NCBI GenBank assembly: GCA_005791575.1
Contig: SXWA01000007.1
Location: 1 to 47,372, forward strand
Source of the DNA: Planctomycetaceae bacterium
GTDB taxonomy: Bacteria > Planctomycetota > Planctomycetia > Pirellulales > UBA1268
Direction of reading: 5' to 3'
DNA: 47,372 nucleotides
The position numbers and the translations under genes were made by a program. The notes beneath the pieces are model-generated. The model did no database searches. It saw only the letters and a list, made by a program, of their open reading frames with translations, and was not told the origin of the DNA. Of this stretch, positions 1-47,372 are shown piece after piece. Positions within the stretch are counted from its first letter, which is position 1. The number at the start of each line of letters is the position of its first letter.

Positions 1-2
1 AG

Positions 3-401
3 GCGGTCTGGCAGCTCACGAGCCTCGGCCACGGGCAGAGCAGCTGCGTCGGGCTTGGCGGCGATCCGCTCGTCGGGTCGAGCTTCATCGACATCCTCGC
101 CCTCTTCGAGGCCGACCCCGACACGCATGCGATCCTGATGATCGGGGAGATCGGCGGCAGCGCCGAGGAGGAGGCCGCCGATTTCGTCCGGCACCACGTC
201 ACCAAGCCGGTAGCGGCGTTCATCGCCGGCCGCACCGCACCGCCCGGCAAGCGGATGGGGCATGCCGGGGCGATCATCTCGGGGGGGAAGGGCACGGCCG
301 AGGCCAAGCTCGCGGCCCTCACCGCCGCCGGCATCGAGATCGCGGAGAGTCCGGCCGACATGGGGCAGGCGGTGGTCCGGTCTTTGGGCCGGCGCCGGTG
401 A
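3..401 (+). CDS. sucD: Succinyl-CoA ligase alpha subunit, C-terminal part (5' end outside window)
   Basis: The reading frame is open from the window edge, so the gene begins upstream; 132 C-terminal residues are visible. They contain the nucleotide/phosphate-handling segment [14 protein letters not shown] and the segment [10 protein letters not shown], whose histidine matches the phosphohistidine (His246 in E. coli SucD) that shuttles phosphate during conversion of succinyl-CoA to succinate in the TCA cycle. The [12 protein letters not shown] segment just inside the window is equally typical of the family. The C-terminus ends at the expected place, so nothing suggests truncation. The partner sucC would be expected immediately upstream, outside the window. 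Confidence 0.95.
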
Positions 402-466
402 ACCTCCCCCGGTCGTCGGCCGGTGCATGATTCCTCCCGCCAGACCGGTCGCGGGGTGAGGCTGCC

Positions 467-1186
467 ATGAAGGTCGATCTCTTCATTCCCTGCTTCGTCG
501 ACCAGATGAGCCCCTCCGTGGGCTTCGCGGTCGCCACGGTCCTCGAGCGCCTCGGCCACGACGTCGTCTTCCGCCCCGCGCAGACCTGCTGCGGCCAACC
601 TTCCTTCAACGCCGGCTACCTCGACGAGGCCAAGGCCGTGGCTGCCCGGGCGGTGGAGCTGTTCGCCGACGCCGAGGCGGTGGTCGGGCCGAGCGGATCA
701 TGCGTGGCGATGATGCGCGTCTTCTACCCGCAGCTCCTCGCCGGCACCGACCATGAGGAGGCGGCGGTCGATCTTGCGACGCGGACCTACGAATTCGGTG
801 AGTTTCTCGTCGATCGGCTCGGGGTCGACGACGTCGGCGCCGTCTTCCCGCACCGCGTCACCTACCACGACGGCTGCCACGGGCTGCGTGAATTGCGGAT
901 CCGGGCGGCACCGCGGCGGCTGCTCGCGGCAGTCCGCGGGCTGGAGCTCGTGGAGTGCGACGAGCCGGAGAGCTGCTGCGGCTTCGGTGGTCTGTTCAGC
1001 GTGAAGTATCCGATGATCTCGACCGCGATGGCCGAGGTGAAGGCGGGATCACTTGCCCGGACCGGATGCGATTACATCGTCTCGAGCGACCCGAGTTGCC
1101 AGCTCCAGCTCGACGGCTGGCTGTCGCGACAGGGGCGGCAGATCCGCACGGTCCATCTGGCCGAAGTGCTGGCACGGACGGGCTGA
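467..1186 (+). CDS. lutA: Lactate utilisation protein A (cysteine-rich iron-sulphur subunit)
   Basis: This 239-residue protein has the two cysteine-rich CCG modules of the LutA/GlpC family: TCCGQPSFNAGY near residue 45 with SGSC near residue 75, and HDGCHGL near residue 140 with ESCCGFGGL near residue 170. Such modules bind iron-sulphur clusters and pass electrons to the quinone side in L-lactate oxidation to pyruvate, together with LutB and LutC. Length is normal. The ATG at 467 begins the conserved MKVDLFIPCF start. Unusually, lutB and lutC are not next to it but more than 3 kb downstream, beyond two genes of the opposite strand. It lies 65 bases after sucD. Confidence 0.92.
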   Translation: MKVDLFIPCFVDQMSPSVGFAVATVLERLGHDVVFRPAQTCCGQPSFNAGYLDEAKAVAARAVELFADAEAVVGPSGSCVAMMRVFYPQLLAGTDHEEAAVDLATRTYEFGEFLVDRLGVDDVGAVFPHRVTYHDGCHGLRELRIRAAPRRLLAAVRGLELVECDEPESCCGFGGLFSVKYPMISTAMAEVKAGSLARTGCDYIVSSDPSCQLQLDGWLSRQGRQIRTVHLAEVLARTG

Positions 1187-1204
1187 ACACCAGCCCCGAT
1201 ACCC

Positions 1205-1312
1205 ACCGCGGTCATCCGCGCACGAAACACCGCGGTCCCCCGCGCAAGAAATACCGCGGTCCCCCGCGCAAGAAATACCGCGGTCCCCCGCGCAAAAAAT
1301 ACCGCGGTCCCA
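1205..1312. repeat. 24-bp tandem repeat, about 4.4 copies
   Basis: Units at 1205-1228, 1229-1252, 1253-1276 and 1277-1300, plus a partial copy to about 1312. Each starts with the perfect palindrome ACCGCGGT followed by a C-rich stretch and an A-rich end. The first copy is the most diverged, the middle two are identical. The array fills the gap between the convergent ends of lutA and the CvpA-like gene, so it is probably in both 3' untranslated regions. No obvious intrinsic terminator is otherwise present here. Confidence 0.95.
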
Positions 1313-1334
1313 CCCACGGTATCCAGCCACCGGG

Positions 1335-2609
1335 TCATTCCACCGTCACGTCGATCGTGCGCGTTTCGGCATCGGTCTTGTTGACGAGGCCGATTTCCGC
1401 GGTGATGGCCGCGATCACGTCCTTGAGCTTGCCCCGGTACGGGAGGGTGATGATCGTGACGGAGCCTTCGTTCTTCCACCTGCTGCCCACCACGTCGAGC
1501 TTCTTCGCCAACCTGGTCGTGGCCCCCTCCGCGTCGAAGGCGATGGCCGCCGTGACCCGGATCACGACCCGCTCCGCGCCCGCTTTCTCCACGGTGCCAG
1601 CGGGTGGCACTGTACCCACCGGAGGCACTGCGGGAACGGTCGGGGGTGGCACGATCGGGGGTTGGGTGGTCGGGGGTACCACCGGGGGATTGACGGTCGG
1701 CGGAGTTTGAGTGGATGGCACGGTCGCCGTCTGCCCATCGGTCGCGAGCGTCGTCGCAGGGCGATCCGCCGTGCCCTCCTCCCCGTCGCGCTTCGGGGGC
1801 AGCGTCCGCGTCACCGAGACGGTCAGCCAGGGCCCGAGTCGGTAGCGCTCGAGGAGGCCGATGTCACGGAGGCGGTTGCCGTTGAGGTCGTTGGTCTCCG
1901 TCATCAGGGAGAACTTGCCGTCGCCGTCGCTGTCGATGAACTCCTCGTCCTCCTCACAGCCACCATTGAGGTTGGTGTCGGCGAAGACCTCGCTGGTTTT
2001 CCACGGGTTCAGCTTGCGCTCGAGTTCCTCCTGCGGATTCGCCGGCGGCTTGACCGCCGCGGTGGGGTCGAACTTGAGGCCCGGTTCGCCGCGCAGTACG
2101 ACCTCACGCTGCACCGGATCGGCCGTGGCCCACCGCGCGAAGCACTCGAGGAGCGGGCTCCCGAGGTCGAGTTGCTTCCGCGGGTCGATCCGTCCGGCCC
2201 AGGCGGGAAGCGGCGCCATCGACAGCGCCAGTTGCAATCCCCCGGCGGCGATCAGCCCACCCAGTCCGCCCACCGCCAGACCACCGAGCGTGTCGACCAA
2301 GGGGGGAAACCGGACTTCGTCCTCGTCCACCATCGCGCCCACCGCCAAGCGGAACCCCACCGCGACCACGGCCGCCGTGAGGAAGAACGACGTGGCCGGG
2401 AGCCACACCGGCGGAACATCGGCCATCCGCAGCAGATCGGATACCCGGTCGAGGCCGGCCAGCCCCGCGATCACCGCCACGAGGGCCGTCATGCCCCACA
2501 GGGTGCCGACGAACAACCCGCTCTTCATCCCCACCAGCGCCATCGCGATCACGACCGCGATGGCCGCGAGGTCACCCCACTGCTGCAAAAGTCCGACAGC
2601 CAACACCAT
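1335..2609 (-). CDS. CvpA-like membrane protein with calcium-loop motifs and proline-rich linker
   Basis: The N-terminal ~130 residues form several hydrophobic segments with the spacing of the CvpA family (colicin V production-type membrane proteins). After the membrane part comes a soluble region with the acidic loop DSDGDGKFSL and neighbouring D/N-rich turns, like calcium-binding DxDxDG loops. A proline/threonine-rich linker of about 50 residues (PPTVNPPVVPPTTQPP and similar) then leads to a compact C-terminal domain of about 75 residues that I do not recognise. The ATG at 2609 is preferred over the upstream GTG at 2630 because GGGAGG lies 7 bases before it. Total 424 residues, much longer than ordinary CvpA (about 160-200). 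The exact function is unknown. Confidence 0.75.
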   Translation of the reverse strand: MVLAVGLLQQWGDLAAIAVVIAMALVGMKSGLFVGTLWGMTALVAVIAGLAGLDRVSDLLRMADVPPVWLPATSFFLTAAVVAVGFRLAVGAMVDEDEVRFPPLVDTLGGLAVGGLGGLIAAGGLQLALSMAPLPAWAGRIDPRKQLDLGSPLLECFARWATADPVQREVVLRGEPGLKFDPTAAVKPPANPQEELERKLNPWKTSEVFADTNLNGGCEEDEEFIDSDGDGKFSLMTETNDLNGNRLRDIGLLERYRLGPWLTVSVTRTLPPKRDGEEGTADRPATTLATDGQTATVPSTQTPPTVNPPVVPPTTQPPIVPPPTVPAVPPVGTVPPAGTVEKAGAERVVIRVTAAIAFDAEGATTRLAKKLDVVGSRWKNEGSVTIITLPYRGKLKDVIAAITAEIGLVNKTDAETRTIDVTVE

Positions 2610-2666
2610 CGTCGCCCTCCCGGGGACCACCCCGGCACGCAGCCGTCAGCCGGCCGCTCACACTGT

Positions 2667-2714
2667 CCACCATTGCCGCCGGCCACCATTGCCGCCGGCC
2701 ACCATTGCCGCCGG
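2667..2714. repeat. 16-bp tandem repeat, 3 perfect copies
   Basis: CCACCATTGCCGCCGG occurs head to tail at 2667-2682, 2683-2698 and 2699-2714, directly followed by the GC-rich inverted sequence CCGGCCGACCGG. It lies between the stop of the GspE-like gene (2741) and the start of the CvpA-like gene (2609), both on the reverse strand, so it would be transcribed in the leader of the CvpA-like gene. Confidence 0.95.
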
Positions 2715-2740
2715 CCGGCCGACCGGCGGCGAGTCTTCAT

Positions 2741-4420
2741 TCATTTCAGGACGCGCACGACCTCGTCGACACTCGTCTGACCGGAAAGCACCTTGGTGAC
2801 GCCCGACTCGAGCAGCGTCCGCATGCCGGCCTTACGGGCGGTGGCGCGGATCACCTGCACGCTCGGCCGCCCCACCAACAGGTCGCGGATCGTGTTGTCG
2901 AACACGAGCAATTCGTGCACCCCCGTCCGGCCGCGGTACCCTGTGCCGAGGCACTGGGTGCAGCCCTTCTCGCGGGCCTTGGAGAGCGTGACCGCCTTGT
3001 CGGCGGGGATCCCGAGACGCTGCCGCTCCTCGGCCGACGGCTCGTAGGGCTCCTTGCACTTCTCGCACAGCAACCGCACGAGACGCTGGGCCAGCACCGC
3101 GGTGACCGCCGACTGCACGAGGCTGATGTCGACGCCGAGGTCGATGAGCCGCGTGATCGTCGTCGGCGCGTCGTTGGCATGGAGGGTCGTGAACACGAAG
3201 TGGCCGGTCATCGCCGCCTGCATGGCGATTTCAGCCGTCTCCTTGTCACGGATCTCGCCCACGAGGATGACGTCGGGATCCTGCCGCAGCGTCGAGCGGA
3301 GGATCTTCGCGAAGGTCAGCTCGGCGGCGTTGTTGACGGCGGTCTGCGAGATGCCCTCGAGCCGGTATTCGATCGGGTCCTCGATCGTGATGATGTTCCG
3401 CGAGTAGACGTCGATCTCGCCGAGCGCCGAATAGAGGGTGGTCGTCTTTCCGGAGCCGGTCGGTCCACAGACGATGAGCATCCCGTGGGGTTGCTGGCAG
3501 ATCTCGCGCAGCGGCTTGAGGATCGAATCGCGCATCCCCAGTTTCCCCAGCCCCCCCTTCACCATGCCGCCGTCGGCATCGAGGAGCCGCAGCGACATCT
3601 TCTCGCCGTAGTTGGTGGGGCCACTGGCGGCCCGGACGTCGAATCTCCGATCCCCCATGATCACGGCGAACGTGCCGTCCTGCGGCCGCCGCCGTTCGGC
3701 GATGTCCATGTCGGCGAGCACCTTCATCGCCGACAGCACCGCGCGCCCCTCCTCGGCGGTCAGGTCCGAGACCCGCTGGAGGATTCCGTCGATGCGGCAC
3801 CGGACCACCATCTCGTCGCCACTTTTCGGCTCCATGTGGATATCGGTGGCCCGCATCGGCACCACCTTGAGGAAAATGTCCTGCAGCGCCCGCACCGCCC
3901 GCGACGTTTCGTCACGCCCCCGGCTGTCGACCACGGTGCCGTCCTTCTTCACCAACTGGATCTGCACCGGCCCCTTCGCGGCTGCGCGGAGCGGCTGGGC
4001 GAAGAGGCGGTCGACCGTCTCCCCGAGCCCGACCAACGAGGCCACCTGGCGGAGGATCCTCACGGCGGTCCGCGGATGGAGGATCTTGTCGAAGGGTGGG
4101 GCCTTCGTGTCGCGGTAGGCGCAGTACCCGACCAGCGCCGACGGGACCAGGACCGCGAACAGCGGCAGCGCTCCGAGCCCCCACTGGTAGCCCAGGAGGA
4201 GCATCAGCACCCCCACCAGACAGTAGAGGAACGACCAGGGCATCGAGCGCCCGAGGGTCGCACGGGCATCGCGGTCGATCCACAGGCAGGACGCCGCCCA
4301 GAGGACCGCCAGCGCGATCCAGATTCCGCCGGGATAGAGGAAGCGTTCGAAGGCGGCGTAGGGAACCATGCGGGCGGCGCCGGGCACCGGATCGAGGCGG
4401 GCGAGCGGAGGGAGGGACAT
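2741..4420 (-). CDS. GspE/PilB-family secretion ATPase with N-terminal membrane anchor
   Basis: This 559-residue protein carries a full type II secretion/type IV pilus assembly ATPase core: Walker A GPTGSGKTTT near residue 319, Asp box TIEDPIEYRL, Walker B DPDVILVGEIRD, His box TTLHAND, and two cysteine pairs (CEKC ... CTQC) around residues 450-490 typical of the zinc subdomain of PilB/GspE. It powers assembly of pseudopilins at the inner membrane. In place of the usual soluble N1 domain, residues about 20-110 contain hydrophobic segments (for example WIALAVLWAASCLWI and FLYCLVGVLMLLLGYQWG), suggesting it is itself membrane anchored. No other secretion genes are adjacent; only the CvpA-like gene follows on the same strand, about 130 bases away. 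The start ATG has GAGAGGG upstream. Confidence 0.9.
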   Translation of the reverse strand: MSLPPLARLDPVPGAARMVPYAAFERFLYPGGIWIALAVLWAASCLWIDRDARATLGRSMPWSFLYCLVGVLMLLLGYQWGLGALPLFAVLVPSALVGYCAYRDTKAPPFDKILHPRTAVRILRQVASLVGLGETVDRLFAQPLRAAAKGPVQIQLVKKDGTVVDSRGRDETSRAVRALQDIFLKVVPMRATDIHMEPKSGDEMVVRCRIDGILQRVSDLTAEEGRAVLSAMKVLADMDIAERRRPQDGTFAVIMGDRRFDVRAASGPTNYGEKMSLRLLDADGGMVKGGLGKLGMRDSILKPLREICQQPHGMLIVCGPTGSGKTTTLYSALGEIDVYSRNIITIEDPIEYRLEGISQTAVNNAAELTFAKILRSTLRQDPDVILVGEIRDKETAEIAMQAAMTGHFVFTTLHANDAPTTITRLIDLGVDISLVQSAVTAVLAQRLVRLLCEKCKEPYEPSAEERQRLGIPADKAVTLSKAREKGCTQCLGTGYRGRTGVHELLVFDNTIRDLLVGRPSVQVIRATARKAGMRTLLESGVTKVLSGQTSVDEVVRVLK

Positions 4421-4526
4421 CGGGTTCTACCCTCTCGGGGGGCTGAAATCCACCGCAGCGGCATCTTCACCGGTCCCCCACCGCTATCATCGGAGGCGGC
4501 TCCGTTCCTCCCGCCACGGCCATTCC

Positions 4527-5999
4527 ATGATCGCCCCCGACCCGTCCCCACGCACTGCGTCGCACGACGGGCCCGGACCGGACGACGGGGACAGTCCGGG
4601 CGATCATGCCGCCGCCAAGCGCCGCTTCCTCCGCGATGCCGCCGCGAGTGTCCGCGACACCGACCACCGGGCCTTCGTCCGCCGCGCGCTCGGTGGCTAT
4701 TACGCGACCCGCGACGCCCAGAAGGCGCGGTACCGCGACTGGGAGCAGGCGCGCGACGCCGCCAGCCTCGCCAAGTGGTCGGCGGTCAACCGGCTCGACG
4801 AACTCCTCCCCCGCTTCGAGGCCGCCTTCACCGCCAACGGCGGCGTCATCCACTGGGCCCGCGATGCCGACGAAGCGCGGCGGATCGTCCTCGACCTGCT
4901 CCGCGCGGTGCGGGCCCGGGCGGTGATCAAGAGCAAGTGCATGACGAGCGAGGAAATCCACCTCAACGCGGCGATGGAGGCCGATGGCTACGGCGTGGTG
5001 GAGAGCGATCTCGGCGAGTTCATCCAGCAGCTCCGCGGTGAACCCCCCTACCATTTCGTCTTCCCCTGCATGCACGTGCGCCGCGGCGAGATCAGCGATC
5101 TCTTCACCCGCCACCTCGGCAGCCCCCCGACCGACGATCCGGAGGAGCTGACGATGATCGCCCGCCGCCACATGCGGCGCCTCTATGTCGAGGCCGACGT
5201 GGGGATCACCGGCGCCAATTTCCTCGTCGCCGAGACGGGGCAGATCTCGATCACGGAAAACGAGGGCAATGCCCGGCTGACGGCGGGGCTGCCGCGCGTG
5301 CACATCGCGATCGCCGGCATCGAGAAGGTGGTGGAACGGCTCGACGACCTCGCGGTGCTCCTCCCGATGCTCGCCACCGCGGGCACCGGCCAACCGCTCA
5401 CCTGTTACAACACGCTCTACTCCGGACCACGCCGCGCGGGGGAGTGCGACGGCCCCGAGGAGATGCACGTCGTGCTCCTCGACAACCGCCGCTCCGCGAT
5501 CCTCGCCGACCCGGAGCAGCGCGACAGCCTCCACTGCATCCGCTGCGGTGCCTGCCTCAACGTCTGCCCGATCTTCAAGAACGTCGGCGGCTTCACCTAC
5601 GGCACCACCTACCAGGGGCCGATCGGCTCGGTGATCACCCCCCATCTCCGCGGGCTCGCCGACTGGAACCACCTCTCCGGTGCCAGTTCGCTGTGCGGTG
5701 CCTGCACCGACGCCTGTCCGGTGCGGATCGACATCCACCATCACCTGCTCCACAACCGCCGCAACGCCGCCCGCACCGCCCCCAACCGCTGGGAGCGCCT
5801 CGGCCACCGCCTGTTCGCCGCCGTGGCCACGCGGCCATGGCTGTTCGCCCTGGCGGGGCGGATCGGCCGGTTCACGCTTCCCGTGGCGCGCTGGCTACGG
5901 CCGCCGCTCTTGGCGCAGTGGCTCGAGTCCCGCGACCTGCCGGCGGCCCCGCGGCACAGTTTCCGCAGCCAATGGCGCTCGCGCCGGAGAGGGGCATGA
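4527..5999 (+). CDS. lutB: Lactate utilisation protein B (ferredoxin-like iron-sulphur subunit)
   Basis: The 490-residue product has the LutB layout: an N-terminal LUD-type domain (conserved VIKSKCMTSEEIHLN, ITGANFLVAETGQI and ENEGNARL), then two 4Fe-4S cluster motifs, CIRCGACLNVCP and CGACTDACP, in the last third, and a C-terminal helical tail. LutB works with LutA and LutC to oxidise L-lactate to pyruvate. The ATG at 4527 is chosen because the upstream in-frame part has no family similarity and overlaps the divergent ATPase gene; the ribosome site is weak. Its stop overlaps the start of lutC by four bases (ATGA), so the two are translationally coupled. Confidence 0.93.
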   Translation: MIAPDPSPRTASHDGPGPDDGDSPGDHAAAKRRFLRDAAASVRDTDHRAFVRRALGGYYATRDAQKARYRDWEQARDAASLAKWSAVNRLDELLPRFEAAFTANGGVIHWARDADEARRIVLDLLRAVRARAVIKSKCMTSEEIHLNAAMEADGYGVVESDLGEFIQQLRGEPPYHFVFPCMHVRRGEISDLFTRHLGSPPTDDPEELTMIARRHMRRLYVEADVGITGANFLVAETGQISITENEGNARLTAGLPRVHIAIAGIEKVVERLDDLAVLLPMLATAGTGQPLTCYNTLYSGPRRAGECDGPEEMHVVLLDNRRSAILADPEQRDSLHCIRCGACLNVCPIFKNVGGFTYGTTYQGPIGSVITPHLRGLADWNHLSGASSLCGACTDACPVRIDIHHHLLHNRRNAARTAPNRWERLGHRLFAAVATRPWLFALAGRIGRFTLPVARWLRPPLLAQWLESRDLPAAPRHSFRSQWRSRRRGA

Positions 6000-6745
6000 C
6001 GAATCCCCCGGCCGGCGCCCGCAGTGCCCGCGACACGATCCTGGCCCGGGTCCGCGAGGCGCTCGCGCTGCCGGCGCCGCGGCCCCATCTCCACCACCAT
6101 GCGGCCGAGGCGGTGACAGCCCCCGGCGCGCTGCCGATCCTCGCCGCCGAAACCGCACGCCCCTGGCTGCCCGACGGCGGCGACACACCGGCTGAGCGGA
6201 TGAACATCCTGGTGGAGAACCTCGGCAAGCTCCGCGCGGTCGTCCACCGCCTCCCCGACATGACCGCGGCGGCGGAACTCGTGTTTGCCCTGGCGCGCGA
6301 GCGTGATTGGCGCCGGGTGGCCTGGCACCGCCATCCCCTCGTGGAGCCGCTCCTCGCCGGGCTGCCCTGCGCGACCCACTGCGTCGACGCCAGCGCGGTG
6401 CCGCCCGGCGACGGATCGGCCAAAGATGCCCTCGAGAGCTGTGACGCGGGCATCACCGCCTGCGATGCGCTGGTGGCGCAGACCGGTTCGATCCTCGTGT
6501 CGAGCGCCACCTGCGGCGGGCGGGGGCTGTCGGTGCTGCCGCACGTGCACGTGGTGATCGCCACGCACGATCAGGTGGTGGGCACGCTTGGCGACGCCCT
6601 CGACGACGCCCGGCAGCGCCACGCCGGCCGCTGGCCGAGCATGCTCTCCTTCATCACCGGCCCGAGCCGCACCGGTGACATCGAGCGGATCCTCGTCCTC
6701 GGGGCCCACGGCCCGCGCGAGTTGATCGTCGCGATCGTCGGCTGA
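5996..6745 (+). CDS. lutC: Lactate utilisation protein C (LUD domain)
   Basis: This 249-residue LUD-domain (DUF162) protein begins MTNPPAGARSARDTIL and carries family landmarks: ITACDALVAQTGSILV and the GGRGLSVLPHVHVVI segment near residue 180. LutC is the third part of the LutABC L-lactate oxidation complex. The ATG overlaps the lutB TGA (ATGA), which fixes the start and indicates coupled translation. Length agrees with the family (about 200-240). No clear terminator is visible in the 367 bases downstream. Confidence 0.93.
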   Translation: MTNPPAGARSARDTILARVREALALPAPRPHLHHHAAEAVTAPGALPILAAETARPWLPDGGDTPAERMNILVENLGKLRAVVHRLPDMTAAAELVFALARERDWRRVAWHRHPLVEPLLAGLPCATHCVDASAVPPGDGSAKDALESCDAGITACDALVAQTGSILVSSATCGGRGLSVLPHVHVVIATHDQVVGTLGDALDDARQRHAGRWPSMLSFITGPSRTGDIERILVLGAHGPRELIVAIVG

Positions 6746-7112
6746 TCGGCCGTTCGTCGACCCCCCTCTCCCCTCACCGCGCGGATCGACCGCCGCGTGC
6801 GGCGTCGGCCGGCGCGATGTCACGACCGGCATCACCGGCACCATCGGCATTTTTCCGGCCGCGGTGGGTTTTCCGGTCACGGTGACCCGATCACCTCCTG
6901 TGAGTTTGCCGCTCGCGCAAACCCTGGCGGTCGCGGAACAGCGCCTGGTATCCGCTGCCCGACCGCTGCCGGGGGAGGCCATCTGCAGACTCGACCCGGC
7001 CACCGTGCCGCCCGACGCCACCGACTGGGGATGGCGGCCGCGGCCGGCAACCGGTCTCCGTGTTCGCGAACCGTTGAGTGCGTCTGTTTTTTTCATCCAA
7101 TTGGAGGATTCC
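6746..7112. other. Gene-free stretch upstream of the YTV gene
   Basis: These 367 bases hold no convincing gene. They include a perfect 6+1+6 palindrome, GGTCAC-G-GTGACC, at 6876-6888, which could be an operator, and a T-run at about 7086-7092 shortly before the ribosome site of the YTV gene. I could not assign a promoter with confidence. Confidence 0.5.
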
Positions 7113-8639
7113 GTGAAGAAGCGTTTGACGTTCGGCTTCCTGCCGTGGGTTGCCGCCGCCGCGATCTGCAGCGGGAACGGTCTGGCCCATGGTCAGGATG
7201 CCGTGATCGAGGGTGCGAAGGAGGGTTCGGTCCTCGTCGGTGGTGCCGACGAGGCCGCCGCCCCCGCCGCCGAAGGGGAGATCGTGTCGGAGTCGGCCCC
7301 GATCGCCGACGGTGCGGCAGCCGCCCCCGCCACCCGCTCCGTGCAGCGGCGGGTGTGGGTCACCGAGATGCGTGACGTGCAGGTGCAGGAGTGGTCGAAG
7401 GAGCAGCGCGAGCGTTCCTACACCGTCTCCAAGCGGGTGCCGCGGAGCGAGGAGCGGACGCGGAACTACACCGTGATGGTGCCCGAGACCCGGACGAAGA
7501 CGGTCAACTACACCGTCAACACGATCGTCCCCGAGACGCGGACCCGTGAGTACACGGTCCGGGTCCCCTACACGGAGACGATCGAGAAGTCCTACACGGT
7601 CTGCGTGCCGGTCAAGGAAGAGCGGACGCGGAGCTGGACGGTGAAGGTTCCCTACACCGAGTGCGTCGAGCAGGCGTACACGGTGATGGTGCCGGTCAAG
7701 GAAGAGCGGACCGCCAACTACACGGTGCGGGTGCCGTACACCGAGCAGGTCTCGGAGACCTACACGGTGCGCGTGCCCTACACCGAGCAGGCGACCGGGT
7801 TCCGTTCGGTCACCAAGCGGGTGCCCAGCAAGTTCACCAAGACCGTCACGGTCCGCGGTGGCAGCTGGCAGACAGAGGTGAAGGAGATCTCGTCCAACGG
7901 CAAGTACGACGCCGAGGGCAACCCCTGCTGCCCGAAGACGGTCTGCTGCCGCAAGTGGGTCCCGACCTGCGAAACCCGTGAGATCGAGTGCACAAAGTGG
8001 GAGTGCGTCACGGAGCAGGTCCCCTACACCTACTGCGTGACCAAGTTCCGTTGCGAGGAGCGGACCCGCACCAAGTGCGTGCACAAGAGCCGCTGCGAGG
8101 GGCGGACCCGCACCTACTGCGTGACCAAGTTCGTCCCCGAGCAGCGGACGCGGATGGTGAAGGTCAACAAGTGCCGTGAGGAAGTCCGCACCGGGACCTA
8201 CTGCGTCACGAAGATGGTTCCCGAGACCCGCACCAAGAGCCACTGTGTGACGAAGTTCCGCTGCGAGACGCGGACCTCGAACTACACGGTCAACAAGTGC
8301 GTCCCGGAATGCCGCTCGAAGGAGGTCTGCTACACGGTGATGGTCCCGCAGCAGAAGAGCTGCAGCTACACCGTGACCCTGTTCGACACGGTGTGCGAGA
8401 CGAAGACCGAGAACTACACGGTCTGCGTCCCCCACTGCGTCACCAAGCAGGTGCCGGTCAAGGTCTGCCGGACGATCTGCGAGGAAGTGGCGGTCGATCC
8501 GTGCGGCGGCAACGGTGCTGACGCCTGCGGTGCCTGCGGCAACGGCGGCGACGCCTGCGGCTGCGGCAACGGCAGCGGCAAGGCCGGCTGCGGTGCCAAG
8601 GCCCGCAAGGGTTGCGGTCTGCTGAAGAAGGGCTGCTGA
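7113..8639 (+). CDS. YTV-repeat, cysteine-rich planctomycete cell-wall protein
   Basis: A 508-residue secreted protein: signal peptide KKRLTFGFLPWVAAAAICSG ending near LAHGQ, an alanine/acid-rich spacer to about residue 75, then many degenerate repeats built on YTV.VP....ERT (for example RNYTVMVPETRTK, REYTVRVPYTE, ENYTVCVP). From about residue 270 the repeats become cysteine-rich (CVTKFRCEERTRTKC, CCPKTVCCRKW), ending in a Gly/Cys-rich tail and KKGC. YTV proteins are known in planctomycetes, where cysteine-rich proteins are thought to be disulphide-linked into the proteinaceous wall. The start is GTG at 7113, fixed by GGAGG at 7103-7107 and the signal peptide. It is monocistronic, with a strong terminator 25 bases downstream. 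Confidence 0.9.
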   Translation: MKKRLTFGFLPWVAAAAICSGNGLAHGQDAVIEGAKEGSVLVGGADEAAAPAAEGEIVSESAPIADGAAAAPATRSVQRRVWVTEMRDVQVQEWSKEQRERSYTVSKRVPRSEERTRNYTVMVPETRTKTVNYTVNTIVPETRTREYTVRVPYTETIEKSYTVCVPVKEERTRSWTVKVPYTECVEQAYTVMVPVKEERTANYTVRVPYTEQVSETYTVRVPYTEQATGFRSVTKRVPSKFTKTVTVRGGSWQTEVKEISSNGKYDAEGNPCCPKTVCCRKWVPTCETREIECTKWECVTEQVPYTYCVTKFRCEERTRTKCVHKSRCEGRTRTYCVTKFVPEQRTRMVKVNKCREEVRTGTYCVTKMVPETRTKSHCVTKFRCETRTSNYTVNKCVPECRSKEVCYTVMVPQQKSCSYTVTLFDTVCETKTENYTVCVPHCVTKQVPVKVCRTICEEVAVDPCGGNGADACGACGNGGDACGCGNGSGKAGCGAKARKGCGLLKKGC

Positions 8640-8664
8640 TCCCGGAGCGGTCAGTCGGATTGCA

Positions 8665-8705
8665 GGGGGGGTCGGGCGGATGCCGCCCGACCCCCCCGTT
8701 TTTTT
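8665..8705 (+). terminator. Strong intrinsic terminator of the YTV gene
   Basis: A perfect 15-bp stem (8665-8679 with 8683-8697), three-base ATG loop, then G and seven T residues at 8699-8705. This is the strongest terminator in the window and implies a highly transcribed gene upstream. Confidence 0.96.
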
Positions 8706-8856
8706 GGCATGGGTTTATTGGCACGCGTGGGCGGTGGCCCGATCTGCCGCACCCCACCCCCACACCGCGGGGCCTGCTCTTTTGCCCCTGATTCGCCCCG
8801 ACGGCGGCGCTACAATCGGAGGCTCGGGTCCAGCATCCCCCCGGAAGCCCCACATC

Positions 8857-9555
8857 ATGCCCAGCGTCCACGCTGCTGCGCGCCGCCAATCAGCCGACCG
8901 CGACGACCGGTCATCGCGGGGCCTGTGGATCGCGCTGGCCAGCCTGTTGCTCGTGGTCGGCATCGCGGCCGGCGGCGGTTGGTGGTGGTGGTCGCGCCGC
9001 GAGGATCCCCGGATCACCGAATTCCGACAGTTCACCCAGGATCTCGCCAAGCAGTATCCCCTCAACGAACCCCCCAAGGGGATGCTCGACATGGCCGCGC
9101 GGATGACGGCCACGGTCAGTTGGTTCGCCAAGGTGCAGGCACTGCCCGAGCACCTCCGCCGCGACGCCTTCAAGGAGGGGGAGAAGGTGATGATGGCGTC
9201 GATGCAGAACACCGTGAACGGCTACTTCACCGTCCCACCCGAGAAGCGCGAAGCCTACCTCGACAAGCAGATCAACGGCTTCGAGTCGATGCGCAAGATG
9301 TTCGAGGGCAATCGCTCCCAAATCGCCTCGATGATGCCCAACCGCGGGCAGGGGGGTGGTGCGCCGGGTGCGGGTGGGCCGGGTGGACCCCCCGGCGGCC
9401 GCAGCCGCAGCGAGGAGGACCGCAACGCCTGGCGGAAGAACATGATCGACCGCTCCACGCCGCAGCAGCGGGCCCGGTACAACGAGTTTTTCGGGGCCAT
9501 GGAGCGACGGAGGCAGGAGCGCGGCATGGCGCCCGGCGGTGGCCCCAATCGCTGA
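8857..9555 (+). CDS. Single-pass membrane protein of unknown function
   Basis: The 232-residue product has a short basic cytoplasmic N-terminus (about 25 residues), one hydrophobic segment WIALASLLLVVGIAAGG followed by WWWW and arginines, then a soluble extracytoplasmic part with charged helices and a Gly/Pro-rich loop (GQGGGAPGAGGPGGPPGG) near residue 170. I do not recognise a known domain. The ATG at 8857 is chosen because the upstream in-frame segment crosses the terminator of the preceding gene. It is the first gene of a tight forward set: the EVE-domain gene begins 8 bases after its stop. Confidence 0.75.
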   Translation: MPSVHAAARRQSADRDDRSSRGLWIALASLLLVVGIAAGGGWWWWSRREDPRITEFRQFTQDLAKQYPLNEPPKGMLDMAARMTATVSWFAKVQALPEHLRRDAFKEGEKVMMASMQNTVNGYFTVPPEKREAYLDKQINGFESMRKMFEGNRSQIASMMPNRGQGGGAPGAGGPGGPPGGRSRSEEDRNAWRKNMIDRSTPQQRARYNEFFGAMERRRQERGMAPGGGPNR

Positions 9556-9563
9556 CCCTCCCG

Positions 9564-10031
9564 ATGAAGCACTGGCTGATCAAGAGCGAGCCGGAGGAGT
9601 TCTCGATCGGGGATCTGGCGAAGGCACCGCGCCGCACCACCGCCTGGGACGGGGTGCGGAACTACCAGGCGCGCAATTTCCTCCGCGCCATGGAGAAGGG
9701 GGACCGCTGCCTCTTCTACCACAGCAACGCCGCGCCGCCCGCGGTGGTGGGTGTCGTCGAGGTGGTGGGCAGCGCCCGTCCCGATGCCTCCGCGCTCGAC
9801 CCCGCCAGCCCCCACCACGACCCCCGGGCCACGGCAGCCGATCCGATCTGGTCGGTGGTCGACGTGCGGCTGGTGGAGATCTTCCCGCGCCCGGTGCCGC
9901 TCGATGAACTGCGCGGTGTGAAGGCCCTGGCGGCGATGGAACTGCTCCGGAAGGGAAGCCGGCTGTCGGTCCACCCGCTGACGGCGGCGGAGTTCCGCAC
10001 GATCGGGGACCGTGCCCGGCGCACGCCATAA
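9564..10031 (+). CDS. EVE-domain (PUA-like) protein
   Basis: The 155-residue protein opens MKHWLIKSEPEEFSI and contains TAWDGVRNYQARNFLR and GDRCLFYHSN, hallmarks of the EVE domain, a PUA-like fold related to ASCH and YTH domains that recognises modified bases in nucleic acid. Whole-protein EVE families are conserved in many bacteria, but the cellular role is not well settled. It sits between the single-TM gene (8 bases upstream) and the BioF-like gene (7 bases downstream), so the four genes are probably one transcript. Length is normal. Confidence 0.93.
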   Translation: MKHWLIKSEPEEFSIGDLAKAPRRTTAWDGVRNYQARNFLRAMEKGDRCLFYHSNAAPPAVVGVVEVVGSARPDASALDPASPHHDPRATAADPIWSVVDVRLVEIFPRPVPLDELRGVKALAAMELLRKGSRLSVHPLTAAEFRTIGDRARRTP

Positions 10032-10038
10032 TGCCCCC

Positions 10039-11259
10039 ATGGCCTGCCGCCCCGCCCCGTCGCCCGACCGTCCGCCGCGCCCCGCCACCCCGCTTCCCGG
10101 GCCGCTGGCCTGGGTCGACGACGGCCTCGACCGCCTGCGGCAGCGCGATCTGATCCGTCCGCGCCGGGTGCGATCCGGTCGTCAGGGACGCGAGGTCGAT
10201 CTCGACGGCCGGCGGCTGGTGAACTTCGGCTCCAACGACTATCTCGGCTACGCCGGCGACGTGCGGCTGACGAAGGCCGCTTCCCGGGCCGCCTGTGCCG
10301 AGGGCTTCGGGGCGGGCGCCAGCCCTCTGGTGAGCGGCCATGGCACCACCCATGCGGCGCTCGAGGATGCCATCTCGCGCCTCCTCGATGTCGATGCGGC
10401 GCTGGTCTTTCCCAGCGGCTTCGCCGCCAACGCCGCCACGATCGCCGCCCTCGCCGGCTCCGGTGACCTGATCTGCAGCGATGCCCGCAACCATGCGAGC
10501 ATCATCGACGGCTGCCGCCTCTCGCGCGCCACGGTCGCGATCTATCCGCACCGCGATCTCGCCGCCCTCGACCGGCTCCTCGCCGGCGCTGGTCCCGGCC
10601 GGCGGCTGATCGTCAGCGACACGCTGTTCTCGATGGATGGCACGATCGCCCCGCTCGAGGGCCTGTGTGAACTGGCCGCCCGGCATGGCGCCATGCTCCT
10701 CGTCGACGAGGCCCATGCCACCGGGGTGTTCGGCCCGCGGGGTGCCGGCCTGGTCGAGGCGCGGGGCTGCGCGGATGGCGTCCACGTGCGGGTGGGCACG
10801 CTCTCCAAGGCGCTCGGCACCGCCGGCGGGTTCGTCGCCGGCCACCGCCTGCTCGTCCAGTGGCTCGAGCATGCCGCCCGGGGCTGGATCTTCTCCACGG
10901 CGCATCCGCCGGCGGTGGCCGGCGCGGCGCTCCGCGCGATCGAGCTGCTCGGGGAGGAGCCGCAGCGCCGCAGCGCCCTGCTCGACGCCGCGGCGGAGGT
11001 GCGGGAGCGGATCGTGCGCCAGGGGATCGGGGCCGACGGGGACACGACGCAGATCATCCCGGTGGTGGTCGGTTCCGCGGCCGCCGCCGTCGGCCTGGCG
11101 GCACGACTGTCGGCGGCCGGCCTGTTCGTGCCGGCGATCCGGCCGCCGAGCGTGCCGGAGGGGAGGAGCCTGGTGCGGGTGAGCCTCTCGTGGCTGCACA
11201 CGGCCGCCGACCACGACCGCCTGACCGCGGCCCTCGGGGAGCATGCCCGTGCCGGATGA
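10039..11259 (+). CDS. bioF: 8-amino-7-oxononanoate synthase (AONS/BioF family)
   Basis: A PLP-dependent alpha-oxoamine synthase of 406 residues. Family signatures are NFGSNDYLGY, GAGASPLVSGHGTTH, SDARNHASIIDGCRLS, LIVSDTLFSMDGTIAPL, LLVDEAHATGVFGPRG and the lysine loop GTLSKALGTAGGFV, where the lysine forms the PLP aldimine. BioF condenses pimeloyl-ACP/CoA with alanine in biotin synthesis. No other biotin synthesis gene is nearby, although the biotin-protein ligase birA is about 11 kb away, so another oxoamine synthase role cannot be excluded. The ATG at 10039 follows the EVE stop by 7 bases; the stop overlaps the next gene by 17 bases. Confidence 0.85.
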   Translation: MACRPAPSPDRPPRPATPLPGPLAWVDDGLDRLRQRDLIRPRRVRSGRQGREVDLDGRRLVNFGSNDYLGYAGDVRLTKAASRAACAEGFGAGASPLVSGHGTTHAALEDAISRLLDVDAALVFPSGFAANAATIAALAGSGDLICSDARNHASIIDGCRLSRATVAIYPHRDLAALDRLLAGAGPGRRLIVSDTLFSMDGTIAPLEGLCELAARHGAMLLVDEAHATGVFGPRGAGLVEARGCADGVHVRVGTLSKALGTAGGFVAGHRLLVQWLEHAARGWIFSTAHPPAVAGAALRAIELLGEEPQRRSALLDAAAEVRERIVRQGIGADGDTTQIIPVVVGSAAAAVGLAARLSAAGLFVPAIRPPSVPEGRSLVRVSLSWLHTAADHDRLTAALGEHARAG

Positions 11260-12637
11260 TGCCGCGGCGACAACGCGACCATGGTGCGTGGTGGGGGCCG
11301 GCCCCTCGGGCCTGACGGCGCTGAAGAATCTGCGCGCCGTAGGTATCGCCGCCGAGTGCCTCGAACGCGAGCGGGTCATCGGCGGCAATTGGGCCTTCGG
11401 TTCGCCATCCTCGGCGGTGATCGAATCGACGCGCCTGATCAGTTCGCGCACCCTCACCCAGTTCATCGATCATCCGTTGCCGCGGGAGTGGGGTGATTAC
11501 CCCGACCACCGCCGCTGTCGCGCCTACCTCGAGGGGTATGCCCGGCGCTTCGGACTGCTGCCGCACATCCGCCTGGGGACGGCGGTGGAATGGATCGAGC
11601 CCGCTGCCGGCGGCGGTTGGAACGTGCACGCCGGCGGCCGGGCCACGCGGTATGCCGGGATCGTGATCGCCAATGGCCACAACCGCGATCCCCGGTACCC
11701 CGTGATTCCCGGCCGGTTCGCCGGCCGGTTGCTGCACGCCTGCGCGTACAAATCGCCGACCGCCCCCGAGCCGATCGCCGGCCGCCGCGTGCTGGTGATC
11801 GGTGGCGGCAACTCCGGCTGCGACATCGCCGTCGAGTGCTCCCGCCACGCACTCCGGACGGTCCACGCCACGCGCCGCGGCTTCTACGTGGTGCCGCGGC
11901 GGATCCTCGGCCGGCCGGCCGACCTGCGCAACGAACGGCTCCTCGCCATCGGGGCACCGCTGTGGCTGCGCCGCCTGGTGAGCCTCCAGGCGATCGATCG
12001 CTGCATCGGCCTTCCCTGGCGCCACGGTCTGCGCCGGCCCGACCATCGGCTGTGGGAGACCCATCCGACGATCAACGACCACCTCTACGAGCGGATTGCC
12101 GCCGGCGCCCTGGTGCCCGCCGGCGACGTGGCCAGCTTCGCCGACGAGCTGGTCGAGTTCGCCGATGGTCACCGCGAGCCGTTCGACGTCGTGATCTGTG
12201 CCACCGGCTACCGGACCACGATCCCGTTCATCGATCCGGTCCATCTCGAGACCAGCGACGGAGTGCCGCGCTTGTTCATGCACATGCTCCACCCGCGGCG
12301 CGACGACATCGCGGTGGTCGGGTTGATCCAGCCCGACAGCGGGCAATGGGGGCTGACCGATCTGCAGGCCCGCGTGGTGGCGCGGATGGCGCTGGCGGCA
12401 CGGGCCGCCCCCCGGGCGGCCGCCTGGCTCCACGGCCAGCGGCAACGACCGGAACCGGCGCCGGCCATCCACTACGTCGCCAGCCCGCGGCATCGCCTCG
12501 AAGTCGAGCACCACGCCTACCGGCGGCGGCTCGAGCGGCTCTGTGCCGGTCTCGACCGCAGGCTCCGCCGGGCCGGTGCCGCCCATCCGCGCCTGGATCT
12601 CACCGCGGCCCCTCGGCGGGCGGATTACCGAAGATGA
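11243..12637 (+). CDS. Flavin-containing monooxygenase (FMO-like)
   Basis: This 464-residue flavoprotein has an N-terminal FAD-binding GAGPSGL (GxGxxG, about residue 19), the FMO fingerprint FAGRLLHACAYK (FxGxxxHxxxY/F) near residue 158, and the NADPH-binding GGGNSGCD near residue 180, followed by the conserved ICATGYR segment. Enzymes of this class oxygenate nitrogen, sulphur or carbonyl compounds; the substrate here is unknown. The ATG at 11243 overlaps the bioF end by 17 bases, indicating coupled expression. The 3' end overlaps the convergent AsmA-like gene by 38 bases. Confidence 0.9.
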   Translation: MPVPDDAAATTRPWCVVGAGPSGLTALKNLRAVGIAAECLERERVIGGNWAFGSPSSAVIESTRLISSRTLTQFIDHPLPREWGDYPDHRRCRAYLEGYARRFGLLPHIRLGTAVEWIEPAAGGGWNVHAGGRATRYAGIVIANGHNRDPRYPVIPGRFAGRLLHACAYKSPTAPEPIAGRRVLVIGGGNSGCDIAVECSRHALRTVHATRRGFYVVPRRILGRPADLRNERLLAIGAPLWLRRLVSLQAIDRCIGLPWRHGLRRPDHRLWETHPTINDHLYERIAAGALVPAGDVASFADELVEFADGHREPFDVVICATGYRTTIPFIDPVHLETSDGVPRLFMHMLHPRRDDIAVVGLIQPDSGQWGLTDLQARVVARMALAARAAPRAAAWLHGQRQRPEPAPAIHYVASPRHRLEVEHHAYRRRLERLCAGLDRRLRRAGAAHPRLDLTAAPRRADYRR

Positions 12638-15600
12638 TCTCGAGTTGATCGAGGCCGCGCCCGAAGCCGTCGCGGATGACCGCTTCGGCGGTGTTGTCGA
12701 TGATCCGGGCGAGGATCGCGTCGATCGCGGTGGCATCGAACCGGGGCTGGTCGACCGTGCCCTTGAGCGGCACCAGCAGCGGCGTGCGCAGCAGCCGCGA
12801 CACGATCGGCGTCGCGCCGACGATGTCGCCGCGCAGCGACAGCTCCACGTCCATCGCCAGCGAGCCGTCGCCGCCGACGCTCCCGTTGGTCCGCACGACC
12901 AACTGCCCCATGTCCATCACCAACCCCTCCTGCCAGACCCGGCCCCCGGCCAGCCGCAGCCGCACCGGTTCGGGACGGACCCGGAGGAGCACCGCCTTGT
13001 CGCCGAAGGCGAAGCGGGGATCGAGCACCGACTGCAGCCGCACGATCAGGTCGGCGAGCGGTTGCACATGGGCACCGGGAACGACCTCGAGGTTCTCGAA
13101 GATCACCTGGCAGGCCGCCTCCCCACCCCATGGATCGGCGACCGGTAGACGGGCCCCCGCCATGTCGACGGTCACCAGCCCGCTGGTGCGCGTCGCCCGG
13201 CCGAGGAGGGGCGAGACCCAGGAGATCCACCGTTGGCACAGGGCGCTGGTGAGCGCCACCCGTTCGGCGCAGCGCCCCGGGGGGACGATCACCTCGGCGG
13301 GCCCGGGCTGGAACCGCAGCCAGGGCGCGCCACGGAGACGGCCGCCGGCGGCGGCCAGATCGAAAGGACCGAACACCAACTGCCCCTCGAAGAGGCGCAG
13401 CGGCAGTTCCCCCGCCTCGAGCGGCAGTCCGTCGATGTCGGCGGCGTTCCACCCGGTCGAGGCATCGAGGACCACGGTCCGCAGCGGGCTGGTGACGAGC
13501 GGATCGGGGGCGACCTCGACCGGAAGCACCGCCCCGTCGTCGGCGGATTGACGACCTCCCCGGTCCGGCAGCCAGCCCGCTGGCAGCGGCACGGCCGTGG
13601 TCGTGGCCACCGGCATCTCGGGCCGCAGCGGCATGCGCAACTGGAACGGCCGCGGCCCCCCGCCGGTCAAGCGCACCCGGCCTCCCGTCCATGGCATCGC
13701 CAGCGCCGAGAGCCGGTCCCAATCGACGGCGAGCGTGCCGCCGATGTCGACCAGCTGCCGCGTCGTCGGCGCCGTCAGGCTCCCGGCCGCTGCCACCACC
13801 GCCGTCGACGAGGCGATCGCGAGGCGGTTGATCGACAGACTGCCGTCGCTGCCCCGGTTCACGGGGCGGGTGACCTCGACGGCGAGCGTCGCCTGCGGCT
13901 CCGCCCAGACCACGCGCGCCGGACCCGCGCTGCCCGTCTCCGCGAGCGACACCTGGTTGACGGTGGCTTCGACGAGCAGATTCTGCCCGACCGGTGTGTC
14001 GACCAAATCGATCGTGCCCCAGGTACGGCCGGAGACCTCCCAGCGCCGATCGGGACCATCCGCCACCAGCCAGCCGCCGAGGCGACCGAGGTCGGCCTGC
14101 CACTGCCCCCGGCCGCGCACGCGCGACAGCAGATCATCCGACGCCGGGCCCTGGAGACGCAGCGACAGTCCGCCGGTCCGCAGGGAGAGGGTGGCGGTGA
14201 GGAGTTCCGCGGCGGTGATCTCCACGGGACCACCGGGCCGCCAGCCTCCGGCGCCGGAGGCCATCAACCGCGGTTCGGCGATCCGCCGCCCCGCCACGTC
14301 CACCTCGATCTGCTCGACCTCGGCCGCAGCCCGGGCCACACGCCACTCGACCGCGTCACCGACCAGCGCTGCCGAGGCCCGCAGCGTGCCCCCCTGGGCC
14401 GTCACCGGTCCGCTGCCAAACCCGGTGGCGGCCGCCAGCCGACGTTGCCAGGCCGCCAACCCGCCGCTGATCGCCGTCTCGATCTGGATGCCGGCCGCGG
14501 CGTTCGCTGCCGGAGTCACCACCCGGCCGCCACCCGGTTGGCCGGTGAGCCATCCCGCCAACCCACGGGGATCGACGAGCGCACCACCGGTCAGCCGCGC
14601 GTCGAGGGCATCACCACCGGCGATGAGTGTCAGCGTGCCGGCATCGACGATCACGCCGCCGACCACCGGTGAGCCGCTCGCTTCGGCGGTGATCGTCAGC
14701 TCCGCGTCGCGCCACTCCGGCCGCCCGGGAACGGCCAGCACGAGCTGCTCCACTCCGGCTGCCAGGCGGAGCTGCGACGTGGCGACGGTCTGTCCGGTTG
14801 CCTGGGCATCGACTCGGCTGGCGATGTCGATTCGTCCGCGGCTCACCCCCCCGGCGGCGACACCGCCGAGATCGAGGATCTCGCCGACCTCGTTGACGAG
14901 CCCTGCCAGGTCGGCGGTCCATTCGACCGCCAGCTCGTCACGCCCACCACGGGCCACCAGTTCCAGCGCCGGCGATGCCATCCGCGCTTCCTCGACGCGC
15001 AGGCGGCTCCCCCGGCCCGGTTCCAGGCGCCCGCGGAGCCAGGCATTGAACGGCTCGCTCCAGCGCAGCGGCCGCTCCCCCTGCACGGCGGCGAGGTCGC
15101 GCGCCGTGGCCCGCACCTCGAGGAGGCGGTCACCCCCGGCCGCATGCCCGGAGGCCGCAACCTGCAACTGCCCCCCCGTCACCCGGACGTCGGGCCGGAC
15201 CTCGAGCCCGCCCGGAACCGCGCGGGCAGCCGCGGAGAGGTCGATGTCGATCGCCACGGCGAAGTCCTCGCGGACCAGCGCGTCGGCCCACTCCCACATG
15301 CCTCCGGTGGGGATGCCGATCCGGCCGGAAGCCTCGGCGACGAGCAGCGGCGCCGTGGCCTTGAGTTCGCGGATCATCACCTGGCCATTCCCGAGGACCA
15401 CATCGAGCGGGATCTCGCAGCGCTCGAGGCGGAGCATGTCGCCGGCTCCACGGCCCTCCACCAGCGCCAGTGGCGCCGCGGTGATGGCACCGCGGATGCC
15501 GACTCCATTCCCCTCGCGGCCACTGCCATGGTCCGTCGGCAGACGGAGCGCGAGACGGATGTCGGCCAGGCCCGTGGCATGCCAGGGCTGGTCGAAGCGG

Positions 15601-16430
15601 GTGGCGACCAGGTGCGACACCCCGAGGGGAACACGGTTGCCGGTCACGGCGAGTTCCCCGGCGGTGCCCCGGGGCGGGGCCGCCACCGACAAACCGCCCG
15701 GCTGGGCGAGGGTCGCAGTCGCGCCGGCAGCGACCGTGGTCCGCCCGAGACGGCCCGTGGGTCGCGGCGGATCGGCGGCCGCACCGGCGGGTGGCGGCCC
15801 GAACACGGTTGCCAGATCGCGCGCCGCCTGCCCCGAGTGGACGACGATGCCGGAGACAGTCCAGCCGGGGGCAGCGGCCTGCTCGCCACAGGCCACCGCG
15901 GCGAGGATGTCGGTGATCCGCCAGCTGTCGCCACTCTCAAGATCGACCGCATGGACCACCCCGTCGACCACCTCGAGGTCGCAGCGGACGGTGGCAGCGG
16001 CGGTGAGGTTGGCCAACCACGGGGCCAGCATGTCCTCCACACTGCTGCCGCCGCGGCGCACCTCGACGATCACCTCCGGACTGGTGATCCGCACCGTGCC
16101 CAGATCGCGGCGCTCGATCGCCAGGGGGATCAGGCCACGATCGAGGCTCACCCGGCGCGCCGCGGCCACGGCCCGGCCGTTGCGATCGGTGAGGAGCACG
16201 TCGCGGTATTCGATGCCACCCCACCAGGTCCAGGCAGCGGCCCGGCTGCTGAGACGGCCGTCGAGCCCGGCCGTCGCCCACGCCAGGGGCTGGTCGCGGA
16301 GCGGAGTCAGGACCACGGCCTCGGGAGCGAACCACAGCACCGCCGCCAGCGCCGGCAGCCACAGCCAGCGGCGCCACCGTCGCCGCGGCCTTGACCAGGC
16401 CTCGATGCCTCCCTGCTCGCGCGGCTCCAT
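12600..16430 (-). CDS. Very large AsmA/TamB-like protein with N-terminal membrane anchor
   Basis: A 1276-residue protein with a basic N-terminus (PRRRWRRWLWL) and one membrane segment (residues about 20-40), then a long beta-rich extracytoplasmic region with recurring short AsmA-like pieces such as RISLDRGLIPLAIERRDLGTVRI-type phrases near residue 100 and a C-terminal section (SGLVTVDMAGARLPVADP, VPLKGTVDQPRFDATAI) characteristic of AsmA/DUF3971-like repeat proteins. Such proteins bridge inner and outer membranes and are linked to lipid transport and outer-membrane assembly. It follows mobA by 41 bases on the same strand. The start ATG has only a weak ribosome site. A long open frame on the opposite strand is a high-GC shadow. 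Confidence 0.75.
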   Translation of the reverse strand: MEPREQGGIEAWSRPRRRWRRWLWLPALAAVLWFAPEAVVLTPLRDQPLAWATAGLDGRLSSRAAAWTWWGGIEYRDVLLTDRNGRAVAAARRVSLDRGLIPLAIERRDLGTVRITSPEVIVEVRRGGSSVEDMLAPWLANLTAAATVRCDLEVVDGVVHAVDLESGDSWRITDILAAVACGEQAAAPGWTVSGIVVHSGQAARDLATVFGPPPAGAAADPPRPTGRLGRTTVAAGATATLAQPGGLSVAAPPRGTAGELAVTGNRVPLGVSHLVATRFDQPWHATGLADIRLALRLPTDHGSGREGNGVGIRGAITAAPLALVEGRGAGDMLRLERCEIPLDVVLGNGQVMIRELKATAPLLVAEASGRIGIPTGGMWEWADALVREDFAVAIDIDLSAAARAVPGGLEVRPDVRVTGGQLQVAASGHAAGGDRLLEVRATARDLAAVQGERPLRWSEPFNAWLRGRLEPGRGSRLRVEEARMASPALELVARGGRDELAVEWTADLAGLVNEVGEILDLGGVAAGGVSRGRIDIASRVDAQATGQTVATSQLRLAAGVEQLVLAVPGRPEWRDAELTITAEASGSPVVGGVIVDAGTLTLIAGGDALDARLTGGALVDPRGLAGWLTGQPGGGRVVTPAANAAAGIQIETAISGGLAAWQRRLAAATGFGSGPVTAQGGTLRASAALVGDAVEWRVARAAAEVEQIEVDVAGRRIAEPRLMASGAGGWRPGGPVEITAAELLTATLSLRTGGLSLRLQGPASDDLLSRVRGRGQWQADLGRLGGWLVADGPDRRWEVSGRTWGTIDLVDTPVGQNLLVEATVNQVSLAETGSAGPARVVWAEPQATLAVEVTRPVNRGSDGSLSINRLAIASSTAVVAAAGSLTAPTTRQLVDIGGTLAVDWDRLSALAMPWTGGRVRLTGGGPRPFQLRMPLRPEMPVATTTAVPLPAGWLPDRGGRQSADDGAVLPVEVAPDPLVTSPLRTVVLDASTGWNAADIDGLPLEAGELPLRLFEGQLVFGPFDLAAAGGRLRGAPWLRFQPGPAEVIVPPGRCAERVALTSALCQRWISWVSPLLGRATRTSGLVTVDMAGARLPVADPWGGEAACQVIFENLEVVPGAHVQPLADLIVRLQSVLDPRFAFGDKAVLLRVRPEPVRLRLAGGRVWQEGLVMDMGQLVVRTNGSVGGDGSLAMDVELSLRGDIVGATPIVSRLLRTPLLVPLKGTVDQPRFDATAIDAILARIIDNTAEAVIRDGFGRGLDQLEIIFGNPPAEGPR

Positions 16431-16471
16431 ACCGGGCCGAGTATAGGAAGGGGAGGGGGGTTTCCCGTAGA

Positions 16472-17146
16472 TCAGATCCCGCCCTGCCGTGACCGCAGCC
16501 CATCCAGCCGGCGGAGGTCCTCCGGGCGGTCGATGTCGAAGAACTGTCCATCTCCTGCCGGCACTTCATCCCCGGCCACGAGCCGGACCACGGCCGGATC
16601 GGTGGCCAGCAGCCGTTCGACGAGCCCCCGTGGATCGCGGCGGCCGGTGGCGAGGTACGCGCGGACGTGCGGCAGCAACGTCGGCCGGAGGGCCGAGAGG
16701 AGCACCTGCCGATGGCCATCGACCACCGGCACGACCCAGTCGGGGCAGGCCCCGGTGGCTCCCGGCTCCGCCAGACGGCGCAGCAGCCACCGGGGCACCG
16801 CCGGCGTGATCAGCGGCAGATCGACCGCCGCCACGACAACCGTCTCCGCACCCGGACCGGCGACGACCCACGCCAGCCCGTCGGCGAGTGCCGCGAGGGG
16901 ACCCGCGGCCGGACGGGTGTCGTGGACCACGGTCAGCGGGCCGCCGTCCGCCGGCAGCGTCATCCCCGGACCGGTCACCACGATCACGCGCTCGGCCACC
17001 GCCGCGAGCGCCTCGCGGACGCAGGCCAGGAAGCTGCGCCCGGCCGACTCCACTCCCGCCTTGCCCTGGGGGTTCCCTCCCGGAAACAAGCGCTGCCCAT
17101 GCCCACCGGCGAGCACGATCCCCACGCAGCCCGTCACGACCGGCAT
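16472..17146 (-). CDS. mobA: Molybdenum cofactor guanylyltransferase-like nucleotidyltransferase
   Basis: The 224-residue product has the MobA-type nucleotidyltransferase fold signals: IVLAGGHGQRL at the N-terminus with a lysine a little later (NPQGKAGVE), DTRPAAGPLAALADGL near residue 80, and VAAVDLPLITP, matching the metal-binding CDMP region. MobA adds GMP to molybdopterin. The N-terminal loop is longer than usual (LFPGGNPQGK in place of the compact RMGxxK), so a related sugar-nucleotide or cofactor specificity is possible. ATG 17146 is chosen because MPVVTGCVGIVLAGG begins exactly at the fold start. Confidence 0.78.
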   Translation of the reverse strand: MPVVTGCVGIVLAGGHGQRLFPGGNPQGKAGVESAGRSFLACVREALAAVAERVIVVTGPGMTLPADGGPLTVVHDTRPAAGPLAALADGLAWVVAGPGAETVVVAAVDLPLITPAVPRWLLRRLAEPGATGACPDWVVPVVDGHRQVLLSALRPTLLPHVRAYLATGRRDPRGLVERLLATDPAVVRLVAGDEVPAGDGQFFDIDRPEDLRRLDGLRSRQGGI

Positions 17147-17219
17147 GGTGCCCCGCCGCTCTATACTCTCCCCCGTCACGGTGCCGGTGCCATCCCGGAC
17201 CATTCCCCGGAGTCATGCC

Positions 17220-17846
17220 ATGTCCGCGTCATCCTACCGCTGCCGAATCGCTCCCCGCGCCACGGCAGTGATGATCCTCGGGCTGGCCTGCGCCGCCGTG
17301 ATTCCGACCCGGCGTGCCGGCGCAGAAGAGTTGCCGTCGATCTTCAACGGCCGCGACCTCACCGGCTGGCGGACCCCCGCCGAGCCGTACTGGAAGGCCG
17401 TCGACGGGGTGCTCGTGGGAGCCAACGACGCCGCCAAGAAGGGCTCGATGCTCTACACGGAGAAATCCTACGGCGACGTGATCGTGGAAGGGGAGGTGCG
17501 GTGGCACGGGGAGATCGACAGCGGGTTCATGCTGCGGAAGCCGGAGGTCCAGGTGCAGATCGGCGTCTCCCGCAGCCTGAAGCGCGACATGACCTGCTCG
17601 TTCTACGTCGGCAACTACCCCGAGCAGGCGCAGGCGAAACGGGCGGGCGAACTGCTCCGTCCCGACGACTGGAACCGGATCCGCATCGAGGCCCGGGGGG
17701 ACACCTTCACGGTGTTCCTCAACGGGGAGAAGGTGTCGCAGTACACCGACGCCAAGTACAAGGACCCCGGCCCGATCGGGCTGCAGATCCACGGCGGGCT
17801 GACCATGCAGGTGGAGTTCCGCAATCTCCGGGCACAGGCACTGTAG
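17220..17846 (+). CDS. Secreted DUF1080 (3-keto-disaccharide hydrolase-type) protein
   Basis: A 208-residue protein with a signal peptide (hydrophobic ATAVMILGLACAAVI, cleavage near RRAGA-EE), then one concanavalin-like DUF1080 domain: SIFNGRDLTGWR, a central SGFMLRKPEVQVQIG and the end GPIGLQIHGGLTMQVEFRNLR. DUF1080 proteins are greatly expanded in planctomycetes; some members hydrolyse 3-keto-glycosides. It acts outside the cytoplasm. It is transcribed divergently from mobA across 73 bases. The ATG at 17220 starts the signal peptide; another ATG at 17215 is out of frame. Confidence 0.9.
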   Translation: MSASSYRCRIAPRATAVMILGLACAAVIPTRRAGAEELPSIFNGRDLTGWRTPAEPYWKAVDGVLVGANDAAKKGSMLYTEKSYGDVIVEGEVRWHGEIDSGFMLRKPEVQVQIGVSRSLKRDMTCSFYVGNYPEQAQAKRAGELLRPDDWNRIRIEARGDTFTVFLNGEKVSQYTDAKYKDPGPIGLQIHGGLTMQVEFRNLRAQAL

Positions 17847-17888
17847 CGGGAGACGATCGCGCAGCCCGCCGGTTGTTTCGTTTCACAG

Positions 17889-19112
17889 TCAGCCACGCGC
17901 CAGGAAGCGTTCGATGCGGTCGAGGCCGGCCATGAGCTTCGTCTCGGCGGCCGCGAAACTCATCCGCACGTGCCCCTCGGCGCCGAACGCACTGCCGGCG
18001 ACGAGGGCGACATGCTCCCGTTCGAGCAGCTGCTCGCACCACTGGCCACTGGTGGTGATGCCACCGCGGCCCGCGGCGAGCGCTGTGGAGATGTCGAAGA
18101 AGGCGTAGAAGGCGCCGCCGATGTCGGGAATCCGCACCCCGGGCAGCGCCCGCAGCCTTCCGGCCACCAGATCGCGCCGCCGCTGGAACTCGCGGCACAT
18201 CTCCGCCACGCACTCCTGCGGTCCGGTGAGTGCCGCCAGGGCCGCGTGCTGGGAAATGCTCGACGGGTTGCTCGTTTCCTGGCTCTGGAGGTTGCCGATC
18301 GCCTTGGAGAGCGGCTCCGGCGCGATCGTCCACCCGATCCGCCAGCCGGTCATCGAGTAGGTCTTGCTCACGCCGCCGACGACCACGGTCCGCTCCGCCA
18401 GCCCGGGCCTGAGCGTGGGGAAGGAGACAGCCTCGCGACCGTCGAACACGAGTTGGTCGTAGATCTCGTCGGCCACCACTGCCAGATCGGCCTCGATGGC
18501 GATGTCGGCCAGTGCGCGCAGCTCAGCCGGCGTGTAGACGACCCCCGTCGGATTGCTCGGCGAGCACATCAGGAGCATCCGCGTGGCCGGTGTCAGCGCG
18601 GCGCGGAGGGCTTCGGGACGGAGCTTGAAGTCGTCCTCGAGCCGCGTCGGCAGGATCACCGGCACGCCGCCGGCGAGCTTGATCAACTCGGCGTAGCTCA
18701 CCCAGAACGGCGCCGGGACGATGACCTCGTCCCCCTCGTCGAGCACGGCGGTGAAGACGTTGTGGAGGGAGTGCTTGGCGCCGTTGCTGACCACCACCTG
18801 AGCGGGCGCGACCTCCAACCCGGTCCGGCGCGTGCAATCGGCGGCGACAGCCGCCCGCAGAGCGGGGATGCCGGCAGCGGGGGTGTATTTCGTCTTCCCA
18901 CCGCGGATCGCCGCCTCGGCAGCGGCACAGATGTGGGGTGGGGTGGGAAAGTCGGGCTCCCCGACCGACAAATCGATGACATCCACGCCGGCTGCCGCCA
19001 TCGCCGCTGCCCGGGCGGCCATCGCGAGCGTGGCGGATGGCTCGAGGGCGGCCATGCGCCGGGCGGAATGGAGGGCGTGCGAGCGGGCCGACGGAGTCGC
19101 GATACGGTTCAC
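17889..19112 (-). CDS. aspC: Class I aspartate aminotransferase
   Basis: A 407-residue PLP-dependent aminotransferase: LEPSATLAMAARA, IDLSVGEPDFPTP, MCSPSNPTGVVY, VVADEIYDQL, and GGVSKTYSMTGWRIGW, where the lysine holds PLP, are standard for the aspartate/prephenate aminotransferase subgroup Ib. It interconverts aspartate plus 2-oxoglutarate with oxaloacetate plus glutamate. The longer open frame upstream lacks similarity; the GTG at 19112 is chosen because GGGAGAGG sits 4-7 bases before it and the N-terminus VNRIATPSARSHAL matches the usual lead-in. It faces ino1 across 187 bases. Confidence 0.92.
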   Translation of the reverse strand: MNRIATPSARSHALHSARRMAALEPSATLAMAARAAAMAAAGVDVIDLSVGEPDFPTPPHICAAAEAAIRGGKTKYTPAAGIPALRAAVAADCTRRTGLEVAPAQVVVSNGAKHSLHNVFTAVLDEGDEVIVPAPFWVSYAELIKLAGGVPVILPTRLEDDFKLRPEALRAALTPATRMLLMCSPSNPTGVVYTPAELRALADIAIEADLAVVADEIYDQLVFDGREAVSFPTLRPGLAERTVVVGGVSKTYSMTGWRIGWTIAPEPLSKAIGNLQSQETSNPSSISQHAALAALTGPQECVAEMCREFQRRRDLVAGRLRALPGVRIPDIGGAFYAFFDISTALAAGRGGITTSGQWCEQLLEREHVALVAGSAFGAEGHVRMSFAAAETKLMAGLDRIERFLARG

Positions 19113-19299
19113 GGAACCTCTCCCTGACCACGGGGCAGCCGCCGATGCCGCCTTGACGACCGTGGAAAACCGACGAATGATACCTGCCGCACGCCGCCAA
19201 TCCCAGCCGTGATCGCCTCCCGGCCGCCACCTTCTTCCTTCATCGCGCGAGAGCGTCCCGGGCTGGCTTCCAACCCACTCCTCATCACGGAATGACACC

Positions 19300-20520
19300 A
19301 TGCCAGGCGAGCGGATGGGCTTGTGGCTCGTCGGTGCGAAGGGGGGCGTGGCAACGACGGTGATCACCGGGTTGGCGGCCCTCACCCGCGGCGCCGTCGA
19401 GCCCGTCGGACTGGTCACCGCGCTCGATCCGTTCACCCGGCTCGATCTCGTCGGCTTCCCAGACATCGTCATCGGGGGCCACGATATCCGCGCCGGTCGT
19501 CTCGTCGACGAGGCGCGGCGGATGTGGACGGAGAGCCGGGCGATCACCCCCGACGTGCTCGATGCCGCCGGCGACACGTTCGCCGCGGTCGAGGAACGGC
19601 TCCGGCCCGGCACGGTGGTCGCCGCCGGCGACACGATCCGTGGACTGGCCGATGCCGCGGTCGTCGCCCGGGTGGAGTCGCCACGGGCGGCGATCGACCG
19701 CATCCGGGCCGACATCGAGGCGTTCGCCGCCGCGGCGCAGGTCCGGCATGTCGTGGTCGTGAACGTCGCCTCGACGGAGCCCGCGCCGACTCGGCCGATC
19801 CCCGCCGACTTCGCCACCATCGAACCGCTCCTCGACGATGCCGCCGCCTGCCCGCTCCCCGCCAGCAGCCTCTACGCCCTGGCGGCCTTCGCGGCCGGGG
19901 CGTCGTACGTCAACTTCACCCCGTCCACCGGCGCCACCCCACCGGCCCTCAAGGCGCTGGCCGCCCCGCGCGGAGTGGCCACCGCCGGCTGCGATGGCAA
20001 GACCGGCGAGACGCTCCTCAAGAGCGTCCTCGCCCCGATGTTCGCCGCCCGCCACCTCGAGGTGATGAGCTGGGTCGGGCACAACATCTTCGGCAACATG
20101 GACGGCTTGGTCCTCGACGATCCGCGCAACAAGGCGACGAAGATCCGCAGCAAGGACCACCTCCTGGCGGGCATCCTCGGCTACGCCCCCCAGACCCACG
20201 TCTCGATCGAGTACATCAAGAGCCTCGGCGACTGGAAGACGGCGTGGGACCATATCCATTTCCGCGGCTTCCTCGGCACCCCGATGACCCTCCAGTTCAC
20301 CTGGCAGGGGTGTGATTCGATCCTCGCCGCACCGCTGGTGATCGATCTGGCGCGGCTGGTGGAACGGGCCCAGCGCGACGGCCAGTGCGGCGTGCTTCCC
20401 TGGCTGGCGTGCTTCTTCAAGAGCCCGATCGACGTGACGGAGCAGTCGTTCGCGGCGCAGTTCGCACTGCTCGACGCATGGGTCGCTGACCTCGTGTGCC
20501 GCACGCAGCGCGCGATCTGA
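19300..20520 (+). CDS. ino1: Myo-inositol-1-phosphate synthase
   Basis: The 406-residue protein carries the NAD-binding start GLWLVGAKGGVATTV and the catalytic-domain signatures YVNFTPSTG, GCDGKTGETLLKSVLAPMF, WVGHNIFGNMDG and KDHLLAGILG of inositol-3-phosphate synthase, which converts glucose 6-phosphate to inositol 3-phosphate. It would feed inositol lipids or solutes. Length matches the shorter prokaryotic branch. The ribosome site before ATG 19300 is weak and an ATG five codons later is an alternative start. Confidence 0.92.
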   Translation: MPGERMGLWLVGAKGGVATTVITGLAALTRGAVEPVGLVTALDPFTRLDLVGFPDIVIGGHDIRAGRLVDEARRMWTESRAITPDVLDAAGDTFAAVEERLRPGTVVAAGDTIRGLADAAVVARVESPRAAIDRIRADIEAFAAAAQVRHVVVVNVASTEPAPTRPIPADFATIEPLLDDAAACPLPASSLYALAAFAAGASYVNFTPSTGATPPALKALAAPRGVATAGCDGKTGETLLKSVLAPMFAARHLEVMSWVGHNIFGNMDGLVLDDPRNKATKIRSKDHLLAGILGYAPQTHVSIEYIKSLGDWKTAWDHIHFRGFLGTPMTLQFTWQGCDSILAAPLVIDLARLVERAQRDGQCGVLPWLACFFKSPIDVTEQSFAAQFALLDAWVADLVCRTQRAI

Positions 20521-20539
20521 CGAACCCCGCCGTCACACC

Positions 20540-20640
20540 GTCGGCTGTGTGTCTGACTGCCTGTCGGCTGTGTGTCTGACTGCCTGTCGGCTGTGTGTCT
20601 GACTGCCTGTCGGCGGCGCATCTGAATGCCTGTCGGCGGC
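20540..20640. repeat. 23-bp tandem repeat, about 4.4 copies
   Basis: Units at 20540-20562, 20563-20585 and 20586-20608 are identical (starting GTCGGCTGTGTG), a fourth at 20609-20631 is diverged (GTCGGCGGCGCA), and a partial fifth follows. It begins 19 bases after the ino1 stop. Confidence 0.95.
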
Positions 20641-20681
20641 GCGCCGCGCGACATGGCGACGATTTTTTTCGCCGACTTCTC

Positions 20682-20710
20682 TTGACAGTTTTCGACGGCA
20701 TCCTTCACAA
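20682..20710 (+). promoter_or_regulatory. Candidate promoter for the lysine-rich gene
   Basis: A perfect sigma-70-type -35 hexamer TTGACA at 20682-20687 lies in a locally AT-richer stretch 150 bases before the lysine-rich ORF. The -10 is poor (TCACAA at 17-base spacing, 20705-20710), so only the -35 is persuasive. Confidence 0.35.
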
Positions 20711-20837
20711 CTCATCCACAAGCCCGTTCGCGGGCGTGTGTCGATCATGGTTGGAGACGTCGCCCGGTCCCTTCGAGAGAGTGCCCGAGGGATCGGTCGT
20801 GGTTGTGAGCGGGCGCTCGTTGCAAGGAGCCATAACG

Positions 20838-20900
20838 ATGGCCAAGAAGAAGAAGGCGGCCAAGAAGAAGGTCGCCAAGAAGAAGAAGGGCCACAAGTAG
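20838..20900 (+). CDS. Tiny lysine-rich basic protein (20 residues)
   Basis: The ORF encodes 20 residues, 12 of them lysine, in the pattern MAKKKKAAKKKVAKKKK, with no acidic residue. AAGGAG at 20824-20829 precedes the ATG by eight bases, and a strong intrinsic terminator follows at 21019-21062. A candidate -35 lies upstream, so it appears to be its own transcription unit. The composition resembles lysine-rich tails of histone H1-like bacterial proteins, so nucleic-acid or polyanion binding is plausible, but this is inference. The alternative is that the transcript is a small RNA and the ORF is incidental. Confidence 0.65.
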   Translation: MAKKKKAAKKKVAKKKKGHK

Positions 20901-21018
20901 TCCTTCTCCCGGCAGCCGCCGGGGGGAGCGAAGGCCCGCGGCGGGTGTTGAACCTGTTCGGACCACTCGCCCCTCCCTGGCAATCGCCGCCGGGACCAGC
21001 GAGCGACCAGACGAGAAA

Positions 21019-21062
21019 GGCCGGCCCGGGCCCTTGGGCGCCCGGGCCGGCCTGATTTTTTT
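21019..21062 (+). terminator. Strong intrinsic terminator after the lysine-rich gene
   Basis: Perfect 13-bp stem of GGCCGGCCCGGGC (21019-21031) with its complement (21040-21052), eight-base loop, then TGA and seven T residues (21056-21062). Confidence 0.93.
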
Positions 21063-21156
21063 GACCATCGCCGGGGCACAGCCGGCGGTGCGCGTCGGTC
21101 CTCCGCCACCGTCCAACCCCCGGCAGGGCAGGGCTGGGCTGGGTAGGATCGACTGC

Positions 21157-22278
21157 ATGGCTTCCACTTCGTTGTCGTCGGCCGCTGCTCCTTCATCTCC
21201 CTTCCCCGACCCGCAGGGGCGCTTCCTCCTGGCCACCTGTCAGGCCGGAGCCGAGGAGGCGCTCGCCTCGCGGCTCCTCTCCCTGCTCCCCGGTGCCGGT
21301 CGCGGCGCCTGGCGCCGCGGATTGGTCACCTTCCGCCGTCCCCCGGTGGCCGCGCCACCCGACGATCCGTCGTCGGGGTCCCTGGCCGGTGCCGTGTTCG
21401 CGCGGACGCTGGTTCACTGCCTCGGGCAGGTGCACGGCGCCGACGACGCAGCGCGGGCCGCCGCCCTCGTCGCCCTGTCGCCGGCGATCGCAGCGACCCG
21501 GCTCCACATCTGGCACCGCGATCACCGCGAAGCGGCCGGTGGGGATGGCAGCGCTCACGACACGTCGTCCGCCGCCCGGGCGGCGCTCGTCGCGGCGCTG
21601 CCCGGCATCGCTCCGGGTGCCACCGCCACCGGCGACCTCGTCCTCGACGTGGTGGTCGACGGTCCGGAGCGCTGGTGGGTGGGCTGGCACCGGGCGACGA
21701 CACCGTCGAGCCACTGGCCGGGCGGGATCCATCCGCAGCCGTTGCCGGCCGACAAGGTGTCGCGCGCCTGGCTCAAGCTCGACGAGGCACTTGCCGGGTT
21801 TGCACTCACCCCCACGCCGGGCGAGCGCGCCGTGGAACTCGGTGCGGCGCCGGGCGGCGCCAGCCAGCGCCTCCTCGAGGCCGGGCTCGACGTGGTGGGG
21901 ATCGATCCGGCGCTGATCGACCCGTGTGTCGCCACCCACCCACGGTTCACCCACTGGCGCAAGCGCGCCCGCGATGTGCGTCTCCGCGAGTTCCGCGGCT
22001 TCGACTGGATCGTGGCCGACATGAACATCGATCCGGTCAGCACCCTCGAAGCGATCGGTCGGGTCGTGACCGCCCCCGGCGTCCGTCCGCGCGGGATCAT
22101 CGCCACCCTCAAGCTGCCCGACTGGTCGCGTGCCGGTGGCGTCGACGGGTGGCTGGCGGCCGTCCGCGGCTGGGGCTACACGCCCCGGGTGCGGCAACTG
22201 TCGACGGGGGGCCGCGAGATCTGTCTCGTGGCACTCCGGTCGGGTCGGCGCGGGGCTGCACGACGACGTCGGGGATGA
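21157..22278 (+). CDS. RlmM-like FtsJ-type RNA 2'-O-methyltransferase
   Basis: A 373-residue protein. The N-terminal half resembles a THUMP-like RNA-binding region; the C-terminal half is a Rossmann methyltransferase with SRAWLKLDEAL, the SAM motif AVELGAAPGGASQRLLEAG, VVGIDPA and IVADMNIDP. This arrangement matches RlmM, which methylates the ribose of C2498 in 23S rRNA. The catalytic K-D-K-E set seems represented by the lysine in SRAWLKL, the aspartate in ADMN and the lysine in TLKLPDW. ATG 21157 is preferred because the upstream in-frame stretch passes through the preceding terminator. Convergent with birA, 17 bases apart. Confidence 0.8.
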   Translation: MASTSLSSAAAPSSPFPDPQGRFLLATCQAGAEEALASRLLSLLPGAGRGAWRRGLVTFRRPPVAAPPDDPSSGSLAGAVFARTLVHCLGQVHGADDAARAAALVALSPAIAATRLHIWHRDHREAAGGDGSAHDTSSAARAALVAALPGIAPGATATGDLVLDVVVDGPERWWVGWHRATTPSSHWPGGIHPQPLPADKVSRAWLKLDEALAGFALTPTPGERAVELGAAPGGASQRLLEAGLDVVGIDPALIDPCVATHPRFTHWRKRARDVRLREFRGFDWIVADMNIDPVSTLEAIGRVVTAPGVRPRGIIATLKLPDWSRAGGVDGWLAAVRGWGYTPRVRQLSTGGREICLVALRSGRRGAARRRRG

Positions 22279-22295
22279 GGCCGTCGCCCCGGCGA

Positions 22296-23120
22296 TCAGA
22301 CCTCTGCTTCGCCGGCCCACACCGCGGCCGGATCGGTGAGGCTGGCGCTGGCCAGATGGAGCCTGCCGGCAACCGTGTCGAGCACCAGCGCTCCGGCGGT
22401 GTCGATGCCCAGGCAGCGGCCGGTGAGCCGCTGCAGGCCGTGGAAAGCCGTCACGTCGCGCCCTGCGAGGGCGCACAGTGGTCGGTAGCGGCCCGGCAGC
22501 CGGAGCGGGTCGGCCGTCAACTCGTCGAGCAGCCCGAGCAGGCGGGGCAGGAACGCGACCAGCAGGCGCTCGCGCGGCAGGACGGCACCGGTGATGTCCG
22601 GCCAGGTGACCAGCCGCCCACGGAGGGCCGGCGGCGCCAGCGCGGTGCTGCCGGCGGTGTTGACGCCGATGCCGAACACCGCCCGGCCCCGGCCCATCGA
22701 CTCGACGATGATCCCGGCGATTTTCCGTCCCGCGACCTCGACGTCGTTCGGCCAGCGGACCGTCGGCACGACACCCGGCGCAAGGGCCGCAAGCGCCTCG
22801 GCCAGCGCGATCCCGGCGGCCAGCGACCACCAGGCAGCAGGCTCGGCGGCACCATGGCTCCGGGCATCGACCACGATGCTCGTCGCCAGGCTGCCGGGCC
22901 CCTGCCACCATGCCGCCCCCCGGCGCCCGCGGCCGGCGGTCTGCCGATCGGCGAGCACCACCGCGGGCAGCGGAGTCCGCGGATCATCGGCCAGCGCCCG
23001 GGCACGATCCATCGTCGAACCGATCTCCGGCAGGTGCTCGAATCCACCGAGGTCGACCACCGCGGCGATGGCGGATGGATCGATCGGATCGGCGACTGTG
23101 GTGTGGGTGGGGCGTTCCAT
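22296..23120 (-). CDS. birA: Biotin--[acetyl-CoA-carboxylase] ligase, catalytic type
   Basis: The 274-residue product has the ligase motifs EIGSTMDRARAL, the biotinyl-AMP loop ADRQTAGRGRRGAAW, SLAAGIALAEAL, VRWPNDVEVAGRKIAGI and GIGVNT, plus a short C-terminal SH3-like domain (GRDVTAFHG ... GALVLDT). It attaches biotin to carboxylase carrier proteins. There is no N-terminal DNA-binding domain, so it is not a repressor (group I BirA). The ATG at 23120 is the first sensible start; upstream in-frame sequence is low complexity. Divergent from the barrel gene across 235 bases. Confidence 0.92.
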   Translation of the reverse strand: MERPTHTTVADPIDPSAIAAVVDLGGFEHLPEIGSTMDRARALADDPRTPLPAVVLADRQTAGRGRRGAAWWQGPGSLATSIVVDARSHGAAEPAAWWSLAAGIALAEALAALAPGVVPTVRWPNDVEVAGRKIAGIIVESMGRGRAVFGIGVNTAGSTALAPPALRGRLVTWPDITGAVLPRERLLVAFLPRLLGLLDELTADPLRLPGRYRPLCALAGRDVTAFHGLQRLTGRCLGIDTAGALVLDTVAGRLHLASASLTDPAAVWAGEAEV

Positions 23121-23355
23121 CGTGGCTTCCGTGGCGGGCGACTGGGCATTGTCGGTGGTGACGGCTGCGGCCGTCCAACCGCGCCAACCGCGGCTCGTCA
23201 CAAGCAGGGCAGATTGGGAAGACTGCACGCCGGAGCGGGTGCCGCACGACCTTGACCCTTCCGCGTTGGGCGCGGTACCCCGCAGGCGCCGATCGCTCCC
23301 GACTCCTCCGCCCGGCCGGCGGAGGGTCGAGACGGGCGCGCAGCGGGAGCCTCGC

Positions 23356-24549
23356 GTGCGGTCCATCCTGGTGTTCGTGGTCGTGGTGATCGCCGCCCTC
23401 GCCGGCGGCTGGGATGCTGCTGCGCAGACCGTCCCGCTGCCCACCCCCGCACCATCGTCACTCGACCGCCTTGCCCAGGGATCGACGTTCGGGGCGCCGC
23501 TGGCCCCACCCCCCACCGCCTGGGATCCCTACGGCCCCCAGGCCGGCCAGTGGATGCCGGTGGCGCCGTCGAGCGGCATGCCCGCCCCCTCCGCCCTCGG
23601 TGGGCAACCGGGCTACCCCGGCTGGCAACCGGGCAGCCCACCGGTCGTGCCCACGCAGGGAACCGGCGGTACCCCCTCGTCGCTGTTCCCCCAGGGACTC
23701 TCCACGACACAAAGCCCGGCGATGCAGCAGACGATGCGCGTCTTCCAGGGAGTGCGGGGGAGCTGGGCCTACCTCTTCGGCGACGGCAACGGCACGAGCG
23801 TCGGTGTCAACGAGTTCGACACCACCGCCACGTTCGCGATCCCCTTCTTCTACCACTCGCAGGCGAACCTCAACCATGCCCCGCTCCTCGTCACGCCGGG
23901 ATTCGGGCTGCAGCTGTGGAACGGCCCCGAGACCAGCGCCACGATGCTCGCCGACCTGCCGCCGAGCACCTACGACGTCTTCATCGACGCCGCCTGGAAT
24001 CCGCAGTTCACCCCCCTGTTCGGCGCCGAACTGGGGATCCGTGTCGGCATCTTCACCAATTGGGACGTGCTCGTCTGGGACAGCTGGCGCATCATGGGCC
24101 GGGCCATCGGGACCCTGCAACTGACGCCGACGATGCAGGGCAAGGCGGGGATCGTCTACCTCGACCGCAACCAGGTGAAGATCCTGCCGGCCGTGGGGCT
24201 CACCTGGGTGCCCGACGCCAACAGCCGCTACGACATCTTCTTCCCGGCGCCCAAGGCGGCACGGCGCTTCGCCGACCTGGGCCGGCATTCGTTGTGGGGA
24301 TTCGTCGCCGGCGAGTACGGCGGTGGCGCCTGGACGTTCCGGCGGAACACGGGACAGATCTCCCCCTTCGACTACAACGACATTCGCATCTCGCTCGGCA
24401 CCGAATGGGTGCCGAAAACCCCATTGGGACTCGCCGGCAGCTTCGAGGTGGGCTACGTCTTCTACCGGCAACTGTTCTACGTCGACGGTCCGCCGCAGAT
24501 CCAGGATCTGCCCGACACGCTCATGCTGCGCCTCGGCCTGGCCTACTGA
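23356..24549 (+). CDS. Predicted outer-membrane beta-barrel protein (first of a pair)
   Basis: A 397-residue exported protein with a signal peptide (RSILVFVVVVIAALAGG, cleavage near DAAAQ), a proline/glycine-rich periplasmic linker of about 100 residues, and a C-terminal region of alternating amphipathic strands (GVRGSWAYLFGDG, LLVTPGFGLQLW, GKAGIVYLDRNQVKILPAVG, LWGFVAGEYGGGAW) ending in an aromatic residue (LGLAY), as in outer-membrane barrels. It resembles planctomycete barrel families (DUF6268-like). GTG 23356 follows GGGAG by six bases and begins the signal peptide. The next gene is a paralogue 50 bases downstream. Confidence 0.72.
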   Translation: MRSILVFVVVVIAALAGGWDAAAQTVPLPTPAPSSLDRLAQGSTFGAPLAPPPTAWDPYGPQAGQWMPVAPSSGMPAPSALGGQPGYPGWQPGSPPVVPTQGTGGTPSSLFPQGLSTTQSPAMQQTMRVFQGVRGSWAYLFGDGNGTSVGVNEFDTTATFAIPFFYHSQANLNHAPLLVTPGFGLQLWNGPETSATMLADLPPSTYDVFIDAAWNPQFTPLFGAELGIRVGIFTNWDVLVWDSWRIMGRAIGTLQLTPTMQGKAGIVYLDRNQVKILPAVGLTWVPDANSRYDIFFPAPKAARRFADLGRHSLWGFVAGEYGGGAWTFRRNTGQISPFDYNDIRISLGTEWVPKTPLGLAGSFEVGYVFYRQLFYVDGPPQIQDLPDTLMLRLGLAY

Positions 24550-24599
24550 CACCTCGCCTCCCGACACCTGGCCTCCCGACAAACCGGGGGGATCCGCCA

Positions 24600-25721
24600 G
24601 TGCCCCGAACGACGACCGTTGTGCGCCCGTCGTGGCACCGCTGGAGGGCGGCCTGGGTGGCGATCGGCATGGTGGCCTGTCCGGCACTGGCCGCGGACGC
24701 CGAGCCGGATCGGCTCGAACCGGCGCCGCCCGCGTCGATCCGGCCGCTGCCGCCGGTCGATGACGACGACGGCTCCGGCGTCGATCGGGGATTCTTCGCC
24801 CGTATCCGCCTGGCGGCGCTCGGCGATCCGCAGGACCTCACCGAACCACTCCTCCCCGACGATCTCGCCCCACCGGGGCAACCACCGCAGGAGTTCGAAC
24901 CCCCCGCGGGGCGCAAGCTTCCGCCGGGAGCGAAGCCGGGAGCGCTCCAGCAGGCGATCATCACTGTCACCGAGTTGCCGCGGCTCGGGGACGACGGACT
25001 GGGACTGACGACGATCGACACCAGCCTCACGATCGGAATGCCGGCCCCGACGGTCGATTCCCCCTTGCTGCTCACGCCGGGCTTCGGTGCGACGTTCGTC
25101 GACGAGGCTCCCGGCCCGAACGATCCGGGACTCCCCGCGGGTCTCTACGATGCCTGGCTCCAGGCGCGCTGGATGCGGAAGATCGGTCAGCAGCTCGGTG
25201 TCGACTTGGCGGTGGCACCCGGTTGGTACAGCGACCTGCAGACCGGATCAGGAAAGGCGCTGCGGATCACCGGCCATGGATTCGGCGCCTGGGAATGGAA
25301 CGAGGACCTGCGCGTCGTCGCCGGGGTGATCTACCTCGACCGCTACGACGTCAACCTCCTCCCCGCCGGCGGACTCCTCTGGACACCCGACGACGACCGC
25401 CGTTTCGAGCTGATCTTCCCGCGGCCTCGTCTCGCCTGGCGCGTCGCCCGCGAATCGCGCGCGGCCCAGTGGCTCTACGTTGCCGGCGAGTTCGGCGGCA
25501 ACCAGTGGGCGGTGCGCCGCGACGATGGCGTCAGTGATGTCGTCGTCTACCACGACTACCGACTCCTCGTGGGCTGGGAGCGGCGGCCGGAACAACTCGG
25601 GGCCAGTTGGCGGCTGGAAACGGGCTGGGTCACGGGACGGTTGGTCGAGTACTACGTCTCCGAGACCGCCGACTACCATCCTGGCGACACGTTTCTCGTC
25701 CGCGCCGGGCTCTGGTACTGA
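24600..25721 (+). CDS. Predicted outer-membrane beta-barrel protein (second of a pair)
   Basis: A 373-residue paralogue of the preceding gene. Shared landmarks in the same order are LLLTPGFGATF, GLYDAWLQARW, GVIYLDRYDVNLLPAGGLLW, FELIFPRPRLAWRVA and VAGEFGGNQWAVRRDDG; the C-terminus again ends in an aromatic residue (RAGLWY). A signal segment (AAWVAIGMVACPALAADA) opens the protein and a proline-rich linker precedes the barrel. GTG 24600 with a G-run eight bases before it is the likely start. The spacer between the paralogues contains a 15-bp direct duplication (24548-24577). Confidence 0.72.
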   Translation: MPRTTTVVRPSWHRWRAAWVAIGMVACPALAADAEPDRLEPAPPASIRPLPPVDDDDGSGVDRGFFARIRLAALGDPQDLTEPLLPDDLAPPGQPPQEFEPPAGRKLPPGAKPGALQQAIITVTELPRLGDDGLGLTTIDTSLTIGMPAPTVDSPLLLTPGFGATFVDEAPGPNDPGLPAGLYDAWLQARWMRKIGQQLGVDLAVAPGWYSDLQTGSGKALRITGHGFGAWEWNEDLRVVAGVIYLDRYDVNLLPAGGLLWTPDDDRRFELIFPRPRLAWRVARESRAAQWLYVAGEFGGNQWAVRRDDGVSDVVVYHDYRLLVGWERRPEQLGASWRLETGWVTGRLVEYYVSETADYHPGDTFLVRAGLWY

Positions 25722-25737
25722 ACGACCGCGACCGCGA

Positions 25738-26135
25738 TCACAGCGGCGTCACGAGCCAGAAGTTCTCCCCCTGGCGCGGTTCGTGCCCCACCAACCAGTG
25801 GGCCCGGTGATCGACACGCTCGAGTGCACACCCCTGCGCGCGGAACAGATCGCGGATCGGCATCTCGAGCGCCTCCGCATGCACCTCGATCACGAACAGG
25901 TTCCGGTCATTGATCCACTGCCGCGCCGATCGGAGCGCATCGAGCTCCGCGCCTTCGATGTCGACCTTGACGAGGGTTCGCGTGTGGTCCGGCACGCCGA
26001 GGCCATCGAGCGTGGCGGTCATCCCGTCCGCAGGGAGACCCGGGGCCGCAGCACCACCGTCGCACCACGAAACGGCCCGGCGAGGATCGTCGTCCGACAG
26101 GGGGCGTCCGGCAGCAGCGTCTTGAGCAGTCGCAT
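25738..26135 (-). pseudogene. FkbM-family methyltransferase, broken by an internal deletion
   Basis: An intact start (ATG 26135, AGGAG five bases upstream) opens MRLLKTLLPDAPCRTTILAGPFRGATVVLRP-type sequence that reads as an FkbM-family N-terminus for 38 codons, then hits TGA in GGGATGACC. A different frame from 26022 continues with TLVKVDIEGAELDALRSAR, LFVIEVHAEALEMPIRDLF and a normal C-terminus. The middle of the family, including the glycine-rich SAM-binding motif expected in the missing ~120-150 residues, is absent. I read this as an internal deletion that also shifted frame. The leftover 94-residue ORF alone could not bind SAM. It is last in a reverse-strand run downstream of the secreted unknown gene. 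Confidence 0.75.
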
Positions 26136-26205
26136 GGCGGCTCCTGGGGGGGTGAGTCGAGCACTCTACGGCCTCTTCCCACCGCGAACAATCCGCCCGG
26201 AACGA

Positions 26206-28092
26206 TCAGGGGAGCGGCAGCAGCGGCCGACCGATCTCGACGCCATCGACGATGAGCAGGGTGCCGTCGGCCATCTCCGGTCGGCAGACGAGCGGCCGCC
26301 GGGCGACGAGATCGGCCTCGAGCGGCAGGCTGCCGTCGACCGCGAGCCGCGGACCGGTGCGCACCGCCCGGACGGTGCGCTCGGAAAACTCCCCGCGGAA
26401 CCTGGCGAACCGTTCGCCATCGAGGCCTTCGCGCACCTCGAGGTCGAGGATCACCAGCAGCGCCCCTGGGCGACCACCCACAGCGGCGAATTCCGCCGAC
26501 AGCCGCCGGGCCCCGAAGGCCCGCCCGTCGTCCACCAGCCGCCAGCGCAGCGGTGACCGTTCCGCCCCGTCCGGCACCACGCTGCGCACCGCGAGCACGG
26601 CTCCCTCCCGCTCGATGAAGAACACCGCCGCCCCGGGCATCTCGGCACCCCCGGCCCGCGCTGCACCGTCGCACCACACCGTCGCATCGAGCGGCAGGAC
26701 GAGATGCGCCGCGAAGCTGCGCTCGTCGCCTTCGAGACGATGGACCGGATCGGCCGGATCGAGGTGCCACGCGGCCGTCACCCGGTTGCCTTCCTGGGAA
26801 CTGACGAGAAACGGCCGCCCGTGCCGCGGCTTGCGGTGGCCGTCGGCCCCCGGCGAGCGCCGCCGTCCGTAGGGGTCGCCGTGCCCGTCGATCACGAGGG
26901 TGACGTTGGTCGTCGTCGGCCCCGACCCGAGATTGACCACCAGCGACTTGTCCTCCACCCCGCGCGTCTCGCCGGCGATCCCGATGCTCGCCTGGCACCC
27001 GACATGGTTCGTCGAACGCTGCCAGGGCCGCGCTCCGCAGCGCTCGACCACCATCCGCGGCACGCGCGTGCGGACCGACAGGTCGAGCCCCGGCGGCGGC
27101 CGCCGCTGGCAGGCGGTGCGGAATACCGTCAGCACCGTGGGATCGGCACCGGGCAGCCAGCCGGCGGTGTCGGTGGCGGGCAGAGGATCGATCCACCCGG
27201 CGGCGGTGAGATGCTCGTCGAGCAACCCACGGCCGCCGAGCCAGTCGGTGTCGCGGGCATGCGGTCCGGACAGCCGCCCCGACGGCCCGTACCAGTGCGC
27301 CGCGATCGACGTCCAGACATACGCCAGCACCGCCTCGGCCTCCGCCCGCACCGTGGCGTCGCCGGCCCGGGAGGCGATCAACCCGAGGCTGTCGAGATCG
27401 ACGCCGTAGTAGGTCGGGCAGAGCGACTCGGTGATCCCGCGCTGGCGGGTGAACACCAGCCACTCGCGCCACGCCTGTTCCCCCTCGCGCCGCGCCGCCC
27501 CGTCGCCGAGCCGTCCGAGGGCGAGCAGATTCCAGATCTTCATCAGCATGATGTTGGTGTAGCCCGGCGCCACACGGTGCCTCCGGATCGCCGGCAGGGC
27601 GTCGCGGTGGAGGGCCGCGAGGCGCTCGCGCGACGCGGGGGTGAGGGCGGCTGCATGATCGAGGGCCAGCACGCTCGAAAGCTGGACGGCGAACTCGACC
27701 GCGTTCTCGTCGCTGACCGCCGCGTCCCCCAACCGCCAGCGGAAGTTGCCACAGTGGGGGCTGTCGGGATCGAGGTCCTGCATCGCCCGTGCACAGAACA
27801 GCGCATCGTCCACCGCCGCGGGATCATGGCCGGCGCCGGCCGCCTCGACCGCCACACGGAGCACCCCACGGATCCCCAGCGCCTCACTGCGGCTGCGCAC
27901 GGTCGCCGCCTGCGACTCGAGTTCCGCGGTCACCGCCGCCGTGGCAGTCGCTGGCCGGGTCACGGGTGCCGGAGGCTCGGCCGGCGCCGCGCTGACCACA
28001 CCACCGACCGCCAGCACCATCAGCAGGAGCACCGTGATGGCAGGCGGCAGCATGGGCAGGGCCATGGCGGACAGGGCCGTGCCCCACGGCAT
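26206..28092 (-). CDS. Secreted protein of unknown function, possible alpha/alpha-toroid enzyme
   Basis: The 628-residue product has a signal peptide (LPPAITVLLLMVLAVGGVVSA), an N-terminal helical half (for example YTNIMLMKIWNLLALGRLG, CPTYYGVDLDSLGLIASRAGD, LAYVWTSIAAHWYGPSGRLSGPHARDTDW) and a beta-rich C-terminal half (DKSLVVNLGS, FLVSSQEGNRVTAAWHL, AVFFIEREGAVLAVRSVV, LLVILDLEVREG). Helical barrel plus beta-sandwich resembles heparinase/alginate-lyase architecture, but I do not recognise catalytic motifs with certainty. ATG 28092 shares its A with the stop of the Fur-family gene (TGATG), so translation is coupled. The long open frame upstream is a shadow of that gene. Confidence 0.65.
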   Translation of the reverse strand: MPWGTALSAMALPMLPPAITVLLLMVLAVGGVVSAAPAEPPAPVTRPATATAAVTAELESQAATVRSRSEALGIRGVLRVAVEAAGAGHDPAAVDDALFCARAMQDLDPDSPHCGNFRWRLGDAAVSDENAVEFAVQLSSVLALDHAAALTPASRERLAALHRDALPAIRRHRVAPGYTNIMLMKIWNLLALGRLGDGAARREGEQAWREWLVFTRQRGITESLCPTYYGVDLDSLGLIASRAGDATVRAEAEAVLAYVWTSIAAHWYGPSGRLSGPHARDTDWLGGRGLLDEHLTAAGWIDPLPATDTAGWLPGADPTVLTVFRTACQRRPPPGLDLSVRTRVPRMVVERCGARPWQRSTNHVGCQASIGIAGETRGVEDKSLVVNLGSGPTTTNVTLVIDGHGDPYGRRRSPGADGHRKPRHGRPFLVSSQEGNRVTAAWHLDPADPVHRLEGDERSFAAHLVLPLDATVWCDGAARAGGAEMPGAAVFFIEREGAVLAVRSVVPDGAERSPLRWRLVDDGRAFGARRLSAEFAAVGGRPGALLVILDLEVREGLDGERFARFRGEFSERTVRAVRTGPRLAVDGSLPLEADLVARRPLVCRPEMADGTLLIVDGVEIGRPLLPLP

Positions 28093-28625
28093 CAGCCGCA
28101 ATTCCCACAGCGCCCCTTGAGGAGCACGTCGGTCACACTGTGGATCCCGGAGCCGCGCGGGTGGGCATCGGGAGCCTGCTCGTCCGCCGGTCGCGTCCGC
28201 CCCGCACGCCCCTCCGTGCCTTTTCCCTTCGGCTCCGTGCGCCGCTCGGGCACCTTGGGAGTGATGGCGACGTTCACGTCGTCGAGGCATGACACCTCGC
28301 CACATGACGTGCAGACGAAATGCGGGTGGTCGATCGCCCGTTTGCCGTCGCGACCGACACGGCGGACCTCGAATCGCCAGACATGGTCACCGAGTTCGAT
28401 CCGCGACACCAACCCGACATCGGTGAGTTCGGTGAGGTTGCGGTAGATCGTGGCCCGGTCAAAACCGGTGTCGGCCAGCGCCTGCGAGACCTCGGCATGG
28501 GTCTCGGGACCGGTCGCCACCATGAGATGCTGCAGCACCGCCAGCCGCGCCGCGGTACACCGCAACCCCAGGCCGCGGATGGCCTGCTTGAGCGAGTCGA
28601 AGGAGGGAACCGGTTCGCGGGTCAT
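28092..28625 (-). CDS. Fur-family metal-responsive transcription regulator
   Basis: A 177-residue regulator: winged helix with HAEVSQALADTGFDRATIYRNL (the AxxYRNL recognition helix), then the metal-binding half DHPHFVCTSCGEVSCLDD with one CxxC pair and a second CGNCG pair at the extreme C-terminus, forming the structural zinc site. The HPHF segment supplies regulatory-metal ligands. A charged low-complexity insert (about 35 residues, PERRTEPKGKGTEGRAGRT) separates the second cysteine pair from the domain, which is longer than in typical Fur/PerR/Zur. Which metal or stress it senses cannot be told from sequence. It is coupled to the downstream secreted gene. Confidence 0.88.
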   Translation of the reverse strand: MTREPVPSFDSLKQAIRGLGLRCTAARLAVLQHLMVATGPETHAEVSQALADTGFDRATIYRNLTELTDVGLVSRIELGDHVWRFEVRRVGRDGKRAIDHPHFVCTSCGEVSCLDDVNVAITPKVPERRTEPKGKGTEGRAGRTRPADEQAPDAHPRGSGIHSVTDVLLKGRCGNCG

Positions 28626-28695
28626 GGCAACGCGATTCTACCGATCCGCGCTCCCACATCCTTGCCCACCCTCCTCCTTGGGGGTCTGCGTGGTC

Positions 28696-29286
28696 TCATC
28701 GCGCCTCTGGCCCCACGCTGCCAGCGCCCGCCAGGACGGCGAGGATTCCCCGGCAGAACGCCGGCAGGTCGGCGGGCCGACGGCTGCTGACGTGATGCCG
28801 GTCGACGACCACGGCGGCATCCTCCCAGAGCCCGCCGGCATTGATCAGGTCGTCCTTGATGCCCGGGCTGCCCGTGACCCGCACCCCCCGGTAGACCCCG
28901 GCTGACACCGGGATCCAGCCGCCGTGGCAGATCGCGGCGATCAGTCGCCCGGCGGCATCGAAGCCATGGACGAGCTCGAGGACATGCCGGTCGCGGCGCA
29001 GCGCATCAGGCATCCATCCGCCCGGGATCACCACCCCATGGAAGTCGGCCACCTCCATGTCGGCAAGCGCCGCGTCGCTGCAACAGGGGTAGCCGTGCTT
29101 GCCCGCGTAGGTGTGGCCCGCTGCCGGTCCGGCGACGGTGACGTGTGCCCCCGCCTCCTCGAGGCGCAGCCGCGGATACCACAACTCGAGATCCTCGTAG
29201 TCGTGCCCGACGAGAACGAGGATCCGCGTGCCGGCAGGAAGAGCGGCTCCCGCATGGGAACCGACCGTGCTCACCGTGCTGATCAT
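28696..29286 (-). CDS. DJ-1/PfpI-family protein
   Basis: The 196-residue class I glutamine-amidotransferase-like protein contains ILVLVGHDYEDLELWYP, with the conserved acidic residue, GVVIPGGWMPDALR, and the nucleophile elbow AICHGGWIPVSAG with the reactive cysteine. The following GSPGIKDDLINAGG and VVDRHHVSSRRPADLPAFC are typical of the PfpI/YhbO branch, associated with general stress, deglycase or protease activities. Gene start ATG 29286 has GAGGTGG just upstream. It lies 70 bases before the Fur-family gene on the same strand, so a shared stress-related transcript is possible. Confidence 0.9.
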   Translation of the reverse strand: MISTVSTVGSHAGAALPAGTRILVLVGHDYEDLELWYPRLRLEEAGAHVTVAGPAAGHTYAGKHGYPCCSDAALADMEVADFHGVVIPGGWMPDALRRDRHVLELVHGFDAAGRLIAAICHGGWIPVSAGVYRGVRVTGSPGIKDDLINAGGLWEDAAVVVDRHHVSSRRPADLPAFCRGILAVLAGAGSVGPEAR

Positions 29287-29452
29287 TTCACCACCTCACA
29301 CGCCGGGTGTCGGGAAAGGGACGACGACTACCGTGTGCCGCGCGGCGACGCCAACGCCGGCTGCCGATCCGGACGATTCAGGAAATTGGAGTTCGGGAGA
29401 TTGGAGATTGTCGCGACGAGACATTGTCGCGGTGCGGAGGGGACGGGGCTTG

Positions 29453-29636
29453 GCAGGCTGTGGCCAAACAGCCTGCTGCACCTCATGGATGAGGTGCCGG
29501 GAGTGCAACTCCAGTGAAAAGCGAAGCTTTTCGAGTGGCCAAAGACCAAGTATGGACTTTGGCCACGGGCTGTTGGACCCGCGTGTCGGCCCCGTCCCAC
29601 ACCGCCCGCGACCACCCCCTTCCAGGAGGGGGTGGT
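29453..29636. ncRNA. Candidate structured RNA or palindromic element with six stem-loops
   Basis: Perfect stems: 29453-29461/29468-29476 (9 bp, GGCCAA loop), 29478-29486/29489-29497 (9 bp inverted repeat), 29500-29504/29508-29512, 29516-29522/29526-29532 (GAAAAGC/GCTTTTC), 29535-29544/29557-29566 (10 bp) and 29611-29620/29627-29636 (10 bp). A long-range pair AACAGCC (29467-29473) with GGCTGTT (29568-29574) would close a multibranch structure and compete with the first hairpin. Strand cannot be decided because all stems are symmetrical. It could be a non-coding RNA, a long leader or a palindromic mobile remnant. Confidence 0.5.
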
Positions 29637-29710
29637 GATTCCCTGCGGCGACGAAAACCACTGCCAAAACGGCGGTTGCGGCCACGGTTCCGACTGGCTC
29701 CGAAAGCGGC

Positions 29711-29738
29711 TTGACTCCCCCCGGTCAGCGGCTACATT
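29711..29738 (+). promoter_or_regulatory. Candidate nrdJ promoter
   Basis: TTGACT (29711-29716), 16-base spacer, TACATT (29733-29738). It is followed within 20 bases by two NrdR-like boxes. If used, the nrdJ transcript would have a leader of about 480 bases. Confidence 0.4.
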
Positions 29739-29756
29739 CACGCCCCGGCCGTGTTA

Positions 29757-29803
29757 GGACCATATGAAGTGGTCTGCCGGCTCTCTTCCACTAGATGTTG
29801 CGA
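29757..29803 (+). promoter_or_regulatory. Candidate NrdR operator pair
   Basis: Two 16-base boxes at 29757-29772 (core CCATATGAAG) and 29788-29803 (core CTAGATGTTG) match the published NrdR consensus acaCwAtATaTwGtgt at about 10 and 11 of 16 positions. Their start-to-start distance is 31 bases, the spacing expected for tandem NrdR boxes. They precede the B12-dependent ribonucleotide reductase gene, a standard NrdR target. The nrdR gene itself is not in the window. Confidence 0.42.
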
Positions 29804-30171
29804 TAGCATGCAGAAGGATCTGCGTTTCCGACGTCTGGCCGACAGCTCCGGGTTTGCTGAAAACCCCGGACTGGCCGTTCACTCCCCGGCGCCGCGCTGG
29901 GGCACGCGCTGGAGCCTCGGCCCGTGCCGCCGTGGGTGCCCGTCCTCTGGGGCGTCGCCTCATCGCGGATCTCGCTTTCACGACAGACGTTTTCCTGGGG
30001 GATGGGTTGCCGATGGATGTGGATCTCCGGGGTCGGCCCCACCCCCCACCGGTGCAGTCCCGCAGTTCGATCGGGCTGCAGTCGGCGTGGCGGCGGACTG
30101 GTGATTCGGCAGGCTGGCGTGCGGCACGACCGCCAGGGTCGGTCGCCAGGGAGTGGCCTGGGCCCTGATAC

Positions 30172-30188
30172 TATACTGAAGTATACTT
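30172..30188 (+). promoter_or_regulatory. Inverted repeat with two TATACT hexamers just upstream of nrdJ
   Basis: TATACT (30172-30177)-GA-AGTATA (30180-30185), with the overlapping perfect palindrome AAGTATACTT at 30179-30188. The hexamers resemble -10 elements; the site is 37-53 bases before the nrdJ start codon and could be a second promoter or an operator. Confidence 0.35.
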
Positions 30189-30224
30189 GTCGGTGTGGAA
30201 CCATTTGCCCGTAGGAGGATCACG

Positions 30225-33200
30225 ATGAGTGCCTTTGAATCTGCCGCCGCCGAAGCCGCTTCCACCGGCCGGGCCACCGTGCATGCCTCCGGATCGGGTC
30301 AGCCGGCAGCCACTGGCCAGCGCCCCGCGCGTCGGCCGCTGGCCGTGCCGGCCACGTTCTGCCCCACCGACGTCGTCTCGCCCTTCGACACCACTGAATG
30401 GGATCTGCGCACCGCCGCCATCAAGGGTGAGGATGGCAAGGTGCTCTTCGAGCAGACCGACTGCGAAGTGCCAACCGCCTGGAGCCAGTTGGCCACCAAC
30501 GTCGTGGTCAGCAAGTACTTCTACGGCGAGATCCACACCCCACAGCGCGAACGGTCGGTGAAGCAACTGGTGCACCGCGTGGCGCGCACGATCGCCGACT
30601 GGGGAATCGCCGACGGCTACTTCCAGTCCCCGCAGGACGGCGAGCACTTCTACCGTGATCTGGCCTGGCTCTGTGTCCATCAGCACGGCGCCTTCAACTC
30701 ACCGGTGTGGTTCAACGTCGGCCTGTTCCACCACTACGGTGTCACCGGCGCCCCGTGCAACTGGCGTTGGGATGAATCGGCTCGCGACGTCGTGCAGCCC
30801 GACAACCCCTACGAGTATCCGCAGGGGAGCGCGTGCTTCATCCAGAGCGTCCAGGACAACATGGAAGACATCATGGAACTCGCCCGCAGCGAGGCCATGC
30901 TCTTCAAGTTCGGCTCGGGAACCGGCACCGATCTCTCCACGCTGCGGAGCCAGCGCGAGAAACTGGCCGGCGGAGGCAAGCCCTCCGGCCCGCTCTCCTT
31001 CATGCGGGTCTACGATCAGGTGGCGGCGGTCGTGAAGAGCGGTGGCAAGACCAGACGAGCGGCGAAGATGCAATCGCTCAAGGTCACCCACCCCGACATC
31101 ATGGAATTCATCGAGTGCAAGGCGAAGGAGGAGAAGAAGGCGCGGATCCTCATCGAAAAGGGGGGCTACGACGCCAATTTCAACGGCGAGGCGTACAGTT
31201 CGATCCTCTTCCAGAATGCCAATCTCTCCGTCCGTCTCACCGACGATTTCATGGAGGCGGTCGATCGCGACGACACCTGGACGACCCGCTGGGTGACCGA
31301 TCCCACCAAGGCCGGTCCGCACTGGAAGGCCAAGGCACTCCTCAACCGCATGTCGGAGTGCGCCTGGCAGTGTGGCGATCCGGGAGTGCAGTACGACACG
31401 ACGATCAACCGCTGGCACACCTGCCCCAACTCCGGGCGGATCAACGCCAGCAACCCCTGCAGCGAATACATGTTCCTCGACGACACCGCCTGCAACCTGG
31501 CGAGCGTCAACCTGATGAAGTTCCGCCGCGGCGACGGCTCCTTCGACGTGGAGCGGTTCGCGGCGGCCTGCCGGGTCTTCTTCATCGCCCAGGAAATCCT
31601 CGTCGACCACGCCAGCTATCCGACGCGGCGGATTGCCCGCAACAGCCATCTCTTCCGGCCGCTCGGTCTGGGGTACTCAAACCTCGGCAGCCTGCTGATG
31701 GCCAACGGCCTCGCCTACGACAGTGCAGCCGGTCGTGGCCTCTGCGGGGCGCTGACGGCGCTGCTCCACGGTGCCGCCAACCGCACCAGTGCCGAGCTGT
31801 CGGGGGCTGTCGGGCCCTTCGAGGGATTCGCGGCCAACCGTGAGCCGATGCTCAACGTGATGCGAATGCACCGCGCCGCGGTCGACCGCATCGATCCGGC
31901 CTGCCCCGCCGAACTGCGCGACGCCGCCCGACGGGTCTGGGATCAGGTGGTCGAGCAGGGGCAGGAACACGGCTACCGCAACGCGCAGGCCACCGTGCTC
32001 GCCCCGACGGGCACGATCAGTTTCCTGATGGACTGCGACACGACCGGCATCGAGCCCGACATCGCCCTGGTGAAATACAAGCAACTCGCCGGCGGTGGCA
32101 TGCTCAAGATCGTCAACCAGACCGTGCCGCTCGCCCTGCGGACACTCGGCTACGACGACAAGGCGGTCGAGGCGATCCTCGCCTACGTCGACAAGCAGGA
32201 CACGATCGAGGGGGCGCCGGGGCTCAAGGAGCAGCACATCGCCGTCTTCGACTGCGCCTTCAAGCCGCGGCTCGGGGTGCGCAGCATCGCCTGGGAAGCG
32301 CACGTGAAGATGATGGCCGCGGCGCAGCCATTCATCTCCGGTGCGATCTCCAAGACGGTCAACATGCCCCGGGAGACGACGCCGGCCGACATCGCCGGAG
32401 CCTACATGGAAGGCTGGCGGATGGGGCTCAAGGCACTGGCCATCTACCGCGACGGATCGAAGGAAAGCCAGCCGCTGTCCACCAGCACCGAAGGTGACAA
32501 GGCGGCCGACAAGGCGGCAGCCAAGGCCACACCGCGCCGGGAGCGGCTCCCCGATACGCGGCGGAGCATCACCCACAAGTTCAACGTCGGTGGCCACGAG
32601 GGCTACATCACCGTCGGCCTCTACGACGACGGCCGGCCGGGCGAGTTGTTCATCACCATGGCCAAGGAGGGGAGCACGATCGGCGGCCTGATGGATGCCT
32701 TCGGCACGTCGGTGTCGATGAGCCTCCAGTACGGTGTGCCGCTGGAGGTCTACGTGCGGAAGTTCTCCCACACGCGCTTCGAGCCGTGGGGATACACGAA
32801 GAACCCCGACATCCCCGTGGCGAAGAGCCTCGTCGATTACCTCTTCCGCTGGCTCGGCAACGAGTTCCTCCCCGGCTACCGCGAGGCCAATCGGCCCGGC
32901 GGCGGCCATGGGCCGGGGGGCGGCGGCGAGACAGCGGCAAGCGGGGAGGACACGGAGACGGAGCGTTCGCCCGCCGCCACGATGGCGCGCGGGCTGGCCA
33001 ACGGGCAAGGAACGTCCAGGGCGACCGCGGCCAAGCCGGAGGCGGCGAAGGCCGTGCATGCCAACGGCACGGCCGCCGTCCATTCGACTGGGACGGCCGC
33101 CGTCCATTCGACTGGGACGGCCGCCGTCCATTCGACTGGGACGGCCGCCGTCCATTCGACTGGGACGGCCGCCGTCCATGCATCGGCCCGGACGGCAGGC

Positions 33201-33416
33201 CACTCCTCCGGCAATGGTGCCGCCCATGCGGCGGTCCTCGAGCGGGCGGGGGTGACGATGCGGATCGACCCGCACGCCAGCCCGGCCGATCGGCAGAGCC
33301 AGTTCGCCACGTTCCAGATCGATGCCCCCGCCTGCGACAGCTGCGGGGCGATCACGGTCCGCAACGGCAACTGCTACCTCTGCCATAATTGCGGCAACAG
33401 CATGGGTTGCTCCTGA
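30225..33416 (+). CDS. nrdJ: Vitamin B12-dependent (class II) ribonucleotide reductase
   Basis: This 1063-residue enzyme reduces ribonucleotides to deoxyribonucleotides using adenosylcobalamin. Visible landmarks: GSACFIQSVQDNME with the redox cysteine near residue 204, the active-site set NPCSEYMFLDDTACN near residue 410, NAQATVLAPTGTISFLMDCD, and the C-terminal zinc-ribbon-like CDSCGAITVRNGNCYLCHNCG at the extreme end. Between the catalytic part and the zinc ribbon is a low-complexity linker containing an 8-residue unit (TAAVHSTG) repeated four times. ATG 30225 is chosen over the in-frame GTG at 30195 because AGGAGG lies at 30213-30218, six bases upstream. A separate radical-generating subunit is not needed for this class. 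Confidence 0.95.
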   Translation: MSAFESAAAEAASTGRATVHASGSGQPAATGQRPARRPLAVPATFCPTDVVSPFDTTEWDLRTAAIKGEDGKVLFEQTDCEVPTAWSQLATNVVVSKYFYGEIHTPQRERSVKQLVHRVARTIADWGIADGYFQSPQDGEHFYRDLAWLCVHQHGAFNSPVWFNVGLFHHYGVTGAPCNWRWDESARDVVQPDNPYEYPQGSACFIQSVQDNMEDIMELARSEAMLFKFGSGTGTDLSTLRSQREKLAGGGKPSGPLSFMRVYDQVAAVVKSGGKTRRAAKMQSLKVTHPDIMEFIECKAKEEKKARILIEKGGYDANFNGEAYSSILFQNANLSVRLTDDFMEAVDRDDTWTTRWVTDPTKAGPHWKAKALLNRMSECAWQCGDPGVQYDTTINRWHTCPNSGRINASNPCSEYMFLDDTACNLASVNLMKFRRGDGSFDVERFAAACRVFFIAQEILVDHASYPTRRIARNSHLFRPLGLGYSNLGSLLMANGLAYDSAAGRGLCGALTALLHGAANRTSAELSGAVGPFEGFAANREPMLNVMRMHRAAVDRIDPACPAELRDAARRVWDQVVEQGQEHGYRNAQATVLAPTGTISFLMDCDTTGIEPDIALVKYKQLAGGGMLKIVNQTVPLALRTLGYDDKAVEAILAYVDKQDTIEGAPGLKEQHIAVFDCAFKPRLGVRSIAWEAHVKMMAAAQPFISGAISKTVNMPRETTPADIAGAYMEGWRMGLKALAIYRDGSKESQPLSTSTEGDKAADKAAAKATPRRERLPDTRRSITHKFNVGGHEGYITVGLYDDGRPGELFITMAKEGSTIGGLMDAFGTSVSMSLQYGVPLEVYVRKFSHTRFEPWGYTKNPDIPVAKSLVDYLFRWLGNEFLPGYREANRPGGGHGPGGGGETAASGEDTETERSPAATMARGLANGQGTSRATAAKPEAAKAVHANGTAAVHSTGTAAVHSTGTAAVHSTGTAAVHSTGTAAVHASARTAGHSSGNGAAHAAVLERAGVTMRIDPHASPADRQSQFATFQIDAPACDSCGAITVRNGNCYLCHNCGNSMGCS
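33069..33179. repeat. 24-bp in-frame tandem repeat inside nrdJ
   Basis: Four identical 24-base units (33069-33092, 33093-33116, 33117-33140, 33141-33164) and a 15-base partial copy. Each encodes TAAVHSTG and spans the inverted repeat GGACGGC-C-GCCGTCC at the junction. Because the unit is a multiple of three, copy number can change without breaking the frame. Confidence 0.97.
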
Positions 33417-33440
33417 TCCGGCCGGCCCGACATCACTGGC

Positions 33441-33469
33441 GGCGGGGTCCCGTGCTCCGGGATCCCGCC
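33441..33469 (+). promoter_or_regulatory. Hairpin directly before the PVC-type cytochrome start codon
   Basis: An 11-bp stem (33441-33451 with 33459-33469, one G-T pair) and seven-base loop lie between the nrdJ stop and the ATG at 33472. It may slow or end nrdJ transcription or hide the ribosome site of the following gene; there is no T-run immediately after it. Confidence 0.45.
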
Positions 33470-33471
33470 GC

Positions 33472-36400
33472 ATGGTTTTCACCCCTCTTCGTCCGGTCGG
33501 TTCCATCCGGACGATCGGCGCACCCCTGCCGCAGCTGGCCATGGCCGCCGTTGCCCTGGCCGTCGGGCTGGGGCTGGCTGCTGGCCGGCCGGCGCACGGC
33601 GGGGAACCGCTCCCGGAAAACAGCGAACGGGCCGGTGCTCCGCTCGCGCCGGAGGAGGCCCGGGCCGCGATCACCGTGCGCCTCCCGGCGCGGGTGACGC
33701 TGCTGGCGAGCGAGCCGCTGATCCGCAATCCGGTGGCGGCCACGGTCGACTCCGCCGGTCGGTTGCTCGTCGCCGAAAACCTCACCTACGCCGAACGCCC
33801 CCTGCGGACCGACACCCGGTGGCACGATCGGGTGACACTCCTCGAGGATGCCGACGGCGACGGGGTGGCGGAGCGGCACGCGGTGCTCGTCGATGGCCTC
33901 ACGGGACTGACGAGCGTTGCGGTCGGTCGGGGTGGCCTGTGGCTCCTCTGCCCGCCAAGGCTGCTGTTCATCCGCGACGCGCACCGCCCCCCCGCGGGCT
34001 GGCCCGAAAAGCCGGACGGCGCGGAGGCCAGGCAGCGGACCGCCACGGCGGACACCGTCCTCGACGGATTCACCGTCTCGCCAACCAGCCACCACACGTT
34101 CGCCAACGGGCTCGCCTGGGGACCGGACGGCTGGCTGTACGGCCGCTGCGGCGCGAGCTCGCCGGGGGAGATCGGTCCCCCGGGCAGCGCGCCTGGCGAG
34201 CGCGTGCCGCTCCGTGGCGGCATGTGGCGCTACCATCCGGAGCGGCGCGTGTTCGAGGCGATCTGCCACGGCACGACCAATCCCTGGGGCCACGACTGGG
34301 ATGACGGCGGCGAGGGGTTTTTCGTCAACACCGTCAACGGCCATCTGTGGCGGATCCTTCCCGGGGCCCACTATGCCCGCTCCCACACGGTGGAGCCGCA
34401 TCCGTTCGTGACCGAACCGCTCGGTCAGCATGCCGACCACCAGCATTTCGACGACACCCGTCACTGGACCGAGTCGCGTGACGGCAAGGCCGATGCCCAC
34501 GGCGGTGGCCACGCGCACGCCGGCTGCGTGATCGTGCCGGACGAACCCGGCTGGCCCGGGGAGCTCCGCGGCCGGCTCCTGACCCTCAACCTCCACGGCC
34601 GGCGCGTCAACGTCGACCGGCTCGACCACACGCCGCAGGGGATCGTCGGCCGCCACGAGGACGATCTGGCGATCTTCGGTGATCCGTTCTTCCGCGGCAC
34701 GGACATCGTCGAACTTCCCGGGCGCGCCCTGGCTGTCCTCGACTGGAGCGACACCGGCGAGTGCCACGAGGCGACCGGCGTCCACCGCACCAGCGGCCGG
34801 GTCTACAGGGTCGGGCTCGGAACGGCCCCCGCACCGCCGCCGACCGGCGATCTCGCGGCCCTGCCGACGGCCGACCTGGTCGCAAGGCTCAGCGCCGATC
34901 GCTGGCAGGCGCGGATGGCCCTGCGGATCCTCGCCGACCGCAGGGCACGCACCGCTGCCGACGAGCAGGCAGCGCTGGCGGCGGTCCAGCCGGCACTCAC
35001 CAGGCTCCTCGCCGACGGACCGACAGTCACGCTCCGGCTCCGCGGGCTGTGGGGGCTGTGGGCGGGTGCCCCCCTCCCCATCGGCCGCATCCTGCCGCTC
35101 CTCGACGATGCCGAACCGGCGATCCGCGTCTGGGCGATCCGTCTGCTCACCGACGAGTGGCCGCTTGACTTCGCCACCGGTGCCCAGCCGCAGCGCAGCG
35201 CCGCGCCGGCGCCGGTGGTGCTCGAACGGCTGGTGAACCTGGCGGTGGCCGAACGCGATCCCGAAGTCCGTCTCACCCTCGCCACGGTGCTCCAGCGGCT
35301 CCCTCTCCGCGACCGGGCGGCGCTCGCGGCGGCGCTCGTCGGCCACCTCGAGGACCCGGCCAGTGTCGCCGCCCTCCCGGCAACGAAAGACAACGTGCTG
35401 CCCGCCGGGCCGCTCGGCGGCGATCACCACGACCTCGGGGCGATGATCTGGTTCGGCATCCTCCCCGCGATCCCAGCCGATCCGGGCGGCACGGTGGCCG
35501 TCTGGGGGGCAGCCGCGGCGCCAGCGGAGAGCCAGGCCCGTTGGTCGGGGCTGCGCCGTTGGTCGGGGCTGCGCCGCAACCTCATCCGCCGGGCGACGGC
35601 CGACGATGCGGCAGGCACACTGGTGGCACTCCTCGAGGCGGCAGCCGGTGGCGGAACGGCCGACATCGACGACTGCCTCGCCGGCCTGCAGGCGGGCTGG
35701 CAGGGCCGGCGGCACGTGGCGCCACCGCCGGGATGGGACCGTCTCCGCACGGCGGCACGCGCCATGCCTGAGGAAGACGCGCTCCGCGCCGACCGGGTCG
35801 TCGCGCTCGACGCCGTGCTCGATCGGCCTGGCGCGAGCGAAACCCTCGCCACGCTCGCACTCGATCCCGCGCTCCCCGTCGCGCGCCGTGCGGCAGCGCT
35901 CGACGCGCTCGCCGACGTCCGCGGTGCGGGCCTGGCCGCGGTGAGCGGCGCGCTGCTCGAGGTGGCGGGCCTCGAGCAGGCGGGACTGCGCGGTCTGGCG
36001 GTCGCCGGCGAGCCGGCGGGGGCCGAACGGATCGTGGCGGCGCTCGCGCGGTTCGACACGGTGCTGCGTGCCAGCGCCCTGCAGGCCCTCGTGTCGCGCC
36101 GTGAGTGGGCCGCCACCCTCGCCGCGGCGGTGGAACAGGGCTCGATCCCACCCACCGACCTCGGGCCCGATCTGCTGCGCCAGGTGCGGGCCTTCCGCGA
36201 CGCCGCACTCGAGCGCCGCTTCGACTCCCTTGCCGCGTCGCACCCCCCCGGCGCTGACCGCCGCTCGATCGACGCCTGGCGATCGAGGCTCACCGCGGTG
36301 CCCGCGCCCACCGATCCGGTCGCCGGCCGGGTGATCTGGGAGCGGCGCTGCGCCGCCTGCCACCGCCTCCATGGGGAAGGGGGGACGCTCGGGCCGGATC

Positions 36401-36708
36401 TCACCGGCTCGGGCCGCCGTGATCCCGACTACCTGCTCGCCGCCATCGTCACCCCCAGTGCCGTCGTCTCCCCCGACTACCGCCTCCGGCAGGTGATCCT
36501 CGCCGACGGCCGGGTGCTCGCCGGCCTCCTCCTCCGCCGCACGCGCGAGGGAATCGTGCTGCGCACCACGGCGGCGACGGAGACGATCGCCGCCGACGAC
36601 ATCGACGAGGTGCGTGACACGGGCGTATCGCTCATGCCCGAAGGACTCCTCGACGGCCTCTCGACCGCCGAGGTCCACGACCTGTTCGCCTTCCTCGGAG
36701 GCGACTGA
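33472..36708 (+). CDS. PVC-type membrane dehydrogenase fused to HEAT repeats and a C-terminal cytochrome c
   Basis: A 1078-residue secreted protein: signal segment LAMAAVALAVGLGLAAG, then the PVC-type beta-propeller domain (NPVAATVDSAGRLLVAENL, FANGLAWGPDGWLYGRCG, NPWGHDWDDGGEGFFVNTVNGHLW, ADHQHFDD), a long alanine-rich helical HEAT-like region from about residue 460 to 940, and a C-terminal heme-c domain with CAACH at about residue 960, LGPDLTGSGRRDPDYLLAAI and DGRVLAGLL. This layout is typical of planctomycete and verrucomicrobial sugar or polyol oxidising proteins; the substrate is not known. Start ATG 33472 has a weak ribosome site overlapped by a hairpin. An 18-bp direct duplication at 35539-35574 duplicates RWSGLR. 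Confidence 0.88.
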   Translation: MVFTPLRPVGSIRTIGAPLPQLAMAAVALAVGLGLAAGRPAHGGEPLPENSERAGAPLAPEEARAAITVRLPARVTLLASEPLIRNPVAATVDSAGRLLVAENLTYAERPLRTDTRWHDRVTLLEDADGDGVAERHAVLVDGLTGLTSVAVGRGGLWLLCPPRLLFIRDAHRPPAGWPEKPDGAEARQRTATADTVLDGFTVSPTSHHTFANGLAWGPDGWLYGRCGASSPGEIGPPGSAPGERVPLRGGMWRYHPERRVFEAICHGTTNPWGHDWDDGGEGFFVNTVNGHLWRILPGAHYARSHTVEPHPFVTEPLGQHADHQHFDDTRHWTESRDGKADAHGGGHAHAGCVIVPDEPGWPGELRGRLLTLNLHGRRVNVDRLDHTPQGIVGRHEDDLAIFGDPFFRGTDIVELPGRALAVLDWSDTGECHEATGVHRTSGRVYRVGLGTAPAPPPTGDLAALPTADLVARLSADRWQARMALRILADRRARTAADEQAALAAVQPALTRLLADGPTVTLRLRGLWGLWAGAPLPIGRILPLLDDAEPAIRVWAIRLLTDEWPLDFATGAQPQRSAAPAPVVLERLVNLAVAERDPEVRLTLATVLQRLPLRDRAALAAALVGHLEDPASVAALPATKDNVLPAGPLGGDHHDLGAMIWFGILPAIPADPGGTVAVWGAAAAPAESQARWSGLRRWSGLRRNLIRRATADDAAGTLVALLEAAAGGGTADIDDCLAGLQAGWQGRRHVAPPPGWDRLRTAARAMPEEDALRADRVVALDAVLDRPGASETLATLALDPALPVARRAAALDALADVRGAGLAAVSGALLEVAGLEQAGLRGLAVAGEPAGAERIVAALARFDTVLRASALQALVSRREWAATLAAAVEQGSIPPTDLGPDLLRQVRAFRDAALERRFDSLAASHPPGADRRSIDAWRSRLTAVPAPTDPVAGRVIWERRCAACHRLHGEGGTLGPDLTGSGRRDPDYLLAAIVTPSAVVSPDYRLRQVILADGRVLAGLLLRRTREGIVLRTTAATETIAADDIDEVRDTGVSLMPEGLLDGLSTAEVHDLFAFLGGD
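35539..35574. repeat. 18-bp direct duplication inside the PVC-type cytochrome gene
   Basis: CGTTGGTCGGGGCTGCGC occurs twice head to tail at 35539-35556 and 35557-35574, giving the in-frame peptide RWSGLRRWSGLRR in the helical-repeat region. Confidence 0.95.
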
Positions 36709-36769
36709 GGTGGTGAGGCTCTCTCCGGCCGCCGCCCGTGTGGCCGGCCGCGATCCGCGCCGATTGTCG

Positions 36770-38080
36770 TCAGGGAAGCGCGACGACGAAAACCTGGTTG
36801 CAGTCGCGCTGCCCGCCACCGGGCAGCGGCGTGGGCACGGTCCGCAGGCAGGCGATCCGCTTCCCGTCCGGCGAGAAGACGCAGGCCTCGGGGCGCGGCG
36901 CCGTGGCGTCGTGAACCGGTGGCGTGAGGCGGCGCACGTGCCCGTCGGCGGCATCCACCAGGCAGACGCTGCCGTCGGCCACGCAGGCCAGCGCGTCGCC
37001 GGCGGGGCTCCAGGTGAACGCACTGGCGATCGGGAAGGGGGACCGCGTCAGTTGCCGGACGTCCCCCGCGGGAGACACCGTCCACATTTGCACCACGCCC
37101 CCCTCGTCGCGCATGAGGAGGGCGATCCGGGTGCCGTCGGGGCTCGAACGCAGCCAGTGACGCGGGCCCTGGATGCCGGGATGGGGCCGGTCGGCCGTGA
37201 ACGTGAGACGCCGCTGGGAGACTCCGCGGGGCGGCCGGGGACGGGTGGTGGCCGTGCCCGCCAGCGGGCCGTCGCCCGGCACCAACAGTGCGCGGGGGTC
37301 CTCAGGCAGATCGACGATGAAGGCCTCGGCGATCGTCGCACCGGAGGCCGTCCGCACGTGCCCCTGGAAGGCAAGGGCGTGGCGTTGCCATGAACCGTCG
37401 GCGCGGCGGTAGCCGTGGTCTCCGACCCAGCCCTCCTCGAAGGCGCGCACGATCCGGTCGCTGCCCGGTGCCGGGTCGTCGTCGAGCGCCGTCACCAGCA
37501 CGCTCGAGGCGCTCCCCGAGTGGTTACGGGGATGGGCCGCCGGCACTTTCACCGGCACCCCCGGGATGCTCACCCCGACGGCGCGGAGGTTGCCGTCCGT
37601 GCCCGGCCGCGCCACGGCGGGGAGAACCGCATCCTCGTAGGTGAAGCTCACGAGCCGGGCGTCAGGGGCGAAGACATGCACGTGGGAACCGCCGCGCAGG
37701 GCCCCGGGCGTGAACGGGGAGACGAGATCGCGGGCATCGAGCGGCTCCCAGGCGCCGGGGGCCCCCGCCCGGACGATCGCTCCCTGGCGCCGCGCCGGGC
37801 CGTACGACCAGTCGGGGGTGGGCCGCTCGGGCCCGAGAATGAACACCACCCGGTCGTCGACCGGGCTCGTGGTGACGACGCCGCAGCAGGCCCCGTGCGC
37901 CGCCGTGAACAGCCGTTCCACGCGGCCGCTCTCCACGTCGACGCGTTCGATCACGGTGCCGTCGAAGAGGCTGCCGGCCGGGTCGCTGCGGGCATCGTAG
38001 ACCACCCAGCGCGAGTCGCCCGACCAGACCGCAACGTTTGTGAGCAGGTGACCGTGCGGCGCGTGCGTCACCTGCCGCAT
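36770..38080 (-). CDS. DUF3748 (TolB-like propeller) protein
   Basis: The 436-residue protein begins MRQVTHAPHGHLLTN and contains WSGDSRWVVYDARSDPAGSLFDG, HGACCGVVTTSPVDDRVVFILGPERPTPDW and GALRGGSHVHVFAPD, which I recognise as the DUF3748 family. Its C-terminal half has TolB/WD40-like propeller blades (WLRSSPDGTRIALLMRDEGG, FTWSPAGDALACVADG, CVFSPDGKRIACLR). No signal peptide is seen, so location is uncertain. ATG 38080 is eight bases after the stop of the sialidase-like gene and has GAAGGCGG before it, so the two are co-transcribed. The biochemical function is unknown. Confidence 0.82.
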   Translation of the reverse strand: MRQVTHAPHGHLLTNVAVWSGDSRWVVYDARSDPAGSLFDGTVIERVDVESGRVERLFTAAHGACCGVVTTSPVDDRVVFILGPERPTPDWSYGPARRQGAIVRAGAPGAWEPLDARDLVSPFTPGALRGGSHVHVFAPDARLVSFTYEDAVLPAVARPGTDGNLRAVGVSIPGVPVKVPAAHPRNHSGSASSVLVTALDDDPAPGSDRIVRAFEEGWVGDHGYRRADGSWQRHALAFQGHVRTASGATIAEAFIVDLPEDPRALLVPGDGPLAGTATTRPRPPRGVSQRRLTFTADRPHPGIQGPRHWLRSSPDGTRIALLMRDEGGVVQMWTVSPAGDVRQLTRSPFPIASAFTWSPAGDALACVADGSVCLVDAADGHVRRLTPPVHDATAPRPEACVFSPDGKRIACLRTVPTPLPGGGQRDCNQVFVVALP

Positions 38081-38088
38081 GACCGCCT

Positions 38089-39240
38089 TCACTTCGTGGC
38101 GGCTCCCAACGCCGACGGATCGAGGACGACGCGGACGATCGCCTCGCGCTGGTAGGTGTAGGACACGTGCACCGACCCGTCGGCCGCCTGGATCACGGCC
38201 GGATAGGAATACTCCCCCGGCCGCGTCTCCAGCGCTACGGCATCCGTCCACCGCCGGCCATCGCGGCTGATCCCGACAACGAGCGGCGACCGTCCCTGTT
38301 CCACCGGATTCGACACCAAGAGGTGGCGCCCGTCGGCGAGCGAGAGAGCGTCGGTGCCGGCGTTGGGATTGGGCGCCGTGCCGAGCGCCAGCGGCGACCA
38401 GGTGAGCCCGGCATCCGCCGACTCGACCTCGAACATTCGGCCGTTGCGCGTCCTCCCCACCGCCAACAGGCGCCCGCCGCCGATGAGCAGCAGACTCGGC
38501 TGGATCGCCATCACCTCGCGACCGTCGTTGACCGCCGGGCCACGGCTGAAGCTCCGTCCCCCGTCGGTTGACCGCTCGAAATGGACGCGCCACCCGTCGT
38601 CCTCGCTGCTGCTGCCCGCCAGCACCACCCCGCCGCCGAGTGCCAGCGGCTTGTTCTTCACCGGACCGATGATCCCGTCGCCGAGCCGACGGAGCGGCCC
38701 CCACGTCCGGCCACCGTCGCCGCTCTCACGGACCACACCCCACCAGTCCCGGGGTGAGGGGCCCACCTTGGCATAGAGGAGGAGCGGTCCTCCCGGCGAC
38801 TGGAAGAGGACGGGGTTCCAGCAGGGATGGCGACTGCCGTCCGGCTGCACGCCATCGATCACCTCCTCGGCGACACTCCAGCCACCCGTGCCGTGACGCG
38901 ACAGCCAGATGCCCACGTCGGGCTCCCCTTCGTCGGTGCCGCCGAACCAGGCGGCCACCAACCCGCCGCCGGTCGCCTCGACGATCGTGCTGGCGTGGCA
39001 CGACTTGGTCGGGAAGCCACGTGGGCAGACGAATTCGCGCAGCCGCACCGCCCCGCTCCCCAACCCGGGATCGATCGCCGGCGGCGGTGCGGCGGCGGCG
39101 ATCACCGACCAGGTCGCCAGCAGCAGGCAGGCTGCCGGCGGGCACCGGCCAGACAGCCGCCGGCCAGCGCGACGCTCCCTGGCGTGGCCCTCGGACCGGA
39201 GCCGAGCGACGATCACCGAGTCGATCACTGCCTTGATCAT
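38089..39240 (-). CDS. Sialidase-like (BNR-repeat) secreted protein
   Basis: A 383-residue protein with an N-terminal signal region (PPAACLLLATWSVIAAAA after a basic stretch) and a six-bladed-propeller pattern with Asp-box motifs SGDGGRTWG, STDGGRSFS and SADAGLTWS. The core segments TKSCHASTIVEATGGGLVAAWFGG and RHPCWNPVLFQSPGGPLLLYAKVG are typical of bacterial exo-sialidase/neuraminidase-family annotations, though planctomycete members may act on other glycans or glycosides. ATG 39240 has GGAAGGG six bases upstream. It is the first of a two-gene unit with the DUF3748 gene and is separated from pgk by 448 bases. Confidence 0.82.
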   Translation of the reverse strand: MIKAVIDSVIVARLRSEGHARERRAGRRLSGRCPPAACLLLATWSVIAAAAPPPAIDPGLGSGAVRLREFVCPRGFPTKSCHASTIVEATGGGLVAAWFGGTDEGEPDVGIWLSRHGTGGWSVAEEVIDGVQPDGSRHPCWNPVLFQSPGGPLLLYAKVGPSPRDWWGVVRESGDGGRTWGPLRRLGDGIIGPVKNKPLALGGGVVLAGSSSEDDGWRVHFERSTDGGRSFSRGPAVNDGREVMAIQPSLLLIGGGRLLAVGRTRNGRMFEVESADAGLTWSPLALGTAPNPNAGTDALSLADGRHLLVSNPVEQGRSPLVVGISRDGRRWTDAVALETRPGEYSYPAVIQAADGSVHVSYTYQREAIVRVVLDPSALGAATK

Positions 39241-39688
39241 GGTTCACCCTTCCCGCGCCGTCGGGCAGCGACGGCGGCCGCGGCAGCATACCCGCGGTCG
39301 ATGCCGGAAGCGCTGCCGAAGGAGGATGGTTCCGGTTGTGAGGTGCAAACGGAAACAGGTTGGAGCGGGGTCCCGCCCCGCGCCGAAACCTATGGGCGTC
39401 GGGGTGGTGCGGCCCAGCCGCCCACCTCCGACCACGCAACCACCGGCGCGAGCCGGATGGCTGCGAACAGATCGCGTCCCGACGGAGGTACCAAACCCTT
39501 TTGCGTTGACCAGGATCCATGAAAGGGAACGGCCTCGGCCGACCCCGATCCGCGTCAGTCTCGCAGTGCTCTTCCCGTTCGCAGACCGCGAATCCGTTCG
39601 AACCCGAGAGGCCGTGGCAACCAAGCGTTGCCACGGCCTCCGTGGTTTTCCGACCCCTCCGGCCGCCGCTTCACCGATCGACCGATGC
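39241..39688. other. Gene-free stretch between pgk and the sialidase-like gene
   Basis: These 448 bases contain no convincing gene. They hold a perfect hairpin at 39608-39640, a smaller TTCGC/GCGAA hairpin near 39583, and a GCGGGG/CCCCGC hairpin around 39367. The promoter of the sialidase/DUF3748 pair must be here on the reverse strand, but I could not locate it. Confidence 0.55.
39608..39640. terminator. Perfect 14-bp hairpin downstream of pgk
   Basis: GAGGCCGTGGCAAC (39608-39621) pairs with its exact complement at 39627-39640 around a five-base loop. It lies about 50 bases past the pgk stop on the reverse strand. A T-run follows only on the forward strand (TTTT at 39646), so it is terminator-like for pgk without a U-tract, or an RNA-stability hairpin. 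Confidence 0.6.
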
Positions 39689-40894
39689 TCAGGCGTCGTC
39701 GAGCACGGCCACGGTCGCGAAGGCCTTTCCCTCGAGCATCTCCAGCGACGCGCCGCCGCCGGTGGAAACATGGCTCACCCGGTCGGCGTAGCCGAGCTGC
39801 TCCACCGCAGCGGCCGAATCGCCGCCGCCGATGATCGTCACCGCCCCCTTGGCCGTCGCCGCGGCCACGGCGTCGGCGACCGCCTTCGTTCCGGCATCGA
39901 AAGGCGGCATCTCGAAGACCCCCATCGGACCGTTCCAGACCACGGTGCCGGCGGCGGCGATGATCACCGCGTAGCGCCGCGCGGTCTCGGGACCGATGTC
40001 GAGCCCCTCGAAGCCGGCGGGGATCTGCCCCGCCGCCACGACGCGCTTGGTCGCGGCGGAGGAAAAATCGTCGGCGCAGTGGGTGTCGACGGGCAGGACC
40101 AGCTTGTCGCCGGCCGTGGCGATCAGCTCGCGGGCCAGTTCCAGCCGGTCGGGTTCGACGAGCGACTTGCCGACACTCCCCCCCTGGGCGAGTGAGAAGG
40201 TGTAGGCCATCGCCCCGCCGATCAGCACGTGATCGCAGACGGAAAGGAGATTGGTGATCACGGCGATCTTGTCGGAGACCTTCTTGCCGCCGAGGATTGC
40301 CACGAACGGCCGGCGCGGCTGGGCGATGGCGTCGGCGAGGTAGCGGACCTCCTTCTCGACGAGGAAGCCCACCACCGCCGGCCGGCCCGCCTGCTTCATC
40401 GCCACCGGCACGGCGTGCATGCTCGCCTCGGTGCGGTGGCAGGTGCCGAAGGCATCGTTGACGTAGGCATCGGCGAGGCCGGCGAGGCCGGCGACGTAGC
40501 CGGCGTCGTCCCCCTTCTTTTCCCCCTTGTTGAAGCGCACGTTTTCGAGCAACAGCACCTCGCCGGCAGCGAGCGCCCGTGCCTTGGCCTGTGAATCGGA
40601 GCCGCCGGTGTCGCCGGCAAGGACGACGGGCCGCCCGAGCAGTTCGCCGAGCCGCTTCGCCACCGGCGCCAACGAATAGGCCGGCTCCGGCCCCTTGCCG
40701 GCTGGTCGGCCGAGGTGGCTCATGAGGATCGCCCGGCCGCCGCGGTCGAGGATCGAGCGGATCGTCGGCAGGGCCATGCGGATCCGCCGGTCATCGGTGA
40801 TCGCCCCGATGTCGTCCTGGGGCACGTTGAAATCGACCCGCACGAGCACCGCCTTGCCCCGGGGATCGATGTCGGCGACCGTCTTCTTGGCCAT
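39689..40894 (-). CDS. pgk: Phosphoglycerate kinase
   Basis: A 401-residue glycolytic enzyme transferring phosphate from 1,3-bisphosphoglycerate to ADP. Motifs: [73 protein letters not shown], and the nucleotide-loop [13 protein letters not shown] followed by [15 protein letters not shown]. Length is normal. The ATG at 40894 ([10 protein letters not shown]) is used rather than the upstream in-frame ATG because AGGAT precedes it by eight bases and the protein begins at the usual place. It follows the sugar operon at a distance of about 100 bases, so it is probably a separate unit. Confidence 0.97.
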
Positions 40895-40996
40895 GGATGG
40901 ATCCTGTGAAGGGAGGGAAGCGGGCGTATTCAACCCTGCCGCCATGCCGGGCCGCAAGCCGGCGGCATGGCGGACCGGCCCGCGGCCGCGTACCGC

Positions 40997-42028
40997 TCAG
41001 GCCGGCATCTCCACCACCGCCTTGACGAGCCCCGTTCCCGGCGCGAGCAGCGCGTCGAACGCGGCAGCCACGCCCGCGAACGGAAGGCGATGCGAGATCC
41101 ACGGGCCGGTGTCGATGCGCTGCTCTTCGAGCAGCGCGATGATGCGGCTGAAGTCGCGTGACAGGGCATTGCGGCTGGCGAGGATGGAAAGCTCACGGCG
41201 GTGGAGGATCGGCGCGTGGGGAAAGGTGATCTCCGCCTGCGTGATCCCCACGTAGACCAGCCGCCCCCCGAAACTGCACAAGCCCAGGGCGGCGGCCATG
41301 CTCGCATGGCTCCCGGTGGCATCGACCACGATCTCGCAGAGGCGCCCTTCGGTGAGCGTCTCGAGCGCCGCGACATCGGCCTCGCCGCCGGTCGCCAGGA
41401 GCGTGTCGGCCACCCCCATCCGTTCCCGCACGAAGGCGAGCCGGGCGGCGGCGGTGTCCATGACGATCACCCGGCACCCCGCCAGCCGGGCGAACTCGAG
41501 CGCCGACAGGCCGATCGGCCCCGCCCCGATCACCAGCACCGTCTCGCCGGCCGTCGCCCGGGCGCGGTCGATGGCATGGCAGCCGATCGCCAGCGTCTCG
41601 ACCAGCGCGTTCTGCTCGTGCGGCAGCCGCGGCGAAAGATGGAGCTTCCGCGCCGGCAGGGTGAACAGTGGCCGGAGGCCGCCGTCGCAGTGCACGCCGA
41701 GCGTCTGGTGATGCGCGCAGCAGTTGGTCAGCCCCCGCTGGCAGGAGAAGCATGCCTGGCAGTTGATGTACGGTTCGACGCAGCAGCGGTCGCCGGGGCG
41801 CACGGCGGTCACCCCCGTGCCGACCGCCACCACCTCGACTCCCAGTTCATGGCCGGGGATGCGCGGATAGCTGAAGAAGGGCATCTTCCCCAGGTAGCCC
41901 CCGAAGTCGGTGCCGCAGATCCCCACGGCGCGGACGCGCACCAGCGCCTCGCCCGCCGCCGGCCCGACCGGCTCCGGCACATCGGCATAGCGCCAGCGCC
42001 GCGGCTCCTCGAGGATCAGCGCCTCCAT
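40997..42028 (-). CDS. Zinc-dependent medium-chain alcohol/polyol dehydrogenase
   Basis: A 343-residue MDR protein. Catalytic-zinc ligands appear in GICGTD (Cys) and IPGHELG (His-Glu); the structural-zinc lobe has CQACFSCQRGLTNCC, four cysteines. The NAD-binding turn is VIGAGPIGLSALE with an acidic residue in VMDTAAA, suggesting NAD preference. Sequence resembles sorbitol/threonine dehydrogenases. As the last gene of a fucose-like oxidative operon it could oxidise a 2-keto-3-deoxy sugar acid or a sugar alcohol; this is inference. The start shares its A with the previous stop (TGATG) and GAGGGG lies five bases upstream. Confidence 0.88.
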   Translation of the reverse strand: MEALILEEPRRWRYADVPEPVGPAAGEALVRVRAVGICGTDFGGYLGKMPFFSYPRIPGHELGVEVVAVGTGVTAVRPGDRCCVEPYINCQACFSCQRGLTNCCAHHQTLGVHCDGGLRPLFTLPARKLHLSPRLPHEQNALVETLAIGCHAIDRARATAGETVLVIGAGPIGLSALEFARLAGCRVIVMDTAAARLAFVRERMGVADTLLATGGEADVAALETLTEGRLCEIVVDATGSHASMAAALGLCSFGGRLVYVGITQAEITFPHAPILHRRELSILASRNALSRDFSRIIALLEEQRIDTGPWISHRLPFAGVAAAFDALLAPGTGLVKAVVEMPA

Positions 42029-42891
42029 CACGTCCCCTCCGTGCGTTGCCCGGGTGGTTCCTGCGGCAGGCGGTACAACGCCACCGCATTGTCCCCCATC
42101 ACCGCCGCCCGCTCCCGAGCGCCGAGGCGGGTGATGAAGTCCTCGATAATCCCCACGACGTCGGCATACTCCGCCGCGAGCGTGCAGACCGGCCAATCGC
42201 TGCCGAACAGCAGCCGATCGGGGCTGAAGACGTCGAGAACGACCTCCAGATACGGTGTGAACTGCGCCCGGGTCCACCCGCGCCAGGACGCCTCGGTGAC
42301 GAGACCCGAGAGCTTGCACGCGCAGTGGGGGTGGCGCGCCAGAGCCGTGATGTCGCGGCGCCACGGTTCGATCTCGCCAGCCTTGACGCACGGCTTGGCG
42401 AGGTGGTCGAGGATGAAGCGCTGCTCGGGGAACCGGGCGACGAGTTCCCCCGCCGCCGGGAGCTGGGGTGGGTAGAGCAGGAGATCGTAGGCCAGACCGT
42501 GGCGGGCGAGTTGGCCGACGCCGCGGACGAACGCCGCACCGCCGAGGAAGCCCGGGTCGGGCTCGTCCTGCACGACATGGCGGATGCCGACGAGCTTCGG
42601 CCGGCCGGCGAGGGCAGCCAGATCGGCGCCGACCGCGGGGCTCCGCAGATCGACCCAGCCGACGACCCCACGGATCAGGGGGTCACCGTCGGCGAGATCG
42701 AGCAGCCAGCGCGTCTCGGCGAGCGATTGTCGCGCCTGCACCGCCACCGTGCCGTCGATCCGTGCCGCGGCAAGGAGCGGGGCGAGATCGGCGGGCAGGT
42801 GATCGCGCCCCAGCCGCTCCATCCCGCTGTCGATCCAGGGATACTCGGCCGGCACGTACCGCCAGAAATGCTGATGGGCGTCGATCCGCAT
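42028..42891 (-). CDS. Amidohydrolase-type sugar lactonase (L-fuconolactonase-like)
   Basis: The 287-residue amidohydrolase-2 family protein opens with the metal-binding MRIDAHQHFW and has VQARQSLAETRWLL, GIRHVVQDEPDPGFL, ILDHLAKPCVK, CKLSGLVTEASW and LLFGSDWPVC, the pattern of COG3618 hydrolases such as L-fucono- and L-rhamnono-lactonase. These open the lactone made by a sugar dehydrogenase. It follows the aldo/keto reductase gene by 3 bases and overlaps the next gene (TGATG), so it is in the middle of a coupled operon. Specificity for the fucono form is inferred from the neighbours. Confidence 0.85.
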   Translation of the reverse strand: MRIDAHQHFWRYVPAEYPWIDSGMERLGRDHLPADLAPLLAAARIDGTVAVQARQSLAETRWLLDLADGDPLIRGVVGWVDLRSPAVGADLAALAGRPKLVGIRHVVQDEPDPGFLGGAAFVRGVGQLARHGLAYDLLLYPPQLPAAGELVARFPEQRFILDHLAKPCVKAGEIEPWRRDITALARHPHCACKLSGLVTEASWRGWTRAQFTPYLEVVLDVFSPDRLLFGSDWPVCTLAAEYADVVGIIEDFITRLGARERAAVMGDNAVALYRLPQEPPGQRTEGT

Positions 42892-42894
42892 CGG

Positions 42895-43827
42895 TCAGTT
42901 GTTCTCCGGCAGGCCCTCGACGTGGCCGACGTCGCGCACGGGGGCGAAGATCGCCTGCACGTCGCGGAGCAACACGTCGTCGAGCGGCTCGGCCGCCCAC
43001 TCGGCCCAGGCGCGGACATTGGCGGGATTGGCGCTGCCGGCGATCGTCGTGGCGATCGCCGGATTGGCCAGGGAGAACTGCAGCGCCAGCTTGGCGATCG
43101 GCGTCCCCCGCGCGCGGCACAGCGCCGACGCCTGCCGCGCCGCCGCCTTGACGCTCTCCGGCTCCTTGAGCCACGCCGGCAGGGCGGCATCGGTGAGCAG
43201 CCGGGCGGAGAACGGCCCCGCGTTCATCGCGCCGATGCCACGGGCCGAGAGCCAGGGGAGTGTCTCGGTCGCGAACCGGGTGTTCTGCAGCGTGTACTGG
43301 TTGTAGCTGAGCACGCAATCGACGTCGGCCTGATCGCAGACGAAGCGGAAAATCCGCTGCGGATACCCGCTGAAACCGATGAACCGCACCTTGCCGGCTG
43401 CGCGGAGCCGCCGCAGGGCCGGCAGTGTTTCATCGACGATCTGCTGCATCGGTACGAACTCGATGTCGTGGCAGAGGACGATGTCGAGATGGTCGGTCCG
43501 CAGCCGGTGCAGCGACACGTCGATGCTCTCCGCCACCCGCCGGGCGGAGAAGTCGAAGTGGCCGAGGTCGTAGCGCCCCAGCTTCGTGCACAGCAGGTAG
43601 GCGTCGCGCGGCACCCCCTCGAGCGCGATCCCGAGGAGCACCTCGCTCATCCCCCGGCCGTAGAACGGGCTGGTGTCGATGAGCGTGAGCCCGCAGTCGA
43701 GGGCGGCGCGCACGCTCGCCAGGGTCTCGTCGAGGGTGACCCGACGGAACTCGGCGCCGAGCGAACTGGCGCCGAAGGCGAGGATCGGCACGTCGAGGCC
43801 GGTGCGGCCGAGGGGGCGGGTCTGCAT
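42895..43827 (-). CDS. Aldo/keto reductase resembling L-galactose/L-fucose dehydrogenase
   Basis: A 310-residue AKR: N-terminal RPLGRTGLDVPILAFG, catalytic tetrad in LIDTSPFYGRGMSE (Asp, Tyr), LLCTKLGRYDLG (Lys) and LDIVLCHDIEF (His). The strings FDFSARRVAESIDVSL, HDIEF and GKVRFIGFSGYPQRIF are strikingly like plant L-galactose dehydrogenase and bacterial L-fucose dehydrogenases; L-fucose is 6-deoxy-L-galactose. The product would be the sugar lactone, the substrate of the next gene. ATG 43827 has a poor ribosome site; it lies 24 bases after the FucU-like gene. Confidence 0.87.
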   Translation of the reverse strand: MQTRPLGRTGLDVPILAFGASSLGAEFRRVTLDETLASVRAALDCGLTLIDTSPFYGRGMSEVLLGIALEGVPRDAYLLCTKLGRYDLGHFDFSARRVAESIDVSLHRLRTDHLDIVLCHDIEFVPMQQIVDETLPALRRLRAAGKVRFIGFSGYPQRIFRFVCDQADVDCVLSYNQYTLQNTRFATETLPWLSARGIGAMNAGPFSARLLTDAALPAWLKEPESVKAAARQASALCRARGTPIAKLALQFSLANPAIATTIAGSANPANVRAWAEWAAEPLDDVLLRDVQAIFAPVRDVGHVEGLPENN

Positions 43828-43851
43828 GGTGGCGCTGAGGGGGGGATGGTG

Positions 43852-44304
43852 TCAGAACGTGCGGCAGCCGAGCGAGAGGAGGAGGTTGGCCCAGGGCATC
43901 GTCTCCGCGGTCTGGATCGTGAGCACGTGGTCGGCGGAGGCGACCGCCTCGTAGAAATCCCACTTGAGGATCGGCCGCAATTCCACCGGGGTCCCGGCCG
44001 CGGCGAGGATCCGGCGGTACTCGGCCCAGACCGGCGGATCACCCGGGGTCGCGGCGGCGTAGGAATCGCTGCGGTCGATCCCCATCGTGAACACCTCGTC
44101 GACCCGCACCGTCCCCAGCACCGCGGCGAGCACCTGCGCCACCGTGGGGATCCCCGGCGACAGCTGCAGCGACACCAGTTCCGCGCGCGGGCCACGCTTG
44201 TTTTCGGCGGGGTAGTTGCCGTCGGCGATCAGCACCTTGGAATGGTGCCCGGCGCGGGCGAGGATGCGGAGGATGTCGGGGTGGAGAAGCGGGGTGTCGA
44301 GCAT
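43852..44304 (-). CDS. RbsD/FucU-family sugar mutarotase
   Basis: The 150-residue protein has the family start LHPDILRILARAGHHSKVLIADGNYPA, with the conserved His and Asp, a central TMGIDRSD segment and a C-terminal IQTAETMPWANLLLSLG. RbsD and FucU interconvert anomers of ribose or fucose so that the next enzyme receives the right form. FucU is the closer fit given the dehydrogenase and lactonase next door. AGGGAG precedes ATG 44304 by six bases. The gene lies 23 bases after the TIM-barrel gene. Confidence 0.88.
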   Translation of the reverse strand: MLDTPLLHPDILRILARAGHHSKVLIADGNYPAENKRGPRAELVSLQLSPGIPTVAQVLAAVLGTVRVDEVFTMGIDRSDSYAAATPGDPPVWAEYRRILAAAGTPVELRPILKWDFYEAVASADHVLTIQTAETMPWANLLLSLGCRTF

Positions 44305-44327
44305 GGCTGGCTCCCTGAGCGCGGGGT

Positions 44328-45170
44328 TCATCCGGCAACGAGGCGCCGGTAGCTTTCGATCGTCCGGCGCGCGGCATCGAGCGGTGTCGGCAGGGGAAGC
44401 ACCTCGGCGGAGAGGAAGCCGTCGTAGCCGATCGCCCGGAGCGCGGCAACGACCGGCTCGAGTGCCGTGTGCCCCAGCCCGACCGCCCGGCGATTGGAAT
44501 CGGCGAAGTGCACGTGCCCGACCCGGCTCCCGCAGGAGCGGAGCGCCGCGGCGGGATCCTCCTCCTCGATGTTCATGTGGAACAGATCGCAGAGCAGCCG
44601 CACGTCGTCGAGCGTGTGGTCGGCGAGAAACGCCGCCGCCTCGGCCTGCCGGTTGAAGAGGTTGGTCTCGTAGCGGTTGAGCGGCTCGTAGAGGAGCACC
44701 TGCCCATGGGTCCGTGCCCGCGCCGCGAGCCGCCCGAGCGCCGCCGCGAGATGGTCGAGCGCCGCACCGCGCGGTACGTCGGGGCCGCTCGATCCCTGCA
44801 ATGAGCCGATGATCGCCGGGGCGCCGGCGCCACCGGCCAGATCGACGATCCCGAGAATGAAATCCTCGGCGGCGCGGCGCACCGCGGCATCGGGATGGCA
44901 GAGATGGACTCGGTGGCGCACCCAGCCCGCCCCGGTGCCGATGGCGGCCAGTCGCACGCCGTGGCTGCCGGTCAGACGGGTCAGTTCCGCCGCCGGCCAG
45001 TCGGCCGCGGACGGCGACGGGGGAAACACCTCGACGCCGTCGTAGCCCAACTCGGCTGCCGTCCGCACCGCCGCTTCCAGCCCCGCGGCGGTCGGCGGCG
45101 GATGGAGCACGAACGGCCCGCCACGCGCCTCCTCCACCAGGCAGATCGTCAGGGCGCTGGACAACGGCAT
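44328..45170 (-). CDS. Xylose-isomerase-like TIM-barrel sugar isomerase/epimerase
   Basis: The 280-residue AP-endonuclease-2-type TIM barrel has the expected metal-ligand strands: VLLYEPLNRYETN (Glu), VRLLCDLFHMNIEE (Asp, His), VGHVHFADSNR (His) and GFLSAEVLPLP (Glu). These match ketose 3-epimerases and related isomerases. Its neighbours indicate a role in sugar or keto-sugar-acid conversion; the exact substrate is unknown. It starts nine bases after the epimerase-family gene. The N-terminus lacks a signal peptide, so it is cytoplasmic. Confidence 0.85.
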   Translation of the reverse strand: MPLSSALTICLVEEARGGPFVLHPPPTAAGLEAAVRTAAELGYDGVEVFPPSPSAADWPAAELTRLTGSHGVRLAAIGTGAGWVRHRVHLCHPDAAVRRAAEDFILGIVDLAGGAGAPAIIGSLQGSSGPDVPRGAALDHLAAALGRLAARARTHGQVLLYEPLNRYETNLFNRQAEAAAFLADHTLDDVRLLCDLFHMNIEEEDPAAALRSCGSRVGHVHFADSNRRAVGLGHTALEPVVAALRAIGYDGFLSAEVLPLPTPLDAARRTIESYRRLVAG

Positions 45171-45179
45171 GGCACGGAC

Positions 45180-46427
45180 TCAACCGACGAACAGCGGCCG
45201 CAGATGCCGCTCGAGGATGTTGGTGGTCACCTCGCGGGCGACGATCGCCCGGTTGGCCACCAGCAGGTCGGTGTAGCGGCGCCCCTGGGCGCCTGCCACC
45301 TTGAACGACACATGGAGCAGCTGCCGCACGTGGGGATTGAAGTCGGGGCAACCGGGCACGTGGCGCACCGCGGCGGCCAATCGCGGCCCGCTCCACCCCG
45401 CCACCTGCGCCGCCCTCGGCAGCGCCCGGCGGTCGATGTCGATCACGGCAGCGTAGGGCGCGCAGAGTTCGTCGACATGGTCGAGGGCGTAGCCGTAGAT
45501 CTCCCGCGCCAGCAGCAGGCCGTCGCCGCCGGCCTCGGCGAGCCCGATGATCTCCTCCAGCCAGGTCGTGCCGGCGGTCTTGAGGTGGACACCGGCGCCG
45601 GTGGCGGCGAGCACGCGACGGATGACGGGATAGAGGGTGAACTTGTCGCTGCCGGAATGGACCGAGAGCTTGAGGTTCGTCGGCAGGCCGTAGCGTGACG
45701 ACGCATGGGCGAGCACGGCCACGTCGGCGGAGAATTCGCGCTCGAAGGCCGCGACGTCGCCGACGTAATCCACCCCCTTGTTGAACCGGCCGGTGAACTT
45801 GGGGGCGATCGTCTGCAGGGGGACCCCGGCATCGGAAAGAAGCGCGAGGATCACGAGCAGTTCCGGCGGCGTCTGCGGCGTCGCCGTCTCGTCCATGCTC
45901 ACCTCGATGACGGCGTCGTCCCCTTTTTCGGCGTGGATGCGGCGGTGGATCGCCCCGGCCTCAAGGCAGGCTTCGAGGAACGTCCCCGCGATCGCCGCGC
46001 TGCGCTCCCGATCGAGGTCGAGCGCCGCGGCGATGCCCGGCACGACCACCGGTCCGCAGAGCTCCGGGTGCCGGGCGAGGAACCGGTCGATCCCGGCCGC
46101 GTCGGCCCGCCGCCCGATGGAGTCGGCGACGTCGATGGTGAAGAAATCGCTCGCCGCGAGGAAGCGATCGACGGTGTCGAGGCGGATGTGGTCGGCATCG
46201 ACGAACCACGGATGGCGCCAGCCACGGGCCGCCACGGCGGCCGCAGCCGCCGCGCGCACGCTCTCCGGCTCCGTACCGAGGAAGGTGTGCTCGCGGTTCG
46301 ACTTGTTCCACACCGGCGCCACCACGACCCCTTCGGCCGCGAGGGCCTCGAAAGCGGCCAGCTGGGCCTCCGCCTGGTGGGCGAAGCGGTCACCGACGCC
46401 GAACGAGAGCCGGGGCAGGATGCGCAT
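45180..46427 (-). CDS. Tagaturonate-epimerase (UxaE)-family protein
   Basis: A 415-residue protein with SFGVGDRFAHQAEAQL, APVWNKSNREHTFLGTEP, WFVDADHIRLDTVD, FFTIDVADSIG, APKFTGRFNKGVDYVGD and LKLSVHSGSDKFTLYPVI, the diagnostic strings of the UxaE family, whose characterised members epimerise D-tagaturonate to D-fructuronate. It is the first gene of a six-gene reverse operon. In a fucose-type route no uronate epimerase is expected, so its substrate may be different. Start is uncertain: ATG 46427 gives MRILPRLSFG; an in-frame ATG at 46460 overlaps nothing but sits three bases from the gyrB stop. Confidence 0.82.
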   Translation of the reverse strand: MRILPRLSFGVGDRFAHQAEAQLAAFEALAAEGVVVAPVWNKSNREHTFLGTEPESVRAAAAAAVAARGWRHPWFVDADHIRLDTVDRFLAASDFFTIDVADSIGRRADAAGIDRFLARHPELCGPVVVPGIAAALDLDRERSAAIAGTFLEACLEAGAIHRRIHAEKGDDAVIEVSMDETATPQTPPELLVILALLSDAGVPLQTIAPKFTGRFNKGVDYVGDVAAFEREFSADVAVLAHASSRYGLPTNLKLSVHSGSDKFTLYPVIRRVLAATGAGVHLKTAGTTWLEEIIGLAEAGGDGLLLAREIYGYALDHVDELCAPYAAVIDIDRRALPRAAQVAGWSGPRLAAAVRHVPGCPDFNPHVRQLLHVSFKVAGAQGRRYTDLLVANRAIVAREVTTNILERHLRPLFVG

Positions 46428-46452
46428 GGGACCCGGAGCAAGGGGGTGACGA

Positions 46453-47372
46453 TCAGACATCGAGGTTCTTGACGTCGAGGGCGTGCTTCTCGATGAAGTC
46501 GCGGCGCGGCTCGACCTTCTCACCCATCAGCACCCGGAACAGGTCGTCGGCGGCGGCGGCATCGGTCATCGTCACGCGGAGAAGTGTCCGGTTGGCGGGA
46601 TCGAGCGTCGTGTCGCGGAGCTCCTCGGCATTCATCTCGCCGAGACCCTTGAAGCGGGTGATCGACAACCCCTTCTCCCCGGCGCGGCGCACGGCCGACA
46701 ACAGGCTGCGGAGATCCCCCAGGCCGATGGCGTTGTCGCCGCGGCGGAGCGTGTAGCGCGGTTCCTCGGTGCCGGTGCGGTCCTGGGGGAGGAGCGCGTC
46801 GATGCCGAAGCCGCTCGCCGCCAGGTCGGCCAGCGCGGTGTTGATGCTCCGCACCTCGTGGAGATCGACAATCACGAGCTGGTCGGCGGCCGAGTGGGCC
46901 GCGCCGGCAGCATCGGGTGCGCGCCCCACCTCCAGCTCGCCGCCGGCCGCCTTTTCCTTTCCCGTGACGAACGCCTGGAGCTGGTCGCGGCTGGCGAACC
47001 AATGCTCCTCGCCCCCATAGTAGACGTGGTACATCGGCAACCGGCCGGTGGCGGGATCGCGGCGCGCGGCATGATCGCGGAGGCTCACCCCGCGGCGCTC
47101 GAGGGCGACCAGCGCGTCCTCCAGTCCGGAGAGGGTGCGGCAGAGCCTCTGCATCTCCTCCCCGGCGATCTCCCGGCCATCACCGGGGAGAAACACCCCC
47201 TCGCCGAGCCCCTGGTCGAGGAGCTGGGTCTTCATCTCGTCCTCGGTCTGGATGTAGTAGACCTGCTTCTTGCTCCGCACCCGGAAGAGCGGCGGCTGCG
47301 CCACGTAGACATGGCCGGCGGCGACGAGCTGGTGCATCTGGCGGTAGAAGAACGTCAGCAGGAGCGTGCGGA
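46453..47372 (-). CDS. gyrB: DNA gyrase subunit B, C-terminal part (5' end outside window)
   Basis: The reverse frame is open to the window edge. It shows the TOPRIM-side end RTLLLTFFYRQM, LVAAGHVYVAQPPLFRV, and the GyrB tail ITRFKGLGEMNAEELRDTTLDP, RTLLRVTMTDAAAADDLFRVLMGEKVEPRRDFIEKHALDVKNL-type ending. Between them is a family insert of roughly 150 residues (from about EEMQRLCRTLSGLEDAL to LHEVRSI), as in other GyrB proteins with an extended insert domain. GyrB supplies ATPase and part of the cleavage site for supercoiling. Its stop is 25 bases before the downstream sugar operon start. Confidence 0.95.
   Translation of the reverse strand, partial: RTLLLTFFYRQMHQLVAAGHVYVAQPPLFRVRSKKQVYYIQTEDEMKTQLLDQGLGEGVFLPGDGREIAGEEMQRLCRTLSGLEDALVALERRGVSLRDHAARRDPATGRLPMYHVYYGGEEHWFASRDQLQAFVTGKEKAAGGELEVGRAPDAAGAAHSAADQLVIVDLHEVRSINTALADLAASGFGIDALLPQDRTGTEEPRYTLRRGDNAIGLGDLRSLLSAVRRAGEKGLSITRFKGLGEMNAEELRDTTLDPANRTLLRVTMTDAAAADDLFRVLMGEKVEPRRDFIEKHALDVKNLDV

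What the first reader, a model, noticed from the sequence alone, without database searches (positions are those of the whole stretch)
20682..21062. Independent gene for a 20-residue lysine-rich protein
The ORF has a good ribosome site, 60% lysine, no acidic residues, an isolated promoter-like TTGACA and one of the two strongest terminators in the window. Such tiny ORFs are routinely missed in annotation. A lysine-rich mini-protein could bind DNA, RNA or acidic wall polymers.
Basis: partly seen in the sequence, partly recalled or inferred. Interest (0 to 1): 0.6.

Follow-up and report, generated by a model that had tools for sequence, protein, structure and literature searches.

The report
Tiny histone-like gene with pseudoknot leader
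A 20-residue lysine-rich protein gene that annotation would miss is real: it is the shortest form of a histone-H1-like protein whose mRNA carries a conserved RNA pseudoknot in front of its start throughout one order of planctomycete bacteria, which suggests the cell controls how much of this probable DNA-coating protein it makes at the RNA level.

Summary
The ORF is real (20838-20900, MAKKKKAAKKKVAKKKKGHK, 12/20 Lys) and not chance. In the window's own family, 58 distinct loci share the layout: structured leader, AAGGAGCCA-type ribosome site, in-frame Lys-rich ORF (18-67 aa), variable 3' UTR, terminator; most also have the TTGACA promoter. Differences between loci encoding the identical peptide fall only on third codon positions. 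A covariance model of it finds the same leader in 14 other families of the order, in front of 68 Lys-rich, histone-H1-like ORFs (23-124 aa when complete), often beside the same neighbours. The window gene is therefore a miniature H1-like gene. The leader has no Rfam match. Most likely function: a nucleic-acid-coating polycation whose translation is gated by the pseudoknot, perhaps by the protein itself as in phage T4 gene 32; this is inferred, not shown. Separate puzzle: the terminator is letter-for-letter frozen across 12 genera (34/34 near-complete genomes), while terminators of the same gene in other families drift.

The parts
20682..20719 (+). Promoter-like element TTGACAGTTTTC-N5-CATCC-TTCACAAC (-35 TTGACA at 20682-20687; the -10 resembles TATAAT poorly)
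   Evidence: Same motif 120-197 nt upstream of the ATG in most loci of the family; unique in the window. Activity not tested.
20764..20796 (+). Pseudoknot helix P1: CCGGTCCCT (20764-20772) with AGGGATCGG (20788-20796)
   Evidence: Covariation: 10 of 12 pairs of helix 1 have changes on both sides, 93.1% of cells paired; order-wide 81.0% and 92.4% for its two halves
20779..20818 (+). Pseudoknot helix P2: GAGTGCCCG (20779-20787) with CGGGCGCTC (20810-20818), ending 5 nt before the SD
   Evidence: 94.5% of cells paired, 5 of 8 pairs with double changes in the family; 89.0% and 6 of 7 in other families although P2 was not part of the covariance model structure
20824..20837 (+). Ribosome site AAGGAG followed by the conserved GCCA(T), which could pair with ATGGC over the start codon
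   Evidence: GGAGCCA precedes the ATG in 53 of 55 family leaders and in most leaders of other families; hairpin -5.8 kcal/mol. Pairing not testable by covariation.
20838..20900 (+). ORF, 20 aa, MAKKKKAAKKKVAKKKKGHK, miniature H1-like protein
   Evidence: Conserved in frame in 58 family loci, third-position-only changes, orthologous layout in 68 loci of 14 other families
20901..21007 (+). 3' UTR, not conserved in sequence or length
   Evidence: Does not align between genera
21008..21061 (+). Frozen 3' element: CAGACGAGAAA plus terminator hairpin GGCCGGCCCGGGC-CCTTGGGC-GCCCGGGCCGGCC and T run
   Evidence: Hairpin core in 64/72 family genomes, 34/34 near-complete, 12 genera; 53-55 nt identical between genera; absent from other families sampled

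Best explanation
20682-21061 is one self-contained gene. A TTGACA promoter makes an mRNA of about 340 nt. Its leader folds into an H-type pseudoknot (P1 about 9 bp, P2 8-9 bp) that ends 5 nt before the ribosome site; the message encodes a 20-residue polycation and ends at a strong terminator. The protein is a miniature member of the H1-like Lys/Ala-rich proteins that sit behind the same leader across the order. Most likely it coats nucleic acid through charge, and the pseudoknot gates its translation, most simply by autogenous feedback: excess protein binds the leader and blocks initiation. Shown by sequence comparison: the gene, the in-frame conservation, the pseudoknot, the order-wide link of leader to H1-like ORFs, the terminator fold. 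Inferred: promoter use, translation, nucleic-acid binding, feedback. My own split: real gene 0.95; short form of the H1-like family 0.9; pseudoknot gates translation 0.75; feedback by the protein 0.45.
For: Gene. Pseudoknot: family leaders 93.7% of cells paired, 15/20 pairs with double changes, slid controls 34-54%; other families 88.8%, 18/19, slid controls 37-51%; found in 120 of 121 leaders, score 28 or more in 118 of 121 against 60 of 605 shuffles. H1-like link: 68 loci in 14 other families with the same leader and ATGGC start run into Lys-rich ORFs, often with an INO1-like or aminotransferase gene upstream as in the window. Position directly before the ribosome site, normally one credible target per genome and no conserved unpaired core fit a protein-binding or initiation-gating leader. 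Precedent: T4 gp32 represses its own translation through a pseudoknot in its leader (PMC3014915).
Against: No expression, binding or reporter data. The 20-aa peptide is too short and low in complexity for sequence homology; Pfam and NCBIfam do not place it. It lacks the S/T-P-K-K motifs of its long relatives. T4 gp32 is a folded protein, whereas a bare polycation may lack specificity for one pseudoknot. Most genomes are metagenome-assembled.
Confidence: 0.6

Rival explanations
1. Dual-function transcript: besides the peptide, the frozen 3' element (CAGACGAGAAA plus the terminator hairpin) is a regulatory RNA or a protein-binding site.
For: 53-55 nt identical between genera where the next longest shared stretches (38-45 nt) are elsewhere in the window; loop and 5' flank are frozen, not only the stem; the same gene's terminators in other families keep the fold but change sequence.
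Against: No target, partner or Rfam match found; single copy; confined to one family.
Confidence: 0.25
2. Metabolite riboswitch: the pseudoknot is an aptamer (as in SAM-II or preQ1-II) that controls the ribosome site.
For: H-type pseudoknot next to the ribosome site, as in several known riboswitches (PMC11625349, PMC7367207, listed).
Against: No Rfam match; no unpaired leader base conserved at 85% or more apart from the ribosome site and start; credible hits lie before one gene type only, never before a metabolic gene.
Confidence: 0.1
3. Leader peptide of an attenuator: Lys codons sense charged tRNA-Lys and the terminator controls the downstream rlmM-like methyltransferase gene.
For: 12 Lys codons before a terminator; rlmM-like gene downstream on the same strand in 54 of 54 family loci with enough sequence.
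Against: The unit occurs in other families without rlmM behind it and with ORFs up to 124 aa; the stretch between ORF and terminator is unconserved, so no antiterminator is kept; rlmM has no link to lysine.
Confidence: 0.06
4. A small basic ribosomal protein (like bL37, bS22 or Thx) with autogenous control.
For: Size and charge; structured leader; the family's downstream gene resembles an rRNA methyltransferase.
Against: Length varies from 18 to 124 aa with repeats and S/T-P-K-K motifs, unlike a ribosomal protein that fills a fixed site; not in a ribosomal protein operon.
Confidence: 0.05

Closest known systems
Histone H1-like bacterial proteins (chlamydial Hc2, Pseudomonas AlgP)
   Same: Lys/Ala-rich, repetitive, no folded domain expected; length varies by repeat number, as reported for Hc2 (PMC2848022).
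   Different: Hc2 is reported as 165-237 aa; here 18-124 aa. Pfam HC2 is only sub-threshold for the 65-aa form (E 0.031) and absent for the 20-aa form. AlgP is linked to polyphosphate granules (PMC9239181, abstract only).
Pseudoknot leader of phage T4/T2 gene 32
   Same: H-type pseudoknot in the leader of a gene for a nucleic-acid-binding protein; T4 gp32 represses its own translation by binding it (PMC3014915).
   Different: T4 pseudoknot lies 67 nt upstream and works with an A+U-rich run; here it ends 5 nt before the ribosome site in the window. Protein binding is untested here.
Pseudoknot leaders of ribosomal protein genes (rpsO/S15)
   Same: Leader structure at the ribosome site of a gene for a basic RNA-binding protein (own knowledge; rpsO paper PMC8470358 listed).
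   Different: Not a ribosomal protein as far as sequence shows; no sequence relation tested.

Membership tests
Histone H1-like proteins (Hc2/AlgP type) | Lys/Ala-rich low-complexity sequence with repeats | tested here: met
   60% Lys in the window ORF; repeats in long family forms
Histone H1-like proteins (Hc2/AlgP type) | S/T-P-K-K DNA-binding motifs | tested here: not met
   Absent in the window's 20-mer; present in most relatives of other families. So: works like, and related by locus to, H1-like proteins; not filed as an Hc2 member.
Histone H1-like proteins (Hc2/AlgP type) | Match to Pfam HC2 above its cut-off | tested here: not met
   65-aa form 14.8 bits against cut-off 40; none for the 20-mer or for five long relatives
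Histone H1-like proteins (Hc2/AlgP type) | Binds and condenses DNA | not testable with these tools
   Needs a bench assay
Order-wide pseudoknot-led H1-like gene (described here) | P1/P2 pseudoknot, AAGGAGCCA-type ribosome site, ATGGC start, Lys-rich ORF | tested here: met
   Window leader scores 79.8 bits with R2 (E 4.7e-18); layout
Autogenous pseudoknot operator (T4 gene 32 type) | H-type pseudoknot upstream of the ribosome site | tested here: met
Autogenous pseudoknot operator (T4 gene 32 type) | Encoded protein binds it and represses translation | not testable with these tools
   Needs a reporter and a binding assay
Metabolite riboswitch | Known Rfam class | tested here: not met
   No match to the leader
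Metabolite riboswitch | Near-invariant unpaired aptamer core | tested here: not met
   Only the ribosome site and start are conserved outside helices
Attenuator leader peptide | Terminator with competing antiterminator before a related biosynthetic gene | tested here: not met
   Sequence between ORF and terminator not conserved; rlmM is not a lysine gene and is not found behind the unit in the other families' loci
Small basic ribosomal proteins (bL37, bS22, Thx) | Fixed length and sequence | tested here: not met
   18-124 aa, repeats
Small basic ribosomal proteins (bL37, bS22, Thx) | Presence in the ribosome | not testable with these tools
   Needs ribosome proteomics

The most novel reading that the evidence does not exclude
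A new class of RNA pseudoknot gives order-wide autogenous translational control to a bacterial H1-like chromatin protein; in this family the protein is only an 18-20-residue polycation that still works on the nucleoid, and its mRNA has a frozen 3' hairpin with a second function.
Probability: 0.25. Interest if true: 0.8.

Novelty: new variant of a known kind. Interest (0 to 1): 0.62.

Why it matters
Lys-rich H1-like proteins are hard to annotate, and here even 20-residue forms can be found by their RNA leader instead of their sequence. If the pseudoknot is an autogenous switch, it would be a bacterial chromatin protein controlled through its own mRNA, directly testable with a reporter. The order also offers a natural length series (18-124 aa) for asking how small a nucleoid polycation can be, and a frozen terminator that ordinary termination does not explain.

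Tried and rejected
Metabolite riboswitch: disfavoured (no Rfam hit, no conserved unpaired core, one gene type). Anti-SD switch between the P1 5' strand and the ribosome site: hardly more complementarity than shuffled strands, mean z about -0.25. tRNA/tmRNA: none in the window. Lysine attenuator of rlmM: the unit occurs without rlmM in other families. Dispersed repeat: terminator is single-copy. Leader outside the order: no convincing hit in a phylum-wide sample (hits at E 0.003-0.02 not followed up). Longer H1-like paralogue in the window's own genome: none by a KKKxxKKK codon pattern (genome 74.5% complete); the protein-level search was uninformative, as it missed even the known short copies. 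Length history: the long forms need 2 changes on an rlmM tree whose one apparent short exception is a copy cut by Ns, so direction of change is not settled. Simple single-strand folding of the window leader does not single out the pseudoknot (z -1.3; the program cannot model pseudoknots); the evidence is covariation. Literature: none of the held papers listed by these searches appears to describe a pseudoknot leader for an H1-like gene or this gene in planctomycetes.

Full report
Observation. The ORF at 20838-20900 encodes MAKKKKAAKKKVAKKKKGHK, with 12 lysines and no acidic residue, and has AAGGAG at 20824-20829. TTGACA lies at 20682-20687 and a 14-pair terminator at 21018-21053; with 8665-8697 it is one of the two strongest stems with a real T run in the scanned window.

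Is it a gene? A search of relatives with 20720-21065 matched 36 of 39 genomes, although in families outside its own the matches cover only the AAG-rich part. In 58 distinct loci of the own family the layout repeats: ribosome site, Lys-rich ORF, terminator (two of the 58 have lost the true start to a contig end or Ns). Most ORFs are 18-27 aa; two genera have about 44-67 aa. All length changes are whole codons, stops switch between TAG, TGA and TAA, and among 17 loci encoding exactly MAKKKKKAAKKVAKKKKGHG the pairwise differences by codon position are 0, 0 and 233. That is selection on the protein. The promoter context TTCTCTTGACAGTTTTC-N5-ATCC-TTCACAACt recurs 120-197 nt upstream of the ATG in most loci.

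The leader holds P1 (20764-20772 with 20788-20796), whose loop contains GAGTGCCCG (20779-20787), complementary to CGGGCGCTC (20810-20818) just before the ribosome site. On 53 distinct family leaders, 93.7% of cells pair and 15 of 20 pairs show changes on both sides; sliding the partners by 1-3 columns drops pairing to 34-54%. Examples of P2 are GAGTGCCC/GGGCACTC, GAACACCC/GGGTGTTC and GAGCATCC/GGATGCTC.

Beyond the family. A covariance model of the leader with only P1 as structure (R1) gave weak but full-length hits in other families of the order, and these preceded Lys-rich ORFs with S/T-P-K-K motifs. A broader model (R2) hit 138 of 397 genomes of the order at E 0.01 or better and gave no convincing hit outside the order in a phylum-wide sample. 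I fetched the other-family hits. In 68 loci from 14 other families the leader runs straight into a Lys-rich ORF, 23-124 aa where complete (one, 16 aa, is cut by its contig end). Fetched hits without such an ORF were weak, E 4e-4 or higher. On 66 of these leaders 88.8% of cells pair and 18 of 19 pairs change on both sides, against 37-51% paired for slid controls; P2, which was not in the model's structure, gives 89.0% and 6 of 7 pairs. A search for any such pseudoknot finds one in 120 of 121 leaders; 118 score 28 or more, against 60 of 605 shuffles. An INO1-like gene, or the aminotransferase gene that lies beyond it in the window, sits upstream in many of these loci. Rfam has no match to the leader.

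Identity. The window gene is therefore the short form of an order-wide gene for H1-like polycations. Sequence alone could not show this, since Pfam and NCBIfam are silent or sub-threshold; leader, start context, neighbours and layout do. By a KKKxxKKK codon pattern it is the only such gene in the genome as held, which is 74.5% complete.

Mechanism. Shown by sequence comparison: gene, pseudoknot, usually one credible target per genome, terminator. Inferred: the protein coats nucleic acid, and the pseudoknot gates initiation. Feedback is the simplest reading, with T4 gp32 as precedent, a nucleic-acid-binding protein that represses its own translation by binding a pseudoknot in its leader (PMC3014915). 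No unpaired leader base is conserved at 85% or more apart from the ribosome site and the start, which speaks against a metabolite pocket. GCCAT after GGAG can pair with ATGGC over the start codon, but both sides are almost invariant, so covariation cannot test it. An anti-SD switch is not supported.

The frozen terminator. In this family the hairpin core GGCCGGCCCGGGCNCTTGGGCGCCCGGGCCGGCC is found in 64 of 72 genomes and 34 of 34 near-complete ones, across 12 genera; one genome has one mismatch and one shows it on two contigs. It is absent from the other families sampled, and in the collection of 84,980 species it occurs in 61 stretches, nearly all labelled planctomycete. It is the longest exact match between the window and syntenic contigs of distant genera: 53-55 nt against 38-45 nt for the next best in three genomes, and 38 against 22 in the most distant. 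The 3' UTR before it does not align. In other families most loci also have a strong hairpin downstream, often AGGCCGG...CCGGCCT with a T run, but with drifting sequence. Termination alone explains the fold, not the letters. I leave this unexplained and rate a second function (3'-derived RNA or binding site) at about 25%.

Limits. All evidence is comparative; most genomes are metagenome-assembled and unnamed in the search tool; the shuffles and slid controls do not fully correct for relatedness; the feedback step is a hypothesis.

Noticed in passing
20540-20637: 4.3 copies of a 23-bp tandem repeat GTCGGCTGTGTGTCTGACTGCCT between the INO1-like gene and the promoter.
   Followed up: no
21157-22278: RlmM-like FtsJ-fold rRNA methyltransferase gene (Pfam FtsJ; NCBIfam RlmM E 1.4e-18 but below its cut-off) follows the unit on the same strand in 54 of 54 family loci with enough sequence, but was not found behind it in the other families' loci.
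   Followed up: partly
8665-8697: The other very strong terminator-like hairpin of the window (15 pairs, 14 G-C, TTTTTTT tail).
   Followed up: no
L183:1028-1214: Two matches to the Rfam sRNA family Acido-Lenti-1 (RF01687) a few hundred bases from an H1-like gene in a related genome.
   Followed up: no
L019 (minus strand), directly after the terminator: The terminator tail CCCGGCCTGATTTTTG is repeated head to tail several times in one genome (G006).
   Followed up: no
window 1230-1295: Three copies, 24 bp apart, of the hairpin CGCGGGGGACCGCG on the minus strand.
   Followed up: no
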